Below are positions 1 through 64,000 of a stretch of 64,000 nucleotides of DNA, one piece after another. The position numbers and the translations under genes are program-made. The notes beneath the pieces are model-generated. The model ran no database searches. It was given only the letters and a program-made list of their open reading frames with translations, and had not been told where the DNA came from. This DNA comes from Candidatus Eremiobacteraceae bacterium (lineage in GTDB: Bacteria; Vulcanimicrobiota; Vulcanimicrobiia; Eremiobacterales; Eremiobacteraceae). Each line of letters opens with the position of its first letter. The first letter of the stretch is position 1. The DNA lies in the NCBI GenBank assembly GCA_035710745.1, contig DASTCX010000014.1, positions 1 through 64,000 of the forward strand. The letters run 5' to 3'.

Positions 1-29
1 GGCGCGAATCGCAGCAGCATCCCAACGAG

Positions 30-95
30 TGGTATAATGCATGAGGAGCCCTCCGGGTGGTGTGTGTTCACAACAACACCGTTCCGGAAGGGCTC
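30..95 (+). promoter_or_regulatory. Extended -10 promoter followed by a leader hairpin
   Basis: TGG-TATAAT at 30-38 is an extended -10 element; no good -35 is seen. A transcript starting near base 45 would open with a long hairpin. Its outer arm GAGCCCTCCGG (46-56) pairs with CCGGAAGGGCTC (84-95) with one bulge, and GGTGT (59-63) pairs with ACACC (76-80). It lies about 180 bases before the DUF5069 gene. It may be a structured leader, a small RNA or an attenuator; the sequence does not decide. Confidence 0.4.
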
Positions 96-126
96 TCTTC
101 GTACCTCAGGTGTGTGGGGAGTACAC

Positions 127-188
127 TTTACGGTCGACCGCCGCGGCCCGTCCAGGCGATCGATGTAGCAGGCCGAGCGAAGCTCGGC
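127..188. repeat. Degenerate palindromic repeats (two types)
   Basis: A half copy of the GGTCGACC-type element (TTTACGGTCGACCGCCGCGG, 127-146) is followed by a perfect GCCGAGC/GCTCGGC palindrome at 172-188. Both belong to element families found throughout the window. Confidence 0.6.
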
Positions 189-274
189 GATACGCTCCTC
201 CACGATAGTAGGAAGCGCGGGCGTGTCGGATTGAACCGCCGAGCATCTCCCATTCCCGAGAAAGCGAAATAAAT

Positions 275-700
275 ATGGACCTGACGAAATCCTATCCCCG
301 CAGCCCGCGCGCGACGCTCATGGGGCTGCCGATGTTGCCGCGGACGATCGACAAAGCGCGCGCGTCGATCGACGGCACGCTCGGCGAGTACGTCTTCGGC
401 GAAAAAAGTTCGTTCGACATGGCGCTTTTCGACTTCTTGGCGGTCAAGCCTGATGCGTTCCGCGAAGGCGTGCGCGCCTCTGCCGACGATGCCGCGGTCG
501 AGAGTTGGATAAAGGCCAACGCACGCAAGTTCACGCCCGATGAAGCAGCGGTCTTCGCGCGCGTCTTCACCAACGACGGCGATGATGACGCGGACCGGGC
601 GCGCTTCCAAGAACGGCGCGCGAAGCTTCCCGCTCATGTGCAATCACGCGTGACAGGATGGGTCGATTTGCTCGACGTTGCCGAGGACCGCATCGCCTGA
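275..700 (+). CDS. DUF5069 domain protein
   Basis: A 141-residue soluble protein with no signal peptide or membrane segment. The N-terminal layout SPRATLMGLPMLPRTIDKAR, followed by a GEYVFGE stretch and a F-D-F-L motif, matches my memory of the DUF5069 family, whose members are of similar length. The function of that family is unknown. The ATG at 275 follows an A-rich stretch with a weak ribosome-binding site. It is transcribed alone; the promoter and hairpin at 30-95 could serve it. The call rests on motif recognition only, so the family name is less certain than the gene itself. Confidence 0.75.
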   Translation: MDLTKSYPRSPRATLMGLPMLPRTIDKARASIDGTLGEYVFGEKSSFDMALFDFLAVKPDAFREGVRASADDAAVESWIKANARKFTPDEAAVFARVFTNDGDDDADRARFQERRAKLPAHVQSRVTGWVDLLDVAEDRIA

Positions 701-763
701 CTTGAGGCCGCGGCGAGGCGAGGTGGTCGAGGTCTCGAATAACGATCCAAAGAAGATTCAACC

Positions 764-1288
764 GTGCATAAGAAACCGGCCGAGCTTCGCTCGGCCTACT
801 ACATAGTGCCGATAATGGTGCCGATCGTGATTGCTGCAGTCGCGCTCGTAGCGGCCGCTCCCACGCCTGTACCGATGCCGAGCGTCGCGCCGGCGCCGGC
901 GGAGTCGCTGCCGCCGATCGCGGTCGAGATGTGCCAAGCAGAGCCGGAGAGCCAGGACAATCCCAACCTTCGCGTCGGGATCTCGTTCCGCGACCTGCGC
1001 GATGAAGAAGCGACGACCGTCCGGTTCGACGTGCTCGTCGTCGACGGTTCGGGCAAGGTCGTCAACGTGCAGCTCGTGAGCATCGACGGACATTTCGGGT
1101 CGAACGTCTTGATCTCGCCCAAGCGGTCGCCGCTCACCGACGAGATGCTCACCCAACCTGAATATCCTAGCTCTCCCGCTTGGAACATAGCCAACCATTT
1201 CGGGTCGGGCGCCCGAAGCGTGCGATGCGAGGTCGACTCGGCCGAGTTCGCCGACCATACCGCCTGGCAGCGCACGCCGCCGGAATAG
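764..1288 (+). CDS. Secreted hypothetical protein
   Basis: The longest reading starts at GTG 764 (174 residues). Its first 17 codons cross a GCCGAGC/GCTCGGC palindrome (779-795), so ATG 815 is the likelier true start. From there the protein begins with a hydrophobic signal-like segment (MVPIVIAAVALVAAAP), then a Pro/Ala-rich linker and a globular domain of about 110 residues with two cysteines. No family is recognised. Neither start has a strong ribosome-binding site. If the GTG start is used, repeat DNA has been captured into the coding region. Confidence 0.6.
   Translation: MHKKPAELRSAYYIVPIMVPIVIAAVALVAAAPTPVPMPSVAPAPAESLPPIAVEMCQAEPESQDNPNLRVGISFRDLRDEEATTVRFDVLVVDGSGKVVNVQLVSIDGHFGSNVLISPKRSPLTDEMLTQPEYPSSPAWNIANHFGSGARSVRCEVDSAEFADHTAWQRTPPE
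779..804. repeat. GCCGAGC-type palindromic repeat
   Basis: A perfect 17-bp palindrome GCCGAGCTTCGCTCGGC with the tail CTACTACAT, overlapping the 5' end of the secreted hypothetical gene. The same element with a similar tail recurs at 54113 and 55673. Confidence 0.8.
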
Positions 1289-1309
1289 CCGCGAAGTTCG
1301 ATGTGATAA

Positions 1310-1343
1310 GGCCGCGGCGGTCCAGATGAATCTCGACCGCTCC
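1310..1343. repeat. GGTCGAG-type palindromic repeat, one arm mutated
   Basis: It reads GGCCGCGGCGGTCCAG with a central TGAA, then CTCGACCGCTCC. The left arm has GGTCCAG in place of GGTCGAG, so this copy has one mismatch and looks like a decaying element. Confidence 0.75.
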
Positions 1344-1529
1344 CTGTATCTATCACGAAAGCGTGGTCCAATCCACTATATGAATGAAAGCGGCCGTCTT
1401 CTAGTCGTAGGTCTAACGTCTCCAAAATCGGGCCGTCGGAGGTAACCGAAGGGCGCCGCTAAACAACCATATTCTCGGAAAACTGAAGACGGCGCCGATT
1501 TTTTCGCGTGCCGACGGGAGGAGACTGGA

Positions 1530-2642
1530 GTGAGGCTATTCTCGCGCATCCTAGGTTTGGCCATCGTGGCACTGGCGCTGTGTTCGCAATCCGCGACGGC
1601 TGCTCAGCGCTATTATGGTACGCCGGTGTACGTCACCGGGATTCCCGACCACGTCAATTACGCTACGCTCAACGCGCAGCGGCAAGCGGGAATCACGATA
1701 CCGTTCTTCCAGAACACGGTCACATCGCCGCTCGACGGCCACACGTATACATTCCAAATCGCGGGAACCGATCCGACGTTGGCACCCGCATCGACGACCA
1801 TCCAGTACGTACCGGTCGCTCTCGTCGTCCATTTCTCGAACGGCGCAGTTCTCGATCCTCGCCTGCCGGGATGCAACGACACGAAATCCGTTAAGGCGCG
1901 CTTCTTCAGGTCGCCGCTCTTCACGAACGCGAGTCTCGTCTCGAACGGCATCAACGTCGGCACCACGCAGATCATCGACGCCTTCCAGCGCGCCGAGTTC
2001 TGGTCGCTCGTCGGCGGCACGGGCTATCACATGCTGCTCGCGCCTTCGGCCGCGGTCAAAGTCGTCAACATCACCGCGCCCTCCGGTTCGACCGCGGTGA
2101 CGGGCGCTTGCTCGGGTTCGGGTCACGACCTCGGTGAGATCCCGTTCTTCGCGTGGGATTCGATCGTCCGGACCGAAGTCACGAAGTTCGCGCAGCCGAA
2201 CCAGCTCCCGGTCATCATGGCGTACAACATCGTCCTGACGTCCGGCGGCTGCTGCATCATCGGTTACCACAATGCGTTCGGCACGGGCAACGGCACGCAG
2301 ACGTACGCATACGGCGCTTACACTGACGCCGGCATCTTCAGTGGCGGTCTCCAAGACATCCACGCGTACACGCACGAGATCGGCGAATGGGCGAACGATC
2401 CGTTCGTCAATAACGCGACGCCCGCGTGGGGTCACGTCGGACAGGTCAGCGGTTGCCAGAACAATCTCGAAGTCGGCGATCCGTTGACCGGCACGGCGTT
2501 CCTCGTCACGAAGAACGGGTTCACGTACCATCCGCAAGAGCTGGCGTTCTTCGATTGGTTCTTCCGGACGCCGTCGAAAGGCACCGGCGGCAAGTTCTCG
2601 TTCGAGGGCAAGTTCACGATGGCCCAAGGCGCTTGCCACTGA
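1530..2642 (+). CDS. Secreted protein with HEIGEWANDP metal-site-like motif
   Basis: A 370-residue protein. The GTG start at 1530 is chosen because GGGAGGAG lies 8 bases upstream. The N-terminus is a classical signal peptide ending TATAAQ near residue 25. The mature region is rich in beta-forming and Cys/Gly segments (SGGCCIIGYHNAFG). It carries THEIGEWANDP near residue 287, an HE..E arrangement that could bind a metal. The secreted lipoprotein at 61226 has a comparable HEEAETQTDP. Both resemble uncharacterised secreted proteins that I recall being loosely linked to the phosphate-induced/EXORDIUM group. Protease activity is not shown: the motif is HEIGE, not the standard HExxH. Confidence 0.7.
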   Translation: MRLFSRILGLAIVALALCSQSATAAQRYYGTPVYVTGIPDHVNYATLNAQRQAGITIPFFQNTVTSPLDGHTYTFQIAGTDPTLAPASTTIQYVPVALVVHFSNGAVLDPRLPGCNDTKSVKARFFRSPLFTNASLVSNGINVGTTQIIDAFQRAEFWSLVGGTGYHMLLAPSAAVKVVNITAPSGSTAVTGACSGSGHDLGEIPFFAWDSIVRTEVTKFAQPNQLPVIMAYNIVLTSGGCCIIGYHNAFGTGNGTQTYAYGAYTDAGIFSGGLQDIHAYTHEIGEWANDPFVNNATPAWGHVGQVSGCQNNLEVGDPLTGTAFLVTKNGFTYHPQELAFFDWFFRTPSKGTGGKFSFEGKFTMAQGACH

Positions 2643-2668
2643 CGAGGATCGTAGCCTCAGCCTAGACC

Positions 2669-2860
2669 GTGGCGGTCGAGCTAAAGCTCGACCGCTACAT
2701 TTTTGTCAAAGGCGAGGCCGCGGCGGTCGAGATAAAGCTCGACCGCTCCCCATTTCCTTTATGACGAGATAAAGCTCGACCGCTCCCCATTTCCCTTATG
2801 ACGAGATAAATCTCGACCGCTCCCCATTTCCTTTGTGGCGAGCTAAAACTCGACCGTTCC
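2669..2860. repeat. Palindromic repeat cluster with 37-bp tandem copies
   Basis: Two full elements (about 2669-2698 and 2716-2749) are followed by three truncated copies that keep only CGAGATAAA..TCTCGACCGCTCC. Successive copies start at 2728, 2765, 2802 and 2839, an exact 37-bp period. The linkers CCATTTCCTTTATGA are nearly identical, so the array grew by local duplication. Confidence 0.85.
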
Positions 2861-3296
2861 CTTGCTTTCGAGCCCTATGGCGAGGTCGCGAGTTAGCCCC
2901 ATGACCTAGGTCCCACGAGCAACGTATAGCCCTTGCTTGCCTGGCGACGTCTGCGCGATACGTGCTCTGCACGCATCTAGAACGTCATGCGATCGAAGCA
3001 ATTTACGGCCATCGCTCGACACCAAAAAAAACCTCTCTAGAACATCGGTCCCGTTCTCATATGATGCCGAATCGACTGAAAATTTTCAAACGTGTCGCGC
3101 CGAAAAATTTTCAAAAAATTGAGGCGATTGGTCCGAAGGACACGCAAAGGAACGGTGTGAAATGACGCCACCTTCGTTTGAGCAGATCTTCGTCATGTCG
3201 TACGCGGCGACGCGTGACAACGGGCCGGAGAAAAGCGCAGGCGAATATCGGATGAAGTTGCATGCCCCTGTGGGCATTGCAGTTTCCCGCTGCTTG
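2861..3296. other. Intergenic region without a convincing gene
   Basis: About 435 bases before the lipoprotein at 3313. It is less GC-rich than its surroundings near 3000-3120, with A-tracts and AAAATTTTC motifs, which suits a promoter region. A small ATGCCC/GGGCAT hairpin lies near 3262-3277. No open frame with a plausible ribosome-binding site or family was found. Confidence 0.5.
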
Positions 3297-3312
3297 AGGA
3301 GGAAAAACAAAC

Positions 3313-4350
3313 ATGCGAGTTACCCGCATTGGGTATGCGCTCGGCGTCGCCGCGGCGGTCGCGGTCTTCGCCGGCTGTTCCGGCAACGGATCGTCGCTCG
3401 GATCAGTCGCGCAGTCGCCGACGATGGGCGGACAGGCGATCGTGAGAAATCACCCGGCGTCCGTTCTCCCGTCGCGTTATCTCAGAGCTTTCCCGCAGAG
3501 CAACCAGGTCACTGGCCACAACTGGCAATCGGTCAAGCCGAATGCGAACACGACGTACGTCATCGGCTGCCAGTTCTTCAGCGGCTTCTGCAACATGTAT
3601 GTCCAGAACCATAACACCGTTGTCGGCCAGATCTTCGAGTCGTATGTCAACGGTCTGTGCCAAGACAACCTCGGCAACGTGTACATCCCGGATGGCGGAG
3701 CTCAGACGGTCAGCGTGTATGCGCACGGCAGCACGACGGCCTTCAGAACACTCGCAGCCGGTGACGGCAACCAGCCGTCGACGTGCACGGTCGGCAACAA
3801 CGGCACCGTCTACGTCGGCGACATCACCGCCGCCGAAGTCGCTGTCTATCCGGCGGGCCACAACAGCCCGACGCGTTTCATCTCGGTTCCCGACGCGGTT
3901 AGCGGCTTTGTCGGCGGCGTTTCCGTTGACGAGCTCCCGTCGCGCAACAACCTCGCGGTCTCGTTCGAGGGCGCGGGCGGTGTGGGCGTCGACACGTTCA
4001 CGCACGCGAAGGGCTCGGGGAGCAGGCTTGTCAACACGACCGGTCTTGCCGGCGTAGTGTACGACAAGAATGAGAACCTCGTCCTGACCGACGACGGACT
4101 CGGCGAGTGGGAAGTATACAATGGAAGCTTCTGCAACGCCCAGCTCTCGACGAACGGTGGCGACGCGATCTTCAGCACGCTCAACCATCCGAACACGCGC
4201 ATCATCAGCGGTGACTTCGTCAACAGCGAACTCATCAGCCAGACGTATGCGTTCTGCACGGGCGGCGGCACCAATCCGAAGATCTACACTGGCTTTGTCT
4301 CCGGCGACGACGTCGAAGGCGTTGCCATGAGCCCTGGTCAGACCAACTAA
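3313..4350 (+). CDS. Secreted lipoprotein, beta-propeller-like
   Basis: A 345-residue protein with a strong GAGGAGGAA ribosome-binding site before ATG 3313. The N-terminal signal has a lipobox (VFAGCS), so Cys21 is the probable lipidated residue. The mature part is rich in short repeats of the kind DNLGNVYIPDGGAQTVSVYA and NGTVYVGDITAAEVAVY. These resemble NHL/SMP-30-like propeller blades. It shares style with the lipoproteins at 21515 and 32251-35864 but has a different cysteine pattern. It is transcribed alone, with a hairpin terminator just downstream. The ligand or role is unknown. Confidence 0.75.
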   Translation: MRVTRIGYALGVAAAVAVFAGCSGNGSSLGSVAQSPTMGGQAIVRNHPASVLPSRYLRAFPQSNQVTGHNWQSVKPNANTTYVIGCQFFSGFCNMYVQNHNTVVGQIFESYVNGLCQDNLGNVYIPDGGAQTVSVYAHGSTTAFRTLAAGDGNQPSTCTVGNNGTVYVGDITAAEVAVYPAGHNSPTRFISVPDAVSGFVGGVSVDELPSRNNLAVSFEGAGGVGVDTFTHAKGSGSRLVNTTGLAGVVYDKNENLVLTDDGLGEWEVYNGSFCNAQLSTNGGDAIFSTLNHPNTRIISGDFVNSELISQTYAFCTGGGTNPKIYTGFVSGDDVEGVAMSPGQTN

Positions 4351-4379
4351 ACTCGGCTTAGTTAGAACAGCCGGAATGG

Positions 4380-4415
4380 GTGAGGCGGGCGCTCCGGCGT
4401 CCGCCTCACTCTTTT
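4380..4415 (+). terminator. Rho-independent terminator
   Basis: GTGAGGCGG (4380-4388) pairs with CCGCCTCAC (4401-4409), followed by TCTTTTC. It ends the lipoprotein transcript. Confidence 0.8.
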
Positions 4416-4485
4416 CACCAGGACGAACGAACGCGAACACGGCAATCTAGTGCACTCATACCTTCATAACGGATTCGGAGCCGTC

Positions 4486-5823
4486 ATGCGAAGTTCAACC
4501 GGGTTATCATTCATCTGCGCAGTCGCACTCGCGATCACACTCGCCGCTTGCGGCGGCGGCGGCGGTGGAAGCCAATCGGTGTTGGGTGGTCCGCATCCAT
4601 CGCCGTCGCCCTCGCCGACAGGCAACCCGCTTTCTCGCATCCAGCATATCGTCATCATCGAGCTCGAAAATCGCTCGTTCGACAGCTATTTCGGCACGTA
4701 TCCTGGCGTCAACGGCATCCCGCCGAACCCGAACTGCAATCCCGACCCGAAAACCGGCCAGTGCATCTTGCCGTGGCACAATTCGAATCTCATCAACTAC
4801 GGCGGGCCGCACAGCACGAACGACATGTACAAGGACATCGACGGCGGCAAGCTCGACGGCTTCATCGAGTCGGCTGAGAGCGGCTTCGGCGGTTTCGAGG
4901 ACCCGTCGCCCGACGACGTCATGGGCTACCACACGTGCGCCGAGATCCCGGTCTACTGCAACCTTGCGGCGGCGAACACGCTGGCCGACAATCATTTCGC
5001 CGCCTCGAACACGTGGAGCGCGATCGCGCACCTCTATCTCGTGTCGGCGTGGTCGGCGAAATGCGTATCGTCCGATCCGATGAGCTGCGCGTACTCGGGC
5101 AACGTCACACTCGGCGCCGACGACTTGGCATGGACCGACATCACGTGGCTGCTGCACAAGAACAACGTCAGCTGGAAGTTCTACGCTTTCAAATTGGCCG
5201 GCAACGGCCAGCTCGGACCGTTCAATCGCCAGAATGACGGCGAAGAGCCGGAAGCGGTGGGGGTCAAGACCGGTACCGGGGCGCCCGCGACCGATTGGAA
5301 CCCGCTCCCCGATTTCGACGACGTCAACCAAGACGGCGAGCTCGGGAACATCGTGCCGGGCGGCAACTTCCCGCTCGATGCGAAGGCCGGACTGCTGCCT
5401 TCCGTCGCGTGGGTGACGCCCGGCTTCGCGGACAGCGATCATCCCGCCGAGTCGATCCAAGGCGGGCAGACGTTCGTGACCGACATGCTGCGTGCGCTCG
5501 ACAAGGGCCCCGACGCGTCGTCGACGATCGTGCTGCTCACGTGGGATGAATGGGGCGGCTTCTACGACCACGTCATCCCAGTACAGATCGACCAGGGCGG
5601 CTACGGCTTCCGCACGCCGCTCATCATCATCGGGCCGATGGTGAGGCACGGCTTCATCGACCACCAGCTCTTGACGAGCGACTCGTACTTGAAGCTCATC
5701 GAGGATCGGTTCTTGGGGGGCCAACGGCTCGACCCGACGACCGACGGCCGGCCGGATTCGAGACCGGACGTCCGCGAGACGCAGCCCGGACTGGGCGATA
5801 TCATCAACGACCTGACGAACTAG
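4486..5823 (+). CDS. Lipoprotein phosphoesterase (PF04185, phospholipase C/acid phosphatase type)
   Basis: A 445-residue protein. ATG 4486 is preferred over an in-frame GTG at 4450 because GGAG sits 5 bases before it and the signal peptide then begins correctly. The lipobox LAACGGGGGG makes it a probable lipoprotein with a Gly/Ser/Pro linker. The signature HIVIIELENRSFDSYFG near residue 60 and the C-terminal VLLTWDEWGGFYDHVIP are hallmarks of the phosphoesterase family that includes bacterial phospholipase C and AcpA-type acid phosphatase. The substrate (phospholipid or phosphomonoester) cannot be told from sequence. The gene stands alone, with a GC-rich hairpin downstream. Confidence 0.88.
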   Translation: MRSSTGLSFICAVALAITLAACGGGGGGSQSVLGGPHPSPSPSPTGNPLSRIQHIVIIELENRSFDSYFGTYPGVNGIPPNPNCNPDPKTGQCILPWHNSNLINYGGPHSTNDMYKDIDGGKLDGFIESAESGFGGFEDPSPDDVMGYHTCAEIPVYCNLAAANTLADNHFAASNTWSAIAHLYLVSAWSAKCVSSDPMSCAYSGNVTLGADDLAWTDITWLLHKNNVSWKFYAFKLAGNGQLGPFNRQNDGEEPEAVGVKTGTGAPATDWNPLPDFDDVNQDGELGNIVPGGNFPLDAKAGLLPSVAWVTPGFADSDHPAESIQGGQTFVTDMLRALDKGPDASSTIVLLTWDEWGGFYDHVIPVQIDQGGYGFRTPLIIIGPMVRHGFIDHQLLTSDSYLKLIEDRFLGGQRLDPTTDGRPDSRPDVRETQPGLGDIINDLTN

Positions 5824-5829
5824 GGGGCC

Positions 5830-5866
5830 GGCCCGGGGTTTGGACGCATAGCGGACGCCCCGGGCC
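5830..5866 (+). terminator. GC-rich hairpin after the phosphoesterase gene
   Basis: GGCCCGGGG (5830-5838) pairs with CCCCGGGCC (5858-5866). There is no T-tract, so it may stabilise the mRNA end rather than terminate by itself. Confidence 0.5.
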
Positions 5867-5879
5867 GTATCATGTGGCC

Positions 5880-6083
5880 ATGGCGCGAAGCGAACACCGA
5901 TTTGTCGTCAAGGTCTGGCATGAGGAGGGGTTGGGAGGTCCCGGCGGCTGGCGCGGCGCGGTCGATCATCTAGGACACGACCGCCGTCTCTATTTCTCGT
6001 CGCTCGGGGACCTTATGGACTTCATCCGCGCTCGGATGACCGCGGAAGACGCGGAACCGTCGACGCCTCGCCGGCCGAGCTAG
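5880..6083 (+). CDS. Small hypothetical protein
   Basis: A 67-residue protein from ATG 5880, charged and soluble (MARSEHRFVVKVWHEE), with a central DRRLYFSSLGDLMDFIRARM segment. The ATG follows the hairpin after the phosphoesterase. The gene runs into the region just before the large regulator, 41 bases from its GTG. It looks like a short conserved adaptor or unknown small protein, but I recognise no family. Codon usage resembles its neighbours. Confidence 0.55.
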   Translation: MARSEHRFVVKVWHEEGLGGPGGWRGAVDHLGHDRRLYFSSLGDLMDFIRARMTAEDAEPSTPRRPS

Positions 6084-6124
6084 GGCCGACAAGAGCGCCC
6101 CTCGCGCGGAGCGAATCGCCGACC

Positions 6125-9100
6125 GTGGGCACTTCTCCGGCTGCCGCACCCTTGCGCATCTATCTGCTGGGGCAGCCGCGCTTCGAGGCGGCCGGCGCAC
6201 CGTACCGTTTCACCGCGCCGCCGAAGGCGCTGCCGCTGCTCGCCTTGCTCGTGCTGCGCCGCGTCGCACCGGTGCCTCGCGAGAAGATCGCCTTCACCAT
6301 CTGGGAGGACGAGACCGAGGAAGACGCGCGCGCGAACCTGCGCCGCCACATCTACCACCTCCAGCGTGCCCTCCCACCGCCGCCACGCGCGTCATCGCCG
6401 TGGGTCGTCTCCGACGGCGATTCGATCCAATGGAATCCGGAATCGGGCGCGTCGACCGACGTCGACGATTTCGAACGTCTGGCGAGCAGCGAGCGCGATC
6501 GGGCTGCGGCGGTCGAGCTGTACGGCGGCGATCTGCTCGAGGGATCGTACGACGAGTGGCTATTCGCCGATCGCGACCGGCTGCGCAACCTTTATCATTC
6601 GATCCTCGCCGAGCTCGTCGTCGAGTGCCGCGGACGGCGCGATCTCCAGCGCGCGGCCGGCTACGCGCAACGCATCCTCAACAGCGATCCGTGGCGAGAA
6701 GATGCGGTCCGCCATCTCATGGCGGTGCGCTACGAATCCGGCGACCGCGCCGGCGCTATCGCGGCGTATCAGCAATTCGACCGGCGGCTGCGCGACGAGA
6801 TGGGCGTCGAGCCGATGCAGGACACGGTCGCGCTGCGCGATCTCATCATGCACAACGAACCGCTGCCGTCGGTGCTCCTGCCTACGGGCGCGCCTGCTTC
6901 GCTATCAGGCATGTCGCGCGTCGACGACGATGAAGGATCGCGAGGCGCGTCATCGTCGCCGCTCTTGCCGTTCGTCGGTCGTGACGACGAGATGGAACGG
7001 CTTCGGATGTCGTGGAGCCGCGCAGCGCGCGGGCGCGGCCGAATCGTGCTCATCGGCGGCGAGGCGGGCATCGGCAAGTCGCGTCTCGCAGGCGAGTTCG
7101 CGCTCCAAGCGCAGGCGCAGGGCGGCCGAGTGCTCATGGGGACGACGACGTATCCGGAAGGCAAGCCGTTCCAAGCGATCGCCGATGCGTTGCGCGGCGC
7201 GGCGTCGCTGCTCGTCGCTTTAGATATCGCGCCGATCTGGCTCGGCGTCGCGACGCAAGCCGTTCCGGAACTCCGCGTCCGCAAGTCCGACCTGCCGACG
7301 CCGCCCGACGTCGAACCGGCGCACGAGCGCATGCGGCTGTTCGAAGCGTTCGCCGTGTGCTTCGAAGCGCTCGCAAAACAGCGGCCGCTCGTCGTGATCC
7401 TCGAAGACCTGCACTGGGCGGGCGAAGCGACGATCGCGGCGTTGCAGTTCATCGTGCGCCGGCTCGCGCAGCAGCCCGTCCTCGTCATCGCGACGTATCG
7501 CGAGGAGGACGCGCCGCGCGTGCACCCGCTGCGCCGGATGCGTCGCGAGCTGCAGGAGGAGAACATCCTGTTCACGCTTGCGCCGACGCCGCTCGGCCGC
7601 GATCACGTCGCCGATCTGCTCGGCCGGATCGGAGCTTCGAGCGGAGCGGCGATCGCACCCGAGAGCGAGGCCGGCGCATTGCGCGAACGATGTGCCGGCA
7701 ATCCGCTGTTCTTGAACGAGCTCATACAAGGCATGCGCGAGCACGGCGGTGGCGCGGGCGGCGCCGGTGCTGGTGCCGGCGCCGCGCTCCCGGTGACGAC
7801 GCGCCAGGCGATCGCGCAGCGCGTTTCGCGCCTCGACGATCGTGCGCGTGCGGTCGCGGAGATCGCCGCGGTCATCGGGCAGGGCTTCGACGTCGATCTC
7901 GTCAGCGACGTCAGCGGCTGGTCCGAGAACGACGTCCTCGACGGCTTGAGCCAGCTCATCGACCGGCGCATCGTCAAAGAATCCGGGCGACGCAGCGGCT
8001 ACGCGTATGCGTTCACGCACCACCTCGTGCAGGACACGATCTACGGGCAGATCGCCGACGATGCCCGCTCGACGCGCCACCGGCGCGTCGCGCGCGCGTT
8101 GGAAGAGACGTTTCCCGAGCGTATCGGCGAGTTGGCCGCCGAGATCGCGCGGCACCGCGAGCTCGGGCTCGAGCCGGAGGCTGCGGCGACGGCGTATCTC
8201 ACCGCCGCTCGTCGCGCGTTCGACGTCTACGCGTACGATGAAGCGCTCATCCATCTCGATCGCTGCGTGAGGCTCGACAGCGCCGGCACGCTTCGCCGCG
8301 AGGCGCTCGGCCTGCGCGAGACGATCCGTTCGCGAAGCGGCTTGCGGCAAGCGCAGCGCGAGGATCTCGACGCGCTCGAACGATTGGCGGCGGAATCGGG
8401 CGATCCGGTCTTCGTCTGCGACGTGCTGCGGCGCTCGATCTTCTACGCGCGTGCGGTCGGCGAGCCGGAGCGCGAAGGCGCGCTCGTCGAAGAATTCGCG
8501 GCGCTTGCGGCGGCCTCAGGCGACAAGCGGGTCCGCGCGGAATCGCTCGTCACGAAGGCCGCGTACGCGGCGCTCGTCGGCGACCACGACCTCGGGATGA
8601 GCGCCGCGACTGAAGCGCTGGGCATGTATCAAGAGCTCGGCGACGCCGCCGGCCAATGGGATGCGCAGTGCCGGCGTTTCGAAATCGAAGCGAGCACCGG
8701 CGGATTCGAGACGACGATGACGATGCTCGGCGAGCTGCGCAAGATCGTCGCGGTGACGGGCGACCGCTATCTGCTCGTCCGAGCGCTCACGTCGGCGACG
8801 CACGCGGCGATCGCGAGCCAGCACTATGAGGCGTGTCTCGAACTCGCGGCCGAGGCGCGCGATCTCTTCAAACGCATCGGCGATCGCGACGCCGAGGCGG
8901 ACGTCGTCATGCACGAGGCATCGGCGCTCAACCGGATGTCGCAGTTCGAGCAAGCGCGGAGGCGTTACGAAGAGGCGGCCGCGCTGTACGCTTCGATCGG
9001 GAGGCGTCAGGGGCTGGCCGCGGTCGCCGTCAACAGCGGTCTCGTGAGCGTCCACCTCGGGCTGCTCGACGAGGCGGAAGAGTCGATGCGCAAAGCGCAC

Positions 9101-9787
9101 GCGCTCTTCACGTCGCTGGGGAACGTCCGCGGTCAAGCGGCGTGCGCGATCAACCTCGGGTTCGTCCAGCTCATGCGGAAAAATCCGGCCGCCGCGAGAG
9201 AGACATCGCTCGCCGCGCTCGACATCGCTCGCTCGATGCAGCACGCGCACTACGAGGCGTCGGCCCTTGCGAACCTCGGGCAGGCCGAGCGAGACCTCGG
9301 CGATCTCGCAGGCGCGATCGAGCACATGTCGGCGTGCGTCGCGATCCGGCGCGCGCGCGGCACGCCGGCCGACAATATCGACGACATCGTCAACCTCGCG
9401 TACGTGTACATGCTTGCCGGCGACCTCGACGCGGCCAAGCCGCTCGCCGACGAGATGCTGCCCGCGCTCGACTCGATGTCGACCGTCGTCTTCATGCCGC
9501 AATTCGCGCTTTGGATGGCCGCGCAGGTGTTCCGCGGCATCGGCGATCGCGAGCGCGCGAAGGCGATGCTCGAGAAGGCGCACGAGGCGGTCGAGAAGCA
9601 GGCGGCGCTGATCGCTTCAGCGACCGAGCGCTCGTGCTTCTTGGATCTCGAAACGCACCGCGAGATCGGGGCAGCGTACGCGCGAAAGCGCTGGCCGGCG
9701 CTCGATGCCTCTGTTGATGGCCTGAAGAACGGCGGCAGGGGTCGTGCCGTGCGCGTTCCGGTGAAAGCGGTCGACGATGGGCGTTGA
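6125..9787 (+). CDS. AfsR-like regulator: BTAD, AAA ATPase and TPR
   Basis: A 1220-residue regulator. Residues 8-95 form an OmpR-type winged helix (starting LRIYLLGQPRFEAAG) and residues 105-245 a bacterial transcriptional activation domain. A linker leads to an AAA ATPase: VGRDDEM near 282, Walker A GEAGIGKS with Lys318, Walker B VVILEDLHW with Glu427-Asp428. The C-terminal half is helical, with TPR-like repeats. The family acts as ATP-switched activators of secondary metabolism or stress genes (SARP/AfsR, GutR-like). Its stop overlaps the next gene, cruF, by 11 bases, so it is co-transcribed with and may control the carotenoid step. Confidence 0.9.
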   Translation: MGTSPAAAPLRIYLLGQPRFEAAGAPYRFTAPPKALPLLALLVLRRVAPVPREKIAFTIWEDETEEDARANLRRHIYHLQRALPPPPRASSPWVVSDGDSIQWNPESGASTDVDDFERLASSERDRAAAVELYGGDLLEGSYDEWLFADRDRLRNLYHSILAELVVECRGRRDLQRAAGYAQRILNSDPWREDAVRHLMAVRYESGDRAGAIAAYQQFDRRLRDEMGVEPMQDTVALRDLIMHNEPLPSVLLPTGAPASLSGMSRVDDDEGSRGASSSPLLPFVGRDDEMERLRMSWSRAARGRGRIVLIGGEAGIGKSRLAGEFALQAQAQGGRVLMGTTTYPEGKPFQAIADALRGAASLLVALDIAPIWLGVATQAVPELRVRKSDLPTPPDVEPAHERMRLFEAFAVCFEALAKQRPLVVILEDLHWAGEATIAALQFIVRRLAQQPVLVIATYREEDAPRVHPLRRMRRELQEENILFTLAPTPLGRDHVADLLGRIGASSGAAIAPESEAGALRERCAGNPLFLNELIQGMREHGGGAGGAGAGAGAALPVTTRQAIAQRVSRLDDRARAVAEIAAVIGQGFDVDLVSDVSGWSENDVLDGLSQLIDRRIVKESGRRSGYAYAFTHHLVQDTIYGQIADDARSTRHRRVARALEETFPERIGELAAEIARHRELGLEPEAAATAYLTAARRAFDVYAYDEALIHLDRCVRLDSAGTLRREALGLRETIRSRSGLRQAQREDLDALERLAAESGDPVFVCDVLRRSIFYARAVGEPEREGALVEEFAALAAASGDKRVRAESLVTKAAYAALVGDHDLGMSAATEALGMYQELGDAAGQWDAQCRRFEIEASTGGFETTMTMLGELRKIVAVTGDRYLLVRALTSATHAAIASQHYEACLELAAEARDLFKRIGDRDAEADVVMHEASALNRMSQFEQARRRYEEAAALYASIGRRQGLAAVAVNSGLVSVHLGLLDEAEESMRKAHALFTSLGNVRGQAACAINLGFVQLMRKNPAAARETSLAALDIARSMQHAHYEASALANLGQAERDLGDLAGAIEHMSACVAIRRARGTPADNIDDIVNLAYVYMLAGDLDAAKPLADEMLPALDSMSTVVFMPQFALWMAAQVFRGIGDRERAKAMLEKAHEAVEKQAALIASATERSCFLDLETHREIGAAYARKRWPALDASVDGLKNGGRGRAVRVPVKAVDDGR

Positions 9788-10661
9788 TGCCGGCGGCCCG
9801 GGTTCGCCATCAGCGTCGACGCAGCGCTGGTCGTGGGTCATCGTGTGGCTCATGGCCGCCTTCACCATCGTCACGAGCGTCTGGACGAGCCTCATTCCTG
9901 GCGGTCTCGTCGGCATCATCAACACGGTGCTGCTCGTCGCGTTCGCGCTCGTCCACGGCATCGCGGTCTACGGCGGGAGGACGATGTTCTGGTTGATCGT
10001 CGTGTGTCTGGTCGTCAGCAACGTCGCCGAGAACGTGAGCATCGTGACGGGATTCCCGTTCGGGCATTATCATTACACCGATGTGTTGGGCGTGAAGCTC
10101 TTCCTCGTGCCCGTGACGATCGGCGGCGCGTACTTCGGCGCCGGCTATCTCGCGTGGACGGTCGCGCTGGCTCTGCTCGGGCGCGCGGGCACTGCGTTGG
10201 ATGGTTTTGCGCGCTGGGCCGTGCCGCTCGTCGCCGCCGTCTTGATGACGAGCTGGGATTTCATGCTCGACCCCACTGCCTCGACCATCAACAAGTGGTG
10301 GATATGGGAGCAGGGAGGCGGCTTTTTCGGCGTGCCGCTCTCGAACTATCTCGGGTGGCTCTTGACGGTGTTCGTGTTCTTCACGATCTTCTCGGCTGTC
10401 GTGGCGGCGCGGTTTCGCGGTCTGCAGGGCGCGACGCCCGCTTCGTTTTGGATCACAGCGGTTGCGATGTACGCGCTGCTCGGCGTGCGGTACGTGTTGC
10501 TGAATGCGCTTCCGTCGGCCGAGACGACGTACGTCGATGCAGCCGGACACGCGTGGCTCAAGCACGACATCTACGAAACGGCGGCGCTCTGCGCGATCTT
10601 CACCGTATTCGCGTTCTCGCTGCTCGCGGCGCTGCGATTGAAGGAGCCCGCACGTGGCTGA
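9777..10661 (+). CDS. Carotenoid 1,2-hydratase-type membrane protein (CruF family)
   Basis: A 294-residue integral membrane protein with about seven hydrophobic helices. FPFGHYHYTDVLG near residue 94 and SWDFMLDP near residue 160 are the conserved polar motifs of the CruF/carotenoid biosynthesis protein family (DUF422). Members add water to the terminal double bonds of acyclic carotenoids, as in myxol-type or bacterioruberin pathways. ATG 9777 lies inside the end of the upstream regulator (11-bp overlap), and the next gene starts 8 bases inside this one, so the three form one operon. No phytoene synthase or desaturase lies within the window. Confidence 0.82.
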   Translation: MGVDAGGPGSPSASTQRWSWVIVWLMAAFTIVTSVWTSLIPGGLVGIINTVLLVAFALVHGIAVYGGRTMFWLIVVCLVVSNVAENVSIVTGFPFGHYHYTDVLGVKLFLVPVTIGGAYFGAGYLAWTVALALLGRAGTALDGFARWAVPLVAAVLMTSWDFMLDPTASTINKWWIWEQGGGFFGVPLSNYLGWLLTVFVFFTIFSAVVAARFRGLQGATPASFWITAVAMYALLGVRYVLLNALPSAETTYVDAAGHAWLKHDIYETAALCAIFTVFAFSLLAALRLKEPARG

Positions 10662-11463
10662 GGGGCCGACTGTGAAACAGACGACGAACGTCTTGGTCGA
10701 GCTTGACGGGCCGCTGGCGCGTCTCACGCTCAACCGGCCCGAGAAGCGCAACGCGCTGTCGCTCGAGACGATGGAAGAGCTGCTCGCCGGCCTTCGTCAT
10801 ATCGGCGATCTGCCGGAAGTGAAGGTCGTCATCTTAGGTGCGCGGGGCAGCGTGTTCTCCGCCGGCCACGACCTGAGCGAAATGGTAGATCGCGATCCGG
10901 AAGCGTATCGGCGCATCTTCGACGTCTGCGTCGAGATGATGGAGGCGATCCAGACGATACCGCAACCGGTGATCGCGTCGGTTCAGGGCCCGGCGACGGC
11001 CGCCGGCTGCCAGCTCGTCGCGACGTGCGATCTCGCCGTCGCCGTCGACACCGCCTGGTTCGCGACGCCCGGGGTGAAGATCGGGCTGTTCTGCTCGACG
11101 CCGATGGTCGCGGTCAGTCGCGCGATCGGCCGCAAGCGCACGATGGAGATGCTTCTGACCGGCGATCCGATGCCGGCGAGCGAGGCGAAGGAAGCCGGTC
11201 TCGTCAACCGCGTCGTGCCCGCAGGTCAGCTGGAGGCGGCTACCCGCGAGCTCGCCGAGAAGATCGCAGCCCTCAGCCCGACCGTCATCGGCCTGGGGAA
11301 GCAGGCGTTCTACAAGCAGATCGATTTGCCGCAGCACGAAGCGTACGCGTATACGGCCGAGGTGATGGCGTTCAACGCCGCACTCGCCGACGCGCATGAG
11401 GGCATCACGGCGTTCCTCGAAAAGCGGAAGCCGGACTGGCGCCAGACCCGGCAGCAGCCCTAG
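10654..11463 (+). CDS. Enoyl-CoA hydratase/isomerase homologue without catalytic glutamates (ECHDC3-like)
   Basis: A 269-residue crotonase-fold protein with a GTG start overlapping cruF. The CoA and oxyanion segments are clear: RPEKRNALS and SAGHDLSEM. The position of the first catalytic Glu (GGGCEL in classical hydratases) reads AAGCQLVATCDLAVA, and that of the second (PEI in classical enzymes) reads ATPGVKIG. Both glutamates are therefore absent. This matches the ECHDC3-like branch, whose reaction is not settled. It probably binds a CoA thioester. Its placement after CruF is unexplained. Confidence 0.85.
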   Translation: MAEGPTVKQTTNVLVELDGPLARLTLNRPEKRNALSLETMEELLAGLRHIGDLPEVKVVILGARGSVFSAGHDLSEMVDRDPEAYRRIFDVCVEMMEAIQTIPQPVIASVQGPATAAGCQLVATCDLAVAVDTAWFATPGVKIGLFCSTPMVAVSRAIGRKRTMEMLLTGDPMPASEAKEAGLVNRVVPAGQLEAATRELAEKIAALSPTVIGLGKQAFYKQIDLPQHEAYAYTAEVMAFNAALADAHEGITAFLEKRKPDWRQTRQQP

Positions 11464-11511
11464 AACTCTGTCCCCCGGCTAGGCTTTTCCCGAAATTCAT
11501 CGGCCAGACTC

Positions 11512-11556
11512 TTGACAGGGAGGGTTAGTTTGTTGTATTAGTCAAATGACTAATAC
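11512..11556 (+). promoter_or_regulatory. Sigma70-like promoter with a 22-bp palindromic operator
   Basis: TTGACA (11512-11517) is followed 17-18 bases later by a -10 region (GTATTA/TATTAG). The -10 lies inside a perfect palindrome, GTATTAGTCA-AA-TGACTAATAC (11535-11556). Its arms are typical of dimeric TetR or MarR operators, so a bound repressor would cover the -10. It drives DUF1326 and probably the genes after it. The TetR gene at 13287 is the natural candidate ligand-binding partner. Confidence 0.75.
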
Positions 11557-11592
11557 GCGCGCCCAACCCGGTGGCTAAGGAGGCACACCCCG

Positions 11593-12237
11593 ATGGCGAC
11601 TCAGACGCAAGCCCAACCCTCGACCAGATCCAAGACCTACGTGCTCGAAGGCACGCTGCTCGAAGCCTGTTCCTGCCGGACGCTGTGCCGCTGCTGGATC
11701 GGGGAAGACCCCGATCACGGCTCGTGCGACGCGTTCAACGCCTATCACATCGACAAAGGCGAGATCAATGGCATCGACGTTTCGGGATTGACGTACGTCC
11801 AGGTCGTCAAGATCCCCGGCAACGTGCTGGTGCCCAAGAGCTGGCGGCGGGTGACGTACGTCGACGCGGCCGCGACCGAAGCGCAGCGCAACGCGATCCT
11901 TGACGCCTGGCACGGCCGGCTCGGCGGACCGCTCGCAGACCTCAACGGCCTCATCGGCGAGGACATCGCGACCCACACGCTACCGATCGAGCACGCGCTC
12001 AAGGGCGGCGAGGGGACGATCTCGGTCGGCGACAAGGTGCGCGCGACGATGGCCCCCTACAAGAGCGCGTACGGCGCAGTCACGACGCTGCGCGACAGCG
12101 CCTTTAGCACGATCGCCGGCGCGCCCGCCTACGTGTCGAAGGCGTCCGAGCACGTCGTCAACATCCCCGAGCACGGCATGGTGTGGTCGTTCAAGGACTG
12201 CAACGCCATTCAGGGCGACTTCCGGTTCGAAGGCTGA
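11593..12237 (+). CDS. DUF1326 domain protein
   Basis: A 214-residue soluble protein. It opens with YVLEGTLLEACSCRTLCRCW, the cysteine-rich entry motif (C-S-C-x(4)-C) that marks DUF1326, and has the usual family length. The function is unknown, but the cysteines suggest metal or redox chemistry. The family often sits next to DUF2182 membrane proteins, as here. The ATG follows GCTAAGGAGG (good ribosome-binding site). It is the first gene behind the palindromic promoter at 11512-11556. Confidence 0.88.
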   Translation: MATQTQAQPSTRSKTYVLEGTLLEACSCRTLCRCWIGEDPDHGSCDAFNAYHIDKGEINGIDVSGLTYVQVVKIPGNVLVPKSWRRVTYVDAAATEAQRNAILDAWHGRLGGPLADLNGLIGEDIATHTLPIEHALKGGEGTISVGDKVRATMAPYKSAYGAVTTLRDSAFSTIAGAPAYVSKASEHVVNIPEHGMVWSFKDCNAIQGDFRFEG

Positions 12238-12243
12238 CGGATC

Positions 12244-13245
12244 GTGATCGCCCCAAACGCGATAGGCCCAAACACGAAAGAAGAAGGGGGCGGTCGAGAT
12301 TTATCTCGACCGCCACGGCCCCCCCAATTCGATGGAAAAGGGAGCGGTCGAGATTTATCTCGACCGCCACGGTCCTTCCAATTCGATGGAAAAGGGAGCG
12401 GTCGAGATTTATCTCGACCGCCACGGCCTAGCCAGTCCGAAAGCTCGTCTTCGGTCGAGCTAAAGCTCGACCGCTACAAGAACGCGGCGTCGAAAAGGCG
12501 ATCGTCGGTCGTGCCGATGCTCGGCGGCGTTGTCGCGGCGGCATGGATGGTCGCGATATGGGCCGAGATGAGCGGTGCTGCAACGCAAGTCCATCATCAC
12601 GCGCTCTACGAGAGCGGCCGCCCGTTCTGGCTCGCTGCCCTCATCCTCGTGATCGCCTGGCAAGTCATGACCGCGGCGATGATGCTGCCCTCGTCGCTCG
12701 GCTTCATGAAGATGTACGCTGCCGCGGCCGCGGGGGCACCCGGTTTCGGCCGCGCGCTTGCGGCGCTGCTCCTCGGCTATTTCGGTGTCTGGTCGGTGTT
12801 CGCGCTCGTCGCGTTCGCCGGCGACATGCAGCTCCACAGGCTCGTCGACGCATGGCCGTGGCTCGGAGCGCACGCGCAGGTGATCCCAGCGGGCACGCTC
12901 GCGTTCGCAGCGATCTACCAATTCACACCGCTCAAAGATGCATGCCTGAAAGCGTGCCGTCATCCGGGTGCGTACCTGATGCGGCACTACAAGCGGGGCA
13001 CGGTCAACGGATTGCGGATCGGCCTCGGTCACGCGGCGTTCTGCGTCGGCTGCTGTTGGGCGCTCATGCTCGTCATGTTCGCGGCCGGCGTCGCCCATCT
13101 CGCGTGGATGGGCGTGCTCGGCGCGATCATGCTCGTGGAGAAGGGCGTGCGCGGCGGCGACCGGATCGTCGCGCCCGTCGGCTTCGCGCTCGCCGTACTC
13201 GCAGCGATTGCGTTGTTCGTGCCGGGCGCGGTACCAGGGATATGA
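12244..13245 (+). CDS. DUF2182 integral membrane protein
   Basis: The open frame from GTG 12244 has 333 codons, but the first 80 or so encode the palindromic repeat array (recurring GRDLSRPPR). The conserved protein begins near residue 88, at or about GTG 12509 or ATG 12515 (MLGGVVAAAW). It has six to seven membrane helices. The motifs WQVMTAAMMLPSSLGF and FCVGCCWALMLVMF mark DUF2182, a family described as a predicted metal-binding membrane protein. It is partnered with DUF1326 upstream. Whether the repeat-encoded tail is translated is open; none of the candidate starts has a convincing ribosome-binding site. Confidence 0.82.
   Translation: MIAPNAIGPNTKEEGGGRDLSRPPRPPQFDGKGSGRDLSRPPRSFQFDGKGSGRDLSRPPRPSQSESSSSVELKLDRYKNAASKRRSSVVPMLGGVVAAAWMVAIWAEMSGAATQVHHHALYESGRPFWLAALILVIAWQVMTAAMMLPSSLGFMKMYAAAAAGAPGFGRALAALLLGYFGVWSVFALVAFAGDMQLHRLVDAWPWLGAHAQVIPAGTLAFAAIYQFTPLKDACLKACRHPGAYLMRHYKRGTVNGLRIGLGHAAFCVGCCWALMLVMFAAGVAHLAWMGVLGAIMLVEKGVRGGDRIVAPVGFALAVLAAIALFVPGAVPGI
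12285..12478. repeat. Palindromic repeat array, 54-bp period, in frame with DUF2182
   Basis: Three GGTCGAGATTTATCTCGACC copies (cores at 12291, 12345 and 12399, exactly 54 bp apart) are followed by a GGTCGAGCTAAAGCTCGACC copy near 12452. The period is a multiple of three, so the frame leading into DUF2182 stays open. Confidence 0.88.
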
Positions 13246-13286
13246 CGGCCCGCTGCGCGTAGTCGCAGCGGAGGAGGATTACGACG

Positions 13287-13916
13287 ATCAAAGCATCGCA
13301 ACGCGCGCGCATCGGCGTCACGCAGGCGCGCGAAGAGGCGGAACAGGCGCTGCTCGACGCGGCCGAAAGGCTGCTCGTGAGCATCGGCTACGCGAACATC
13401 ACGACCCGCAAGCTCGCAGAAGAAGCGGGCGTCAACCACGGCCTCGTCCACTACTACTTCGGATCGATGCAGGAGCTGCTGCTGCAGATGCTCGAGCGCT
13501 TCACCGACAGGCTCATCGAGCGTCAGCGCGCGATGTACGCGGCGCCCGGCCCGTTCATCGACAAGTGGCGGGCGGCGATGGGCTTTCTCGAAGACGATGC
13601 GGCGAGTGGCTACGCGAAGGTGTGGTTCGAGCTTCAGGCGCTCGGGTGGAACGATCCGAGCATCCGCAAGCGCGTCGCGCAAGTCAACCTCGCGTGGTGG
13701 CGCGTCGTCACCGACGCATTCGAGAAGGCGTACGACGAATACGGCATCGATCGCAAGCAGTATCCGCTCGAGGCGATCGTCGCGCTCGTGAGCACGTTCA
13801 ACCAGGGGATGCATCTCGAGGTCCTGTCGGGGATCAGTCACGGCCATCGCGCGCTGCTCGATCTCATCGACGGCTGGCTCGTAAGGCAAGAGAAGCAGAG
13901 GAGACGCAAGCGATGA
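13287..13916 (+). CDS. TetR-family regulator with a non-standard start codon
   Basis: The TetR helix-turn-helix is clear: LLVSIGYANITTRKLAEEAG, then VNHGLVHYYFGSMQEL, followed by a helical ligand domain. The first helix (REEAEQALLDAAERL) is encoded upstream of the first GTG (13377), which would cut the DNA-binding domain. Between the in-frame stop at 13260 and 13377 there is no ATG, GTG or TTG. A strong GGAGGAGG (13270-13277) sits 9 bases before an ATC codon at 13287, with ATT at 13278 also in frame. Translation therefore probably starts at ATC, giving 209 residues; a sequence error is the alternative. Its stop overlaps the next ATG. It is a candidate regulator of the promoter at 11512. Confidence 0.85.
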   Translation: MKASQRARIGVTQAREEAEQALLDAAERLLVSIGYANITTRKLAEEAGVNHGLVHYYFGSMQELLLQMLERFTDRLIERQRAMYAAPGPFIDKWRAAMGFLEDDAASGYAKVWFELQALGWNDPSIRKRVAQVNLAWWRVVTDAFEKAYDEYGIDRKQYPLEAIVALVSTFNQGMHLEVLSGISHGHRALLDLIDGWLVRQEKQRRRKR

Positions 13917-16060
13917 AAGCGCGGCTGCCGGACCGCACGGGCGATGCCTATCGAGAGGGTGTCCGGATCTCGTACGAGGTCTTCGGCGACGGCCCGCACA
14001 CGATCGTGCTCATGCCGCCCTGGGCGATCAACCACTCGCGGACGTGGAAGGGACAGATCCCCTATCTCGCGCGTCATTTCCGCGTCGTCACGTACGACGC
14101 GCCCGGTAACGGAGCATCGGACCGGCCGCAAGATCCGGCCCAGTATACCGATTGGAAGCGCGTCGCCGACGCGATCGCCGTCATGGATGCGACCGATACG
14201 AAGAGCGCGGTTCTCGTCGGCATCTGCACGGAAGCCTGGACCGCCGGACTGCTCGCCGGCGAACATCCGCACCGCGTCGACGGGCTCGTCTTCATCGCGC
14301 CGGTGTCGCCGTACGGGGAGTCGATGCCCAAGCGCGAAGCGACGAGCTTCGACGAAGTGTTGGACGAGCACGAAGGCTGGGCGAAAGAGAACCGCTATTA
14401 TTGGCTTTCGAACTACCGCGACTTCCTGCAGTTCTTCTTCGCGGAAGGGCTGTGGGAGCCTCATTCGACGAAGCAGATCGAAGATTGTGTCGGGTGGGGG
14501 CTCGAGACCGATCCAAAAACGCTCATCGCGACCGTCGATGCACCGGAATATCTCGCGACCCTGAAGCCCGGCGATCCGGAGCTCGACGAGATATATAAGA
14601 AGATCGATTGCCCGGTGCTCGTCATCCACGGCGAGCAGGACCAGCTCGTCTCGCCGACGCGCGGTGTCGAAGTGGCAAAAAGGATAGGCGCAGAGCTCGT
14701 CATCGTCGAGAACGGCGGCCACGCGCTGTGGGCGCGTCAGCCGGTGAAGATGAACCTCATGCTGCGCGGGTTCGGAGACCGCGTGTTCGGATCGTCGTCG
14801 ACGGCGCCGTCGATCGCGAACGGCGGCAGCGGTTCGCGTTGGCGAACCGGTCGCTCGCGGGGACGACGCGCTTTATACATCTCGTCGCCGATCGGGCTCG
14901 GGCACGCGCAACGCGACCTCGCGATCGCTCGCGAGCTGCGCAAGCTCCATCCTGATCTCGAGATCGATTGGCTCGCGCAAGATCCGGTGACGCGTGTCTT
15001 GGAGGCGGAAGGCGAGCGGATCCACCCGGCGAGCCGGTTCCTGTCGAGCGAAAGCAAACACATCGAGGTCGAGTCGGGCGAGCACGACCTGCACGCCTTC
15101 CAGGCGATGCGCCGGATGGACGAGATCCTCGTCAACAACTTCATGGTTTTCCACGACATCGTCCGAGATGCGCCGTACGACGTCTGGATCGGCGACGAGT
15201 CGTGGGAGCTCGACTACTACCTCCACGAAAACCCGGAGGAGAAGCGCGCGGCGTACGTCTGGATGACGGACTTCGTCGGCTGGATACCGATGCCGGACGG
15301 CGGCGAGCACGAGCGTTTCCTCACCGCCGACTACAACGCGGAAATGATCGAGCACATAGCGCGCTATCCGCGGCTGCGCGACCGTTCGATCTTCGTCGGC
15401 AGCCCGGACGATATCGTGCCCCAAACATTCGGGCCGGGGTTGCCGCAGATCCGCGAGTGGAGCGAGAAGCACTACGAATTCTCGGGTTACGTGACGGGGT
15501 TTGATCCGTCGTCATTGGGCGACCGGGCCGCGCTGCGAGCCGAGCTCGGCTACAAGCCGGACGAGACGGTCTGCATCGTAACGGTCGGCGGTTCGGGCGT
15601 CGGCGGGTCGCTGCTGCGCAAGGTCATCGCGTCGTTTTCGGCCGCGAAGCGTCTCGTGCCGTCGCTGCGGATGATCGCGGTAGCCGGGCCGCGCATCGAT
15701 CCGGCGTCATTGGGGGCCGCCGACGGCCTTGAGATCCGGCCGTACGTCCACAACCTGTATCGCCATTTGGCGGTGTGCGACATCGCGGTCGTGCAGGGCG
15801 GGTTGACGACGGGCATGGAGCTTGCCGCGAACCGGCGTCCGTTCTTGTACTTTCCGCTGCGCCACCACTTCGAGCAATGGTTCCACGTCCGACATCGGCT
15901 CGATCGCTACGGCGCGGGTCGCTGCATGGACTACGAGACCGCGACGCCCGACGTCATCGCCGAAGCGATCGCCGCCGAACTGAAGCGGAAGATCGATTAC
16001 CGACCGGTCGAAACCGATGGCGCCGCCCGAGCGGCCGCCTCCATCGCGCAATTGCTCTAG
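13913..16060 (+). CDS. Alpha/beta-hydrolase fused to a GT-B glycosyltransferase
   Basis: A 715-residue fusion starting with an ATGA overlap on the TetR gene. Residues 1-285 are an alpha/beta-hydrolase. The nucleophile elbow reads VLVGICTEAW, placing Cys105 where Ser is usual, with Asp243 (HGEQDQL) and His270 (NGGHALW). A basic linker of about 30 residues leads to a UGT/MurG-like domain from residue 320: SSPIGLGHAQRDLAIARELR at its start and VVQGGLTTGMELAANRRPFL in the donor-binding C-terminal half. It may hydrolyse and glycosylate a small lipophilic molecule or antibiotic-like ligand sensed by TetR. The substrate is unknown. Confidence 0.85.
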   Translation: MKARLPDRTGDAYREGVRISYEVFGDGPHTIVLMPPWAINHSRTWKGQIPYLARHFRVVTYDAPGNGASDRPQDPAQYTDWKRVADAIAVMDATDTKSAVLVGICTEAWTAGLLAGEHPHRVDGLVFIAPVSPYGESMPKREATSFDEVLDEHEGWAKENRYYWLSNYRDFLQFFFAEGLWEPHSTKQIEDCVGWGLETDPKTLIATVDAPEYLATLKPGDPELDEIYKKIDCPVLVIHGEQDQLVSPTRGVEVAKRIGAELVIVENGGHALWARQPVKMNLMLRGFGDRVFGSSSTAPSIANGGSGSRWRTGRSRGRRALYISSPIGLGHAQRDLAIARELRKLHPDLEIDWLAQDPVTRVLEAEGERIHPASRFLSSESKHIEVESGEHDLHAFQAMRRMDEILVNNFMVFHDIVRDAPYDVWIGDESWELDYYLHENPEEKRAAYVWMTDFVGWIPMPDGGEHERFLTADYNAEMIEHIARYPRLRDRSIFVGSPDDIVPQTFGPGLPQIREWSEKHYEFSGYVTGFDPSSLGDRAALRAELGYKPDETVCIVTVGGSGVGGSLLRKVIASFSAAKRLVPSLRMIAVAGPRIDPASLGAADGLEIRPYVHNLYRHLAVCDIAVVQGGLTTGMELAANRRPFLYFPLRHHFEQWFHVRHRLDRYGAGRCMDYETATPDVIAEAIAAELKRKIDYRPVETDGAARAAASIAQLL

Positions 16061-16097
16061 CGAATACTTCGACGTAAGCTCTCGACCGTTATTAGGA

Positions 16098-16442
16098 TGG
16101 GGAGCGGTCGAGATTCATCTCGACCGCCGCGGCCTCACGAGTGCTCGCTCGTCTCCGGTCGAGCTAAAGCTCGACCGCAGCCTGCTAAATTGATGCAAGC
16201 TCGTCTCCGGTCGAGCTAAAGCTCGACCGCTCCCTGCCAAGTCGATGCGAGCTCGTCTCCGGTCGAGCTAAAGCTCGACCGCTCCCTGCTAAATTGATGC
16301 AAGCTCGTCTCCGGTCGAGCTAAAGCTCGACCGCTCCCTGCCAAGTCGATGCAAGCTCGTCTCCGGTCGAGCTAAAGCTCGACCGCTACACGCCAAATTG
16401 ATGCGAGCTCGTCTCCGGCCGAGCTAAAGCTCGACCGCTACA
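16098..16442. repeat. Palindromic repeat array, 52-bp period, six units
   Basis: One GGTCGAGATTCATCTCGACC element (about 16100-16134) is followed by six units whose GTCTCC motif starts at 16151, 16203, 16255, 16307, 16359 and 16411, exactly 52 bp apart. Each unit carries GGTCGAGCTAAAGCTCGACC. The linkers alternate between two near-identical forms (CCAAGTCGATG and TAAATTGATG), suggesting duplication of a two-unit block. Confidence 0.9.
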
Positions 16443-16691
16443 AATCCATCGTCGCGAGCCCTTGTGTCATCACACCTTTTCTCATATGACAGGCTGAGGG
16501 CCTGACCGGCCCCCTCGTTTTGGGTCACACGCCCCCACGGCATGATGACGGACGTCACGAAAAGTCGACCAATGTCGCCTCGTGCCGCAAATCACTTCTT
16601 CCTCGCTGTCACGGTTTGTAGGGGCCTCATAGTCGAATAGATATATGAGGCGCCCATACACAAGGCTCAAAGAACCGGGTGCTGCGGAGTT
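16443..16691. other. Leader region of the minor-pilin operon
   Basis: A 249-base gap with no gene. It contains a TGACG-GA-CGTCA inverted repeat at 16546-16557, a possible regulator site, and AT-richer DNA around 16600-16660 that could hold the promoter. No clear -35/-10 pair was identified. Confidence 0.4.
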
Positions 16692-17162
16692 GTGGTGTTC
16701 GACAAAAACGAATTGAGGATAAAGCGGAGTGGGTCGCGTTCGCGCGGCTTTTCGCTCATGGAGATCATGGTCGCGTTCGTCCTCGCACTGACCGCGGTCT
16801 TGACGCTTCTCGGCGTTTTCCCGCAAGGCATCACGTCGATTCAAGAGAGCAGCGACTCGATCCAAGCGCAAGCGATCGCTCAAGCATATCTCGACTACAT
16901 CCGTGAGTACTACCAAACCGAGACCGGCGTTCCGTCGGGATTCCCCGCCTCGGGCACGTCGTTCAGCTGCACGCCAGGCGGCGTCCAACCGCTCCAGTTC
17001 CGCGGCGTCACCCAGTCGCAGATGCAGTTCAACTGCATCTACACATACTCGAACGTCGCAGTCGGCACGACGCCCGAACATCGCATCGATTTCACCGTCA
17101 GCTGGTCGTCAGAACAGCGCGGCAGCCAGTCGAGGACGTACGAGGAATATGTCATCAACTAA
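16692..17162 (+). CDS. Type IV prepilin-like minor pilin (PilV-like)
   Basis: A 156-residue protein; GTG at 16692 or 16695 follows GGAG. After a basic leader it has the prepilin peptidase site RGFSLMEIMVAF, with Gly before Phe+1 and the conserved Glu+5, followed by a hydrophobic helix. Two or three cysteines lie in the globular part. It is probably a minor pilin or pseudopilin. Its end overlaps the next prepilin gene, so it is the first of a three-gene operon. No pilus motor, secretin or prepilin peptidase gene is in the window. Confidence 0.82.
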   Translation: MVFDKNELRIKRSGSRSRGFSLMEIMVAFVLALTAVLTLLGVFPQGITSIQESSDSIQAQAIAQAYLDYIREYYQTETGVPSGFPASGTSFSCTPGGVQPLQFRGVTQSQMQFNCIYTYSNVAVGTTPEHRIDFTVSWSSEQRGSQSRTYEEYVIN

Positions 17163-17889
17163 GCTTGCCGCAAAACGCGGCTTCACGCTCGTCGAGGTCA
17201 TGGTCAGCTCGGTGATGGCGGCCATGTTCTTCACGATGCTTTACGGCATGTTCTTACCGGTGCTCAGCGTCTCGTCAGCGAGCAGCTCGAAAGCCGATAC
17301 GCTATCCGCGGCGACGACGGCGCTCTACCAATTGGAAGCCGACATCCGCGTCGGCACGACGAACGGCATCACCGTCGGCTCGGCCGCCGCGACACCGCAA
17401 CCGACCCTCGGCTCGGCGGCGGAAGTCACGGAACTCGCGGTCGAAGTGCCCGAATTGTTCGCGAACACAAACGACAACTACGGCCAGACGGTCTACGACT
17501 CGGGGACCGGCCTTTCCGACTTCGCATCGTACGTCGTATACGCGCTCGTCTCTGAATCGGGCGGGTCTTGCGATTCGACGCACCCGTGCGATCTCTACCG
17601 GGAGACCTGGCCTATCGGGTCCTCGTCGACGGCCGCGCAATCGATCGAGCTGACGCAGCCGGGCGAGCTCGCGACGCTTGTCGGCTCGATTTCGACCAAC
17701 GGCCGACTGCTCGCGCGCAACATCACGAGTTTCCAGATCGCGAACCAGACGATAACCTGCGGCGGCGCCTGCCCAAACGGCCCCGCGCGTCCTGAGGTCG
17801 ACCTCGAACTCGCGCAATACGCGACCGACCAACAAGGCAAGGTCAGCCAGACAAGTTACCAGACCCAAGTCTTCGTGAGGAACAACTAA
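17149..17889 (+). CDS. Type IV prepilin-like minor pilin (PilW-like)
   Basis: A 246-residue protein. The start is ATG 17149, inside the end of the upstream gene and preceded by GAGGAA. It has the prepilin signature RGFTLVEVMVSS with Glu+5 and a long hydrophobic helix. The size and position between a PilV-like and a PilX-like gene suggest PilW. The globular part carries a CGGACPNG cysteine pair near the C-terminus. It acts at the inner membrane and pilus tip complex. Confidence 0.82.
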   Translation: MSSTKLAAKRGFTLVEVMVSSVMAAMFFTMLYGMFLPVLSVSSASSSKADTLSAATTALYQLEADIRVGTTNGITVGSAAATPQPTLGSAAEVTELAVEVPELFANTNDNYGQTVYDSGTGLSDFASYVVYALVSESGGSCDSTHPCDLYRETWPIGSSSTAAQSIELTQPGELATLVGSISTNGRLLARNITSFQIANQTITCGGACPNGPARPEVDLELAQYATDQQGKVSQTSYQTQVFVRNN

Positions 17890-17901
17890 GGAGTGCATAC
17901 C

Positions 17902-19197
17902 ATGCGAGAAGTTCGACGCAACCGGCACGATCGCGGCTTCGCGATCGTGATGGTGCTTTTCGTCATCGGGTTGCTGTTGGTGCTCGGCGCAGCGCTGACG
18001 ATGACCTCGGTGATGAATTCGCAGAACACGGTCAGCGCAGACGCCCGCCAGCGCGCGTACAACACCGCGGAATCGGGCATCGCCGACGTCATGACGCAGC
18101 TCGGCAACGGCACGATCACGGCATCGACGACGGGTTGGGTCAACGGCAATACGTTCCCGTCGCAGACCGACACGAACTCGACCTACGACTATCAGATCAA
18201 CATCAACACGAGTTCGGCCCCGGTCGCCGTGCAAGATCCGCTGACGAACACAGGCCAGACGTGCTCGTCGACGTCCAACCCAGGCACCGGCTGCGTGGCC
18301 GTGCCGGGGCTCGGGGCATTCGTCACGGTCCGTGGCCATTATTTGAACCATCAGATGAACGCCGAAGTGGTCGCGCTCTCGAATGACCTCACGCTCAACG
18401 GCTACACGCTGTTGACGAAGGGCAACGCGGGCACGAACGGCAACGGCAACATCGCTTCGGATCCGTGCCTTTCGAACACGGGCTGCGGCGGCTCGGCGCC
18501 GTCAACGCACAACGTCAAAGCATTCACGGACGGCAGCTTCAACGGCGGCAAGGGCGTGATCGACGGCATCGTCCAGTCGGTCGGCACCGCGACCGCTACT
18601 CTGCCTAGCGGCTGTTCTTGGTGCGTCGCGCAGTCAGGAGCCTCCGCCATCGCGTTTCCGTCGAGCAACAACCTGGTCCAAGACGAGAACACGTGGAAGA
18701 ACGACGCGACCACCCAAGGCCACTTCTACAACTCGACCGCGACGCTGCCGAGCAGCATCAACATCGGACCGGGCCAGACGTTCTTCATCGATCAGGGCAT
18801 CGACCTGAAGGACATCTCGATCACGAACGGCGGCGGTATCCTCGTCGTCACCGGCGCTGTGACCGAGACCGGCAACCAGGCCGACTCCAACTACAACCTC
18901 AGCTCCAACTGCAACACCGACTGTAGTTGCCGGGCGAAGGCGCAGTTGATCGACCTGTCGACCAGCGGCGTCGCGCTGCATGGCGAGGGCACCGGCAAAG
19001 GCAACCTGGCCTCGCAAGGCGTCATCTTCGCGCCGAGCGGTCCGGCCACCAACGTCGGCAATGCGTCGCTACAAGCCGCGATCGTCGCGGCTAGCGCGCA
19101 GATCGGCGGCGCGGGCGACATGACCGCGGATACATGCGCGGCGCAAGCGCACATCAACATCCCAGGCTACAACATCACCGGCTACGGCGAATATTGA
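17902..19197 (+). CDS. PilX-like pilus assembly protein with long passenger
   Basis: A 431-residue protein; ATG 17902 is chosen because AAGGAG ends 8 bases before it. RGFAIVMVLFVIGLLLVLGA is a PilX N-terminal segment lacking the usual Glu+5. It is followed by the QRAYNTAESGIADVMTQL helix typical of PilX. The long C-terminal region is rich in Gly/Asn/Thr and looks beta-structured, with a CNTDCSCRAK cysteine cluster. This is longer than a standard PilX and could be an adhesive or surface-exposed passenger. It ends the operon, before a strong terminator. Confidence 0.8.
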   Translation: MREVRRNRHDRGFAIVMVLFVIGLLLVLGAALTMTSVMNSQNTVSADARQRAYNTAESGIADVMTQLGNGTITASTTGWVNGNTFPSQTDTNSTYDYQININTSSAPVAVQDPLTNTGQTCSSTSNPGTGCVAVPGLGAFVTVRGHYLNHQMNAEVVALSNDLTLNGYTLLTKGNAGTNGNGNIASDPCLSNTGCGGSAPSTHNVKAFTDGSFNGGKGVIDGIVQSVGTATATLPSGCSWCVAQSGASAIAFPSSNNLVQDENTWKNDATTQGHFYNSTATLPSSINIGPGQTFFIDQGIDLKDISITNGGGILVVTGAVTETGNQADSNYNLSSNCNTDCSCRAKAQLIDLSTSGVALHGEGTGKGNLASQGVIFAPSGPATNVGNASLQAAIVAASAQIGGAGDMTADTCAAQAHINIPGYNITGYGEY

Positions 19198-19228
19198 TCG
19201 CGAAGACCCATCTCGCAAGCGCTCCTCA

Positions 19229-19260
19229 CCGCGCCGGCAACCCGGCGCGGTTTTCTTTTT
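19229..19260 (+). terminator. Rho-independent terminator of the pilin operon
   Basis: CCGCGCCGG, loop CAAC, CCGGCGCGG, then TTTTCTTTTT. This is a textbook intrinsic terminator. Confidence 0.9.
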
Positions 19261-19280
19261 CCGTGGCCGCTCGAGGTGAC

Positions 19281-19365
19281 TGGAGCGGTCGACCTTTACG
19301 GTCGACCGCAGACGACCTAACAAGTCGAAAGACCGCGGCGGTCGAGCTGAAGCTCGACCGTTACA
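19281..19365. repeat. Two palindromic repeats
   Basis: A GGTCGACCTTTACGGTCGACC copy (19283-19308) is followed by a GGTCGAGCTGAAGCTCGACC copy (about 19332-19365). They lie between the converging pilin and AlkB-like genes. Confidence 0.85.
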
Positions 19366-19372
19366 TCCGCAT

Positions 19373-19981
19373 CTACCTGGGCGGGAGCGGGCGCTCGCGT
19401 TCGACGCGGCCCTTGCGAAAGGCGACGCTGATGCGCGGCCCCACATTGTCCTTCGTCTTCGGGATGCCGTGATCGTAGTTGAAGTGGCTCTCGAAGCTCA
19501 TCACGAGGAGGCTGCCGGGTTCGAGGTCGAGGTCGAGGATGCGTCGCGGTTTGAATCGGCTGCGGATCGTCATGCGCCGCACGGCGCCGAGACTGACGAG
19601 CGCGACAGGTGGCTTTTCCGGCGTGGGTTCGAGCCGATCGCCATGCGGTGCGACGCTGTCGTCGCCGTTTCGATATAGGTTGAGCCCGGCCGACGTGAAG
19701 CGCACCTTGCAGAACGCTTCGACGTCGGGCACCATTCGGGCGATCGGTTCCGGCAGCGCATCATCGAGCTTGAACGACGCGACGAGTCGAGGCACGGCGA
19801 CGATGCGATCGTACATCGGACGCTCTTCAGAGCGCCATTCGACGCCAGCGCGCAACTGCTCGAACCACGCAGCAATCGTCGTTTGATCGAACAGATTACG
19901 ACGATATATGATGCGTCCCAATTCGTCATCGACGAGCGTTTGGGTCTCAGGGGGTTGGGAAAAATATAGTTGCATAAGCAT
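19373..19981 (-). CDS. AlkB-like 2-oxoglutarate/Fe(II) dioxygenase
   Basis: A 202-residue protein from the ATG at 19981 (the longer frame adds an unlikely Arg-rich tail). The double-stranded beta-helix core has an iron triad, HGD in VAPHGDRLEP and a distal His in FNYDHGIPK. The 2-oxoglutarate clamp is RISVAFR at the C-terminus, and NLYRNGDDSV is the usual AlkB substrate-side motif. It probably repairs alkylated DNA or RNA. The gene stands alone, convergent with the pilin operon. Confidence 0.88.
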   Translation of the reverse strand: MLMQLYFSQPPETQTLVDDELGRIIYRRNLFDQTTIAAWFEQLRAGVEWRSEERPMYDRIVAVPRLVASFKLDDALPEPIARMVPDVEAFCKVRFTSAGLNLYRNGDDSVAPHGDRLEPTPEKPPVALVSLGAVRRMTIRSRFKPRRILDLDLEPGSLLVMSFESHFNYDHGIPKTKDNVGPRISVAFRKGRVERERPLPPR

Positions 19982-20058
19982 GCGAGTGTTCGCCCGCTGC
20001 GAGTGTGACCCCCGTCGCTGACTCAGGCGAGCGATTCGACAGAGAATGATATCGGGAT

Positions 20059-20084
20059 GCGCCGCGCAGCTGCGGCGCAAGGAG
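20059..20084 (+). promoter_or_regulatory. Hairpin abutting the ribosome-binding site of a small gene
   Basis: GCGCCGC (20059-20065) pairs with GCGGCGC (20072-20078), directly followed by AAGGAG (20079-20084). It could control translation or protect the 5' end of the 22-residue peptide message. Confidence 0.5.
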
Positions 20085-20094
20085 TTGGAAGAAC

Positions 20095-20163
20095 ATGGAT
20101 GCTCTCGTCATCGTGCTGCTCGTGATCATCTTACTCGTCGTGACGGGCCACGCGAATCTCTAG
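20095..20163 (+). CDS. 22-residue hydrophobic peptide
   Basis: ATG 20095 follows AAGGAG at good spacing and a GC hairpin. The peptide begins MDALVIVLLVIILLVV and ends TGHANL: a single membrane-spanning helix with almost no soluble part. It could be a small membrane regulator, a type I toxin-like peptide or a leader peptide. It is not next to a kdp operon, which would suggest KdpF. I know of no matching family; the evidence is composition and ribosome-binding site only. Confidence 0.5.
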   Translation: MDALVIVLLVIILLVVTGHANL

Positions 20164-20247
20164 ACAGAGATATTGAATGGGAGCGCCGGTCCATAAGTGG
20201 CCGGCGTCCCAGGCACGGGCCGTCGGGGTGCCGAAACCGGGCCTCCG

Positions 20248-20841
20248 ATGAGCGGTGCGTCTACCCTTGAAGTCGTCAACGTCATCGCCACCGTGAGCAC
20301 CCTTTTGGTGCTCACGGCTACGAGCGTTGCCGCGATGATCCAACTTCGGCACATGCGGGTCAGCAACCAGCTCGGTGCGTTGATGTCCCTCGAACACGAA
20401 TTCCACACGGAAGAGCTCCAGAAATCATTCCGTTTCGTGCAATTCGAGTTCAGCCAACGCATGCACGATCGCGGGTATCGAGGGGAACTCGAGCGCATCG
20501 GCTTCATCGATTCGCGGATCCATCCGGAGATGGACGTCCTCAACTGGTTCAACGAGATGGGTACGCTGCTGAAGAACCAGCTCGTCGACGAGACGACGTT
20601 CATGGAGCTGTTCGGCCGCCTTGCGGTCCAGTACTGGGAGATCCTAACGCCCGCGATCGCCATCGTCCGGCGCCGGCGAGGCGAAGCGCAATTCCACAAC
20701 TTCGAGTATCTCGCGATCCGTGCGCGTAAATGGCTGTCGGACCATCCGCACGGCGACTTCCCGAAAGGCGCGCCCCGAATACCGATCCTCGATGAGTGGC
20801 GCGAAGAGGACAGCAAAGAGCCCCAACCCCTCGAATCCTGA
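20248..20841 (+). CDS. DUF4760-like membrane-anchored protein
   Basis: From ATG 20248 the protein has 197 residues (an upstream ATG at 20197 adds 17 residues). One N-terminal membrane helix (VVNVIATVSTLLVLTATSVA) is followed by an amphipathic helical domain with many Glu and aromatic residues, ending in the cytoplasm. The layout recalls DUF4760 proteins, of unknown function, often found alone. No enzyme motif is seen. It is 84 bases after the 22-residue peptide gene and could be expressed with it. Confidence 0.65.
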   Translation: MSGASTLEVVNVIATVSTLLVLTATSVAAMIQLRHMRVSNQLGALMSLEHEFHTEELQKSFRFVQFEFSQRMHDRGYRGELERIGFIDSRIHPEMDVLNWFNEMGTLLKNQLVDETTFMELFGRLAVQYWEILTPAIAIVRRRRGEAQFHNFEYLAIRARKWLSDHPHGDFPKGAPRIPILDEWREEDSKEPQPLES

Positions 20842-20863
20842 TCAAAATCGGCGCGCGTCAAAT

Positions 20864-20898
20864 GGAGCGGTCGACCTTTTACGGTCGACCGCCACGGC
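20864..20898. repeat. GGTCGACC-type palindromic repeat
   Basis: GGAGCGGTCGACC, centre TTTTA, CGGTCGACCGCCACGGC. It lies between converging genes. Confidence 0.85.
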
Positions 20899-20903
20899 GT
20901 TGC

Positions 20904-21389
20904 CTAGCGCTTCGCTTTCTTCGTGGGCCGAGTCAGATCGGGTGCGTCTTCGCCGAGCGCCGTCGCTAGATCGATCTGATGGTCTTGCTCGTTGACGAGG
21001 ATCGCGCGGATCTGCTCGGCCATCGCGAACTCGCCGAGCTCCTCGCATTGCCGGACGCGCTCACGATAGTTGCGGATCGTCTCGTTCTCGTTCTCAAGAT
21101 CGAAGCGGAGCATCTGCTCGGCGGATTCGGACGTGCGAACGGGCTTCGGCGTGACCGTCGGCATCGCACCAAGATAGTCGATCTGACGCGAGATGATGAG
21201 CGCGTGTTCGAGCTCTTGCTTCGCGTGCTCTTCGAGCTGCGCGGCGATGCTCATGTACGCGGCACCTTTGAGCACCTGCGAGTAGACGACGTAGCCGATT
21301 ATCGCTTGGTATTCGCGCGAAAGGTCTTCGTTCAACAGCTCAGCGAGCCCGGCTCGCGAGATGGTTGTTTGGCCGTTCGAAGATGGCAT
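20904..21389 (-). CDS. Ferritin-like/bacterioferritin-type protein
   Basis: A 161-residue four-helix protein. The ATG at 21389 has AGGAG upstream on the minus strand; the longer frame adds an unlikely tail. The di-iron ligands are recognisable: Glu in LSREYQAIIGY, the EEHAKQELEHA helix with the E..H pair, Glu in NENETIRNY, and E..H in NEQDHQIDL. It is of ferritin or Dps-like iron-storage type and probably oxidises and stores Fe(II) in the cytoplasm. The C-terminus is basic (TKKAKR). It is a single gene. Confidence 0.85.
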   Translation of the reverse strand: MPSSNGQTTISRAGLAELLNEDLSREYQAIIGYVVYSQVLKGAAYMSIAAQLEEHAKQELEHALIISRQIDYLGAMPTVTPKPVRTSESAEQMLRFDLENENETIRNYRERVRQCEELGEFAMAEQIRAILVNEQDHQIDLATALGEDAPDLTRPTKKAKR

Positions 21390-21468
21390 GGTAGGCTGCT
21401 CCTGTATAGGGGGTGGTTTCGAAGGAGCGTACCCTTGGGCGGAGCGACGCAAAACGCCCTCTAGAAAT

Positions 21469-21503
21469 GGCCGCGGCGGTCGAGCCAAAGCTCGACCGCT
21501 ACA
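21469..21503. repeat. GGTCGAG-type palindromic repeat
   Basis: GGCCGCGGCGGTCGAG, centre CCAAA, GCTCGACCGCTAC, directly after the lipoprotein gene's stop on the minus strand. Confidence 0.85.
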
Positions 21504-21514
21504 AGCCTCTTGGG

Positions 21515-22480
21515 TTACCGGGCGGGACCGACGGCGACACCGAAGCCGAGGTTGCCGGCGGGCTCGTTGATCACGTTGTCGGGCGACGAACTGCCCGGCT
21601 TGTACTCGTCGACCCCACCGCCGGTCATGGCGTAGAGCGTGCCGTCGGGCATGACCGTCAGGTCCTCCGCGCCACCGTTGATCATGCGCGTCGGGTTTTC
21701 AGAACCCGGCGCAAACACCGCGATGACATCGCTGTTATATGTAGAGACGTACATGTTGCCTGCACCGTCAACGGCCAATCCAGGACCGCCGAGACCGCTC
21801 AGGTTCACCTTCAGCTCCGTCACCTTGAGCGTCGTGACGTTGAGCTTGAAGATGTGGTAGCCGTCCTTGAACGTCGAGGCGCCGACAAGCAAGTTGCCGC
21901 GGCGATCAAAGGCCATCTGATCCGACTCCAACGCATAGCCGTTGAAGTTCAGCGGTACCGTCTTCGATATCGAATCGCTACCCGGCGCGTAGATCGCGAC
22001 GCAGTCGCCGGTGCAGTTGTTCGCGAGCCGCTCGTTGACGTAGACCGTACCGTCCTTGCCGACCGCGACCTCGGTCGGATACCAAAGCCCGTCGTTGAGG
22101 ACTTTGAACGGGAAGCCTTCGCCCGGATGGAATTCCGTGATGCCTGTCGTCGGCGCGCCTTGCGGGATGTTCGCGACGTAGAGCGTGCCGACCGAGTCGA
22201 CCCACATGCCGAACGGTCGCACCGTTCCGTGATTGATGATCCGCTGCGGCTGCGACGGATGTGCTCCGAGAGCCGCCGGATAGACGAAGACCTGCCCGAT
22301 ACCGGGCGCCCCATCGAAACTCGAGAGATAGACGACATTGTGCGTGCCGCTGTTCTGCTGCACGAACGCATTTCCGCTGCGCGAAGGCGTAGCGATGGCC
22401 GATGATGTGCCGGCCGAGCCGCAGCCGGCGACGACAGCGGCGAACGCGACAGCCGTCAACCCCAGGCGCAAGGAGTTCAT
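21515..22480 (-). CDS. Secreted lipoprotein, NHL/SMP-30-like beta-propeller
   Basis: A 321-residue protein; the ATG at 22480 has GGAG 6 bases upstream. Lipobox VVAGCGS. The mature part has propeller-like repeats of the type GVDEYKPGSSSPDNVI and AVDGAGNMYVSTYNSDVIAVF, about 40 residues apart. This resembles NHL or SMP-30 repeat proteins. A ligand-binding or scaffold role on the cell surface is likely. It belongs to the same functional class as the lipoproteins at 3313 and 32251-35864. Confidence 0.75.
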   Translation of the reverse strand: MNSLRLGLTAVAFAAVVAGCGSAGTSSAIATPSRSGNAFVQQNSGTHNVVYLSSFDGAPGIGQVFVYPAALGAHPSQPQRIINHGTVRPFGMWVDSVGTLYVANIPQGAPTTGITEFHPGEGFPFKVLNDGLWYPTEVAVGKDGTVYVNERLANNCTGDCVAIYAPGSDSISKTVPLNFNGYALESDQMAFDRRGNLLVGASTFKDGYHIFKLNVTTLKVTELKVNLSGLGGPGLAVDGAGNMYVSTYNSDVIAVFAPGSENPTRMINGGAEDLTVMPDGTLYAMTGGGVDEYKPGSSSPDNVINEPAGNLGFGVAVGPAR

Positions 22481-22579
22481 AGACATCTCCAACCGTCCTT
22501 ATCGTGACATCTACCCTGTCAGGTCCAGGCTAGCGCGCGCACCTTAAACCGTGCTGAAGCGGTCGCGGCGAAAGTCGTT

Positions 22580-23388
22580 TCAGTTTTTCAGATTCATCAT
22601 CGAGCCCGGCCGGCTATCCATAAACTCGATGTGCGAGATGACCGCGTTCCAGGCTGACGACGAGATGCCGATCGGGCTTCGAAACGGACTCTCGAGCTCG
22701 AAGATGAGCACCATCATCGTCGCGATGATGACCGCGACCGCGCCCGTCATGACGAGATGCGCGCCCGCGCTCTCGACTTGGAAGAGGTAGCAGAAGCCGA
22801 CGACGACGATCGCGCCGATGAACAGCACGATCCATTGCAGCTCGGTGAGCGCCGCATCGCTGCCGCTCAAGCGCTGCTGGCGCGCGTCGTGTAGCGTGTT
22901 GAGCAACGCGATCTCGGCCGCCTGCGCGTTGGACTCGGTCGCATCGCGAGGGCGCAGCTGACCGACGGCGGTCGTCGCATCCATGATGATCGTGTCGCCC
23001 TGCAGGCTGAACCCGCCGTCGCGCATCTTCGGCCACTCGTCGTCGATCATGACGTGAGAGTAGTCGAGCATGTCCGCGCGCATGACGCGGCGCGCTGCGG
23101 GAGCTCGACCGCGTCGTGCCAGGCATCGAGGACGCTCGCCGTCTCCGACGCAAGTCGTTCTTGCGCCGTCTGATAGTGTTCCCAGGTGACGACGGTCATG
23201 AAGCCGAGGACGACCGCGTAGAGCGTGCCGACGACGGCGATGATGAAACCGGCGACTTCGTTGCGCCTGACGAATTCAGCCGACTTGAAGCGCCGGTGGA
23301 CGAGTATCTGCCCTCCACAGGCGAGGGCCGCAGCGAGTACGATCGCGAGGAAAAGCAAAAGGTACGGCGGGATAGCGTAGAGCCCCAT
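22580..23388 (-). pseudogene. DUF4239 membrane protein, split by a frameshift
   Basis: The ATG at 23388 overlaps the pirin stop (TGATG). The first part has two membrane helices (YLLLFLAIVLAAALACGG; EVAGFIIAVVGTLYAVVLGF), then TASVLDAWHDAVELPQR. The rest (ADMLDYSHVMIDDEWPKM, then two more helices) continues in another frame from about 23083. The span of 809 bases is one short of a multiple of three, fitting a single-base deletion in the GCGCGCCGCG run near 23085-23095. Joined, the protein is a normal DUF4239 of about 269 residues. It may be a real pseudogene or an assembly error. Confidence 0.8.
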
Positions 23389-24290
23389 CAGGCTTTGAGG
23401 AACGTGCCTTCTTGCAGTTCCGTGAACGCCTCGCGCAGCTGCTCCTGGGTGTTCATCACGATGGGTCCGTACCACGCGACCGGCTCGCCGAGCGGCTTGC
23501 CAGATACGAGGAGAAAGCGGACGCCGTCCTCGCCCGCTTGGACGACGACCTCGTCACCATCGTCGAAGAGGACGAGCGATTTGTTCTCCGCGTTTGCAGG
23601 CGGCGCGGTGTCCGCCCAGGCGACCGGTTCGGTCGGCACGTCGAGCGGATCGGACGCGTTCGCGAATTTGCCGTCGCCCGCGAAGACATACGCGAAGGCG
23701 TGCCGCGTCGTCTCGACTGGGATCGAGCGTTTGCGGCCGGCCGGTACCGTGACGTCGAGATAGATCGGATCGATCGCGACCTCGTCGACAGGACCGCGCT
23801 TGCCCCAGAACTCGCCGCAGACGATGCGCACGTGCGTGCCGTCGTCGTCGGTCACCTCGGGTATGTCGCCGGAGATGACCTCTTGATAGCGCGGCTTCAT
23901 CATCTTGAGCTTGGACGGCAGGTTCGCCCACAACTGAAAACCGTGCATGCGTCCGGTCGTGTCGCCCTTGGGCATCTCTTGATGGATGATGCCGCGACCC
24001 GCGGTCATCCACTGGACGTCACCCGATGCGATCGTGCCGCTGTGCCCGATGCTGTCGCCATGTTCGACGGAGCCGGCGAGCACGTAAGTGATGGTCTCGA
24101 TGCCGCGATGCGGGTGCCACGGGAAACCCGGCAAGTAGTCGGCGGGGACGTCGTTGCGGAAGTCGTCGAGCAGCAAGAACGGGTCGAAGTCGGACGTATT
24201 GCCGAACCCGAACGCTCGCCGGAGATGGACGCCCGCGCCTTCGAGCGTCGGCTTCGATTTGATGAGGCGCTTGATCGGTCGAACTGACAT
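23388..24290 (-). CDS. Pirin-family cupin protein
   Basis: A 300-residue bicupin; the ATG at 24290 begins the conserved block. DPFLLLDDFRNDVPADYLPG and FPWHPHRGIETITYVLAG carry the metal-binding His residues of pirin, with HGDSIGH and a later Glu. QWMTAGRGIIHQEMP is the second typical motif. Pirins are quercetinase-like or redox-linked cytoplasmic proteins. It is preceded by a small membrane protein gene and followed, with a TGATG overlap, by the DUF4239 gene, so the three are co-transcribed. Confidence 0.92.
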   Translation of the reverse strand: MSVRPIKRLIKSKPTLEGAGVHLRRAFGFGNTSDFDPFLLLDDFRNDVPADYLPGFPWHPHRGIETITYVLAGSVEHGDSIGHSGTIASGDVQWMTAGRGIIHQEMPKGDTTGRMHGFQLWANLPSKLKMMKPRYQEVISGDIPEVTDDDGTHVRIVCGEFWGKRGPVDEVAIDPIYLDVTVPAGRKRSIPVETTRHAFAYVFAGDGKFANASDPLDVPTEPVAWADTAPPANAENKSLVLFDDGDEVVVQAGEDGVRFLLVSGKPLGEPVAWYGPIVMNTQEQLREAFTELQEGTFLKA

Positions 24291-24325
24291 GGGCCCGGCT
24301 TTCGCGAAGGCGATTTGAAGTTCTT

Positions 24326-24841
24326 TTAGTCCTTGGCGGACGGATTGTAGAGGTCGCGGTAGACGAACGCCAAGATGATCTGATAGCCGAGGAACGTCAT
24401 GATCGCGCACGACCAAGCGAGGACGCGCGGATCGGGCCACACGAAGACGAGCACGAGCGGGATGAACTCGACCGCTTGCATGACGGTCCAGAACGACTTA
24501 CCCGAAACGCGAAGCGCATCGACGTAGGGAAGGAAGAGCTCGATGTTCGGTTCGCGCTGCGCGAGCCTTCGCGTGTGGCGCGCGAAGAACGACGCGTAGC
24601 AGAGCACGAAAAACACGGAGATGAAGCGCAGCGTCAAGGCGTTCGAGAGCAGCGCGAGCATCGAGCCGAAGAACGCGTATTGCAGGTATGACATCCCGGC
24701 GAGCAGTGCGGCCGACGTCGACTGCGCCCAGCCGCGCACGATGAAGCCGCCCGTCCAGATGACGACGGCGACGCTGGCAATCGCGACGAGCGCGTTCGTC
24801 GGCACATCGACGACCGGGGGCGGATTGAGCAGCCAATTCAT
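24326..24841 (-). CDS. Hypothetical membrane protein
   Basis: A 171-residue integral membrane protein with about five helices: ALVAIASVAVVIWTGGFIV, LLAGMSYLQYAFFGSM, LRFISVFFVLCYASFFA, VMQAVEFIPLVLVFVW and CAIMTFLGYQIILAFVY. There is no signal peptide or enzyme motif, and no family recognised. It is 35 bases upstream of the pirin gene on the same strand and probably the first gene of that operon. Confidence 0.7.
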   Translation of the reverse strand: MNWLLNPPPVVDVPTNALVAIASVAVVIWTGGFIVRGWAQSTSAALLAGMSYLQYAFFGSMLALLSNALTLRFISVFFVLCYASFFARHTRRLAQREPNIELFLPYVDALRVSGKSFWTVMQAVEFIPLVLVFVWPDPRVLAWSCAIMTFLGYQIILAFVYRDLYNPSAKD

Positions 24842-24955
24842 CGGATTGCTTCTAGGAAAAGCATTTGTGCCGCGTCCATCAAACGACTCCGCCCATACAT
24901 GTTGTGCAGGGCCGAAAACGGTTGTTACGCCCGATACGCGGGCTGTCCTTGGACG

Positions 24956-25957
24956 ATGCGGCTGGTCGCCGTCATCGCCGTCGGTCTAGCCGGCTGCAGC
25001 GCGCTGCCGCATCACTCCGGCATCTACGCGATCATCGATCTTGCGCCGCACGCCCAAGTGAAGGCGCTCGTACCGGCGGAGGCCGGTCACGTGCTCGTCG
25101 TCGCAGACGACCTGCAGACCCACAACGACACACTGATCGATGTGGCGTCCGACGGCTCCGTGAAAGCGCTGCCGGTGAGCGGGAACTGGCACGACATCAC
25201 CGGCATTTCGCGTGGCACGGATGGAACCGTCTGGTTGTCGGCAGGCGATCCGCGAACGCGCCGCTACGAAGTCGCGCGCTATGCATCCGGCCGCGTCGAG
25301 TTCGAGCGTCGAACGGCAGGCTCGGCCGCATCGATCGCTGGCGCGCCGGATGGTTCCGCTTGGGTGGCGGAGACGTCGAACGATGAGATCAGGCATATCA
25401 CAAGCGCCGGCGAACTCACGGAATTCAAGCTTGCGCGGATCGCTTTGGTGCCTCACGCCGGTCCGTGGAGCATCGCGATCGACAAGCTCGGTGATGCGTG
25501 GTTCACGCTCACGTGGGCGGACGCGATCGGGCGGATGACACCCGCGGGTAGGCTCTCCATATTCAAGGTCAAGACCCCGAATAGCCGGCCGCAGGGGATC
25601 GGCATAGGCCCGGACGGCGATGTGTGGTTCACCGAACTGACCGCGAATAGGATCGGACGGATCTCACCCGCCGGCGCCGTGACGGAGTTCGCGAGTCCGA
25701 GTATCCGAGACAATCCGCACGCGATAGTCGCCGGCATGAACGACGACCTCTGGTTCTGCGAGATCGGCACCATCGGTCGAATCACAACGTCAGGCGAGAT
25801 CACGACTCGGCTGGCGCCGTTCGGTGCGTGCGGCGGGATCGGGGTCGATCGGTCAGGGCAGGTCTGGTTCACGCAAGACATCCCGTCGGCCTTATTTCGT
25901 GGACCAACGCGAACGGCAGTCGCGACGTTCACGGAAACGGACTGGTCGGAACGCTAG
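24956..25957 (+). CDS. Lipoprotein of Vgb/streptogramin-lyase-like beta-propeller type
   Basis: A 333-residue protein from ATG 24956. Signal peptide with lipobox GLAGCSAL. Repeats such as GPDGDVWFTELTANRIGRIS and GAVTEF, about 40 residues apart, match the seven-bladed Vgb/virginiamycin B lyase repeat. The catalytic His of true lyases cannot be assigned here, and most such homologues in soil bacteria are of unknown role. It is oriented divergently from the 24326 gene. Extracellular or periplasmic, membrane-anchored. Confidence 0.8.
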   Translation: MRLVAVIAVGLAGCSALPHHSGIYAIIDLAPHAQVKALVPAEAGHVLVVADDLQTHNDTLIDVASDGSVKALPVSGNWHDITGISRGTDGTVWLSAGDPRTRRYEVARYASGRVEFERRTAGSAASIAGAPDGSAWVAETSNDEIRHITSAGELTEFKLARIALVPHAGPWSIAIDKLGDAWFTLTWADAIGRMTPAGRLSIFKVKTPNSRPQGIGIGPDGDVWFTELTANRIGRISPAGAVTEFASPSIRDNPHAIVAGMNDDLWFCEIGTIGRITTSGEITTRLAPFGACGGIGVDRSGQVWFTQDIPSALFRGPTRTAVATFTETDWSER

Positions 25958-25976
25958 TTTGACGTCATTCGCGCAA

Positions 25977-26010
25977 GGCCGCGGCGGTCGAGCTAAAGCT
26001 CGACCGCTAC
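25977..26010. repeat. GGTCGAG-type palindromic repeat
   Basis: GGCCGCGGCGGTCGAGCTAA then AGCTCGACCGCTAC, between converging genes. Confidence 0.85.
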
Positions 26011-26045
26011 ATTCATCTTTAGTAAGGCGGCGGCGGTCCTTGCTC

Positions 26046-26771
26046 TCATGCGTCCAAAGCAAACGTGTAGATGATGAGGTAGTCGCGCGTCGTGGGGTTG
26101 CCGTCGAGCAGCGGGGAGCGGTAGACACTACCGCGCGCGGCCTTGAGAGCTGCGTCGTCGAGCTGCGAGCTGCCTGAGGACTGGACCACGACTGCAGCCT
26201 CGACCTGACCATCAAGGCCGATCGTCACGCGAACCGTTACGGTCCCTTCGACGTTCTCATCCTTGGCGATCTCCGGATAGTCCGGCGTCATTTTGCGGAT
26301 GAATTCGCTGTCGACGATCTGCTCAGGTGCTCCGGGTGTCGGGCTTGCGGCGGGAGCAGCGGATGGTAGTGAGGTCGGCGGCGAGACGACTGGCGCCCCG
26401 GTCGGTGTCGCGATATCTGTGATCCCGCCGTGTTTCGGTTTGTTGTCGCCCGAACTTTGGTGTGGCGGGTGTACGGGGGGACGTGTCTCCGGCGAGCGGG
26501 TTTGTTGTTCGTGCGGCACCGCCGTCACGACGATGCGCGGGGTAGGCGCTGGAGTCGGGGTCGGGGTCGCCTTTATCAGGTGTTCGAGCTGCGCATATTG
26601 CAGCGGTGCGGCCGCCGCTGGTTGGAAGCGAGGAAATATGCTGCTGCCGACGCTGCCGATGACGACGTGGACGAGCGCCGAGGCGACGATAAACGAGAGC
26701 GTCAGCACCGCGAGCGCATATTTCTCGCGTTTCGTGAAGAGCGGCGGCGGCGAATCGGTTTGCGTGTCCAT
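26046..26771 (-). CDS. TonB-family energy-transducer-like protein
   Basis: A 241-residue protein with an N-terminal cytoplasmic tail, one membrane helix (YALAVLTLSFIVASALVHVV), a Pro/Thr-rich periplasmic linker (TPTPTPAPTP) and a C-terminal TonB-type domain (YPEIAKDENVEGTVTVRVTI and ALKAARGSVYRSP). It lacks neighbouring exbB/exbD and receptor genes, so it may be an orphan TonB or a structural periplasm-spanning protein. It lies 47 bases downstream of the HD-domain gene, on the same strand. Confidence 0.85.
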   Translation of the reverse strand: MDTQTDSPPPLFTKREKYALAVLTLSFIVASALVHVVIGSVGSSIFPRFQPAAAAPLQYAQLEHLIKATPTPTPAPTPRIVVTAVPHEQQTRSPETRPPVHPPHQSSGDNKPKHGGITDIATPTGAPVVSPPTSLPSAAPAASPTPGAPEQIVDSEFIRKMTPDYPEIAKDENVEGTVTVRVTIGLDGQVEAAVVVQSSGSSQLDDAALKAARGSVYRSPLLDGNPTTRDYLIIYTFALDA

Positions 26772-26818
26772 CGTGCACGCTATGTCGCGCTAGCGTGCCC
26801 GACGGTTCACATCGAGTG

Positions 26819-27457
26819 CTACTCGTGCGCGGATTCTTCGCCGCGTTCCGACTCCGTGTCGAGCGCATCGACCACTTCCGTGAGCCTGCGCACGATGGAC
26901 GTCCGCCGGGGATCGTCCGGCCCACCGCTATACACCCCGATGAGCTGGCGGTAGTTCCATACGATCCGGTCGCGTCCGCCGTCGCGACTGAAGCGCGACC
27001 AAAGGCGGTCACCGACGACGCGGTAGTCATCGAGCATCGACCGCGCGTTGTGGAGCTTATCGGCGGCGCTGATGAGGTAGACGGAAACGTCGTCGTCGGC
27101 GGCGAGCTGCTCGATGTAATGCTGCTTGCGTTCGCGCCACGGCGCCTTGACTTTCGGGTCTTCTTCGAGCGAGTCGGAACACGACTCGACGATGTCGGCG
27201 ACTCGAGATCCGAAATGTGTCCGAATCTCTTCGAGCCGCCGATGGCCGCCTTGATCCTCGGCAGCGTCGTGGAGCAGCGCGGCGATCGCCTCATCTTCCG
27301 TGCCGCCCGCGTCGATGACGAGGCCCGCAACCGCGAGCAAGTGGCCGAGGTAGGGAATCTTCGTGCCCTTGCGCCGCTGGTCTGCATGGACGAGCGCGGC
27401 ATAACGTACCGCATCGAGAAAGCGGTCGGTGAGTCGGGTGCCGGTTTCATCCATCAT
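26819..27457 (-). CDS. HD-domain phosphohydrolase (SpoT/MESH1-like)
   Basis: A 212-residue protein. H..HD..D metal ligands: YLGHLLAVAGLV, AALLHDAAEDQGG and ISAADKLHNARSML. This is the (p)ppGpp hydrolase-type HD domain seen in RelA/SpoT and in small alarmone hydrolases. There is no synthetase, TGS or ACT domain, so it is a stand-alone hydrolase; whether it acts on ppGpp is a guess. It is upstream of the TonB-like gene with a 47-base gap. Confidence 0.87.
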   Translation of the reverse strand: MMDETGTRLTDRFLDAVRYAALVHADQRRKGTKIPYLGHLLAVAGLVIDAGGTEDEAIAALLHDAAEDQGGHRRLEEIRTHFGSRVADIVESCSDSLEEDPKVKAPWRERKQHYIEQLAADDDVSVYLISAADKLHNARSMLDDYRVVGDRLWSRFSRDGGRDRIVWNYRQLIGVYSGGPDDPRRTSIVRRLTEVVDALDTESERGEESAHE

Positions 27458-27613
27458 CTATATAATAGCGTGGATTGGCGTCCCACCCAAGGCGGTCATC
27501 TTATGGACGGGTCGTTATCTGGACGGAATTCGCCATTAAGGGTTGACGCGGAGGAGTTCGTAGACGGCGGACCGTAGCGCCCTTGCCCCGTAACCAAAAT
27601 CGAGGAGTCAAAG

Positions 27614-27997
27614 ATGGCCACAGCCAGCAAAGTCGGCATCAAAGGCATCGACACGACGATGTATCTCGTCAAGGACGTCGATCGAGCGAAGAAATTTTAC
27701 ACCGATCTCTTGGGATTCGAGCCGACCCTCGAGTTCTTGCCCGTCGGCGTCGAGTGGACGTTTCCGACCGGCGAGACCTTCGGCCTCGTAAAACCGCCGA
27801 ATGCGCCGTGGGAGAAATCAGGCGGCGTGCATTTCGGCGTCGAGGACATCAAAGCTGCAGTCGCCGAGTGCCAGGAGCGCGGTATCGTGTTCGAAGATGA
27901 AGCGAAGATCTACGAGACGCCCGGCTGCTTCTTGGCGTTCGCGCTCGATACCGAAGGGAGCGGCCTCATCCTCCACCAGTTGAAGCCCGGCCGCTAG
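27614..27997 (+). CDS. VOC-family (glyoxalase-like) protein
   Basis: A 127-residue protein with a GAGGAG ribosome-binding site. The two beta-alpha-beta-beta-beta modules start at DTTMYLVKDVDRAKKFYTDL and GGVHFGVEDIKAAVAECQER. The metal-ligand positions are partly present, including a His in GVHFGVED. Many members of this family are glyoxalases, dioxygenases or resistance proteins, so substrate prediction is not possible. The gene is isolated, converging with the 27999 gene with almost no gap. Confidence 0.88.
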   Translation: MATASKVGIKGIDTTMYLVKDVDRAKKFYTDLLGFEPTLEFLPVGVEWTFPTGETFGLVKPPNAPWEKSGGVHFGVEDIKAAVAECQERGIVFEDEAKIYETPGCFLAFALDTEGSGLILHQLKPGR

Positions 27998-27998
27998 G

Positions 27999-28529
27999 TC
28001 ACTTCAGGCGCGCAAGCGCCACGATGTACCACGCGCCGTTCTTTTCACCGATCTCCAGCGACCCGTCGTCTTCCAAGACGCCGGGTCCGTGTTTATAGTA
28101 AAGGATGAGCTTGTTGAGCGGCTTGATGCTCGCCCCGTACGTGTGGCCGTTCGGGTCTGCGTAGTGCGGATCGGGATCGGGGGCGAGTTTTGTGACCTTC
28201 GTGCCGACGATCGTCTCGACTTCGAATGCCTTGAGCATCGTCTCGGTGAGCCAGCGCGACGATGTGTCGGCGGTACCCCAGTACACGAGCGAGTCGACTG
28301 TCTTTCCGTCATGTGCATTGATGGCATCGGATAGGCGTTGCGCGAGTTCTTGCGCCGTCTTCGGGAGCGCTGCCGCGGTCGAGCCGGCGCGAGAGGCGAT
28401 CGGAAGGGCGAGCGCGAGACCCAAAGAGAGAAGAAGAGCTAGACCGAGTCCCAACTGGATAGCCCGCGGCGGTCGAGATGAATCTCGACCGCTCCCCATT
28501 TGACGTGAGTCTGGATCGCTAGGTTTCAC
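27999..28529 (-). CDS. Secreted hypothetical protein with repeat-derived N-terminal extension
   Basis: The frame opens at 28529 (176 residues), but codons 11-22 or so encode a GGTCGAG-type palindrome (GSGRDSSRPPR). A likely true start is the TTG at the beginning of LGLGLALLLSLGLALALP, which is a signal peptide. The mature region, about 130 residues, has the SnoaL/NTF2-like feel of LAQRLSDAINAHDGKTVD but no certain family. It lies directly after the acyltransferase gene, overlapping its end by 11 bases in the longest form. Confidence 0.6.
   Translation of the reverse strand: MKPSDPDSRQMGSGRDSSRPPRAIQLGLGLALLLSLGLALALPIASRAGSTAAALPKTAQELAQRLSDAINAHDGKTVDSLVYWGTADTSSRWLTETMLKAFEVETIVGTKVTKLAPDPDPHYADPNGHTYGASIKPLNKLILYYKHGPGVLEDDGSLEIGEKNGAWYIVALARLK
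28463..28497. repeat. GGTCGAG-type palindromic repeat inside a gene's 5' end
   Basis: CCGCGGCGGTCGAG, centre ATGAAT, CTCGACCGCTCC. It falls between the upstream gene's stop and the probable start of the signal-peptide gene. Confidence 0.8.
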
Positions 28530-29664
28530 TGTACACTTTGGACGTTTGCTGATCGCTCACGTTAGGTTTCTTGAAGTCGAGAATGCGGCGGACAGGCCGC
28601 TCGATCGCGGCGACGAGGCGATCGCGCACGCGCCGTTCCGTGATGTACCGTTCGACGAGCAACCAGCCGAGCGCGCCGACGAGCACGCCTGCTACCATCG
28701 CGGGGATCAAAGTCTGGCCGCCGGCGAATGCGAACCACGCCTCGATTGGATCGTGATAGAGGTAGATGCTGTACGCCATGATCCCGATCATCGCGAGCGC
28801 CCGATACGAGAGAACGCGTTGAAAGACGCCATTGGCGACGCCGGCAAGGACGAGGAAGAAGGCAGCGACCTGCCACCATATCTGGTTCTGCACGGCGTAC
28901 GCGAGATGACCCTTCGGTTCGAGCCACAGCGAGGCGGCAACGGCGATGACGAACAACGCGGGCGCGAAGCGGTTCACTTTGTTTCCACGGATCGCAAGAT
29001 CGGCCGCGATGATGCCGAGCAGAAAGCCCGGCAGCGTTGCGAAGTCGAGCCGCTGGAAGGGCGTGAACCAGTACACCGACGGAGCCGCGATCATGAGCGC
29101 GTAGATCGTCACCGGCCAGCGCATGTAGAGCCACATGAGAATCGGGAAGACGATGTACCACCGCATTTCGACGGCGAGCGTCCAGAAGGCACCGCATAGA
29201 TTCGTTGAGCTGTTCAGGAAGAACAACTGCAAGACGCCGTTGCCGAATGTCGGCGGCAACTTGACCGTCGGCCACGGAACTTCTCCGCCGTGCGCGACCA
29301 CGAAGAGCGAAACGGCGAGCAGCGCTAGGAACGCCACCCAATATGCAGGCACGATCCGGACGACGCGCCGGCAATAAAAGCGGACGACGTCGAACGAAAG
29401 CGCACCGGACTCGAAGCGCCGCCGCAAGATCGGGTAGGCGAGGCAAAACCCGGAAATGACGAAGAAGAGGTCGACGCCGTGCGCGCCCTCCTCGAGCGCG
29501 TGATAGGACCACCCTTGATGAAAATCCATCGTGTATTTGGCGCCGTGGCAAGCGACGACGAGGAGGATCGCGATGCCCCGCAGGCCGTCCATGTACGCAA
29601 GGTGCTGCGGCGCGACGCTTGGCGATGCGGAACTGGGACCGGGGATTGACGCATTGTCGTTCAC
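28519..29664 (-). CDS. Acyltransferase family 3 membrane protein (OafA/YrhL-like)
   Basis: A 381-residue protein starting with GTG. It has about ten membrane helices. AYMDGLRGIAILLVVACHG with the conserved His, and GVDLFFVISGFCLAYPI, mark acyltransferase 3 (PF01757). These enzymes O-acylate sugars or lipids at the cytoplasmic membrane. The C-terminal tail is basic and lacks the SGNH domain of OafA. It is divergent from the LVIVD-repeat gene across 48 bases, so the two share a promoter region. Confidence 0.9.
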   Translation of the reverse strand: MNDNASIPGPSSASPSVAPQHLAYMDGLRGIAILLVVACHGAKYTMDFHQGWSYHALEEGAHGVDLFFVISGFCLAYPILRRRFESGALSFDVVRFYCRRVVRIVPAYWVAFLALLAVSLFVVAHGGEVPWPTVKLPPTFGNGVLQLFFLNSSTNLCGAFWTLAVEMRWYIVFPILMWLYMRWPVTIYALMIAAPSVYWFTPFQRLDFATLPGFLLGIIAADLAIRGNKVNRFAPALFVIAVAASLWLEPKGHLAYAVQNQIWWQVAAFFLVLAGVANGVFQRVLSYRALAMIGIMAYSIYLYHDPIEAWFAFAGGQTLIPAMVAGVLVGALGWLLVERYITERRVRDRLVAAIERPVRRILDFKKPNVSDQQTSKVYSET

Positions 29665-29712
29665 GATGGGGTGAAGGTTGAACGCGCCCTCGCCGCATAA
29701 GCGTCGGGCATC

Positions 29713-31305
29713 ATGCTAAAACGCTGCACTCTACCTATTGTTATCGTCCTAACGCTCGCCGTTCGGAGCCAAGCGGCCGCTGCGGCATCAAATGTCGAGC
29801 TTGTCGGGCATAATCCGCTCTTCAATCGCGGGATGAACGCCGCGCTCGCGCTCTACGACCACTACGTGTACGTCGGCGACCGGACCGACGGATCGTCTGT
29901 TTGCGTCGGTGCGACCGGCCTTCCGTCAGGCACGACGTGTCCGCATCCACATCCCGGGATACTCGTCGTCGACGTGAAGGACCCGTCGAAGCCGTCGGTC
30001 GTCGGGGAAATCGGGCCGCCTCACGCCGGCCTCGTCGGCATCACGACGCGCGAGCTGCGCGTCTGGCCCGCGAAAAAACTGCTCATCGTCATGAGCTTTC
30101 GGTGCAGCTCGGTCATCCACGCGTGCCCGAAGGGGACCGACAAAGACTTCCCATTCGACGTCTCGTTTTTCGATCTCGCCGATCCCGTCCATCCACGTTT
30201 CATCTCGAAGTACGTGCCGACGTCCCACGACGGTCGTGCCGTGAAGCCGCACGAGATGTTCCTCTGGATCGACCCTAACGACGCGGATCGCGGCCTGCTC
30301 TTCCTCTCGACGCCGACGATCGAGACCGATACCGCCCTGCCAAACCTCATCGTCGCGGACATCAGTCAGGTGAGCTCCGGCGGCACCGCGAGCGAGGTCG
30401 CCGAGGGGAATTGGAATCGTCTCTTCCCCGGCACGAATCGCCCGGACTACCCGTTCATCTCCGAAAGCAAGGGCATCTGCGGACCGTACGACTGCAACCT
30501 TTTCGTGCATTCCGTGAGCATTTCGCCTGACGGCAATCGCGCCTACCTATCTATGGAAGCGGGGCAATTCCTCATCCTCGATACGTCGTCGGTGGCGCGT
30601 GCCAAGGCCGGAGATCCCGTCATCTCGCTCAACTCGGACCTCGTGACGAAACCGGTCGACAGGGCGACGTGGGATCAGACGCCGTCATCGCCGACCGCCG
30701 TTCCTTTGAACTGCAAAAAGGATTGTCCGAACGGGCACTCGGCGGTGAAGGTACCAGGGCGCGCGCTCGTGTTGACGACCGACGAGGTCTACGGCACGTT
30801 TACATCGTCGTCGGGCGGATGCCCGTGGGGTTGGGAGCACCTCATCAATGTGACTGACGAGGCGGACCCGAAGATCGTCGGTGAGTACAAGCTACCGCAG
30901 GACGCGCAATCGTTTTGCGGCAGTGCAGGTGACGATGCAAACACAGAAGCGTACACGAGCTGGTCGTCGCACAATCCGACCGTGCTCCACGATCTCGCGA
31001 TCGCGACGTGGCACTCCGGCGGGCTCCAAGTGACCGACATCAGCGATCCCTCGCATCCAGTGCAGGCCGGTTCGTATTCGCCGACGCCGCTCGACCACGT
31101 CGCGACCGAAGATCCAGCGCTCGGACGCGGGGCGAGCCACATCGCGTTTTGGAGCTATCCGATCATCAGGGACGGTCTGATCTATCTCATAGACGTGCGC
31201 AACGGATTGTATATCTTGCGTTATACCGGTCCGCATGCGGATGAAGTCTCTCACGTGAGGTTTCTCGAGGGCAATTCCGACCTCGGCGACGGCGCGACGC
31301 CTTAG
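29713..31305 (+). CDS. Secreted LVIVD-repeat protein
   Basis: A 530-residue protein with a signal peptide ending RSQAAAAAS. Repeats such as GILVVDVKDPSKPSVVGEI, VSFFDLADPVHPRFISKY and GLQVTDISDPSHPVQAGSYS match the LVIVD repeat of bacterial and archaeal surface beta-propellers. The pairs CVG..TTC and C..CNLF suggest disulfides. A cell-surface or extracellular scaffold role is likely; the ligand is unknown. Its start lies 48 bases from the divergent acyltransferase gene. Confidence 0.83.
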   Translation: MLKRCTLPIVIVLTLAVRSQAAAAASNVELVGHNPLFNRGMNAALALYDHYVYVGDRTDGSSVCVGATGLPSGTTCPHPHPGILVVDVKDPSKPSVVGEIGPPHAGLVGITTRELRVWPAKKLLIVMSFRCSSVIHACPKGTDKDFPFDVSFFDLADPVHPRFISKYVPTSHDGRAVKPHEMFLWIDPNDADRGLLFLSTPTIETDTALPNLIVADISQVSSGGTASEVAEGNWNRLFPGTNRPDYPFISESKGICGPYDCNLFVHSVSISPDGNRAYLSMEAGQFLILDTSSVARAKAGDPVISLNSDLVTKPVDRATWDQTPSSPTAVPLNCKKDCPNGHSAVKVPGRALVLTTDEVYGTFTSSSGGCPWGWEHLINVTDEADPKIVGEYKLPQDAQSFCGSAGDDANTEAYTSWSSHNPTVLHDLAIATWHSGGLQVTDISDPSHPVQAGSYSPTPLDHVATEDPALGRGASHIAFWSYPIIRDGLIYLIDVRNGLYILRYTGPHADEVSHVRFLEGNSDLGDGATP

Positions 31306-31312
31306 AAAAAAG

Positions 31313-31344
31313 GGAGCGGTCGAGATATCTCGACCGCCGCGGCC
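31313..31344. repeat. GGTCGAG-type palindromic repeat, shortened centre
   Basis: GGAGCGGTCGAGATATCTCG then ACCGCCGCGGCC. The centre is compressed to ATAT, giving a near-perfect short palindrome. Confidence 0.85.
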
Positions 31345-31890
31345 TCACGGTTGCTTGACGCGATACAAAACGTGGCGCTGCAAGCGATTGCCGGCGGGTA
31401 TCTTCGGATGGTCGAAGTCGTCGGCGGGATCTCTCGTCATGCCGAGCCGTTCCATGACACGCTGCGAGCGGAGGTTGAGCGCTGACGTCATCGCCACGAC
31501 TTCGTTGACGCCTAGTTTGTCGAACGCGAATTTGAGCGCTGCGCGCGCACCTTCGGTGGCGTATCCCTTGCCCCAAAGATCGTAGGGAAGGCGCCAACCA
31601 ACCTCGGTCGCAGGCGTGAACGGCGCTTCGAAGGGCACCGCCTGCAAGGCAATGACGCCGCCGAACGACGGGCCCTCCTTAGGTTCGAGCACCCACCAGC
31701 CGTAGCCGTTCGCGTCGAGCGCTGCCCTGATGAACGCGGCGATCGAAATCGCCTTCGGACGATCGTACGTGCCGGGGAAGAATTCCATCACGCGTTCATC
31801 GGCGCCCATAGCTACCCACGGTTCAAGATCGTCGTCGCGCCAACCGCGCAGCGTAAGCCTAGCCGACTCGATCGTAGGTGCAGTGGGCAC
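31345..31890 (-). CDS. GNAT acetyltransferase (RimJ/RimL-like)
   Basis: A 181-residue protein, GTG start at 31890. ESARLTLRGWRDDDLEPW is the RimJ/RimL beginning and the pyrophosphate-binding loop is DLWGKGYATEGARAALKFAF. NLRSQRVMERLGM is the conserved C-terminal helix. It is likely to acetylate a protein N-terminus, a small molecule or an antibiotic. Single gene, between repeats. Confidence 0.9.
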   Translation of the reverse strand: MPTAPTIESARLTLRGWRDDDLEPWVAMGADERVMEFFPGTYDRPKAISIAAFIRAALDANGYGWWVLEPKEGPSFGGVIALQAVPFEAPFTPATEVGWRLPYDLWGKGYATEGARAALKFAFDKLGVNEVVAMTSALNLRSQRVMERLGMTRDPADDFDHPKIPAGNRLQRHVLYRVKQP

Positions 31891-31943
31891 AGTACGTCGT
31901 TACATACCTGGTTTCGCTCGGCCTACCATCTCGTCTAGAAGAT

Positions 31944-32027
31944 GGCCGCGGCGGTCGAGCTAAAGCTCGACCGCTACAGGTCCGTGATTCAAGGCCGCGG
32001 CGGTCGAGCTAAAGCTCGACCGCTACA
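31944..32027. repeat. Two GGTCGAG-type palindromic repeats
   Basis: Near-identical GGCCGCGGCGGTCGAGCTAA-type copies at 31944-31978 and 31993-32027. A decayed half of the GCTCGGC type lies just before, near 31910-31926. Confidence 0.9.
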
Positions 32028-32250
32028 GATCTTTGTTGGTGCAGTTCGTCCTCAACGTCGTCTTTTTGCGCGCAAGCGGCCAGACGGGCACTCGGTACCG
32101 GACTAGGCCATACGTCCTCCCTGCGGAAACTGCGGAGGTCACGCGGTTTTCGTGCGAGCAAATAATCATCGTGACCGTCGCTGAGGCGTTGTCGGTGTTG
32201 TCATGTCTAGCGATGGTTTATTCAGGTGCACCTTGAGGAGAATCAACACA

Positions 32251-33312
32251 ATGCGAATCCCATCTCTCGCGACGATAGCCGCCGCATCGGCAGTCATCGT
32301 CCTAGCCGGTTGTTCGGGCAACGGATCTTCGTCGATCTCGCAGCTCCCCGGCTCTATCGGCGCGCAGCACTCGATGGTCGCTCGCTCGACCAGCGCGCTG
32401 CCCCCGACGATTCAACGGATACCGCGAGTTCATACCTCGGATGCGCGGCAGTCGTTCAATTCCTGCCCGTCTTCAGGAGAGCTCGTCTACGCCGCCGACT
32501 TCAGTCTAAGCGTTGTCAACATCTACAGCTTCAGCAACAATACCTTGCAGCTGTGCGGCCAGCTCACGGGCCTCACCAATCCGCAGGGAATGACCGTCCA
32601 CGCCGGCGACCTGCTTGTCGCGAACACGGACGCTGGGAACACCCTGCGCTACCATCGCGGCGCGTCGGCACCTTTCAAAACCTACACGGATCCGACTGGC
32701 GAGTTCCCGACCGGCGTGACCGTCCTTAAGGACCGCACGGTGGTCGTGAGCAACATCTTCAATCCGAATACCGGCATCGGGTCCCTCTCGACGTTCCACC
32801 CGAACGGCACGTACGTCGGCACGTTCACGCCGCCGAACGTATCGGAGGACTTCTTCGTCACGAGCCTCGACGGCGTCAACGGGACCACCATCTTCACCGA
32901 TGGCTTCGACACCAGCGGATTCAGCGCGTTCTGGACGGGGTCGTGCCCCGCTGGCGCGTGCAGCGGCCTGACCGAGGTCGGTGAGGCGATGTCGTTCCCG
33001 GGCGGCTTGGTCGACACGAAGTCCGGCGACATCCTCGCGAGCGACCAGATCGGCAACACCGCCGATACGTTCGAAATGCCGAGCTTGACGCCCGTCACGT
33101 TCAGCTGGAACTCCGGCGGCGACACAGACGGCATCGACAACGACGTGGTGATCGGCAACCCGATCTCGCACGTCTTCGGCGCGGATGCGGCCAACAACGA
33201 GGTCAACTGCTTCCTGTACAGGCAGAGCGGCCATAGCACCGGCACCTGCGGGACCGGCGCGGGCAACTCGGGCGGCCAAGTGGTCGGCGTCGCGGTCGAC
33301 CCTGGTTCGTAA
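32251..33312 (+). CDS. Secreted lipoprotein, tandem paralogue 1
   Basis: A 353-residue protein with TTGAGGAGAA before ATG 32251. Lipobox VLAGCSGNG. Cys-containing propeller-like blades: NSCPSSGELVYAADFSLSVV, LCGQLTGLTNPQGMTV and SDQIGNTADTFEMPSLTP (here as ASDQIGNTADTFEMPSL). These motifs recur in the next two genes, so the three are tandem duplicates. Membrane-anchored outer protein; ligand unknown. It has its own intrinsic terminator. Confidence 0.78.
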   Translation: MRIPSLATIAAASAVIVLAGCSGNGSSSISQLPGSIGAQHSMVARSTSALPPTIQRIPRVHTSDARQSFNSCPSSGELVYAADFSLSVVNIYSFSNNTLQLCGQLTGLTNPQGMTVHAGDLLVANTDAGNTLRYHRGASAPFKTYTDPTGEFPTGVTVLKDRTVVVSNIFNPNTGIGSLSTFHPNGTYVGTFTPPNVSEDFFVTSLDGVNGTTIFTDGFDTSGFSAFWTGSCPAGACSGLTEVGEAMSFPGGLVDTKSGDILASDQIGNTADTFEMPSLTPVTFSWNSGGDTDGIDNDVVIGNPISHVFGADAANNEVNCFLYRQSGHSTGTCGTGAGNSGGQVVGVAVDPGS

Positions 33313-33333
33313 CCTCGACAATTCCACAACGCG

Positions 33334-33363
33334 GCGGGCGCCCTTGGGGGCGCCCGCTTTTTT
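33334..33363 (+). terminator. Rho-independent terminator
   Basis: GCGGGCGCCC, loop TTGG, GGGCGCCCGC, TTTTTT. Similar terminators follow the two paralogues downstream. Confidence 0.92.
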
Positions 33364-33502
33364 GTTGGCGGAGCAGGTTTAGGCGGCTTGGGGTCGCGCA
33401 AAAAGGGATTTGTCGCCGTGTCTTCGGGCGGGGCGCCGTTGAGCTTCTCCTGCCTCCGCCGCCGATGGCCACACACGGTGAATCACCTTGAGGAGGAAGC
33501 CA

Positions 33503-34588
33503 ATGCGTATCAGCAGTCTCATGACCATCGCTGCTGCGTCGGCGGTGATCGCGTTCGCGGGCTGTTCTGCTAACTCGACGTCCTCGGTCGCGCCGAGTGC
33601 CGGGCCAGCCGGACAAGCGCGCACGACGCACTCCACGTTTGGTCACACGACCAGCGTCTTGCCCCCGGCACTCGCGGCCAGGGTCGCTCACCCGGTCAGG
33701 TCGGATGCGAGATTGTCGCACAATTCGTGCCCCTCGAGCGGCACGCTCATCTACTTGTCGGATGCAATAAACGGCGTGGTCAATATCTACGACGGCACGC
33801 TGACGATGTGCGGCCAGCTTTCCGGCTTCGTCGAGCCGCAAGGTATGACCGTGGTTCACGGCAATCTCTACGTCGCGAACACGCTCGGCAATCCCAACGG
33901 GACTGGGGAGATCGATGAGTTCCATCGCGGTGCGACCGCACCGTTTAGGAAGTTCACCGATCCGAGCGGCCAGTACGTGGTCGACGTCGCGGTCACGAGC
34001 AACGCGGTCATCGGCAGCAACATCTTCAGCCCGACGACCGGCATCGGATCGATCTCTGGTTTCACGCGCAGCGGAACGTTCGTCAGCAACACCGTGCTGC
34101 CGAATATGCTGTTGAGCTATTTCGTCGGCTCGATGGACAACGGAACGCTGTTCGGCGACGGCTTCGATAGCGTTACCTTCACGAGCACGTTCTGGACGTT
34201 CACGTGCCCAGGGGGCGCGTGCACGAGCGGGACCGAGCTGGGCCAAGCGATGTCGTTCCCTGGCGGTATCGTCGACACCCAGTCCGCCGACGTCCTCGCA
34301 AGCGATCAGACCGGCAACACGGCAGACACGTTTGAAATGCCGAGCCTCTCACCGGCGACCTTCACCACCGATAGCGGCGGCGACGTCGTCACCCTCGACG
34401 AACTGGGAGCGCCCGGGGATCGCCCGGCCCCCACGGGCCCAGTGCCGGTATACGGCGCGGATGCGGCTTTCAATGAACTGGTCTGCTTCATGTACAAACA
34501 AAACGGTTCCAGCCCTAGCGGCTGCGGCTCAGTCGCGGGCAACGCCGGCGGTCAGGCTCTCGGCGTCGCCGTCGACGCGGGCAGCTGA
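33503..34588 (+). CDS. Secreted lipoprotein, tandem paralogue 2
   Basis: A 361-residue protein with GAGGAGGAA before ATG 33503. Lipobox AFAGCSANS. It shares the blocks NSCPSSGTLIYLSDA, MCGQLSGFVEPQGMTV and ASDQTGNTADTFEMPSL with paralogues 1 and 3; it is nearest to paralogue 3. The duplicated unit includes the leader (ACCTTGAGGAGGAA) and terminator as well as the coding region, at a spacing of about 1.25 kb. Confidence 0.78.
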   Translation: MRISSLMTIAAASAVIAFAGCSANSTSSVAPSAGPAGQARTTHSTFGHTTSVLPPALAARVAHPVRSDARLSHNSCPSSGTLIYLSDAINGVVNIYDGTLTMCGQLSGFVEPQGMTVVHGNLYVANTLGNPNGTGEIDEFHRGATAPFRKFTDPSGQYVVDVAVTSNAVIGSNIFSPTTGIGSISGFTRSGTFVSNTVLPNMLLSYFVGSMDNGTLFGDGFDSVTFTSTFWTFTCPGGACTSGTELGQAMSFPGGIVDTQSADVLASDQTGNTADTFEMPSLSPATFTTDSGGDVVTLDELGAPGDRPAPTGPVPVYGADAAFNELVCFMYKQNGSSPSGCGSVAGNAGGQALGVAVDAGS

Positions 34589-34617
34589 TCTACGACCTAA
34601 CGCGAATACTCGCACGC

Positions 34618-34650
34618 GAAGCGGGCGCCGGCATCGGCGCCCGCTTCTTT
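34618..34650 (+). terminator. Rho-independent terminator
   Basis: GAAGCGGGCGCC pairs with GGCGCCCGCTTC, followed by TTT. It is homologous in position to the terminator of paralogue 1. Confidence 0.85.
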
Positions 34651-34781
34651 GACGGATCTAGCATGCGGGGGCCCATGCCATTGGTCCTCGCCGCTAATTC
34701 ACGTGGAGGTCGGGCGGCTTGCCATCGAGCAAAAGCCATGCGTCACAGCGTCCTTGGGCGAATCACTTGAGGAGGAAAACA

Positions 34782-35864
34782 ATGCGTCTCAACAGTCTCA
34801 TGACTATCGCCGCCGCCTCGGCAGCGATCGCATTCGCGGGTTGTTCTGCCAACTCGACGTCCGCGGTAGCGCCGGCCGCCGGGTCAGCCGGACAGCCACA
34901 CACGACGCGCTCCGCGTTCGGTCACTCGACCAGCTTGCTGGCCCTAGCGTTCCAAGCGCGGCTCGCCCACCCGGTCAGATCGGATCCGAGATTGTCGCAC
35001 AATTCGTGCCCGCCGAGCGGCACGCTCATCTACGTGTCGGATGGGAACCTCGGCCTCGTCAACGTCTACGACGGCACGCTGACGCTGTGCGGCCAGCTTT
35101 CCGGCTTCGTCGAGCCGCAAGGCATGACCGTCCATCGGGGCAACCTGTACGTCGCAAACACGCTCGGCAGCCCGAATGGGACCGGGGAAATCGACGAGTT
35201 TCGCCGCGGCGCGACCTCGCCGTTCAGGAAATTCACCGATCCGAGCGGACCGTATGTCGTCGATGTCGCGATCGCGAACGACGGGACCGTTATCGGCAGC
35301 AACATCTTCAACCAGAACACCGGCCTCGGTTCGATCTCGACATGGCACCGCAACGGAACGTTCGTCGGCAACTTCGTGCTCCCGAACATGCTCGAGAGCT
35401 TCTTCGTAGACGCGACGGACAACGGAACGCTATTCAGCGACGGCTTCGACAGCATCAACTTCGCGAGCACGTTCTGGACGTTCGCATGCCCAAGCGGCGC
35501 GTGCACGGGCGGGACTGAGCTCGGCCAGGCGATGGGAGCCCCGGGTGGTCTTGTCGACACACAGTCGGGCGACATCCTCGCAAGCGATCAAACGAGCAAT
35601 ACCGCGGACACGTTTGAAATGCCGAGCCTCACACCGACGACGTTCGGCACGACGAGCGGCGGCGATACCGACGGCATCGACGAACTCGGAAACCCGGGGG
35701 ACGGCCCCAGCGGTCTCGCGCAAGTCTATGGCGCCGATGCGATAAACAATCAATTGACTTGCTACCAGTATAAGCAGAACGGTTCGAGCCCGGGCGGTTG
35801 TGGCTCGGTCACCGGCAACAGCGGCGGCGTGTTCGTCGGCGTCGCCGTCGACTCAGGCAGCTGA
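34782..35864 (+). CDS. Secreted lipoprotein, tandem paralogue 3
   Basis: A 360-residue protein with GAGGAGGAAAA before ATG 34782 (an upstream in-frame ATG at 34719 would destroy the signal peptide). Lipobox AFAGCSANS. It is very close to paralogue 2 over the signal region and over CGQLSGFVEPQGMTV and SNTADTFEMPSLTPTTF. All three carry a Cys near residue 75 and others further on that could pair. The cluster probably arose by two rounds of tandem duplication, with divergence of the surface loops. Confidence 0.78.
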   Translation: MRLNSLMTIAAASAAIAFAGCSANSTSAVAPAAGSAGQPHTTRSAFGHSTSLLALAFQARLAHPVRSDPRLSHNSCPPSGTLIYVSDGNLGLVNVYDGTLTLCGQLSGFVEPQGMTVHRGNLYVANTLGSPNGTGEIDEFRRGATSPFRKFTDPSGPYVVDVAIANDGTVIGSNIFNQNTGLGSISTWHRNGTFVGNFVLPNMLESFFVDATDNGTLFSDGFDSINFASTFWTFACPSGACTGGTELGQAMGAPGGLVDTQSGDILASDQTSNTADTFEMPSLTPTTFGTTSGGDTDGIDELGNPGDGPSGLAQVYGADAINNQLTCYQYKQNGSSPGGCGSVTGNSGGVFVGVAVDSGS

Positions 35865-35893
35865 TCCACAAGAAACCCAGACTGGCACGAGAA

Positions 35894-35925
35894 GCGGGAG
35901 CCGGCACAGGCCCCCGCTTTTTTTT
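35894..35925 (+). terminator. Rho-independent terminator
   Basis: GCGGGaGCC pairs with GGCcCCCGC, then TTTTTTTT. It ends the third lipoprotein unit. Confidence 0.88.
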
Positions 35926-35960
35926 GACGGAGCGACCGCTCTTTTCTCGAACTGCGGCGC

Positions 35961-37037
35961 GTGGACTCGAAGTCGCTGCGTGGCGAGCTTGCGCCACGAA
36001 TTGCTCCGGTCGTGCTTGCGAACATCACGACGCGCCATCCTTATCACGATTCGCACCTCTTCCGTCAGAACGACGGTCCGTTCGAACCGCTGGCCGTGCA
36101 TCCAGCCTTCGGGAACTCGTACGATTGGCACTCGAGCGTCCATTCACATTGGACGGCCCTGCAGCTGCTTGCATTTTTCGCGGCGGGTGGCGTTGCTACG
36201 ACGAGCATCCCGGGAAACATCGTCGATGCTCTGCGGTCCGCGTGTGCTCGCACGCTCGCTGCTAAGAACCTCGAAGCGGAAGCAAGCTACCTCGAAGCGC
36301 GGCCCACGTACGAGCGACCGTACGGATGGGCGTGGGCCATGCGGCTGGCCGCAGACGCAAGCGAATTCGGCGCCTCAGATCCGAGCGCTGCGCTGCACCG
36401 TCTCGCGCGAGCGATCGCGGATCGAGCGGTCGCGTGGCTGCACGCGATGCCCGGGCCGGTGCGGCACGGCGTTCACAGCAACTCAGCGTACGCCCTCGGT
36501 CTGATGCTCGATGCGTCGCACAAGCTCGGGTTCGACGACCTCGCGACCGTGATCGGTACCAAGGCGATGACGTGGTACGGCGGGGACCGCGACTACCCTG
36601 CCGCTTGGGAGCGTAGCGCGAACGACTTCTTGTCGCCGGGGCTGACCGAAGCCGATCTCATGCGACGCATTCTGACGCCCGGCGCGTTCACCGATTGGTG
36701 GCGCGGCTTCGTATGCGACGGGGTTTCTCGCGACGCGTTATTCGCGGTCGCTGAGGTGCCACGCGTGAGCGACGGCCAAATCGTCCACCTGCACGGCCTC
36801 AATCTGTCGCGCGCGGGCGCCCTCGCGCGGATCGCGGCGGTCGTTGAGACCGCGCCTGCGCTCGAATTGCTCGACCGTGCGCGCACGCTCTACGACGCGA
36901 GCGTCGCAGAGGCGAGCGGCGCTGAATACCTTTCGACGCACTGGCTCCCGACGTTCGCCTGGGATACGGCGACGAGCCTCGATGCGGCGGGCGCGAAGGG
37001 AGCGTCGCGGCGGCACCGTGAACGTCCAACGCCATGA
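35961..37037 (+). CDS. DUF2891 family protein
   Basis: A 358-residue soluble protein, GTG start. HPAFGNSYDWHSSVHSHWTA near residue 47, with its string of His and aromatic residues, is the signature of DUF2891, a helical (alpha/alpha-toroid-like) family. GVHSNSAYALGLMLDASHKL and LSTHWLPTFAWD are further conserved parts. The biochemical role is unknown; the fold and His-rich cleft hint at a glycoside-processing enzyme or epimerase, but this is inference. Its stop overlaps the next gene's ATG. Confidence 0.87.
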   Translation: MDSKSLRGELAPRIAPVVLANITTRHPYHDSHLFRQNDGPFEPLAVHPAFGNSYDWHSSVHSHWTALQLLAFFAAGGVATTSIPGNIVDALRSACARTLAAKNLEAEASYLEARPTYERPYGWAWAMRLAADASEFGASDPSAALHRLARAIADRAVAWLHAMPGPVRHGVHSNSAYALGLMLDASHKLGFDDLATVIGTKAMTWYGGDRDYPAAWERSANDFLSPGLTEADLMRRILTPGAFTDWWRGFVCDGVSRDALFAVAEVPRVSDGQIVHLHGLNLSRAGALARIAAVVETAPALELLDRARTLYDASVAEASGAEYLSTHWLPTFAWDTATSLDAAGAKGASRRHRERPTP

Positions 37038-37585
37038 GCAAGGAAACGTCGAGGGCGTTGCGTGTCGACTTGTTGATCGCGCTGTGCGCGCTGTTCGTCA
37101 GCTGTCTCGCTGCGGGCGCGGCCGTCTATCAAGGTCATGTGATCGCCAGCCAGCTAAGCGTGACGGTCTGGCCGTACGTCACGGTCAGGGAGTCGTCGAG
37201 CAACACGTACGTCGAAGTCGACATCCAAAACGTCGGCTTGGGTCCTGCTATCATCCAGACTGCCGCGCTCTATGTCGACGGCAAGCCGCAGTCGTCACTT
37301 TCGACGTCGCTGCGCGAGCTCGGTTTTGTGCCGAAGCGCGGCTCGACCGTGACGTTCACGAACCTCGGCCCAGGCTCGGTGATCCGCCCCGGCGATTCCG
37401 TGCAGCTTCTGCGTGTCGATTCGAAGCAGTTCGCGGCCCTGGCGGGCGCGGCTCAACGGCGCACGCGTATCGAGATTTGCTATTGCTCGATGCTCCAGCA
37501 GTGTTGGCGCAAGACGACCGGCGATGACTATCCGGCGAGCGTCGGAACGTGCGACCGATCCGGTATCACATCGATCAATACGTAA
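37034..37585 (+). CDS. Hypothetical membrane-anchored protein
   Basis: A 183-residue protein overlapping the DUF2891 stop (ATGA). One N-terminal membrane helix (LLIALCALFVSCLAAGAAVYQ), then a beta-rich domain. TYVEVDIQNVGLGPAIIQTA resembles the immunoglobulin-like 'NxGxGPA' folds of small periplasmic proteins. Cysteines C-terminally (ICYCSMLQQC). Role unknown; the overlap with DUF2891 suggests joint expression. Confidence 0.65.
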   Translation: MSKETSRALRVDLLIALCALFVSCLAAGAAVYQGHVIASQLSVTVWPYVTVRESSSNTYVEVDIQNVGLGPAIIQTAALYVDGKPQSSLSTSLRELGFVPKRGSTVTFTNLGPGSVIRPGDSVQLLRVDSKQFAALAGAAQRRTRIEICYCSMLQQCWRKTTGDDYPASVGTCDRSGITSINT

Positions 37586-37610
37586 CGCCGTGTCTGAAGG
37601 CCGCGAAGGG

Positions 37611-38384
37611 TCAGTGGCCGGCTGCCGATTCGATGGCCTCGCACGTCGTTGGAGCGGCCTCTCCGTTCGCCTGGTAGCTCTGTTCTGCATCGGCCCGCAC
37701 GAGAGCGAGCGCTTGCGAACGGATGAGCGCCATGCCGGGCGAGATCTTCGCCCAATAGCTGCGGAACTTGTCGCGCGAGTCCGGGTCGGTCGTTTCCACG
37801 CGCGTCACGGTTCGCGCGATCGACGTCGAAGGTCCGGTCGGTTCGGCATCGAGCGTCCAGACGATCTTCGCATAGCCCGCCGACTGGTAGCTCGCGAACT
37901 CGTCCGGCGGCAGCGACTGGAACGCGACGTTCTGCTCCCACGGCTGCGAGACCGCGCCGAGGATGATCTCGTGACCTGGGTCCTCGGCTAGCACGCCCCA
38001 CCCGTACGATATCGCCTGCGCGACGAACGCGCTCGGCTCGCCGCTCGCTTGCGGATCGGGCGTCGCGCCGAGTATGCGCGCGCGATCCTCGATGACCGCG
38101 TGGATGACCGCTGAGTTCTGAAGATCCATAAGGCATTCGGCCGCGAACGTGTTCGTCCACGGCGCGCCGACGGCGAGGTCTTGCTGCTCGTCGACCTCGT
38201 AGACCGGCATGAAATGATCGAGGGCGACGTTCGGCTGGACGCCCGCTTGCGGCGACCCGTAGTGCATCCAAGTGAGCCCGGAATACCCGAACCATCCCGC
38301 GGCCGTGACGCCGATGATGCTGAAGAAGACGATCGACACGAGTCCGAAGATGCGTGCGCGCGGTTTGCGTGGACGGTCGTGCAT
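37611..38384 (-). CDS. Membrane-anchored SRPBCC-like hypothetical protein
   Basis: From ATG 38384 the protein has 257 residues: a basic N-terminus, one membrane helix (IFGLVSIVFFSIIGVTAAGW) and a large extracytoplasmic or cytoplasmic domain. The C-terminal part (ARTVTRVETTDPDSRDKF and FRSYWAKISPGMALIR) recalls SRPBCC/DUF2867-like proteins, but the match is weak. It overlaps the M20 peptidase stop by one base (TGATG), making it the last gene of the gntR operon. Confidence 0.6.
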   Translation of the reverse strand: MHDRPRKPRARIFGLVSIVFFSIIGVTAAGWFGYSGLTWMHYGSPQAGVQPNVALDHFMPVYEVDEQQDLAVGAPWTNTFAAECLMDLQNSAVIHAVIEDRARILGATPDPQASGEPSAFVAQAISYGWGVLAEDPGHEIILGAVSQPWEQNVAFQSLPPDEFASYQSAGYAKIVWTLDAEPTGPSTSIARTVTRVETTDPDSRDKFRSYWAKISPGMALIRSQALALVRADAEQSYQANGEAAPTTCEAIESAAGH

Positions 38385-39763
38385 CAACTAGTCTTCGTAC
38401 CGGGGGTGGCCGGCCGCGCGGCTGAGAACGCGGAGAGGATGCGCGCGACGTGTTTCGCGCCTTTCGCGAAATCATCGATCCGGACGTGTTCGTCTGGCGC
38501 GTGCTTGCGCGAGCCCGGATAGCTGCATCCGACGCTGACGACCGGCAGTTTCAAGATGCCGGTGAAATACGACATCGGGCCCGATCCGCCAACCATCGGC
38601 ACGACGACCGGCTCCTTTCTCCAAGCTTCGCGCGCGGCATCGATCGCTATCTCTACTATCGGCGAATCCGCGTCGGTCATGGCGGGGAGGATCCGGCCGA
38701 TGACGGTGAGCTCGACATCGTCGAATCCGCGGGCGTCGAGGTGCGCGCGGAGTTGACGCGCGACGACGTCGGGCTCCTGGTCGGGAACGAGCCTGAAGTC
38801 GATCTTGCAGGTCGCCTGCGACGGGATGACCGTTTTCGAGCCCGGGCCGCCGTGGCCAGCCGTGAACCCGGCGATGTTGCAGGTCGGCGAAAAGACGGCG
38901 CCGGCGAGGTCGTGCGGCTTACGACCGCCGACGAACTCACGGACGCCGAGACCCTCCGCCCACGATGGATCGGGCGGGGGGATGCGCTCGACGAGCGCCT
39001 GCGCCCTCGCCGATAGGGGCCGGACAGAATCGTAGAAGTCCGAGACGAGCACGTGCTCCTTCTCATCTTTGAGCGACGCGACCGCTCGAAGCAAACGCCA
39101 TGCGGCATTCGGAAGCGCGTGTGCGTCGCCGGAATGAGCGTCGCGTTTCATCGTCCGGCAATTCAGCTCGACGTAGAGCATGCCGCGCAAGCCGAGGTCG
39201 ATCCGCGGTCTGCCCGCCGTATCGATCCCGCCCGCTTCCCAAATGCATGCGTCGGCATTGAGCATCGCCGCGTGCTCGCGGACGAACGGCTCGAGTCCTG
39301 GGCTGCCGATTTCTTCGGCTCCCTCGACGAGCGCTTTGATGCGAAGCCCTTTGGACGGATGAATCGCTGCGAACGCATCGAGGGCCGCAAGACGTGAGAC
39401 GAGCTCCCCCTTGTCGTCCATCGCACCGCGTGCGAAGAGCGCGCCGTTCCTGTGCACCGGTTCGAACGGCGGACTCGTCCAGAGCTCGAGCGGCTCGGCC
39501 GGCTGCACGTCGTAGTGGTTGTAGAAGAGGATGCTGCGAGGGCCCTCTCCTTTTTCGGCATAGACGACGGGCTGCGAACTCGTTTCGAAGATGCGGACAT
39601 CGAACCCGCGACGCTCGAACATCGCCGCGACGGTGCGCGCGCACGATCCGAGATCGCCCCCTTGGCTCGAGACGCTCGGAATCGCACACAGGCCGCTGAG
39701 CTCGGTGATCCGCTCCTCGATATGGCGGTCGACGTGCGCGTCGATCGCGTCGCCGACGCTCAC
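38384..39763 (-). CDS. M20 family metallopeptidase (dipeptidase)
   Basis: A 459-residue protein; GTG 39763 overlaps the gntR stop (GTGA). The longer frame would add 68 unlikely residues. Metal ligands and catalytic residues: SILFYNHYDVQP (H..D), GAMDDKGE (shared Asp), VEGAEEIGSPG (catalytic Glu and metal Glu), and the distal His near SRKHAPDEH. The size and the M20 dimerisation insert match cytosolic non-specific dipeptidases. It should cleave dipeptides or acyl-amino acids, in line with the peptidase-like gene across the divergent promoter. Confidence 0.92.
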   Translation of the reverse strand: MSVGDAIDAHVDRHIEERITELSGLCAIPSVSSQGGDLGSCARTVAAMFERRGFDVRIFETSSQPVVYAEKGEGPRSILFYNHYDVQPAEPLELWTSPPFEPVHRNGALFARGAMDDKGELVSRLAALDAFAAIHPSKGLRIKALVEGAEEIGSPGLEPFVREHAAMLNADACIWEAGGIDTAGRPRIDLGLRGMLYVELNCRTMKRDAHSGDAHALPNAAWRLLRAVASLKDEKEHVLVSDFYDSVRPLSARAQALVERIPPPDPSWAEGLGVREFVGGRKPHDLAGAVFSPTCNIAGFTAGHGGPGSKTVIPSQATCKIDFRLVPDQEPDVVARQLRAHLDARGFDDVELTVIGRILPAMTDADSPIVEIAIDAAREAWRKEPVVVPMVGGSGPMSYFTGILKLPVVSVGCSYPGSRKHAPDEHVRIDDFAKGAKHVARILSAFSAARPATPGTKTS

Positions 39764-40467
39764 CGAGAGCGGCCGTTCTTCGCGCTCTTGCCTTCGCGGC
39801 TCGTCCCGATGACCTTGATGAGGAGCTGTTCCGACTCGGCGAGATGCCGTTCGAGGGCCTTCACCGCTGCGCTCGCGTCGTGCCGCTCGCATGAGCGCAG
39901 AATCGCTCGATGCTCGGCGACGATCGCCGCGAACATCTTGCGCTGCTCTTTGGCGAAGGGCGGCCATCTGCTCGCATGGATGTAGAGATTTCTTATCGTC
40001 CGAAGGAGCCGCGGCCTATTCGCGGCTTCGTAGAGCGCCTGGTGAAAGCGCCAATTGAGCCGGCCGAACGAGATCGCGTTCGACGATGCCGCCGAGTCGT
40101 CGATCGCTCGGGCCGCGTCGGTGAGATGCGTGCGTTCGAGGTTCGGCACGGCGAGCCGCAGCGCGAGCTTCTCGAGCGGCGCGCGCATCTCGTAGATCTC
40201 TTTCACGTCGCGCGCGGTGAGCAGTGCGACGCTCGCACCGCGATGCGGATGATAGGCGACGATGCCGTCGGACTCAAGCTGGCGTAGTGCCTCACGGACC
40301 GGGATGCGGCTCGTGCCGAACGCGCGCGCGAGGTCGTCCTGGACGAGCTGCTGCCCGGCGACGATCGTGCCGTCGAGGATGCCGCTGCGGATCGCGTCGG
40401 CGATGAGCCCGGGCGTGCTACGTTGCGCGTCGAAGCGTGCGCCGGATAGCGCTTTGAAGGCGTCCAT
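39760..40467 (-). CDS. GntR-family repressor (FCD domain)
   Basis: A 235-residue regulator. The winged helix at residues 15-80 includes LVQDDLARAFGTSRIPVREA and LRQLESDGIVAYHPHRGASV. An all-helical FCD ligand domain follows, with its metal-binding His residues (NWRFHQALYEAANRPRLLRT). FadR/VanR-type regulators bind TTGTATACAA-like palindromes. Two such sites flank its own start and the divergent peptidase promoter, so it probably represses both sides until a substrate (perhaps a dipeptide or metabolite) binds. Confidence 0.9.
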   Translation of the reverse strand: MDAFKALSGARFDAQRSTPGLIADAIRSGILDGTIVAGQQLVQDDLARAFGTSRIPVREALRQLESDGIVAYHPHRGASVALLTARDVKEIYEMRAPLEKLALRLAVPNLERTHLTDAARAIDDSAASSNAISFGRLNWRFHQALYEAANRPRLLRTIRNLYIHASRWPPFAKEQRKMFAAIVAEHRAILRSCERHDASAAVKALERHLAESEQLLIKVIGTSREGKSAKNGRSR

Positions 40468-40473
40468 ACGTTT

Positions 40474-40541
40474 GATTGTATACTCGCGGGCGCGGCGGCG
40501 TCAAGGCGCACTTGACACCCAAAGGTAGATTGTATACAATC
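40474..40541 (+). promoter_or_regulatory. Divergent GntR operators and promoter
   Basis: A perfect 14-bp palindrome GATTGTATACAATC (40528-40541) overlaps the -10 TACAAT of a promoter with -35 TTGACA (40512-40517), 17 bases apart. A partial copy, GATTGTATAC (40474-40483), lies just in front of the gntR start. This is the consensus type for FCD GntR regulators, so both sides are probably under GntR control. Confidence 0.82.
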
Positions 40542-40561
40542 CACGCATCACAGGAGGGACG

Positions 40562-42064
40562 ATGATGATGACGTCGGGCTCGAACCTCGTGCGCGCGGTC
40601 GTGACGGCGGCCATCGCGATGGTCGTCGGCGCGAGCAGCACAGCAGCTTCCGCCACGATCTCGGATCCGCTTCAAACGCACGCTTGCGTCACGGGCAAGA
40701 CGCAGACGCCATCGCTCTGCGGCACGTTCCGCGTCTACGAAAATCGACAGGCGGCGAGCGGACGCACGATCGACATCCACTTCGTCGTGCTCAAGGCGAA
40801 CAAGCCGACCGATCGCGCGATATTCTTCAACCCCGGCGGTCCGGGTGCGGGCGCGACGCAATTCGCGGGCTACATCGCGGACGGCGTGTTCGAGAAATTC
40901 CTCCCCCGGTTGCGCGACTCGTACAATATCGTGTTCGTCGACAACCGCGGCAGCGGATTGTCGCACCCGCTTCAGTGCGACTTCTTCTCCGCCGCGAAGC
41001 CGCAGACGTACTTCTTGCAGATCTGGCCCGATGCGCAGCTGAAAGCGTGCCGCGCGAAGCTGGTTCAGGACGCCGACCTCAGTTTCTATGCGGATGACTT
41101 CGCCGCCGACGATCTCGACGATTTGCGCGCGGCGCTGGGCTATCCGAAGATCGTGCTCAGCGGCACGTCGGGCGGCACGACGTTCTTCCTCGATTTCGCG
41201 CGCCGGCATCCGTCGCACGTCGAGAGCGTCGTCCTCGAAGGCGTTGCGCCGCCGCATCTGCTCATCATCCCGCTCCAGGATGCGCAGGGCGGCCAGCTCA
41301 CGATCGATCACATCGCGACCGACTGCGAGCACGACGCCGGCTGCCGCGCCCACTTCCCGCATTTCCGCGCGCATTTCGCGGCGATCGTCGAACGTCTCGA
41401 ACACGGGCCGATCACGATCGAAGTAGAGAACACGACGACGCATAAGCTGGAGAAAGTGCAGCTCTCGAAACAAGTCTTCGGCGATCGGCTGCGCCAGGCG
41501 CTCTACTCGAACGCATCGGCGGCGTACGTGCCGTATGTCATCGATCAGGCGTATGCGGGAAACGGTGTTCCGCTCGGAACGATGATCGAAGCTTCGGCGG
41601 ACGGCCTTAATTCGATCATATCAGAGGGCGACAATCTATCGGTGACGTGCGCGGAGGACATCCCGTTCATCACGGAAGCGGATATCGCGCAGACGAGCGT
41701 GGGGTCGTTCATCGGCGATTCGCGCGTGCGCGCCCAGCAGCACGCGTGCAAGATATGGAACGTCCGCCCGGTCCCTGCCGCGTTTCAGGATCCGGTCCGG
41801 TCGACGGCGCCGGTGTTCATGATCTCCGGAACCGACGATCCGACGACGCCGCCGCAGTACGCGACCGAGGAGCTCGCCTATCTGCCGAACGGCAAGCAGC
41901 TCCTCATCGCGAACGCATCACACGACACCGAAGTCGATTGCGCGGACGCACTAGCGGAGCGCTTTGTCCGACAGCAGTCGGTCAAAGATCTCGACACTCG
42001 CTCGTGCGCGGCGCAATATCATCGTCCGGCCTTCGCGACCTCGATGAGCGGCTTCGGCGACTGA
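40562..42064 (+). CDS. Secreted alpha/beta-hydrolase, S33-like peptidase
   Basis: A 500-residue protein with CAGGAGGGAC before ATG 40562. A signal peptide (AIAMVVGASSTAASA) leads to an alpha/beta-hydrolase with oxyanion FFNPGGPGAGAT and nucleophile elbow LSGTSGGTTF (Ser in GTSGG). A C-terminal helical TAP-like lid domain carries Asp (SGTDDPTTP) and His (ANASHDTE). This is the pattern of tripeptidyl aminopeptidases and SlpD/TAP-like peptidases, so it may release short peptides that the M20 peptidase finishes. It is controlled by the GntR operator at 40528. Confidence 0.88.
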   Translation: MMMTSGSNLVRAVVTAAIAMVVGASSTAASATISDPLQTHACVTGKTQTPSLCGTFRVYENRQAASGRTIDIHFVVLKANKPTDRAIFFNPGGPGAGATQFAGYIADGVFEKFLPRLRDSYNIVFVDNRGSGLSHPLQCDFFSAAKPQTYFLQIWPDAQLKACRAKLVQDADLSFYADDFAADDLDDLRAALGYPKIVLSGTSGGTTFFLDFARRHPSHVESVVLEGVAPPHLLIIPLQDAQGGQLTIDHIATDCEHDAGCRAHFPHFRAHFAAIVERLEHGPITIEVENTTTHKLEKVQLSKQVFGDRLRQALYSNASAAYVPYVIDQAYAGNGVPLGTMIEASADGLNSIISEGDNLSVTCAEDIPFITEADIAQTSVGSFIGDSRVRAQQHACKIWNVRPVPAAFQDPVRSTAPVFMISGTDDPTTPPQYATEELAYLPNGKQLLIANASHDTEVDCADALAERFVRQQSVKDLDTRSCAAQYHRPAFATSMSGFGD

Positions 42065-42069
42065 GACCA

Positions 42070-42455
42070 GGGAGCGGTCGAGATTTATCTCGACCGCCGC
42101 GGTCTGGCCATCTAGAAACAGGGAGCGGTCGAGATTTATCTCGACCGCCGCGGCCTAGCAATTTAGAAATAGGGAGCGGTCGAGATTTATCTCGACCGCC
42201 GCGGTCTGGCAATCTAGAAACAGGGAGCGGTCGAGATTTATCTCGACCGCCGCGGTCTGGCAATCTAGAAACAGGGAGCGGTCGAGATTTATCTCGACCG
42301 CCGCGGGTCTCGCCTTAGTGTTGGAGCGGTCGACCTTAACGGTCGACCGCCGCGGTCTCGCCTTGTGTCGGAGCGGTCGACCTTAACGGTCGACCGCCGC
42401 GGTCTACCCGTAGTGTCGGAGCGGTCGACCTTAACGGTCGACCGCCGCGGTCTAC
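42070..42455. repeat. Large palindromic array: five 51-bp and three 47/48-bp units
   Basis: Five GGGAGCGGTCGAGATTTATC units start at 42070, 42121, 42172, 42223 and 42274 (exact 51-bp period). Three GGTCGACCTTAACGGTCGACC units follow at 42323, 42370 and 42418. Two element types are thus amplified side by side. Confidence 0.92.
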
Positions 42456-42889
42456 CCACTCGCACTCGGCTCAGGCGAAACTGCGGCCGCGCAGGTTACG
42501 ACGGCATCCGCGCTCGCCGTTCTAACCGTCGTTTCCGTATAGCCGTTCGGATAAAGCTTTTCGAACTTGACCTCTATCGACCGGGTTATCTTGCCGGCGT
42601 GCGAAGCGTCGACCGTTATATCGTCGTCCTCGGAAGAAGATCCGGAGTCAGGAATGTAGCCGTACAGCTCCTTCGTCGCGTTGAAGCCGCCGCCATAGAA
42701 GTGATAGCCGTAGACGATCTTAGAATCATCGTTGAGCGTCGCGGTGAAAACGATATCGACCGGGCACGGGCCAGAGTAGTTCGCTGCGTTGGGGAACATA
42801 TCGACTGTCGGGTTGTCGGCAGGCGTGGCGGCTATCGGGCACGCGATGATAACGATCGACGATGTGAAGACAAGCAAACGACGTCGCAT
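42452..42889 (-). CDS. Small secreted hypothetical protein
   Basis: From ATG 42889 (GGAGG upstream) the protein has 145 residues with a signal peptide (LLVFTSSIVIIACPIAA). The mature part has a Cys pair, GPCPVDIVF and VVTCAA, a Gly/Tyr-rich segment (YGYHFYGGGFNATKELYGYI) and an acidic stretch (SSSEDDDIT). No family is recognised. It is adjacent to the large repeat array, with its stop inside the last linker. Confidence 0.65.
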   Translation of the reverse strand: MRRRLLVFTSSIVIIACPIAATPADNPTVDMFPNAANYSGPCPVDIVFTATLNDDSKIVYGYHFYGGGFNATKELYGYIPDSGSSSEDDDITVDASHAGKITRSIEVKFEKLYPNGYTETTVRTASADAVVTCAAAVSPEPSASG

Positions 42890-42969
42890 GAGGCGGCCTC
42901 CGATTGCGAGAGCTTCGCGCTTGAGACTCGCGCCCACCTACATCCATCGACCTGGACGTCGTCGTGCAG

Positions 42970-43083
42970 GGCCGCGGCGGTCGAGCTGAAGCTCGACCGC
43001 TACAGGGTTCTCAATAATAGGGCCGCGGCGGTCGAGATAAATCTCGACCGCTCCCTATCCTATAGCGAAAACTCGACCGCTTC
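42970..43083. repeat. Three palindromic repeats between convergent or codirectional genes
   Basis: One GGTCGAGCTGAAGCTCGACC (42970-43003), one GGTCGAGATAAATCTCGACC (43021-43054) and one truncated AAACTCGACCGCT copy (43066-43081). Confidence 0.85.
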
Positions 43084-43099
43084 CAACCTTCAAGGGTTA

Positions 43100-44965
43100 T
43101 CAGATGTAGTTCGCGAGGGTCAGAGTGACGTCGCGTTCCACACCCGACGTCGAGACCTTGAGCTGCACTTTTGTGCCGGCTGGACCATGGAGTATCGTAC
43201 GGATCCGAGCGAGCCCGATGTCGGCGGCGGCCATTCCGTCGATGCCGATGATCAAGTCGCCCGGATGCAAGCCGGCTCGCGCGGCGGGCGTTCCGCTGAG
43301 CACGCCGAGGGCTCTGATCCCCGCTTTGCCAGCCACGAGCACGACGCCGCTGCGGTCGTAGATGTCGCCGGTTTCGAAGTCGTCGTTCTTCTGAAGGTAC
43401 ATCAACTGGTGTTGATAATCGAACGTCACGGTGAAGCGTTTGAGCAAGCCGCCGCCGACGTTCCCGGCGATGGTCGGATCGGCCATGGCGCCCATCGTGT
43501 CGGTCGACAACGCCGTGATGACGTTCGGCACGTCGAGAGATTCGACGTCGAGCGACTTGACGCGTGTGAGGCTCGCGCTCGACGGTCCGCCGATGCCGAA
43601 ACCGGTGATTCCGCTGACCGTCGGTTTGTAGCGGCTCGTGAGATCGTGCTTCGCGACGAAAGGCGAGGAGAGGACGAGCGATTGGCGATTGCCGGTGTCG
43701 ACGACGAAAACGCCGTCGACGCCGTCGATTGAACCATGGAATTCTGGAATCGTATCGTCGAAGACGAACGGCACCGCTACACCGGGCGGGCGAACGCCAG
43801 GTTTTGGAAGCGACAGCGTCATCGTGCGTTTCGCGTAGTCGATCGTGACGAGGTAGCGCGCCGCGGTCTCGTAGCCGACCATACCGTCGATATGCAGGCC
43901 TTCGATGGCCTGCATCACCGGTCCAAGCGGCAAGATGGCGAACGATTGGTGCGTCAACGTCGCGCCGCCGAGCTGCACCTTGGGCACCCACGCGAAGCCG
44001 GTCTGCACGGTGCCTGCGCCGGCACCGCCCGCTTGGAGATTCCCAGTCCCCGCGATGCCCAGCTTTGCAGCGACGTCGGGGTTGAGAATTCCCTGGCCGC
44101 CGGTGTCGAAGACGAATCGGAACGGCCCCTTGCCGTCGACCATCGCGTTCAAGTAGATGTGGTTGTTGATGAGCTCGATCGGGAACGTCGTGCTGCCGCT
44201 GCTCGACGAGACGGCGAAGTCATGCGGCAGCGTCGACGGCATCGCGAAATGCGACGCCACATCGGCGTTGGGCTGCGCGCTGATGATCGTCGTGACGAAC
44301 TCGTTGCCGCGCGCGTCTTGAAGGTGGATGTGGTAGGGTAGCACGCAACCGCCGACCGTCCGGTAGTCGGAGAAGTCCGTAATACCCGACTGCGAACGCG
44401 ATACGGTGACGACCTCGCGCGCAAGCAGATACGTCTGCGGGTCGAAGTAGAGGTCGATGGGGAAGCCGCCCTTCGGCGTCGCGCGGACGACGAGATACGT
44501 CTTACCGTCGACGTCTTTCTTGCCGACAAATGTCGTCGACCCGGGACGTCGATTAGCGAACAGGTATGAGAACGATGTCGTGTATGCTCGCGTGGCAGCG
44601 TTCTCGAGCGCACCTTCGCTGTCGGTGTAGTGAGCAAGACCCGTCGCGTCTTGCTCCCACGCGTTCTTGCCGTCGAAACCTTGCGCTCCGGCGAGCGGGC
44701 CGAGCGCCTTCGATTGCGACTGCGCGAAACGGCCGGTGACGAGATCATCCCATTCGTCGCCGTCGCCGGTGAGGCCGAGCGCGGTGACGCGCTCATGCAG
44801 GTGCACCGAACGGAGTTGTGCGAGCGCATCGCCTCCGGCTGCTGTTCGAGCGCGCGACAAGACTGCCATCGCCACGGTGACGATTCCGCTGCCGGAACCG
44901 GTCATGCCCCCGGTCGGAGTAGCAGGCGCAGAAAGAAGCGCGGCCGCGGCGAGCGCAGCGATCAT
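43100..44965 (-). CDS. Secreted aspartic protease-like protein with two DTG motifs and PDZ
   Basis: A 621-residue protein with GGGAGGAC before ATG 44965. A signal peptide leads to a LolA-like beta domain (residues 30-260). Next come two half-sites of an aspartic protease, FVFDTGGQG with Asp287 and FVVDTGNRQ with Asp423, and a C-terminal PDZ domain (ALGVLSGTPAARAGLHPGD). In retroviral-type proteases one DTG per chain dimerises; here both are in one chain. It is predicted to act outside the cytoplasm. The substrate is unknown. Confidence 0.85.
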   Translation of the reverse strand: MIAALAAAALLSAPATPTGGMTGSGSGIVTVAMAVLSRARTAAGGDALAQLRSVHLHERVTALGLTGDGDEWDDLVTGRFAQSQSKALGPLAGAQGFDGKNAWEQDATGLAHYTDSEGALENAATRAYTTSFSYLFANRRPGSTTFVGKKDVDGKTYLVVRATPKGGFPIDLYFDPQTYLLAREVVTVSRSQSGITDFSDYRTVGGCVLPYHIHLQDARGNEFVTTIISAQPNADVASHFAMPSTLPHDFAVSSSSGSTTFPIELINNHIYLNAMVDGKGPFRFVFDTGGQGILNPDVAAKLGIAGTGNLQAGGAGAGTVQTGFAWVPKVQLGGATLTHQSFAILPLGPVMQAIEGLHIDGMVGYETAARYLVTIDYAKRTMTLSLPKPGVRPPGVAVPFVFDDTIPEFHGSIDGVDGVFVVDTGNRQSLVLSSPFVAKHDLTSRYKPTVSGITGFGIGGPSSASLTRVKSLDVESLDVPNVITALSTDTMGAMADPTIAGNVGGGLLKRFTVTFDYQHQLMYLQKNDDFETGDIYDRSGVVLVAGKAGIRALGVLSGTPAARAGLHPGDLIIGIDGMAAADIGLARIRTILHGPAGTKVQLKVSTSGVERDVTLTLANYI

Positions 44966-45037
44966 GTGGATCGTCCTCCCAAAGTCAATGAAGACGGGTT
45001 GGTCAAGGTCTGGTACTGCCTAGGTATGACCGATGTT

Positions 45038-45766
45038 TCAAGAGCCGCCACCCGAGGTCGGGTCGGCCTCGAGCGATAGACCGAAGCGCTTGTGCAGCTC
45101 GCGGCGGCCGAATGAGGTGATGCTTAGCGCGCGGCTGTCGTGGTCGCGGCTTACCCACCGCCGGTTCAGAGCAGTCGTCAGGAGGGCTGTACCGAGCGCG
45201 CCGCCGAGATGCGGTCTTCGTTCGCTCCAATCGAGGCACCCGAATGCGAAGCGGCGCCGCTCCGATTGAATCGCGTCGATGTCGATGCCGAGCGCTTCGA
45301 GCGCTGATATGCCCGACGGGGTGAGCGAATAATCCGCGCGATCGGGCTGTATCGAGAATACGCGCATTTGGTGAAGTCTATCGTGAAGCGCAACGCCGAC
45401 GCTGCCCGCGAGGTGGTCGTAGCATGACCTCGCAAAGCGGAGCGCATGGGGCGTGCGCGAGCCGATCTTTCGCGGCGTGCCGGCGACGACGCTCAGCGCT
45501 TCGAGCGCCCGCGCGACGTCTGGCCGTTCGAGCGCGTAATAGCGATGCTTGCCTTGTGCGATCACCTTCGCCAAACGCCGTTCTTGCAATAGCTGAAGGT
45601 GTATGCTCGCGGTGGACGGCGTCACGCCCGCAGCGAGAGCGAGCTCCGTGCTCGTCCGTGCCCGGCCATCGAGCAGGCAAAAAAGCATCTTCGCTCTTGC
45701 GGGAACCCCCATAGCGGCGGCGATCGAGGCGACGGCGGAATCCGGATCTCGCGTCGGTGAACTCAT
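45038..45766 (-). CDS. ArsR-family helix-turn-helix regulator
   Basis: A 242-residue regulator, ATG 45766. Winged helix: RAKMLFCLLDGRARTSTELA and LAAGVTPSTASIHLQLLQER, followed by the wing IAQGKHRYYALE. It has no Cys metal site in the usual alpha3 place (LCxC), so it is probably not a metal sensor. The C-terminal half (120 residues) is a helical effector-like domain with ArsR-adjacent sequence. It is divergent from a NIPSNAP gene, with operator-like repeats between. Confidence 0.87.
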   Translation of the reverse strand: MSSPTRDPDSAVASIAAAMGVPARAKMLFCLLDGRARTSTELALAAGVTPSTASIHLQLLQERRLAKVIAQGKHRYYALERPDVARALEALSVVAGTPRKIGSRTPHALRFARSCYDHLAGSVGVALHDRLHQMRVFSIQPDRADYSLTPSGISALEALGIDIDAIQSERRRFAFGCLDWSERRPHLGGALGTALLTTALNRRWVSRDHDSRALSITSFGRRELHKRFGLSLEADPTSGGGS

Positions 45767-45795
45767 TTGACATCAACGGTTTGACGAACATCAAA
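45766..45795. promoter_or_regulatory. Candidate ArsR operator between divergent genes
   Basis: TTGACATCAA (45767-45776) and TTTGACGAACATCAAA (45780-45795) are imperfect inverted repeats with TTGA/TCAA arms. They lie between the ArsR and NIPSNAP starts and are the natural binding sites of the regulator. Confidence 0.5.
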
Positions 45796-45829
45796 GCGAG
45801 GCCTGCACACAAAGGCGTACAATCGGGTC

Positions 45830-46177
45830 ATGCATCGACTAGTCTGCCTCATCAGGTACCAAATCGATCCGTTTCAGATCGAGGCGTTCACCCAGTATGC
45901 CCGCAACTGGGGCGACATCATCCCGCGCTGCGGCGGCGACCTGCTCGGCTATTTCGTGCCGCACGAAGGCACGAACGACGTCGCGTGGGCGCTCATCGCT
46001 TTCGACAGCCTCGCCGCGTACGAAAACTACCGGACGACGCTCAAGATCGATCCGCAAGCGCGCGCCAACTTTGATGAAGCCGAGTCCAAGCGATTCATCC
46101 TGCGCGAAGAACGGAACTTCGTGCGAGGAGTCGAGGGGACGCTTTCGCGGCGCGCGTCCATCCGCAACGCTCTATAA
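45830..46177 (+). CDS. NIPSNAP family protein
   Basis: A 115-residue dimeric ferredoxin-like fold protein. [38 protein letters not shown] and [20 protein letters not shown] are NIPSNAP-type segments. The enzymatic role is unknown; many sit beside ArsR regulators, as here. A palindromic repeat starts right after the stop codon. Confidence 0.87.
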
Positions 46178-46178
46178 A

Positions 46179-46349
46179 GGCCGCGGCGGTCGAGCTAAAG
46201 CTCGACCGCTACATTTCGTGACCGCACGACCGCGGCGGTCGAGATAAATCTCGACCGCTCCCTAGAAAAGAGATAGATCTCGACCGCTCCCTAGAAAAGA
46301 GATGGATCTCGACCGCTCCCTAGAAAAGAGATAGATCTCGACCGCTCAC
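46179..46349. repeat. Palindromic repeats with 29-bp tandem copies
   Basis: Full copies at 46179-46212 and 46230-46262 are followed by three truncated copies whose CTCGACC core starts at 46250, 46279, 46308 and 46337, an exact 29-bp period, with the shared linker CCTAGAAAAGAGAT. Confidence 0.88.
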
Positions 46350-46370
46350 CGTTAATCCGACAGAGAAGAT

Positions 46371-46408
46371 GAGCGGCGGTCGACCGTAGGAAGCATCGAC
46401 CGCCGCTC
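46371..46408 (-). terminator. Long GC hairpin downstream of the sedolisin gene
   Basis: GAGCGGCGGTCGA pairs with TCGACCGCCGCTC over 13 bp, loop 12. On the minus strand it is followed by ATCTTCTCTG. It can end the minus-strand S53 peptidase transcript. It is related in sequence to the palindromic repeats. Confidence 0.6.
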
Positions 46409-46430
46409 GGAGGAGACCGCCGGTTTCGTC

Positions 46431-48137
46431 CTAGAGCCGGTGAGGTCTCACGTGCATCAGGCCCCCACCAGTGCGCGGGTGCGGCACCTGAAGCATGTAT
46501 TTGTACCCGTTCAGCGATCCGACGCCCGTGACGTTGTCGTAACCGCTGTGGGCATTGTAGTCGCCGTTGCTGCCGCTGAGGATATCGTGCCAGATCTGCC
46601 CAGGATACTTGTTGTGAACGAACCCGTTGTACAGGCCGGTGCCCGCAAGGCCTGTACGCTTACCATAGTAACCGTCGATCTGCGCGTAGAGCGCCGCCAT
46701 GTTCGGAGCGACCGCGCTCGTGCCGCCGACCGATAGCAGCCATGATCCGTTCCAGAACAGCGCATACGGCGTGTTCGGATCGGCGCACAACGCGACGTCC
46801 GGAACGTTTCGCCACTGATTGCTGAAGAGCGTCGGAACGTGCGACTGGAACGCCGGCAGGGAGAAGAAGCCCGAGATGCCGCCGCCGCTGCCAGACCACG
46901 CCGTTTCCGAATTGATGGAGCGGTTCGAGTTGAGCGCAAGCGTCGTGCCGCCGGCGGCTCCCATCCACGGCGAGCTTGCGGGGAAGTCGACGTTCGTCGG
47001 ATTCGGCTGACCCGGTAGACCATCTGGCGGATTGTTCGTGCCGCAATCCTTCGAGCCGTTGTCGCCCGAAGCGGCGAACCGCGTCTGTCCTTCGGCAGCG
47101 GACTGCTCGAACAGATCGTTGTCGGCGGCGACTTCATTCGGATCACTGCCGGCTTCGCACGAACCCCACGAGGTCGTTATCACGTCGACGCGCGGATCGA
47201 TCGTCGTCTGCTCGTACATGTCGTCGAACGTCGAGTTGAGGGGATCGACGCCTTCGTAGACGATGACGTTCGCGCCGGGAGCGTTTGAGCTGGCCTGCTC
47301 GATGTCGAGCGTCGTCTCGTCGTTCTGGCCGGGCGCGGGTAAGCCTTGGTTCACCGGATCATCGACGATCTTGCGGATGACGTACGCGTTCTGCCCGCGC
47401 GATACGCCGTACTGACTCCAATAGCCGGTGAGGTCGGAGTCCATGTAGTCGTACGCCGTCTCGATCGCGATCGTGACGCCGTTGCCATTGTACGTTTTAT
47501 TGACGTGGACCGGCTCGTCATATGCGGTCTCGATGTCGGGCGGTCCGAAACCCGCAGGGACGTTCGGATTGCCGACGAGCGGTGTGCCGATCTTTTGCAC
47601 GAAATTGTTGAAGCCGCTCACCGCCATGATGAGACCCTTGAGCGCCGTCGGGATCAATGCGGGCACGCTGTTCGCATAATAGACGACGTTGTCGTACGAA
47701 TATTGATCGATGACGGTGTTGAAGAGCGCATCCGCCTGGGCGACGGTCGCGACGACGTCGACGACCTTGCGGTTGCCGTACGTCTGCACGACTTGCATGC
47801 CGGCGTTCGTGGCGACGTACTCGACTGTCGAGTACGTGCTCTGCGACGGTCCGAACTCGGCTGCGAACTGATCGGGTGTGAGGAACTGACCAAACGAATG
47901 TGACGCCGGATTGTTCACCGACGCCGTGAACTGGTCGACCGCCTGGTGATTCGGATACGGTAAGAAGAAGACGAGATGGATCTGCTGCGTCGGCGGTGCC
48001 GGACCGATGAGCGTAGCGACCTGCTCGAACTGCGGCACGGTCGCGGCGACGCCGTCTCCGACGCTCGCTCGAGCCGTAGCCGTCCAAGACAGAGCGAGCG
48101 CGAATGCTCCAATCGCCGCAAGGGTGCGAAGCTTCAT
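46431..48137 (-). CDS. S53 family peptidase (sedolisin) 1
   Basis: A 568-residue protein, ATG 48137, with a signal peptide ending ATARAS. An N-terminal pro-kumamolisin domain (about 30-190) precedes the catalytic domain. Catalytic Glu274/Asp278 lie in QNDETTLDIEQA, Asp359 in SGDNG and the nucleophile Ser474 in VGGTSAVAP. The C-terminal loop SGYDNVTGVGSLNG is typical. It is an acid-active secreted endopeptidase. A second sedolisin lies at 51710. Confidence 0.93.
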   Translation of the reverse strand: MKLRTLAAIGAFALALSWTATARASVGDGVAATVPQFEQVATLIGPAPPTQQIHLVFFLPYPNHQAVDQFTASVNNPASHSFGQFLTPDQFAAEFGPSQSTYSTVEYVATNAGMQVVQTYGNRKVVDVVATVAQADALFNTVIDQYSYDNVVYYANSVPALIPTALKGLIMAVSGFNNFVQKIGTPLVGNPNVPAGFGPPDIETAYDEPVHVNKTYNGNGVTIAIETAYDYMDSDLTGYWSQYGVSRGQNAYVIRKIVDDPVNQGLPAPGQNDETTLDIEQASSNAPGANVIVYEGVDPLNSTFDDMYEQTTIDPRVDVITTSWGSCEAGSDPNEVAADNDLFEQSAAEGQTRFAASGDNGSKDCGTNNPPDGLPGQPNPTNVDFPASSPWMGAAGGTTLALNSNRSINSETAWSGSGGGISGFFSLPAFQSHVPTLFSNQWRNVPDVALCADPNTPYALFWNGSWLLSVGGTSAVAPNMAALYAQIDGYYGKRTGLAGTGLYNGFVHNKYPGQIWHDILSGSNGDYNAHSGYDNVTGVGSLNGYKYMLQVPHPRTGGGLMHVRPHRL

Positions 48138-48207
48138 CTGGGTGAGCCCTCCGTTACCCGCATTCTACCCAACCGTCTGTGACAAACGGCGAACACCGCC
48201 CGCGACT

Positions 48208-51200
48208 TCACGGCTTCGAATGGGCCGCATCGTAGGACGGCGACCATATCTCGGGTGCTTCGGCTCCGACAGCCGACAAATAACGTGCACGCCAATCGGC
48301 GTAGTCGCGCTTGGCTTCCACGATCCGGGATTCTTCACAAAGCGCCTCGAGCCGAGCTCGCACAGCTTCGAGATCGAAGGGCGCCACTTCGAGCAGGCGT
48401 TCGTAAGCGAGGCGCTGGCCCGTGATGTCGCCGGCTGCCGAGCGTTCGGACGCGAGCCAACGGAGCGCCTCGAGGCACGTCGCCCGGAGCCGCTCGCGCT
48501 CTCGCCATTGCCAACCGCCCTCCTGCATGCCTTCGAGAAAATCGCCGCGATACAGCGACGTCGCCGCCGCGTAGTTCGTACGAGCGCCGGAGTTGTCGCC
48601 GGCTGCCGCTGCTTGCTGCGCGCGCTCTATGCTCGCGTCGAAATCGTCGACGTCGATCGTCGTGCCCGCCGGTGCGACGAAGCAATACGTATTCGCCTCG
48701 TACTTGATGACCTCGCCGATCGCTTTGCGCACGGCGGTGATCGTCACGCGAAGGCTGTCGTGGGCGGCGTCCGCGTCGCTATCGGGCCAATAAAGGTCGA
48801 CGAGCCGTTCGCGCGCGACACCTTGACCGCGGTTGGCGACGAGGTACGCGAATATCTCGGGCGCGCGCCGGCGCTTCCATGCTTCGGGTGCGACGTGCGT
48901 GCCGCCGATGCTCACCCTTAAGGATCCGAGCATTTCGATCCGCAGCGCCGCCGCCGGGCGACCCTCGCGGATGAACGGCATGAGGCCGGAACCGATCTGC
49001 CAGCGACGCATATCGAGGCGCAGATTTTCGAACGCCGCGGCCTTCGTGCGGAGCAAGAACCGGTAGTCGCGTTGGTGGATGAGCGCGATCGCTTCGGTCG
49101 CGGCCTGCGATGCCGCTCGATCGAGGTCGATCGAAAGCGCACCCTTCGCCTGCTTCGTGCAGCGCGCGAGGATGACGGCCGAGTCGATGCATGCAGTGGC
49201 ATGAAGCAGCGCGTTCAGCCCGTCGCCGGAAGCGACGACCGCTTCGCGAGCCGCATTCGCCGCCGCCTCCCACTCGCCGCGAGCGACGGCGCACGCGGCG
49301 CGCGTGATAAGCATGGGCGCGATCTGCTGGCGCCGGCCAGCGCCTTTGAAGACGCCGATCGCGCGCGCGCTCAAGACGTCGGCACGATCGACGTCACCTT
49401 TGGCGAGCGCGCATTGCGCGAGACCGTGCTCGATGTCGGGCAATACGAGGACGTCACCCGGATCGCATGCCGCCTCGGCTTCGCGGAACGCGGCTTCGGC
49501 GCCGGCGATCTCGCCGCGCATGAGAGCGAGGACGCCGCGCTGTTCGTGGGCGCGCGCGATCATCGACGTCGCACCGATGTCCTGCGCTTGGGCAAGAAGC
49601 GCGTCGGCGGCGCGTTCGGCGTCATCGACGTCGCCGAGAAGCGTCTTCGCGTAGACGATATCGCCGAGCGTCGTCAGACGCGACACGCGCTGCCCCGCCG
49701 CTTCTTTGAGTTTCAGCGCGCGTTCGTACATCGAGAGACCGGCGTAGATATCGCCGCGGCGGAGATGTGCGACCGCCGTGTTGTGGAGGACGAGCCCATG
49801 CGCGCCAAGGTCGCCGCGGCTGACCACAGACGGCGTGATCTCCTTGTAGATCTCGAGCGCTTCGTCGAGACGCTCGGTTTCCAAGTTGACGGCCGCGAGC
49901 GTCATCCGCAGGCTCGTGACGCTCGTCTCGGGCAGGTCGAGCCCGACCGCGAGCGCCTCGTCGAGCATGGTCCGCAACCGCTCGAACTCGCCCCGCGAGG
50001 CGAGGATCGGAGCGCAGATGCGCACGCTCTCGGCGAGGACGTCATATTGCTTGCGTTGACGAGCTCCGGCGATCGCGCGCTCGAGCGAAGACAGCGCGGC
50101 ATCCCACTCGCCGCGCTCGCGCTGAAGCCGGCCGAGCGCGCCGAGCAGCGTCGGACTCGAGGCGATGCGCTGTTCCGGGATCTTGCGGACGATCGCGCCG
50201 ACCGCCGCGACGAGGCCGGCGCGCAGCAGTGCGAAGGCCCTCTCTTCTAGGACGTCCGAGGCTTGCGCGACGTCGCCGCCGTCGAGATAATGCTCGATCG
50301 CCGCAGCCGGGTCGCCGCGAGCGGCCAAGAAGTCGCCGGCGCGTCGATGGAGGAGCGCGGCTCGGTCTGCAGGCTGCGATCTGAGCGCGTGATGGCGCAA
50401 GAATTCTTGGAAGAGCTTGTGGTACGTGAATGCATCGTCGGAGATCTGGACGACGAAAAGGCCTCGGCGGGCGAACGATTCGAGCGTCGCACGCGAATCG
50501 CTCGCGCCGCGAATCGCATCGCACAATCCGACCTCGAGCTGATCGACGACCGATGTGTCTTCGAGGAATCGCCGGTCCGACTCGCCTAGGCTGTTCAAGA
50601 CCTCGCTTGCAAGATAGTCGAAGAGAAAGCGTCGAGCATCCTCGTCTCCGGCGGCAAGCGATGCGGGCTGCTCGCCGGTGCTTTTTCCCGAGCCGCCCGA
50701 AGCGATGAGCGCGAGACCCGCCGGCCAGCCCTCGGCGCGAGAAACGAGCCAGGCCGACCCCTTTCGCGCGTCGTCGTGCGTTGTGCGGTCGAGAAACGTC
50801 CGCGTCTCGTCTTCGTCGAATGCGAGGTCTGTTGCGCCGAACGAGATGAGCTGCGTCGAAGCGGCGATCTGATGAAGGGGGATCGGGATCGAGCGGCCGG
50901 TGACGATGAAACACGCGCCGTGACGATAACCGCGGTCGACGAGCTCGCCGACGGCGGCAAGCGTGCGGCTTCCTTCTATAGTATGTGCGTCGTCGAATAC
51001 GAGGAGCGGAGCGTTTGAATCGTCTTGCGTCGCGAGCGCGTCGGCGAAGCGGCCGCCGATGTCCTTGGGCGATCCGAGACTTGCGGCGTCGACCGAGTCG
51101 AACGAAGGCATGTCGAGGCCGAGCGATCGCAGACCCGCGTCGAGGTGCGTGGCGAAAACGGCGAGGTCGGTGTCGGACTGATCGAGGCTATACCAGAGTT

Positions 51201-51375
51201 TCGGGCCCTTCCACGTCTCGAAGAGGCGGCTCGCGAGGACCGTCTTGCCGTAACCGGGACCCGCGATGATCGAGACGACGCGTATGCCCGGCTTGAACCG
51301 CCGCTCGAGATGTGGACGCTCGAGCCAATTGGAAAGCAAAGGCGGCGGCGTGAACTTCAGCCGATGGACAAACAC
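48208..51375 (-). CDS. MalT-like ATPase regulator with C-terminal BTAD
   Basis: A 1055-residue protein. An N-terminal MalT/LuxR-type NTPase has P-loop GPGYGKTVLA (Lys44) and LLVFDDAH Walker B, a helical middle part (TPR-like, residues 350-790), and a C-terminal OmpR-type winged helix (LRIEMLGSLRVSIGGTHVAP, residue 805 on) with BTAD to residue 1045. This is the reverse order of the 6125 regulator. It lies between the two sedolisin genes on the same strand, so it probably controls one or both. Confidence 0.88.
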   Translation of the reverse strand: MFVHRLKFTPPPLLSNWLERPHLERRFKPGIRVVSIIAGPGYGKTVLASRLFETWKGPKLWYSLDQSDTDLAVFATHLDAGLRSLGLDMPSFDSVDAASLGSPKDIGGRFADALATQDDSNAPLLVFDDAHTIEGSRTLAAVGELVDRGYRHGACFIVTGRSIPIPLHQIAASTQLISFGATDLAFDEDETRTFLDRTTHDDARKGSAWLVSRAEGWPAGLALIASGGSGKSTGEQPASLAAGDEDARRFLFDYLASEVLNSLGESDRRFLEDTSVVDQLEVGLCDAIRGASDSRATLESFARRGLFVVQISDDAFTYHKLFQEFLRHHALRSQPADRAALLHRRAGDFLAARGDPAAAIEHYLDGGDVAQASDVLEERAFALLRAGLVAAVGAIVRKIPEQRIASSPTLLGALGRLQRERGEWDAALSSLERAIAGARQRKQYDVLAESVRICAPILASRGEFERLRTMLDEALAVGLDLPETSVTSLRMTLAAVNLETERLDEALEIYKEITPSVVSRGDLGAHGLVLHNTAVAHLRRGDIYAGLSMYERALKLKEAAGQRVSRLTTLGDIVYAKTLLGDVDDAERAADALLAQAQDIGATSMIARAHEQRGVLALMRGEIAGAEAAFREAEAACDPGDVLVLPDIEHGLAQCALAKGDVDRADVLSARAIGVFKGAGRRQQIAPMLITRAACAVARGEWEAAANAAREAVVASGDGLNALLHATACIDSAVILARCTKQAKGALSIDLDRAASQAATEAIALIHQRDYRFLLRTKAAAFENLRLDMRRWQIGSGLMPFIREGRPAAALRIEMLGSLRVSIGGTHVAPEAWKRRRAPEIFAYLVANRGQGVARERLVDLYWPDSDADAAHDSLRVTITAVRKAIGEVIKYEANTYCFVAPAGTTIDVDDFDASIERAQQAAAAGDNSGARTNYAAATSLYRGDFLEGMQEGGWQWRERERLRATCLEALRWLASERSAAGDITGQRLAYERLLEVAPFDLEAVRARLEALCEESRIVEAKRDYADWRARYLSAVGAEAPEIWSPSYDAAHSKP

Positions 51376-51414
51376 GCCCGTGATTTTCGGCCATGGGGCG
51401 GCCCATTCCCGGAG

Positions 51415-51633
51415 TCAATCGCCCTCGAATTCCGTTCGCCGGTGCGGCAGCTCCGGTGCGTGCTGCCGCGATCTCGGGTCGTGCATGAGGTACGTCGTCC
51501 AAAGCTCGGCGCAACTCGCACATATGAAGTAAGAACCGAAAGCGTCTCCGACCATTTTCATGGTGGAGACGGCATCGCCGCAAAGGTTGCAGCGATCGGC
51601 TGAGCTGACTGCCCTCCCTGGCTCGGCTGCCAT
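51415..51633 (-). CDS. Small zinc-ribbon-like protein
   Basis: A 72-residue protein. Two CxxC knuckles, CNLCGDAVS and ICASCAELW, are spaced about 20 residues apart, the pattern of a zinc ribbon. There is no signal peptide or other domain, and the C-terminus is basic and Arg-rich. It ends 39 bases before the big regulator and probably shares its transcript. The presence of both knuckles makes it a better coding candidate than its overlapping frames. Confidence 0.68.
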   Translation of the reverse strand: MAAEPGRAVSSADRCNLCGDAVSTMKMVGDAFGSYFICASCAELWTTYLMHDPRSRQHAPELPHRRTEFEGD

Positions 51634-51661
51634 CGCCTATGCTCCCTTCATCGTCGTGTAA

Positions 51662-51696
51662 GGCCGCGGCGGTCGACCGTAAAGGTCGACCGCTCC
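51662..51696. repeat. GGTCGACC-type palindromic repeat
   Basis: GGCCGCGGCGGTCGACCGTA then AAGGTCGACCGCTCC, just after the second sedolisin's stop. Confidence 0.88.
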
Positions 51697-51709
51697 AACC
51701 AGTCGCGAC

Positions 51710-53608
51710 TCAGTGGCCCGAAAAGATCGAGTTCGCGATGTCTTGCTGCATGACGCAGTAGTCGACCGAACCCATCCCTGTGGGCGTATCCCAGCCTGGT
51801 CCTGACGGAACGCCCAGACCGTTCGCCCCGATCAGGATGTCGTGGAATCCGCCGACCGGCGCAGTTGTGTCGGGCGGCAGCGCCGTCGTGTCGTCACCGG
51901 GCTCGCCCGTCGGCGTGCATGCGGTGCTTCCGAGCGGACACGGCTCGTAGTAGCCGTAGACTCCGTAGTAGACGGGCGCCGCGAAACCGAGCCCGTTGTA
52001 GAAGTGCGACTCGAGCCGCGCCCAGACGCCCATCGAGAGCGGCGAGGACAGACTCGTGCCGCCGACGCCGGTCTGCGCGCCGTTGACGAAGACGTCGGCG
52101 GGGCAGCCGTTGTTGTCGCCGCACATCGCGATGTCGGCGATGCCGCGTCCGATGCCGGCCTTCGCCTGCACCGTGCACTCAGCGCAGATGCCGTTCGCTT
52201 GCCAATACGGCGCCAACTCGAACGCGCTGTAACCGCCGCCTGTGCCGACCCACGCGTGCTCGCCGTAGTACGTGCCGGGTTCGTTGCCGTTCGCGTTCGT
52301 GTCGAGCGTCGTGCCGCCGACCGCGACGACGTACGGCGACGACGCCGGGTAGCATGTCTCGGGCAAGCCGGTGGCCGGCGCGCCCGTCGCGAGGAGCACC
52401 GGGCAGCCTTCGCCGTTGTCGCCGGTGGAGGCGAACATCGTCATGCCTTGCGCAGCGGCCTGGTTGAGTTCTTCATCGTCGACGAGCATCGCGCCGTCGG
52501 CGAACGCGACCGCTTCGGCCTCGCCGAACGACGAGTTCCCGGCCTGCGTGTAGCGATCGTTCACCCACGCGCTATACGCGAGCGCGATGTCCGAGTCGCT
52601 CAGCGACGTCGTGTCGTAGACGTAGAGGTGTTTGACGGTTTGCGCCATGCCGGTCGACATCTGCGTGTCGAGATCCCATTCGTCGAGACCGGACGTATCC
52701 GTGCTTTTGATGCCGACCGTTCGGACGCTGTAGGCGACCTTCGGAAGGCCCCAGTACGCTTCAGCCGTACGAAGGTCGGTCACGACCTGCGTGACGTCGC
52801 CTTCCGCGATGACCGCGACCGACGTGCGTAAGCCGGTGCACGTCGCGGGGCAGACGCTCGGCGCGGCATCATACGCGACTTGATATTGCGGCGGTCCATA
52901 TTCGCCGCCGACGCAGATGCCGCCGGTCGTCGACAGACATGGCGGCGGCGTGCCTTGAGCCTGATCGCCCATGAAGCGACCCGGCGCCGGCGCGCTGAGC
53001 TGAACGCGCGCGTGTGTGAGGTGCACGTTCATCTGGTTCGCATTCGACAGCCCGAGCACCGCGACGACGAGACCGCGGAACTGCGCAGGCACGAGCGGAG
53101 CGGTCACGTTGCCGTAGACCGTACGGCCGTTGACGATCGCCGCTCTGATTTGCGTATGGAACGCGGATTCGACTCGCGACGCCGGCCCGTACGCGCTCAC
53201 GATGAGATGGTTCGGCTCGATCGTGATGTCGGTGAAGCCTTGACGCTGGAGGTAAAACGCGACCGATGCCGCCTGCGAGTACGTGGGATTGAAAGCCGCG
53301 GTGAATTCTGACGGTGACAGCCAGCGTTGGAAGAGCGCGCTTCCAGGCGTGTGCTGCTGACGAAGGATGTTATTCGCTCCGACGCGATCGCGCATGCCGA
53401 GACCGACGACGATGTGCATCGGAACGGTGTCGGGAAGCCTGCCGACTCGCAGGCGTGGATCGTTGACGAGCCGCATCGCCTGCGTGGCCGTCGGCGCCCA
53501 TGCTTGTGGCGTCTCGTGGCGTGCAGATGCGATGAGCGGGCTGGCGAAGACCGGCGCGGCGACGGCGAGCGTGGCGGCCGCCGCGCAGGTCATGACGAAG
53601 AGCTTCAT
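51710..53608 (-). CDS. S53 family peptidase (sedolisin) 2
   Basis: A 632-residue protein; ATG 53608 follows GGGAGGAAAT, and the longer frame to 53635 only adds nine residues. Signal peptide (LFVMTCAAAATLAVAAPVFA). Pro-domain to about residue 210. The catalytic Glu310/Asp314 are in GLDEWDLDTQM, oxyanion Asp397 in TGDNGEGC, nucleophile Ser519 in GVGGTSLSSP. Differences from sedolisin 1 (Cys-rich: CPATCTG, CAECTV) show long divergence rather than recent duplication. Confidence 0.93.
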   Translation of the reverse strand: MKLFVMTCAAAATLAVAAPVFASPLIASARHETPQAWAPTATQAMRLVNDPRLRVGRLPDTVPMHIVVGLGMRDRVGANNILRQQHTPGSALFQRWLSPSEFTAAFNPTYSQAASVAFYLQRQGFTDITIEPNHLIVSAYGPASRVESAFHTQIRAAIVNGRTVYGNVTAPLVPAQFRGLVVAVLGLSNANQMNVHLTHARVQLSAPAPGRFMGDQAQGTPPPCLSTTGGICVGGEYGPPQYQVAYDAAPSVCPATCTGLRTSVAVIAEGDVTQVVTDLRTAEAYWGLPKVAYSVRTVGIKSTDTSGLDEWDLDTQMSTGMAQTVKHLYVYDTTSLSDSDIALAYSAWVNDRYTQAGNSSFGEAEAVAFADGAMLVDDEELNQAAAQGMTMFASTGDNGEGCPVLLATGAPATGLPETCYPASSPYVVAVGGTTLDTNANGNEPGTYYGEHAWVGTGGGYSAFELAPYWQANGICAECTVQAKAGIGRGIADIAMCGDNNGCPADVFVNGAQTGVGGTSLSSPLSMGVWARLESHFYNGLGFAAPVYYGVYGYYEPCPLGSTACTPTGEPGDDTTALPPDTTAPVGGFHDILIGANGLGVPSGPGWDTPTGMGSVDYCVMQQDIANSIFSGH

Positions 53609-53720
53609 GAGACCTATTTCCTCCCTCGCGCGCACTTAGGACGCGCCTCTGCGAGGTTAGAATAGGCTACCGGCAGTGACAAACCGCGAACAAACCGCGT
53701 GTCCCGCCCGAAGATGGAAT

Positions 53721-53813
53721 GGAGCAGTCGACCTCTACGTCGATCGAATGGAGCGGTCGACCTTTACGTCGATCGAATGGAGCGGTCGACCTTTGCGGTC
53801 GACCGCCGCGGCC
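53721..53813. repeat. Three palindromic repeats, 29-bp period
   Basis: GGAGC(A/G)GTCGACCT units start at 53721, 53750 and 53779 (exact 29-bp period). The last is a full GGTCGACCTTTGCGGTCGACC element ending in CGCGGCC. Confidence 0.85.
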
Positions 53814-53824
53814 GTGCCTGTATG

Positions 53825-54073
53825 CTAGGGCTGGTATCCGCCTGCGATCCAGTCAGACAACAGCTTCACCTTAGCGTCATCCCAGTACGGGCCACCCGGC
53901 GGCATGCGCGGCTCCTGATCCCCCGTCAAATATTCGTAGACGTTCTTCGCGTTGTCGGGCTGCGACATCCAGGCGTGATCAGCGAGGAGCACTCCAAAGC
54001 CTTCCATATGGTCGATGTCGTCGTCCGTGAAGAGCGGTTTGATATCGCGTTCGAATGAGACAGAACCGGCCAT
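53825..54073 (-). CDS. Small cytochrome c-like protein lacking a CxxCH site
   Basis: An 82-residue protein; ATG 54073 has a superb AAGGAGGAG upstream, so the longer frame is not the real start. FERDIKPLFTDDDIDHMEGF and EPRMPPGGPYWDDAKVKLLS, ending WIAGGYQP, resemble the C-terminal part of small c-type cytochromes, with the MPPGGPW axial-Met motif. It has no CxxCH and no signal peptide. It is divergent from a CxxCH-containing protein and may be its haem-less or cytoplasmic relative. Confidence 0.7.
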   Translation of the reverse strand: MAGSVSFERDIKPLFTDDDIDHMEGFGVLLADHAWMSQPDNAKNVYEYLTGDQEPRMPPGGPYWDDAKVKLLSDWIAGGYQP

Positions 54074-54112
54074 GGTTTTCTCCTCCTTGTAGAAGTCTGT
54101 ATACCCCGTCGA

Positions 54113-54137
54113 GCCGAGCTTCGCTCGGCCCACTACA
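54113..54137. repeat. GCCGAGC-type palindromic repeat
   Basis: GCCGAGCTTCGCTCGGC with tail CCACTACAAT, between the divergent starts of the small cytochrome-like gene and the cytochrome operon. Confidence 0.8.
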
Positions 54138-54185
54138 ATACTCATTCCTACAGGCGAGGGCGGGCGGCAGACGAACCTTCCAGGC

Positions 54186-55718
54186 ATGAGCCATGCAGCC
54201 GTTAGTCGGCTCGCGGTCACTGCATTGTCGGCGGTGGCCGCCGTCCTTATCGCGTACGCCGTGCGCGGGCACGCGGTTGCGGCGGCAAATGGCCTACCGG
54301 CGAACCCCTGCCCGCTGTCGTCGATCGCGATCGCGAGCGGCATACCCCAGGACTCGGCGCAGACGTCGCAGATCTACTTCGACTGCTTCGCGTGGCAAGA
54401 GTTCATCGGCCTCAATTGGGATGCGGATCCCGATCATGCCGGCGCGCCGAACCCATCGGCACCGGCGTCGGCGTTCGGAAAGCCGCTTGATCACGCGCCG
54501 CCCGTCTTCGAATCGTACGCCGACGCGCTTGACGTCTTCAAACCGGGAGCGGCGCCGCCGAGCAAGTGGGGCACGATCAGCCCGTCGCCGTGCGCCATTC
54601 ATGGCATGGTGTCGGGCCCGGGGCGTCGCCTGCTCCGCATGTCGTCGATCGTCGCACCCGACTTTCAGACGCCGAACGGCGTGAGGCAGGCGTTCCCCGC
54701 GTCAGGTCCGAGCTGGCTCGCGGATCGCGACGGCAACATGGTATGGTACCAAATCCTCATCGACAGGGACGAGTTCGAATATATCGTCGACAAGCAGTAC
54801 TACGACGCAGACCGCCAGCTGCAGACGATCGAGAGCGACGGGCGGATCGACATGCCTGCGGGCGTACCCGGAGGCGCGCTCGGTTCGATCGAGATCAAAG
54901 CGGCGTGGCTGCCGATCTCCGATCCGGCTCGTCAGAAGCGCTATCGCATGCAGCACGCGATCATCCTCGATGCGGATGGCGGATGTCACTCGGTCGACGT
55001 CGGACTCGTTGCGCTCCATATCATCCACAAGACGCAATCGCAGCCGACGTGGGTGTGGTCGACGTTCGAGCACGTCGACGACGCCCCCGCGGTGGGTGCA
55101 TCGCCGGGCAACTATCTCTTCAATCGTCCTGCTTGCCAGCCGTCGCCGATCCCCGCATCGTGCGAGTTGAACAGACCGCCGGGCGCGCGGACGTCGTGCG
55201 GTGCGAACGAACCGCCGGCATACATGCCGAGCGCGTACTTCTCGAAAAAGGCGGCTTGCCCGATTTATCCGATCCAAGTGGCGCATGCGAATCCCACCGA
55301 TCCGACGGCGGCATCGGTGAACGCGTACGTCGCATCGCTCATCCTTGCGCAAAACCCGAGTTCGGTCTACCAATATTACCGGCTCGTCAACGTGCTATGG
55401 GCGTCGAACTCCGCCGATCCGGATGCAGGACCATCGCCGCCCATCGAACCCGTGCTCGTCAACGGCATCACACCGCCGACGACGCAGCCGGTCGCGAACG
55501 TCATCACCGAGACGTACGCGCAGCAGATGACCTGCCTTTCATGTCATGCGAACGCGCGGATCGCAAAGTCGGCGGACGAGTTGGGAAAGTGGAAGCCGTA
55601 TTTCTCGGATTTCAGCTTCATCATGTCGCAGGCGCACACGCCGCCACCGGTCGCAGCCGGTTTCCTCACACGGCCGAGCTTCGCTCGGCATACCACATCA
55701 GCTCGTCTAACGCCATGA
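54186..55718 (+). CDS. Secreted protein with C-terminal CxxCH haem motif
   Basis: A 510-residue protein. Hydrophobic signal segment, then YFDCFAWQEFIGLNWDADPD near residue 65 and FESYADALDVFKP, blocks I associate with an uncharacterised cytochrome family. One haem motif, TCLSCHANARIAKSA, is near the C-terminus. The tail FLTRPSFARHTTSAR is encoded by a GCCGAGC-type palindrome (55673-55689), so the original C-terminus has been altered or extended. It overlaps the next gene (ATGA). Probably periplasmic electron transfer or an oxidase partner. Confidence 0.75.
   Translation: MSHAAVSRLAVTALSAVAAVLIAYAVRGHAVAAANGLPANPCPLSSIAIASGIPQDSAQTSQIYFDCFAWQEFIGLNWDADPDHAGAPNPSAPASAFGKPLDHAPPVFESYADALDVFKPGAAPPSKWGTISPSPCAIHGMVSGPGRRLLRMSSIVAPDFQTPNGVRQAFPASGPSWLADRDGNMVWYQILIDRDEFEYIVDKQYYDADRQLQTIESDGRIDMPAGVPGGALGSIEIKAAWLPISDPARQKRYRMQHAIILDADGGCHSVDVGLVALHIIHKTQSQPTWVWSTFEHVDDAPAVGASPGNYLFNRPACQPSPIPASCELNRPPGARTSCGANEPPAYMPSAYFSKKAACPIYPIQVAHANPTDPTAASVNAYVASLILAQNPSSVYQYYRLVNVLWASNSADPDAGPSPPIEPVLVNGITPPTTQPVANVITETYAQQMTCLSCHANARIAKSADELGKWKPYFSDFSFIMSQAHTPPPVAAGFLTRPSFARHTTSARLTP
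55673..55698. repeat. GCCGAGC-type palindromic repeat inside a gene's 3' end
   Basis: A perfect palindrome GCCGAGCTTCGCTCGGC with tail ATACCACAT, within the last codons of the cytochrome-like gene. Confidence 0.85.
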
Positions 55719-57331
55719 ACGCATTTTCGCCGCCGGCGAACGTCGTCGACTTCCCATCCGATCCCGCGAAACAAGCGGCGCTCGTCGCGCGCTGGACGCA
55801 GTTCCTCGACGGCTTCATGCGGCTCGCGATCGTCGGCGATCCGTGGACCAACGTCAACGATTCCAATCGAACGCTGTTCTTCAATCCGCTGGCGACGTCG
55901 ATCGGCCCGAACGCGATCGTCGCGCCGATCACTTGGTTCGCGTTCCCGAACCGCGTGCTCTCGTATTTCGCCGCCTCGCAAGGTTCGCCGTACGGCTTGA
56001 CCGACGTCGAGTTGTACGAACTCGCCGACCAAGGGTTTCTTGCGGGCAAGCCGGATTTCGCGCACGGATTTCCGCCGGTGCCGAGCGACGTCTACCCGGT
56101 CATCGATTGGAAACAACCGAAAGCCGGCTGGCGTGAATACGGGCCGCCCGGTGCGCGAGGGTGGCAAGACGAGTATTGCGAGTGGTGCGTGCAGCGCGAC
56201 GGACAGGGCCGGATCGTCCGCATCGACTTCACGTGCGAGAATCCCGAGTACTGGGTCGCGCTATGGAAGACGGATCCGAACGCGGTTCTTTCCATATATA
56301 GAGCTGTCGTCAACGCGTCCGTCCAACTCGACGACATCATCATGCACGACAAGACCGGCGCTCCGATCGTCGACCCCGAGACGGGACTTCCCGCATATAA
56401 CCCCATCAACAAGTGGAATACGGGCACGATCGCGACCCCGACGAGCGGGGGCGCCATGCATCTGACAAGTCCGCCCAACGACATCGATTCAGAGATATAC
56501 CTCGCTGCCGCCGCGACGCTGCTGCGAAACGTCACGCCGTACACCGCTGCCGCGCTTATCGATTGCGCCGCGTACGGCGTGCCCTATAGGAACAGCGATC
56601 CGAACATCGGCTACAACGTCAATCGGATGGTGAAGAACGCCGGCGGCAACGGGCTGCGGATGGCGACGCTCACCGATCCGATCGGGCTCTACATGCAGCA
56701 ACCCGATTTCAGTTCGTACGCGACGCCGGATGGGACCGACGCGAGCACGTTTTGGACCGTCGTTCGCGGCTCCGCGCCCGGCATGATACTCCATGCGACG
56801 TTCGCCGTGCCAGCGTCGAAAGGTTACACGGTGAGCGACGTGACGATCGGCGGGAAGCCGATCGCGTACGCGAGTCAGATAGGGCAGACGTTCCAGATGG
56901 GTCTCAGCGCGACCGTCCAACCGACGGCGCAAAACGAATCGGCGCTCCCGTGCGTCGACGTCAAACCCGATGGCTCGTGCAGCCCGTGGCCGCAGGTCAT
57001 CATGGGACCTGGGATGCTCGAAGCATACGCCGCGATCATGGGCGTGCTCGGCACGTCTGGTCTGCCGCCGCCGACCCTCCCGCAGGGTAAGAGCGCGAGT
57101 TTTGCGCTTCAGGTGCTCTATGCCACCGAAAAGGCGACGATCGAAGTCCTCGGCGGCGGCGTCGACGTCACCGTGACGAGCGCGAGCGTCGACGGCACGA
57201 CCGCGACCTTCATGGTGGACATCGCGGTCGCGGCGGACGCAACGCCCGGGGTTCGGTCGGTGCAAGTGAGCGATACGACGTATCCCCCAGGGCCGCCGGC
57301 GCCGGCGATGCTCATCGTCGCACCCGCATGA
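55715..57331 (+). CDS. Unknown conserved protein with FTCENPEYW motif
   Basis: A 538-residue protein starting in the ATGA overlap with the cytochrome gene; the longer upstream frame is non-coding. It has no signal peptide. Blocks WQDEYCEWCVQRD, IDFTCENPEYWVAL, YNPINKWNTGTIA and GAMHLTSPPNDIDSEIYLAA look like a conserved family of unknown function; I recall homologues in actinobacteria and cyanobacteria but cannot name a domain. The C-terminal 80 residues are Ig-like. It is translationally coupled to the haem protein before it and the sensor after it. Confidence 0.72.
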   Translation: MNAFSPPANVVDFPSDPAKQAALVARWTQFLDGFMRLAIVGDPWTNVNDSNRTLFFNPLATSIGPNAIVAPITWFAFPNRVLSYFAASQGSPYGLTDVELYELADQGFLAGKPDFAHGFPPVPSDVYPVIDWKQPKAGWREYGPPGARGWQDEYCEWCVQRDGQGRIVRIDFTCENPEYWVALWKTDPNAVLSIYRAVVNASVQLDDIIMHDKTGAPIVDPETGLPAYNPINKWNTGTIATPTSGGAMHLTSPPNDIDSEIYLAAAATLLRNVTPYTAAALIDCAAYGVPYRNSDPNIGYNVNRMVKNAGGNGLRMATLTDPIGLYMQQPDFSSYATPDGTDASTFWTVVRGSAPGMILHATFAVPASKGYTVSDVTIGGKPIAYASQIGQTFQMGLSATVQPTAQNESALPCVDVKPDGSCSPWPQVIMGPGMLEAYAAIMGVLGTSGLPPPTLPQGKSASFALQVLYATEKATIEVLGGGVDVTVTSASVDGTTATFMVDIAVAADATPGVRSVQVSDTTYPPGPPAPAMLIVAPA

Positions 57332-59172
57332 GATCGCCCGCGGACGACGCTCGCTTTCGTCGGGGCGTGCGGATCGGCGTCGTCGTTGCGCTCGGGTTGT
57401 TCATGCTCGGTTTGGCCACGCCGAACATCTCGCAGCTGTGGCATCCGTTCGCGCAGCTGCCGATCAACGTCAACTACGACGGCGTCATCACGTCGGTCGA
57501 TCCTGGGAGCGATGCTGCAAGCGAGGGCGTCGCGCCGGGCGACGTCGTCGACTTCAGCTCGACGACGCTGAGTCAGCGGCTCGTACTTCTCGATCTCCAC
57601 TATCCGCGCGGAGGCGATACATTCACGTTCCGCGTCCGCGAAAAGGGCGTGAGCCGGGTCGTCTCGATCCGGGCCGAAGGCCGGCCGGAGATTCTCGAAG
57701 ATATCATCGTCGTGCTGCGACGCTCGACGTACGTCTTGTTCGTCGGCATCGCGGCGTTCATCTTGCTCCGGCGACCGAACAAGATGACCTGGGCGTTTTA
57801 CCTGTATTCGCTGGCGGCCATCTACGGCAACGGCGAGTATTTCGGCTTCTTGCCGGCGCCGGGGTATTTCACGATCTGCGAGATCCAAGTCGTCTTGCTC
57901 GCGCTCGGCAACGCCGCGTTCCTCACGTTCGCCGCGCGCTTTCCGAGCGACCGGCCCGAAGGGTGGGCGGTTTGGGCCGATCGTGCCGCGCCGCTCGCAT
58001 TCGTGCTGCTTGCCGTGACGAGCCTCGGCGCCGATTTCGGTGCGGTGCTCTTCGGCGTTCCTTCGCAAGCGCTCGTCCTCGCGTCGACGGTCAGTAAGAT
58101 AGCCGTATTCTCGATCGCGCTCTTCACGCTATTCCACACGTACTTCGGGCGCCGCGGCCAAGAGCGCCAACGCTTGAAAATCGTCGTCTGGGCGCTCGTC
58201 ATCGCGTACGCTGCGAACGTCCTCATCTTGTGGATCAACACGTTTCCGCTTTCGTTCGAGGTGGCGTTCTGGTGGGATGCGCTTGGGGCGCTCAACCTCG
58301 TCATCCCGATCGCGGTCGCGTACGCGGTGCTGCGCTACCGGGTCATGGACGTCAATTTCATCTTCAGCCGCGCGCTCGTCTACGGCGTTCTGACGACCGG
58401 GCTCGTCGCGATGTTCGCGCTCATCGACTGGATCGTCGGCACGGTTCTCGCGCAAGAGCGGTTGGCGGTGGCTGCCAACGTCGTCGCCGCGGTCGTCGTC
58501 GGCCTCTCGCTCAACGGCATCCACAGTCGCGTCGAGCGGATCATCCGGAGCGTGCTCTTCAGGCGCCGGCATGCGGCCGCTCGACGACTGGCACTGCTCG
58601 CATCGACGTTGCCGCACGTGACCGACAGCGCGACCATCTCCGCCATGGTCGTCGACGAGCCGATGGAAGCGCTGTCGCTGGCCTCCGCCGCGCTGTTCCG
58701 GTCGAACGAGCGCGGTTCGTTCGAGCGGGTGTGGGCCCTCGGCTGGGGGGAAGGCGCCGCCTGCGATCTCGACCCGTTCGAGCCGCTCGTCGACCGGCTC
58801 CGTGCGGAGGGCGAGCCGACCCGCGTGAGCAGGAGGGATCTCGTCCGCGACGGGCTGCCGGCGGGCGATGCGTCGCCGATCGTCGCGGTGCCGATCGTCG
58901 TACGAAGTCAGCTCGAGGCCGTGGCGATGTACGGCGCCCATACGGGTGGAGAAGACCTCGATCCCGATGAGATCGGATCGCTCGGCCGTATCGGCGAGGC
59001 CGCCGGCGCCGCTTACTATCACCTCGAAGCCGATTCGTTGCGCAACGCGCTTGAAGGGCTCGGTCGAGAGATCGACACATGGCGCGCACGGGCGCTCGAA
59101 CTGGGTTGGAACGAAGCGGAAACGGCCGGCGATGCCGCGGTCGACGAGGCAAAAGAAGAAGAGCGAAGTTGA
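57328..59172 (+). CDS. Membrane sensor with PDZ, multiple TM and GAF domain
   Basis: A 614-residue protein overlapping the previous gene by ATGA. N-terminal TM (residues 13-32), a periplasmic PDZ-like domain (SVDPGSDAASEGVAPGDVVD), about seven further TM helices (residues 125-385), then a cytoplasmic GAF-like domain (420-570) and a coiled C-terminus. There is no histidine kinase, GGDEF or HTH output domain. It may modulate a partner or sense a ligand for the haem-protein operon. Confidence 0.78.
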   Translation: MRSPADDARFRRGVRIGVVVALGLFMLGLATPNISQLWHPFAQLPINVNYDGVITSVDPGSDAASEGVAPGDVVDFSSTTLSQRLVLLDLHYPRGGDTFTFRVREKGVSRVVSIRAEGRPEILEDIIVVLRRSTYVLFVGIAAFILLRRPNKMTWAFYLYSLAAIYGNGEYFGFLPAPGYFTICEIQVVLLALGNAAFLTFAARFPSDRPEGWAVWADRAAPLAFVLLAVTSLGADFGAVLFGVPSQALVLASTVSKIAVFSIALFTLFHTYFGRRGQERQRLKIVVWALVIAYAANVLILWINTFPLSFEVAFWWDALGALNLVIPIAVAYAVLRYRVMDVNFIFSRALVYGVLTTGLVAMFALIDWIVGTVLAQERLAVAANVVAAVVVGLSLNGIHSRVERIIRSVLFRRRHAAARRLALLASTLPHVTDSATISAMVVDEPMEALSLASAALFRSNERGSFERVWALGWGEGAACDLDPFEPLVDRLRAEGEPTRVSRRDLVRDGLPAGDASPIVAVPIVVRSQLEAVAMYGAHTGGEDLDPDEIGSLGRIGEAAGAAYYHLEADSLRNALEGLGREIDTWRARALELGWNEAETAGDAAVDEAKEEERS

Positions 59173-59186
59173 ACTTCGCTCTTCTC
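59152..59186 (-). terminator. Bidirectional hairpin, intrinsic terminator on the minus strand
   Basis: GAAGAGCGAAGTT (59158-59170) pairs with AACTTCGCTCTTC (59172-59184). On the minus strand the stem is followed by TTCTTCTTTTG, a good T-tract, so it ends the small peptide gene at 59203. On the plus strand it overlaps the sensor's stop codon. Confidence 0.78.
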
Positions 59187-59202
59187 CATTGTCAGGCCGG
59201 TG

Positions 59203-59265
59203 TTATTTCTTCTTTTTCTTCGTGGCCTTCTTCGCTTTTGGCGCTGCCTTCTTCTTGCCTCTCAT
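59203..59265 (-). CDS. 20-residue lysine-rich peptide
   Basis: ATG 59265 follows CGGAGGTGATTACGG, a perfect Shine-Dalgarno (GGAGGTGAT) 5 bases before the start. The peptide is MRGKKKAAPKAKKATKKKKK, 12 of 20 residues lysine, ending in TAA, and it has its own downstream terminator. Such composition recalls the tail of histone H1-like or nucleoid proteins, or a ribosome-associated peptide. It is too short for most gene finders. No homologue is claimed. Confidence 0.7.
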   Translation of the reverse strand: MRGKKKAAPKAKKATKKKKK

Positions 59266-59377
59266 CCGTAATCACCTCCGTCCTCAATAAGGTGGAAGAT
59301 GCGGCTTTGAAGCTCGCGTCATTGGACGTTGACCCAAACGCGATGTATCACCTCTTTTCCGGTCGAAGGCATTCATC

Positions 59378-59956
59378 GTGTCAAATCTGATCGTCGCGTT
59401 GTTCGCCATCGCATTCGGCGTCGAAGAAGCGATCATCGTCTTGTATCTTCGCATGCTGCCGTCGAGTGGTCCATCCGTCGTGACGATGGAAAGCTGGCGC
59501 GAGCTGTGCACGATCGTCGTGCTCGTCGCGGTCGCGTGGCTTGCGGGCGCCCGCGCCGATGCGCGCTTTCGAGCGTTCCTCATCGCTTTCGGCGTGTGGG
59601 ATATCACGTACTACGTCACGCTGTGGTTGACGTCGGGCACGCCGGGGTTGACGAGTCAGGACGTGCTCTTCCTCATCCCCGTTCCGTGGATCGCGCCGGT
59701 GTGGGCCGCGATGTCGTTCGCCGCGGCGTTGATGCTGCTCGGGTTGTTCGGGATCGCGCGCGGGCGCCTGCTCGTCGCGGGTCTTGCGATCGGGTGGCTA
59801 TCGTTCGTATGGGGGCCGTTGTACGCGCGGTTCATCGACCATTCGCGGATCTTCGAATCTGCTTCGGATTTCACGTACCCGCTTTGGCTATTCGTGCCAG
59901 GCATCGCGCTTGTGCTTGCGGCGCTGCCTTTCGCACGCCGCAGACGAGCTCTGTAG
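59378..59956 (+). CDS. Hypothetical membrane protein
   Basis: A 192-residue protein with about six helices: NLIVALFAIAFGVEEAIIV, ELCTIVVLVAVAWLAG, AFLIAFGVWDITYYVTLW, WIAPVWAAMSFAAALMLLG, GLFGIARGRLLVAGLAIGWL and WLFVPGIALVLAALPF. GTG start, weak ribosome-binding site. Role unknown. Its stop codon TAG (59954-59956) is part of the flank of a palindromic repeat, which may have set the protein's C-terminus. Confidence 0.68.
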   Translation: MSNLIVALFAIAFGVEEAIIVLYLRMLPSSGPSVVTMESWRELCTIVVLVAVAWLAGARADARFRAFLIAFGVWDITYYVTLWLTSGTPGLTSQDVLFLIPVPWIAPVWAAMSFAAALMLLGLFGIARGRLLVAGLAIGWLSFVWGPLYARFIDHSRIFESASDFTYPLWLFVPGIALVLAALPFARRRRAL

Positions 59957-60102
59957 CGGTCGAGCTTTAGCTCGACCGTCGCGGTTTTTCAAAGACTTGA
60001 TCACGTAAGGCGAGGCCGCGGCGGTCGACCGTAAAGGTCGACCGCTTCCTTTTCACCGCGATGCCAAGCCGCGGCGGTCGAGATAAATCTCGACCGCTCC
60101 CT
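59952..60102. repeat. Three palindromic repeats of two types
   Basis: A GGTCGAG-type copy at 59952-59985, with TTTTTC after it that may act as a terminator. A GGTCGACC-type copy at 60013-60048 and a GGTCGAGATAAATCTCGACC copy at 60067-60101. Confidence 0.88.
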
Positions 60103-60114
60103 GTTTACCGCGAG

Positions 60115-60414
60115 CTACTTCGTTTTCTTGAGGTCGCCGACGAAGCTGTCGGGCGGCCCGGTAAGGCTGCCGTCATCGTGGACGGTGAAGTCGACCTCAT
60201 TCTGGTCGCACGTGACCTTCAGCGTCTGCTGGTCGCACGTGTACGTGCACGGTTTGGTGTCGCCTGCGATCGTCAGCGCGCCGGTGCCGCCGGATTTGAG
60301 GTCGAGGACGATTGACCCGTTCTCGTTTTGATAGGTGCCGGCCAGCTTGTCGCCGCCGCACGCCGCAGCGGAGAGGGCCATCGAGACCAGCGCGATGACG
60401 GCGAGTGCTCTCAC
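60115..60414 (-). CDS. Small lipoprotein
   Basis: A 99-residue protein, GTG 60414 with GGAGATAG upstream. Signal peptide with lipobox LSAAACGGD. The mature domain (about 80 residues) is beta-rich: AGTYQNENGSIVLDLKSGGT and DGSLTGPPDSF, with two Cys (CTYTC, TCDQ). Structurally like a small calycin/lipocalin-like lipoprotein; unknown function. Codirectional with the choice-of-anchor gene (60442), possibly one transcript. Confidence 0.75.
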   Translation of the reverse strand: MRALAVIALVSMALSAAACGGDKLAGTYQNENGSIVLDLKSGGTGALTIAGDTKPCTYTCDQQTLKVTCDQNEVDFTVHDDGSLTGPPDSFVGDLKKTK

Positions 60415-60441
60415 ATCTATCTCCTTACTTCAAAGAATCTC

Positions 60442-61035
60442 TTAGTCGCACGTCGCTTGGACGTGGACGTTGTCGATGAGCGGACCGTAATAGCCGTTGA
60501 CCGTGTCGAGGCTCTCGAACTCGATCGTCGTCGACTTCCCTTTCGCGACGAACCGCCACGTATGCGTCTGCCAGCCCATGCTGCGATACGGCCGTTTGCT
60601 GACGTCGAACGACAACTGCGTGCTGTCATCACCCGCGCTCAGTTGCATCGTCTTGATCGTCGGCGGGCCGTAGGCGTTGCCCGAGAAGTCGAAGGTCACG
60701 ACGTACGTCTTGCCGGGATCGGTCTTGACATCTTGACTGATCGCTCCGAAGCTCGTGCCGTCGAGATCGATGCTGCGATCGCCGTCGGATGCGGGCCACA
60801 GCGTGCCGACGATGTCGACCGTACCCTTGCTGACGGTCCAGCCGTCGAGGTCGCTCGAGCCGGCCTTGATGGTGAGCCACTCCCCTGGCGTCGAACCTTT
60901 TTCGAAACTTCCGTTCGCGATGAGGTTCGGACCACACGGCTTTGCCGTCGCATCGACGGCGTCCGCCGAGACCGGCGAACGGAAAAAGGCGAGCACGGCG
61001 AACAACGAGAGAATGCAAACTCGAAGGCTTCTCAT
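60442..61035 (-). CDS. Choice-of-anchor C family secreted protein
   Basis: A 197-residue protein, signal peptide ending VSADAV. The single domain has NLIANGSFEKG, GWTVSKGTVDIVGTLWPASD and DRSIDLDGTSFGAISQDVKT, the pattern of choice-of-anchor C (DUF642-like beta-sandwich) proteins. The usual C-terminal sorting anchor (PEP-CTERM or LPXTG) is absent, so it is likely released or held by partners. A carbohydrate-binding role is plausible. Confidence 0.82.
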   Translation of the reverse strand: MRSLRVCILSLFAVLAFFRSPVSADAVDATAKPCGPNLIANGSFEKGSTPGEWLTIKAGSSDLDGWTVSKGTVDIVGTLWPASDGDRSIDLDGTSFGAISQDVKTDPGKTYVVTFDFSGNAYGPPTIKTMQLSAGDDSTQLSFDVSKRPYRSMGWQTHTWRFVAKGKSTTIEFESLDTVNGYYGPLIDNVHVQATCD

Positions 61036-61225
61036 AGTCTCCCTCTCAGAACCGGTCGAAGCGGAAGCTAAGGCTCATATACAATCCCGAGCCCGAAAGA
61101 GCCTTCGCATGGTTGGCCGCTTTCGGCGAGACATATGCGAACAGGTCTCGAAAAATCGGCCGCGTAAACGAAGCGGCGGGGGTTTTATCCTTTCTCGCTC
61201 GAGTCAGAGGGAGGTTTACATAACG

Positions 61226-62200
61226 ATGCACAGGACGTTAACGCTAGTGGTGTCCGCGCTTTCCGCGCTGGCGCTATCGGCATGCACCGCGAGCAGCGTG
61301 TCCGCGCCGCCCGCTTCGTCGCCCGGCATGGGCGGTGCGGCGGCCGCGCAGAGCGGCGCCCCGCGAGCGCTCTCATCTTACGAGATGTTGATCCGTGACG
61401 CGCACGGCCAAATGCAGCGCGCCCATATCTTCCTGCCGCGTGGTGCGGTCGCCCCGCAGGCGAGCGGCGGCAACCTTCGGTACGGCGGCGGCAGCATCCA
61501 AGCGACGCCGAAGATCTTCGTCGTCTACTGGCAGTTCCCGAGATACGGCGATCCGTCCGGCGAGCAGGCGCAGTTGCACTCGTTCTACAGCGGCATCGGC
61601 GGCAGCTCGTGGCTCAACACCGACACGCAGTACTATGGTCCGGTAGGGACGTTCATCTCCAACCCGACGGGCCAACTCGCGGGCGAGTGGGTCGATACGA
61701 CGCATAACATCCCGCGCCGCTTGACCACGAGCTCGATCGCGACCGAGGCGCTCAATGCGGTAGCGCATTTCGGTTACAACTTCAACGCCGCGTACGTCGT
61801 CGCGACGCCGCACGGCCATAACACGAGCGGCTTCGGCTCGCAGTTCTGCGCATGGCACAGCGCCGAGTCGTCGTCATCGGGCGAAGTGGCGTTCACGAAC
61901 ATGCCGTACATCACCGATGCCGGCGCGTCGTGCGGTGCCAACTTCAACGGCTTGGGACCGAAGGCGGGCATCACGATCGTCAGCGGCCACGAAGAAGCGG
62001 AGACGCAGACGGATCCGGTGCCATCGAGCGGCTGGGTCGATTCGAGCGGCGCCGAGATCGGCGACAAATGCGCATGGATCTCGAGCGGCCAAGGCGCGTC
62101 GCAGAACATCACGCTGAGCACGGGGACGTTCGCGGTCCAATCGCTGTGGGACAATGCCTTCAGCGGCGGTTCCGGCGGGTGTGTCATCAGCGGTCCGTGA
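61226..62200 (+). CDS. Secreted lipoprotein with HEEAETQTDP metal-site-like motif
   Basis: A 324-residue protein; GAGGGAGGTT precedes ATG 61226. Lipobox LSACTAS. Blocks KIFVVYWQFPRYGDP, YYGPVGTFISNPTGQLAGEW, VSGHEEAETQTDPVPSSGW and SGAEIGDKCAWIS. HEEAE plus downstream GAEIGDKC and a Cys-containing loop (SQFCAWHS) look like a metal site in a family of secreted proteins also represented at 1530. The EXORDIUM/phosphate-induced relation is loose. Protease activity is only a hypothesis. Confidence 0.72.
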   Translation: MHRTLTLVVSALSALALSACTASSVSAPPASSPGMGGAAAAQSGAPRALSSYEMLIRDAHGQMQRAHIFLPRGAVAPQASGGNLRYGGGSIQATPKIFVVYWQFPRYGDPSGEQAQLHSFYSGIGGSSWLNTDTQYYGPVGTFISNPTGQLAGEWVDTTHNIPRRLTTSSIATEALNAVAHFGYNFNAAYVVATPHGHNTSGFGSQFCAWHSAESSSSGEVAFTNMPYITDAGASCGANFNGLGPKAGITIVSGHEEAETQTDPVPSSGWVDSSGAEIGDKCAWISSGQGASQNITLSTGTFAVQSLWDNAFSGGSGGCVISGP

Positions 62201-62237
62201 CGAGCCGCTTCCACTAGAGAGCATCGATCGACAAAAC

Positions 62238-62268
62238 GAGGGTCCGCGCAAGCGGGCCCTCTCGCTTT
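62238..62268 (+). terminator. Rho-independent terminator
   Basis: GAGGGTCCGC pairs with GCGGGCCCTC (one mismatch), loop GCAA, followed by TCGCTTT. It ends the lipoprotein transcript. Confidence 0.72.
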
Positions 62269-62299
62269 ACGCATCCAACAGCGACTCGTATGGTGTTCG

Positions 62300-63613
62300 T
62301 TGGACCCTGACGTCATCGTCATCGGCGCCGGCGCGGCGGGATTGGCGGCGGCGATGCGTCTTGCGCAGCGCTCGCTTCGCGTCGTCGTCCTCGAGGCGCG
62401 CGATCGGATCGGCGGCCGCGTCTTGTGGACGGACGAGTCGGACGGGCGCGAGTCCGTCGAGCTCGGTGCCGAGTTCATCCACGGTCGCGCCCCTGAGACG
62501 ATGGCGCTCTTGCGCCAGGCCGGCGCTTCGGCTGCAGCGCTCGACGGCGCGTCGTGGACGTGCGGCGCTGACGGCGTCCTGACGGACGACAAGACCGATT
62601 TTCGGGAGGCTACCGACATTTTCGCCGGCGCGCAGGATCTCAAAGCCGACGAATCGGTCGATCGGTATCTGCAGCGTTTCGATCGCGACCCGTCGATGGC
62701 CGAGAAGGTCGTGCTCGCGCGCCTTTTCGTCAAAGGTTTCGAGGCCGCGGACCCGTCGGACGCGAGTGTCATCGCTATCGCCGATGAGCTTAGATCTGGT
62801 GTTGACTATGCGACGCATCGTCCCACCGGCGGTTATCGTCCGCTCTTCGCCGAGCTGCACGCGGCGTGCGTGAAAGCGGGCGTCGCGATCGAGCTGTCGG
62901 CGGTCGTCAACGCGATCAAGTGGCGACGAGGCGATGTGGCGATCGACGCGACGATCGGTTCGCAGCGGCGAACGCTTCGCGCGAAAGCCACGGTTGTGAC
63001 GGTACCGGTCGGCGTTCTGAAACGAGCGGCCGAGGCGGCCTGGTTCGATCCGGCGCTGTCCGCGGAAAAGCGCTCGGCGCTCGACAAGATCGAGATGGGG
63101 CACGTCGTGAAGGTCGTCTTGCGCTTTCGCTCGCCGTTTTGGGAGCGCGTCGAAAACGGGCGGTTTGACGGCGCCGGTTTTTTCCGCTGTCCTGACGGCC
63201 GCTTCCCCGCTTATTGGACGCAGCGCCCGTTGCCTGGCGGATCGGTTGTCGCGTGGGCCGGCGGCACCGATGCAAGCGCGCTGGACGGATTGAGTCCTTC
63301 GGACCTGGTGGAGACCGCGCTCGACGAATTCTCCGGGTTATTCGGTCATCCGCATGCGGTCCGCGAGGAGTTCCTCGATGGGGTCATGCATGATTGGTCG
63401 AGCGACCCGTTTTCCTGGGGAGCGTACAGCTACGTCGTCGTGAACGGCCACGGCGCTCGCGCGGCGCTCGGTGCACCGGTTGAGAATACGCTTTTCTTCG
63501 CAGGCGAAGCGGCCTCGACCGACGGCCAAGGAGGAACGGTGAACGGCGCGATCTCGACCGGCGAGCGAGCCGCACGCGAAGCGGCGGCGTCGCTCGAAGC
63601 GGAGGCTCGATAG
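62300..63613 (+). CDS. Flavin monoamine oxidase family protein
   Basis: A 437-residue protein starting TTG. FAD Rossmann motif DVIVIGAGAAGLAAAM, then VVVLEARDRIGGRV and GAEFIHGR. The C-terminal FAD motif is NTLFFAGEAASTDGQGG. This is the amine oxidase/protoporphyrinogen oxidase-like fold; the substrate may be a polyamine, amino acid or carotenoid-type molecule. It carries no signal peptide. The next gene starts directly after its stop. Confidence 0.88.
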   Translation: MDPDVIVIGAGAAGLAAAMRLAQRSLRVVVLEARDRIGGRVLWTDESDGRESVELGAEFIHGRAPETMALLRQAGASAAALDGASWTCGADGVLTDDKTDFREATDIFAGAQDLKADESVDRYLQRFDRDPSMAEKVVLARLFVKGFEAADPSDASVIAIADELRSGVDYATHRPTGGYRPLFAELHAACVKAGVAIELSAVVNAIKWRRGDVAIDATIGSQRRTLRAKATVVTVPVGVLKRAAEAAWFDPALSAEKRSALDKIEMGHVVKVVLRFRSPFWERVENGRFDGAGFFRCPDGRFPAYWTQRPLPGGSVVAWAGGTDASALDGLSPSDLVETALDEFSGLFGHPHAVREEFLDGVMHDWSSDPFSWGAYSYVVVNGHGARAALGAPVENTLFFAGEAASTDGQGGTVNGAISTGERAAREAAASLEAEAR

Positions 63614-64000
63614 ATGACCGAACTAGCCCAGCCGTTCCTCGCACCGTGGGCGTCGTTCTTCACGATGACGGCGACCGCCGCCGCGACGCTCATCGGGTTG
63701 ATGTTCGTCGTCGTCACGCTCGTATCTGGCATCGAGCGTACCGGCGACTCGGAAGTCGGCCTCTCGACCTTCAGCACGCCGACGGTCATCCACTTCGGCG
63801 CGGCGCTGCTCGTCTCGGCAATCCTCATCGCGCCGTGGCCGCGCCTTGCCGGAGCATTCGTTCTCGTCACGCTGGTCGGCTTAGCAGGCGTCGCTCACAT
63901 GTCGCGCGTCACAGGCAAAGCTCGACGGTTGACGGCATACGCTCCGGATATGGAAGATTGGTTGTGGTACACGATCTTGCCGTTCGTGGCCTATGCGTCC
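63614..64000 (+). CDS. Integral membrane protein, truncated by the window edge
   Basis: The open frame from ATG 63614 (right after the amine oxidase stop) has no stop before the window ends: 129 codons. At least three membrane helices are seen: TATAAATLIGLMFVVVTLV, VIHFGAALLVSAILIAPW and LAGAFVLVTLVGLAGVAHM. It is probably the first part of a longer multi-pass protein of unknown family. Confidence 0.7.
   Translation, partial: MTELAQPFLAPWASFFTMTATAAATLIGLMFVVVTLVSGIERTGDSEVGLSTFSTPTVIHFGAALLVSAILIAPWPRLAGAFVLVTLVGLAGVAHMSRVTGKARRLTAYAPDMEDWLWYTILPFVAYAS

Follow-up and report, generated by a model that had tools for sequence, protein, structure and literature searches.

A conserved gene pair encoding a secreted, predicted single-CxxCH haem protein and a partner of no recognised family, a possible two-component oxidoreductase

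Pairs of a dehydrogenase and a cytochrome are already known. DET-type FAD (GMC) dehydrogenases are alpha/beta/gamma complexes in which the GMC catalytic subunit has a 'hitchhiker' protein (PMC6719666). MauG acts on methylamine dehydrogenase to form a protein-derived cofactor. TfcP of Myxococcus xanthus, which adopts a cytochrome c fold, assists PilY1 in binding calcium (PMC8833165). Here we describe a locus in which a predicted c-type haem protein, P1, is encoded next to a protein, P2, and what appears to be new, judging from sequence, profile and structure comparisons, is the proposed catalytic partner, which has no known family or fold. We propose that the two proteins make up a two-component oxidoreductase in which P2 is catalytic and P1 is the cytochrome that takes the electrons, a reading to which we give a probability of roughly 0.5.

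The window (the whole stretch of 64,000 nucleotides that was analysed) comes from a genome of Vulcanimicrobiota/Eremiobacterota, and the relative with a 91% identical P2 is a 'Candidatus Eremiobacteria'. The first-pass annotation had described three genes linked by ATGA overlaps and a divergent fourth gene, and all four open reading frames and both overlaps are present. P1 (P0001; 54186..55718, plus strand) encodes a secreted, predicted c-type haem protein of 510 residues, the proposed electron-transfer subunit. P2 (P0002; 55715..57331, plus strand) encodes a highly conserved protein of 538 residues, the proposed catalytic subunit, and P3 (P0003; 57328..59172, plus strand) a sensor-like PDZ-multi-TM-GAF protein. 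The stop codon TGA of P1 (55716-55718) overlaps the ATG of P2 at 55715, and the stop codon of P2 (57329-57331) overlaps the ATG of P3 at 57328, in both cases as ATGA. P4 (P0004; 53825..54073, minus strand), divergent from the P1-P2-P3 operon, encodes a cytochrome-like protein of 82 residues that indeed lacks CxxCH; its motif, given earlier as MPPGGPW with a tyrosine dropped, actually reads MPPGGPYW. A longer reading of P4 with 172 residues is open, but P4 homologues start near the ATG of the 82-residue form. No tRNA was detected in the window.

Scanning public genomes yielded 79 distinct P2 loci. P1 adjoins P2 in 74 of these, c13, another CxxCH family, adjoins P2 in three (L060, L071, L074), and the contig ends just after P2 in two (L006, L036). 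Loci with the P2-P1 pair were found in Bacteroidota, Myxococcota, Pseudomonadota, Cyanobacteriota, Bdellovibrionota and Vulcanimicrobiota/Eremiobacterota. The cultivable Paracoccus denitrificans also has a homologous pair (PDEN_RS23105/23110). P2 precedes P1 in 73 of these 74 loci, and the reversed order P1-P2 is seen only in the genus of the window. The gap between P2 and P1 has a median of 51.5 bases, and several pairs show an ATGA overlap. Mirror-tree analysis revealed that distances among P1 proteins correlate with those among P2 proteins (r=0.88 over 74 pairs; permuted maximum 0.11 in 1000 permutations). This correlation shows co-inheritance, an outcome that shared descent of linked genes would produce whether or not the proteins interact physically. 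The two genes are a true module, kept together in at least six phyla.

The distribution of the P2 family is patchy. P2 was found in 2 of 149 genomes of its own phylum (1 of 70 genera), in 3 of 292 in the phylum of the Nostoc genome, in 6 of 398 in the order of the Beijerinckiaceae genome (including a marginal hit at E=2.6e-4), in 15 of 195 Myxococcota genomes (two of the 15 being fragments) and in 3 of 369 in the class of the Pseudomonas genome; none was found in phages. The tree mixes phyla, and the genus of the window is an isolated branch inside the P1-linked clade. Genes of the tyrosinase family directly adjoin the P2-P1 pair in five loci (L023, L029, L041, L052, L082). Searches of the literature turned up no paper on this gene pair. 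In the annotated records that we saw, P1 and P2 were called 'hypothetical', and one P1 relative was named 'cytochrome C'.

P1 carries a single haem-attachment motif, CLSCH (residues 450-454; 55533..55547, plus strand), and one other invariant histidine, H278. Exactly one CxxCH is present in 73 of 74 P1 homologues, and the exception (L054) is an open reading frame split across two frames. A hydrophobic N-terminus is found in 89% of the homologues and in P1 of the window, so that P1 has the CxxCH in an exported protein that is expected of a c-type cytochrome; the first-pass annotation had described it as a secreted protein with one CxxCH. A gene for c-haem assembly (PF01578) is present in the source genome. 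Against Pfam and NCBIfam, P1 reached no model cut-off, searches of the PDB with single sequences and profiles gave no credible relative, and a scan of 44 homologues against families gave stray weak matches only. The AlphaFold2 model of P1 (pLDDT 83) matched no PDB fold in Foldseek, and no known cytochrome fold was found.

P2 is more conserved than P1. Its length, its FTCENPEYW and WNTGTIA motifs and its lack of a family match had all been noted in the first-pass annotation, and each was borne out: nothing in Pfam or NCBIfam exceeded the model cut-off, no PDB chain was a credible relative with single sequences or profiles, and 47 homologues scanned against families gave stray weak matches only. 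The alpha subunit of quinohemoprotein amine dehydrogenase was considered and rejected (PF09099, E=0.14; a score of 12.9 bits where the cut-off is 22, covering the Ig-like domain only). The AlphaFold2 model of P2 is confident (mean pLDDT 93, pTM 0.92). It consists of an N-terminal domain of about 440 residues without a known relative and a C-terminal Ig-like domain (residues about 460-536; 57092..57322, plus strand). The best 50 Foldseek matches by E-value in the PDB are Ig-like domains that fit the C-terminal strands, viral models likewise gave Ig-type domains, and no oxidoreductase structure was among these 50, below which a weak match of the P2 core may lie. Twenty-one residues are invariant across 31 diverse members: W74, Q151, D152, E153, Y154, W157, E175, Y179, Y195, D207, Y228, N232, H249, N255, D295, P296, P322, Y326, R351, G352 and P366. 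They include the core QDEY..W of RGWQDEYCEW (residues 148-157; 56156..56185, plus strand) and E175 and Y179 of FTCENPEYW (residues 172-180; 56228..56254, plus strand). No cofactor motif was recognised in P2. C155 and W157 are invariant in P1-linked members; a Cys-Trp cofactor assigned from the motif was dropped because C155 is not universal. By a crude hydropathy test, P2 has no signal-peptide-like segment, whereas P1 has one, and this speaks against a shared compartment and so against our main reading.

P1 is not exclusive to P2. We examined the pairing from the side of P1 and found many P1 relatives without P2: P1 occurs in 45 of 195 Myxococcota genomes against 15 for P2, and in 13 of 148 genomes of its own phylum against 2 of 149. 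All sampled P1 relatives have CxxCH. Their neighbours were studied in a hand-picked set of fewer than 30 loci, which records adjacency and gives no estimate of frequency. GMC oxidoreductases adjoin P1 relatives in L203, L213, L215, L217 and L219, and the operon in L217 includes a small subunit of the sorbitol-dehydrogenase type. A PQQ-propeller protein is the neighbour in L207, a molybdopterin-binding protein in L218 and cytochrome bd subunits I and II in L197, with related genes in L199 and L200. Unrelated neighbours were also seen, namely GH31 in L212, a kinase in L208 and a phosphodiesterase in L209. The adjacency to dehydrogenases and cytochrome bd is our main ground for proposing that P1 is an electron-transfer cytochrome and P2 a new catalytic subunit. 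The reading also draws on the conserved pairing and co-inheritance, the single CxxCH and H278 of P1, the stronger conservation of P2, the exchange of P1 for other haem-type partners, the fusion of P2 with the c13-like partner and the c-haem assembly gene. We infer that P2 is an enzyme, that it donates electrons to P1 and that it is exported. P2 would be the catalytic subunit of a family without known fold or cofactor, and would reach the compartment of P1 despite having no signal peptide. The secreted P1 would accept its electrons and hand them to the respiratory chain, like the cytochrome subunit of FAD-GMC or PQQ dehydrogenase complexes.

Besides P1, P2 is found with other partners, which in remote members are a DyP-type haem peroxidase or a c13-like protein. 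In cyanobacteria and Enhygromyxa, c13 has one CxxCH (including L150), and in Enhygromyxa the P2-P1 and c13-P2 pairs stand in tandem. Rhizobia and related bacteria have, upstream of P2, a c13-like gene that lacks CxxCH; in the rhizobial proteins both haem cysteines are gone (GPFDSHVNG). A single open reading frame encodes c13 and P2 in Azospirillum (L089) and Microvirga lotononidis (L185). In eight loci (L087, L090, L091, L092, L093, L151, L182, L184), a DyP-type peroxidase gene is directly downstream of P2. A remote P2 member (L149) had no P1, c13 or DyP within the 14 kb examined. Profile comparison with hhalign gave no similarity among P1, c13 and DyP, nor between P2 and any of the three, and homology was rejected. 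Neither P1 nor P2 matched a DyP profile; DyP occurs only as the neighbour of other P2 members. It is possible, and we say so tentatively, that P2 is a new class of oxidoreductase catalytic domain, of undescribed fold and cofactor, that different lineages have connected to three or more unrelated partners of the haem type.

DyP is no ordinary electron acceptor for a dehydrogenase, which counts against our main reading. So do the loss of both haem cysteines in the rhizobial c13-like partners, the lack of a recognised cofactor motif and of an oxidoreductase among the best 50 structure matches for P2, and the lack of a match to a known cytochrome fold for P1. Three other explanations stand, since neither the DyP-linked members nor the cysteine-less c13 fit simple electron transfer. 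According to the first, the two proteins are coupled through peroxide: P2 would be an H2O2-producing oxidase, or a partner that requires H2O2, and the haem protein, either DyP or the CxxCH protein in its place, would use the peroxide, with no electrons passing from P2 to P1. The DyP neighbours point in this direction, as the GxxDG and AHIRKVNPR motifs are intact in the six that were aligned, and so do an animal-type haem peroxidase that also flanks L090, LodA/GoxA oxidases near P2 in L088 and L182 and a DAO-type FAD oxidase near L184. However, no oxidase cofactor was recognised in P2, and the GMC, PQQ, molybdenum-type and cytochrome bd neighbours of P1 relatives fit electron transfer. We regard this coupling as rather unlikely.

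It is unlikely, too, that the haem partner matures P2, either by modifying it, for example by turning tyrosine or tryptophan into a protein-derived cofactor as MauG does, or by aiding its folding in the manner of TfcP. Tyrosine or tryptophan makes up 7 of the 21 universally invariant residues of P2, and a cytochrome that is a helper and not an electron carrier has a precedent (PMC8833165). Against this, three DyP-linked members lack C155, the obvious candidate cysteine for a Cys-Trp link, P1 has one CxxCH where MauG-type enzymes have two, and P1 relatives adjoin enzymes with ordinary cofactors. That P2 is a non-enzymatic secreted protein of a binding or structural kind, which carries or positions the haem protein, seems improbable. 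Its Ig-like domain would suit such a role, as would the lectin-like tail in Bacteroidota (one sub-threshold PA-IL match, in the tail of one P2) and the fusion of phospholipase D (PLD) to P2 in Mesorhizobium and Microvirga. The conserved part is, however, the N-terminal core with its invariant acidic, histidine, arginine and aromatic residues, not the Ig domain, which is missing from the plasmid-borne c13-like- and DyP-linked members.

P3 is outside the conserved module. The first-pass annotation had proposed that the genes form a coherent redox or sensing system matching no known pathway, and that neighbours not kept together in other genomes would speak against it. P1 and P2 are kept together across phyla, and the redox part of the proposal holds for them and, moderately, for P4; P3, and with it the whole set of four, stays with the pair within the genus only, and the sensing part was not upheld. 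P3 belongs to a widespread paralogue family, with 11 matches in its own genome, itself included (closest paralogue E=2e-121), and it has relatives in 49 of the 61 genomes that were searched. It is homologous to the PDZ-TM-GAF paralogues of its lineage; PDZ is sub-threshold in P3 itself, and the close paralogues match both PDZ and GAF. A distant paralogue carries Trans_reg_C and BTAD. Such fusion would account for the lack of an output domain in P3, and it suggests that the family is the sensor half of transcription regulators. P3 would be a sensor that joined the operon in this lineage. Of the 61 genomes searched, 25 contain relatives of P4, mostly without P2, and a motif search for a P4-like gene near the P2-P1 pair in other phyla found one in the sister species only. 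Members of a small P4 profile lie beside P1 paralogues in L198, L207 and L224, with a weak partial match in L204, and the profile also hits some of the N-terminal sequence of tyrosinases, with E about 1e-6 in L009/L011 and weaker matches in L052 and L023. P4 may be a small accessory protein of P1-type systems. That all four genes are one dedicated redox-sensing system is very unlikely: in the sister species P3 likewise follows P2, and the reading frames overlap, but P3 has many paralogues elsewhere, and P4 relatives live in genomes without P2.

Naming P1 an electron-transfer cytochrome would provide an entry point to many operons that lack annotation. P2, a confidently modelled protein whose main domain has no known relative, is a candidate for new redox chemistry; the finding would rank higher if P2 is truly a new catalytic domain. 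Compared with known systems, P1 resembles TfcP in being secreted, having a single CxxCH and being encoded beside its partner (PMC8833165), but is about 500 residues long with no cytochrome c fold detected. Members of the MauG/bacterial cytochrome c peroxidase family are likewise c-type haem proteins encoded with a partner that may be modified (PMC6405878); they are di-haem proteins with two CxxCH, unlike P1, which has one and no Pfam match. LodA/GoxA, the CTQ amino-acid oxidases, and LodB share with our pair the two-gene module, the patchy distribution and tyrosinase-type neighbours (PMC4417212), and one P2 member lies inside a Bradyrhizobium LodA cluster. Their partner is a flavoprotein, whereas that of P2 is a haem protein, and P2 has no universally conserved cysteine. 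Kinship of P2 with LodA was rejected, as none of 47 members had a Pfam match and profile comparison with the LodA/GoxA protein of L088 gave a probability of 0.1. From the DET-type GMC complexes, our pair differs in that P2 has no GMC profile match and no such fold among its best 50 Foldseek matches, and P1, with its single CxxCH, matches no cytochrome domain of a known kind. The small hitchhiker subunit was not found here, and this speaks against our main reading. The likeness to these complexes lies in a c-type haem protein encoded in the operon beside P2, as a cytochrome subunit accompanies the catalytic subunit there, and in the P1 relatives that stand within GMC operons (PMC6719666).

The gene that lies upstream of the P1-P2 pair and divergent from it (51713-53635, minus strand) encodes a 641-aa protein carrying a pro-kumamolisin activation domain (PF09286), and this protein is probably an S53-type peptidase. 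In Rhizobium leguminosarum (locus L181), the c13-P2 pair, in which P2 is joined to the alternative partner family c13, is also accompanied by an S53 peptidase, encoded two genes upstream. On Rhizobium plasmids (L183 and L188), a shortened P2 adjoins a c13-like gene that is split over two frames.

The P2 homologues of the Bacteroidota loci L025, L026, L037 and L058 have an additional domain of about 130 aa at the C-terminus, which in L037 gave a sub-threshold match to PA-IL lectin. LodA/GoxA-type oxidase genes are located close to P2 members in L088 and L182, and nearby genes in L088 additionally encode a tryptophan 7-halogenase together with a protein of the radical SAM type. In related Eremiobacterota (L197, L199 and L200), the gene for a P1 paralogue has a beta-propeller/phosphoesterase gene on one side and the gene for cytochrome bd subunit I on the other.

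Trans_reg_C and BTAD domains were found in a 1055-aa AAA/TPR protein of the window (48211-51375, minus strand). The same two domains form the C-terminus of a 1314-aa paralogue of the sensor-like protein P3 encoded elsewhere in the same genome (C3; L172:1890-5831); this paralogue is a transcription regulator fused to a membrane sensor.
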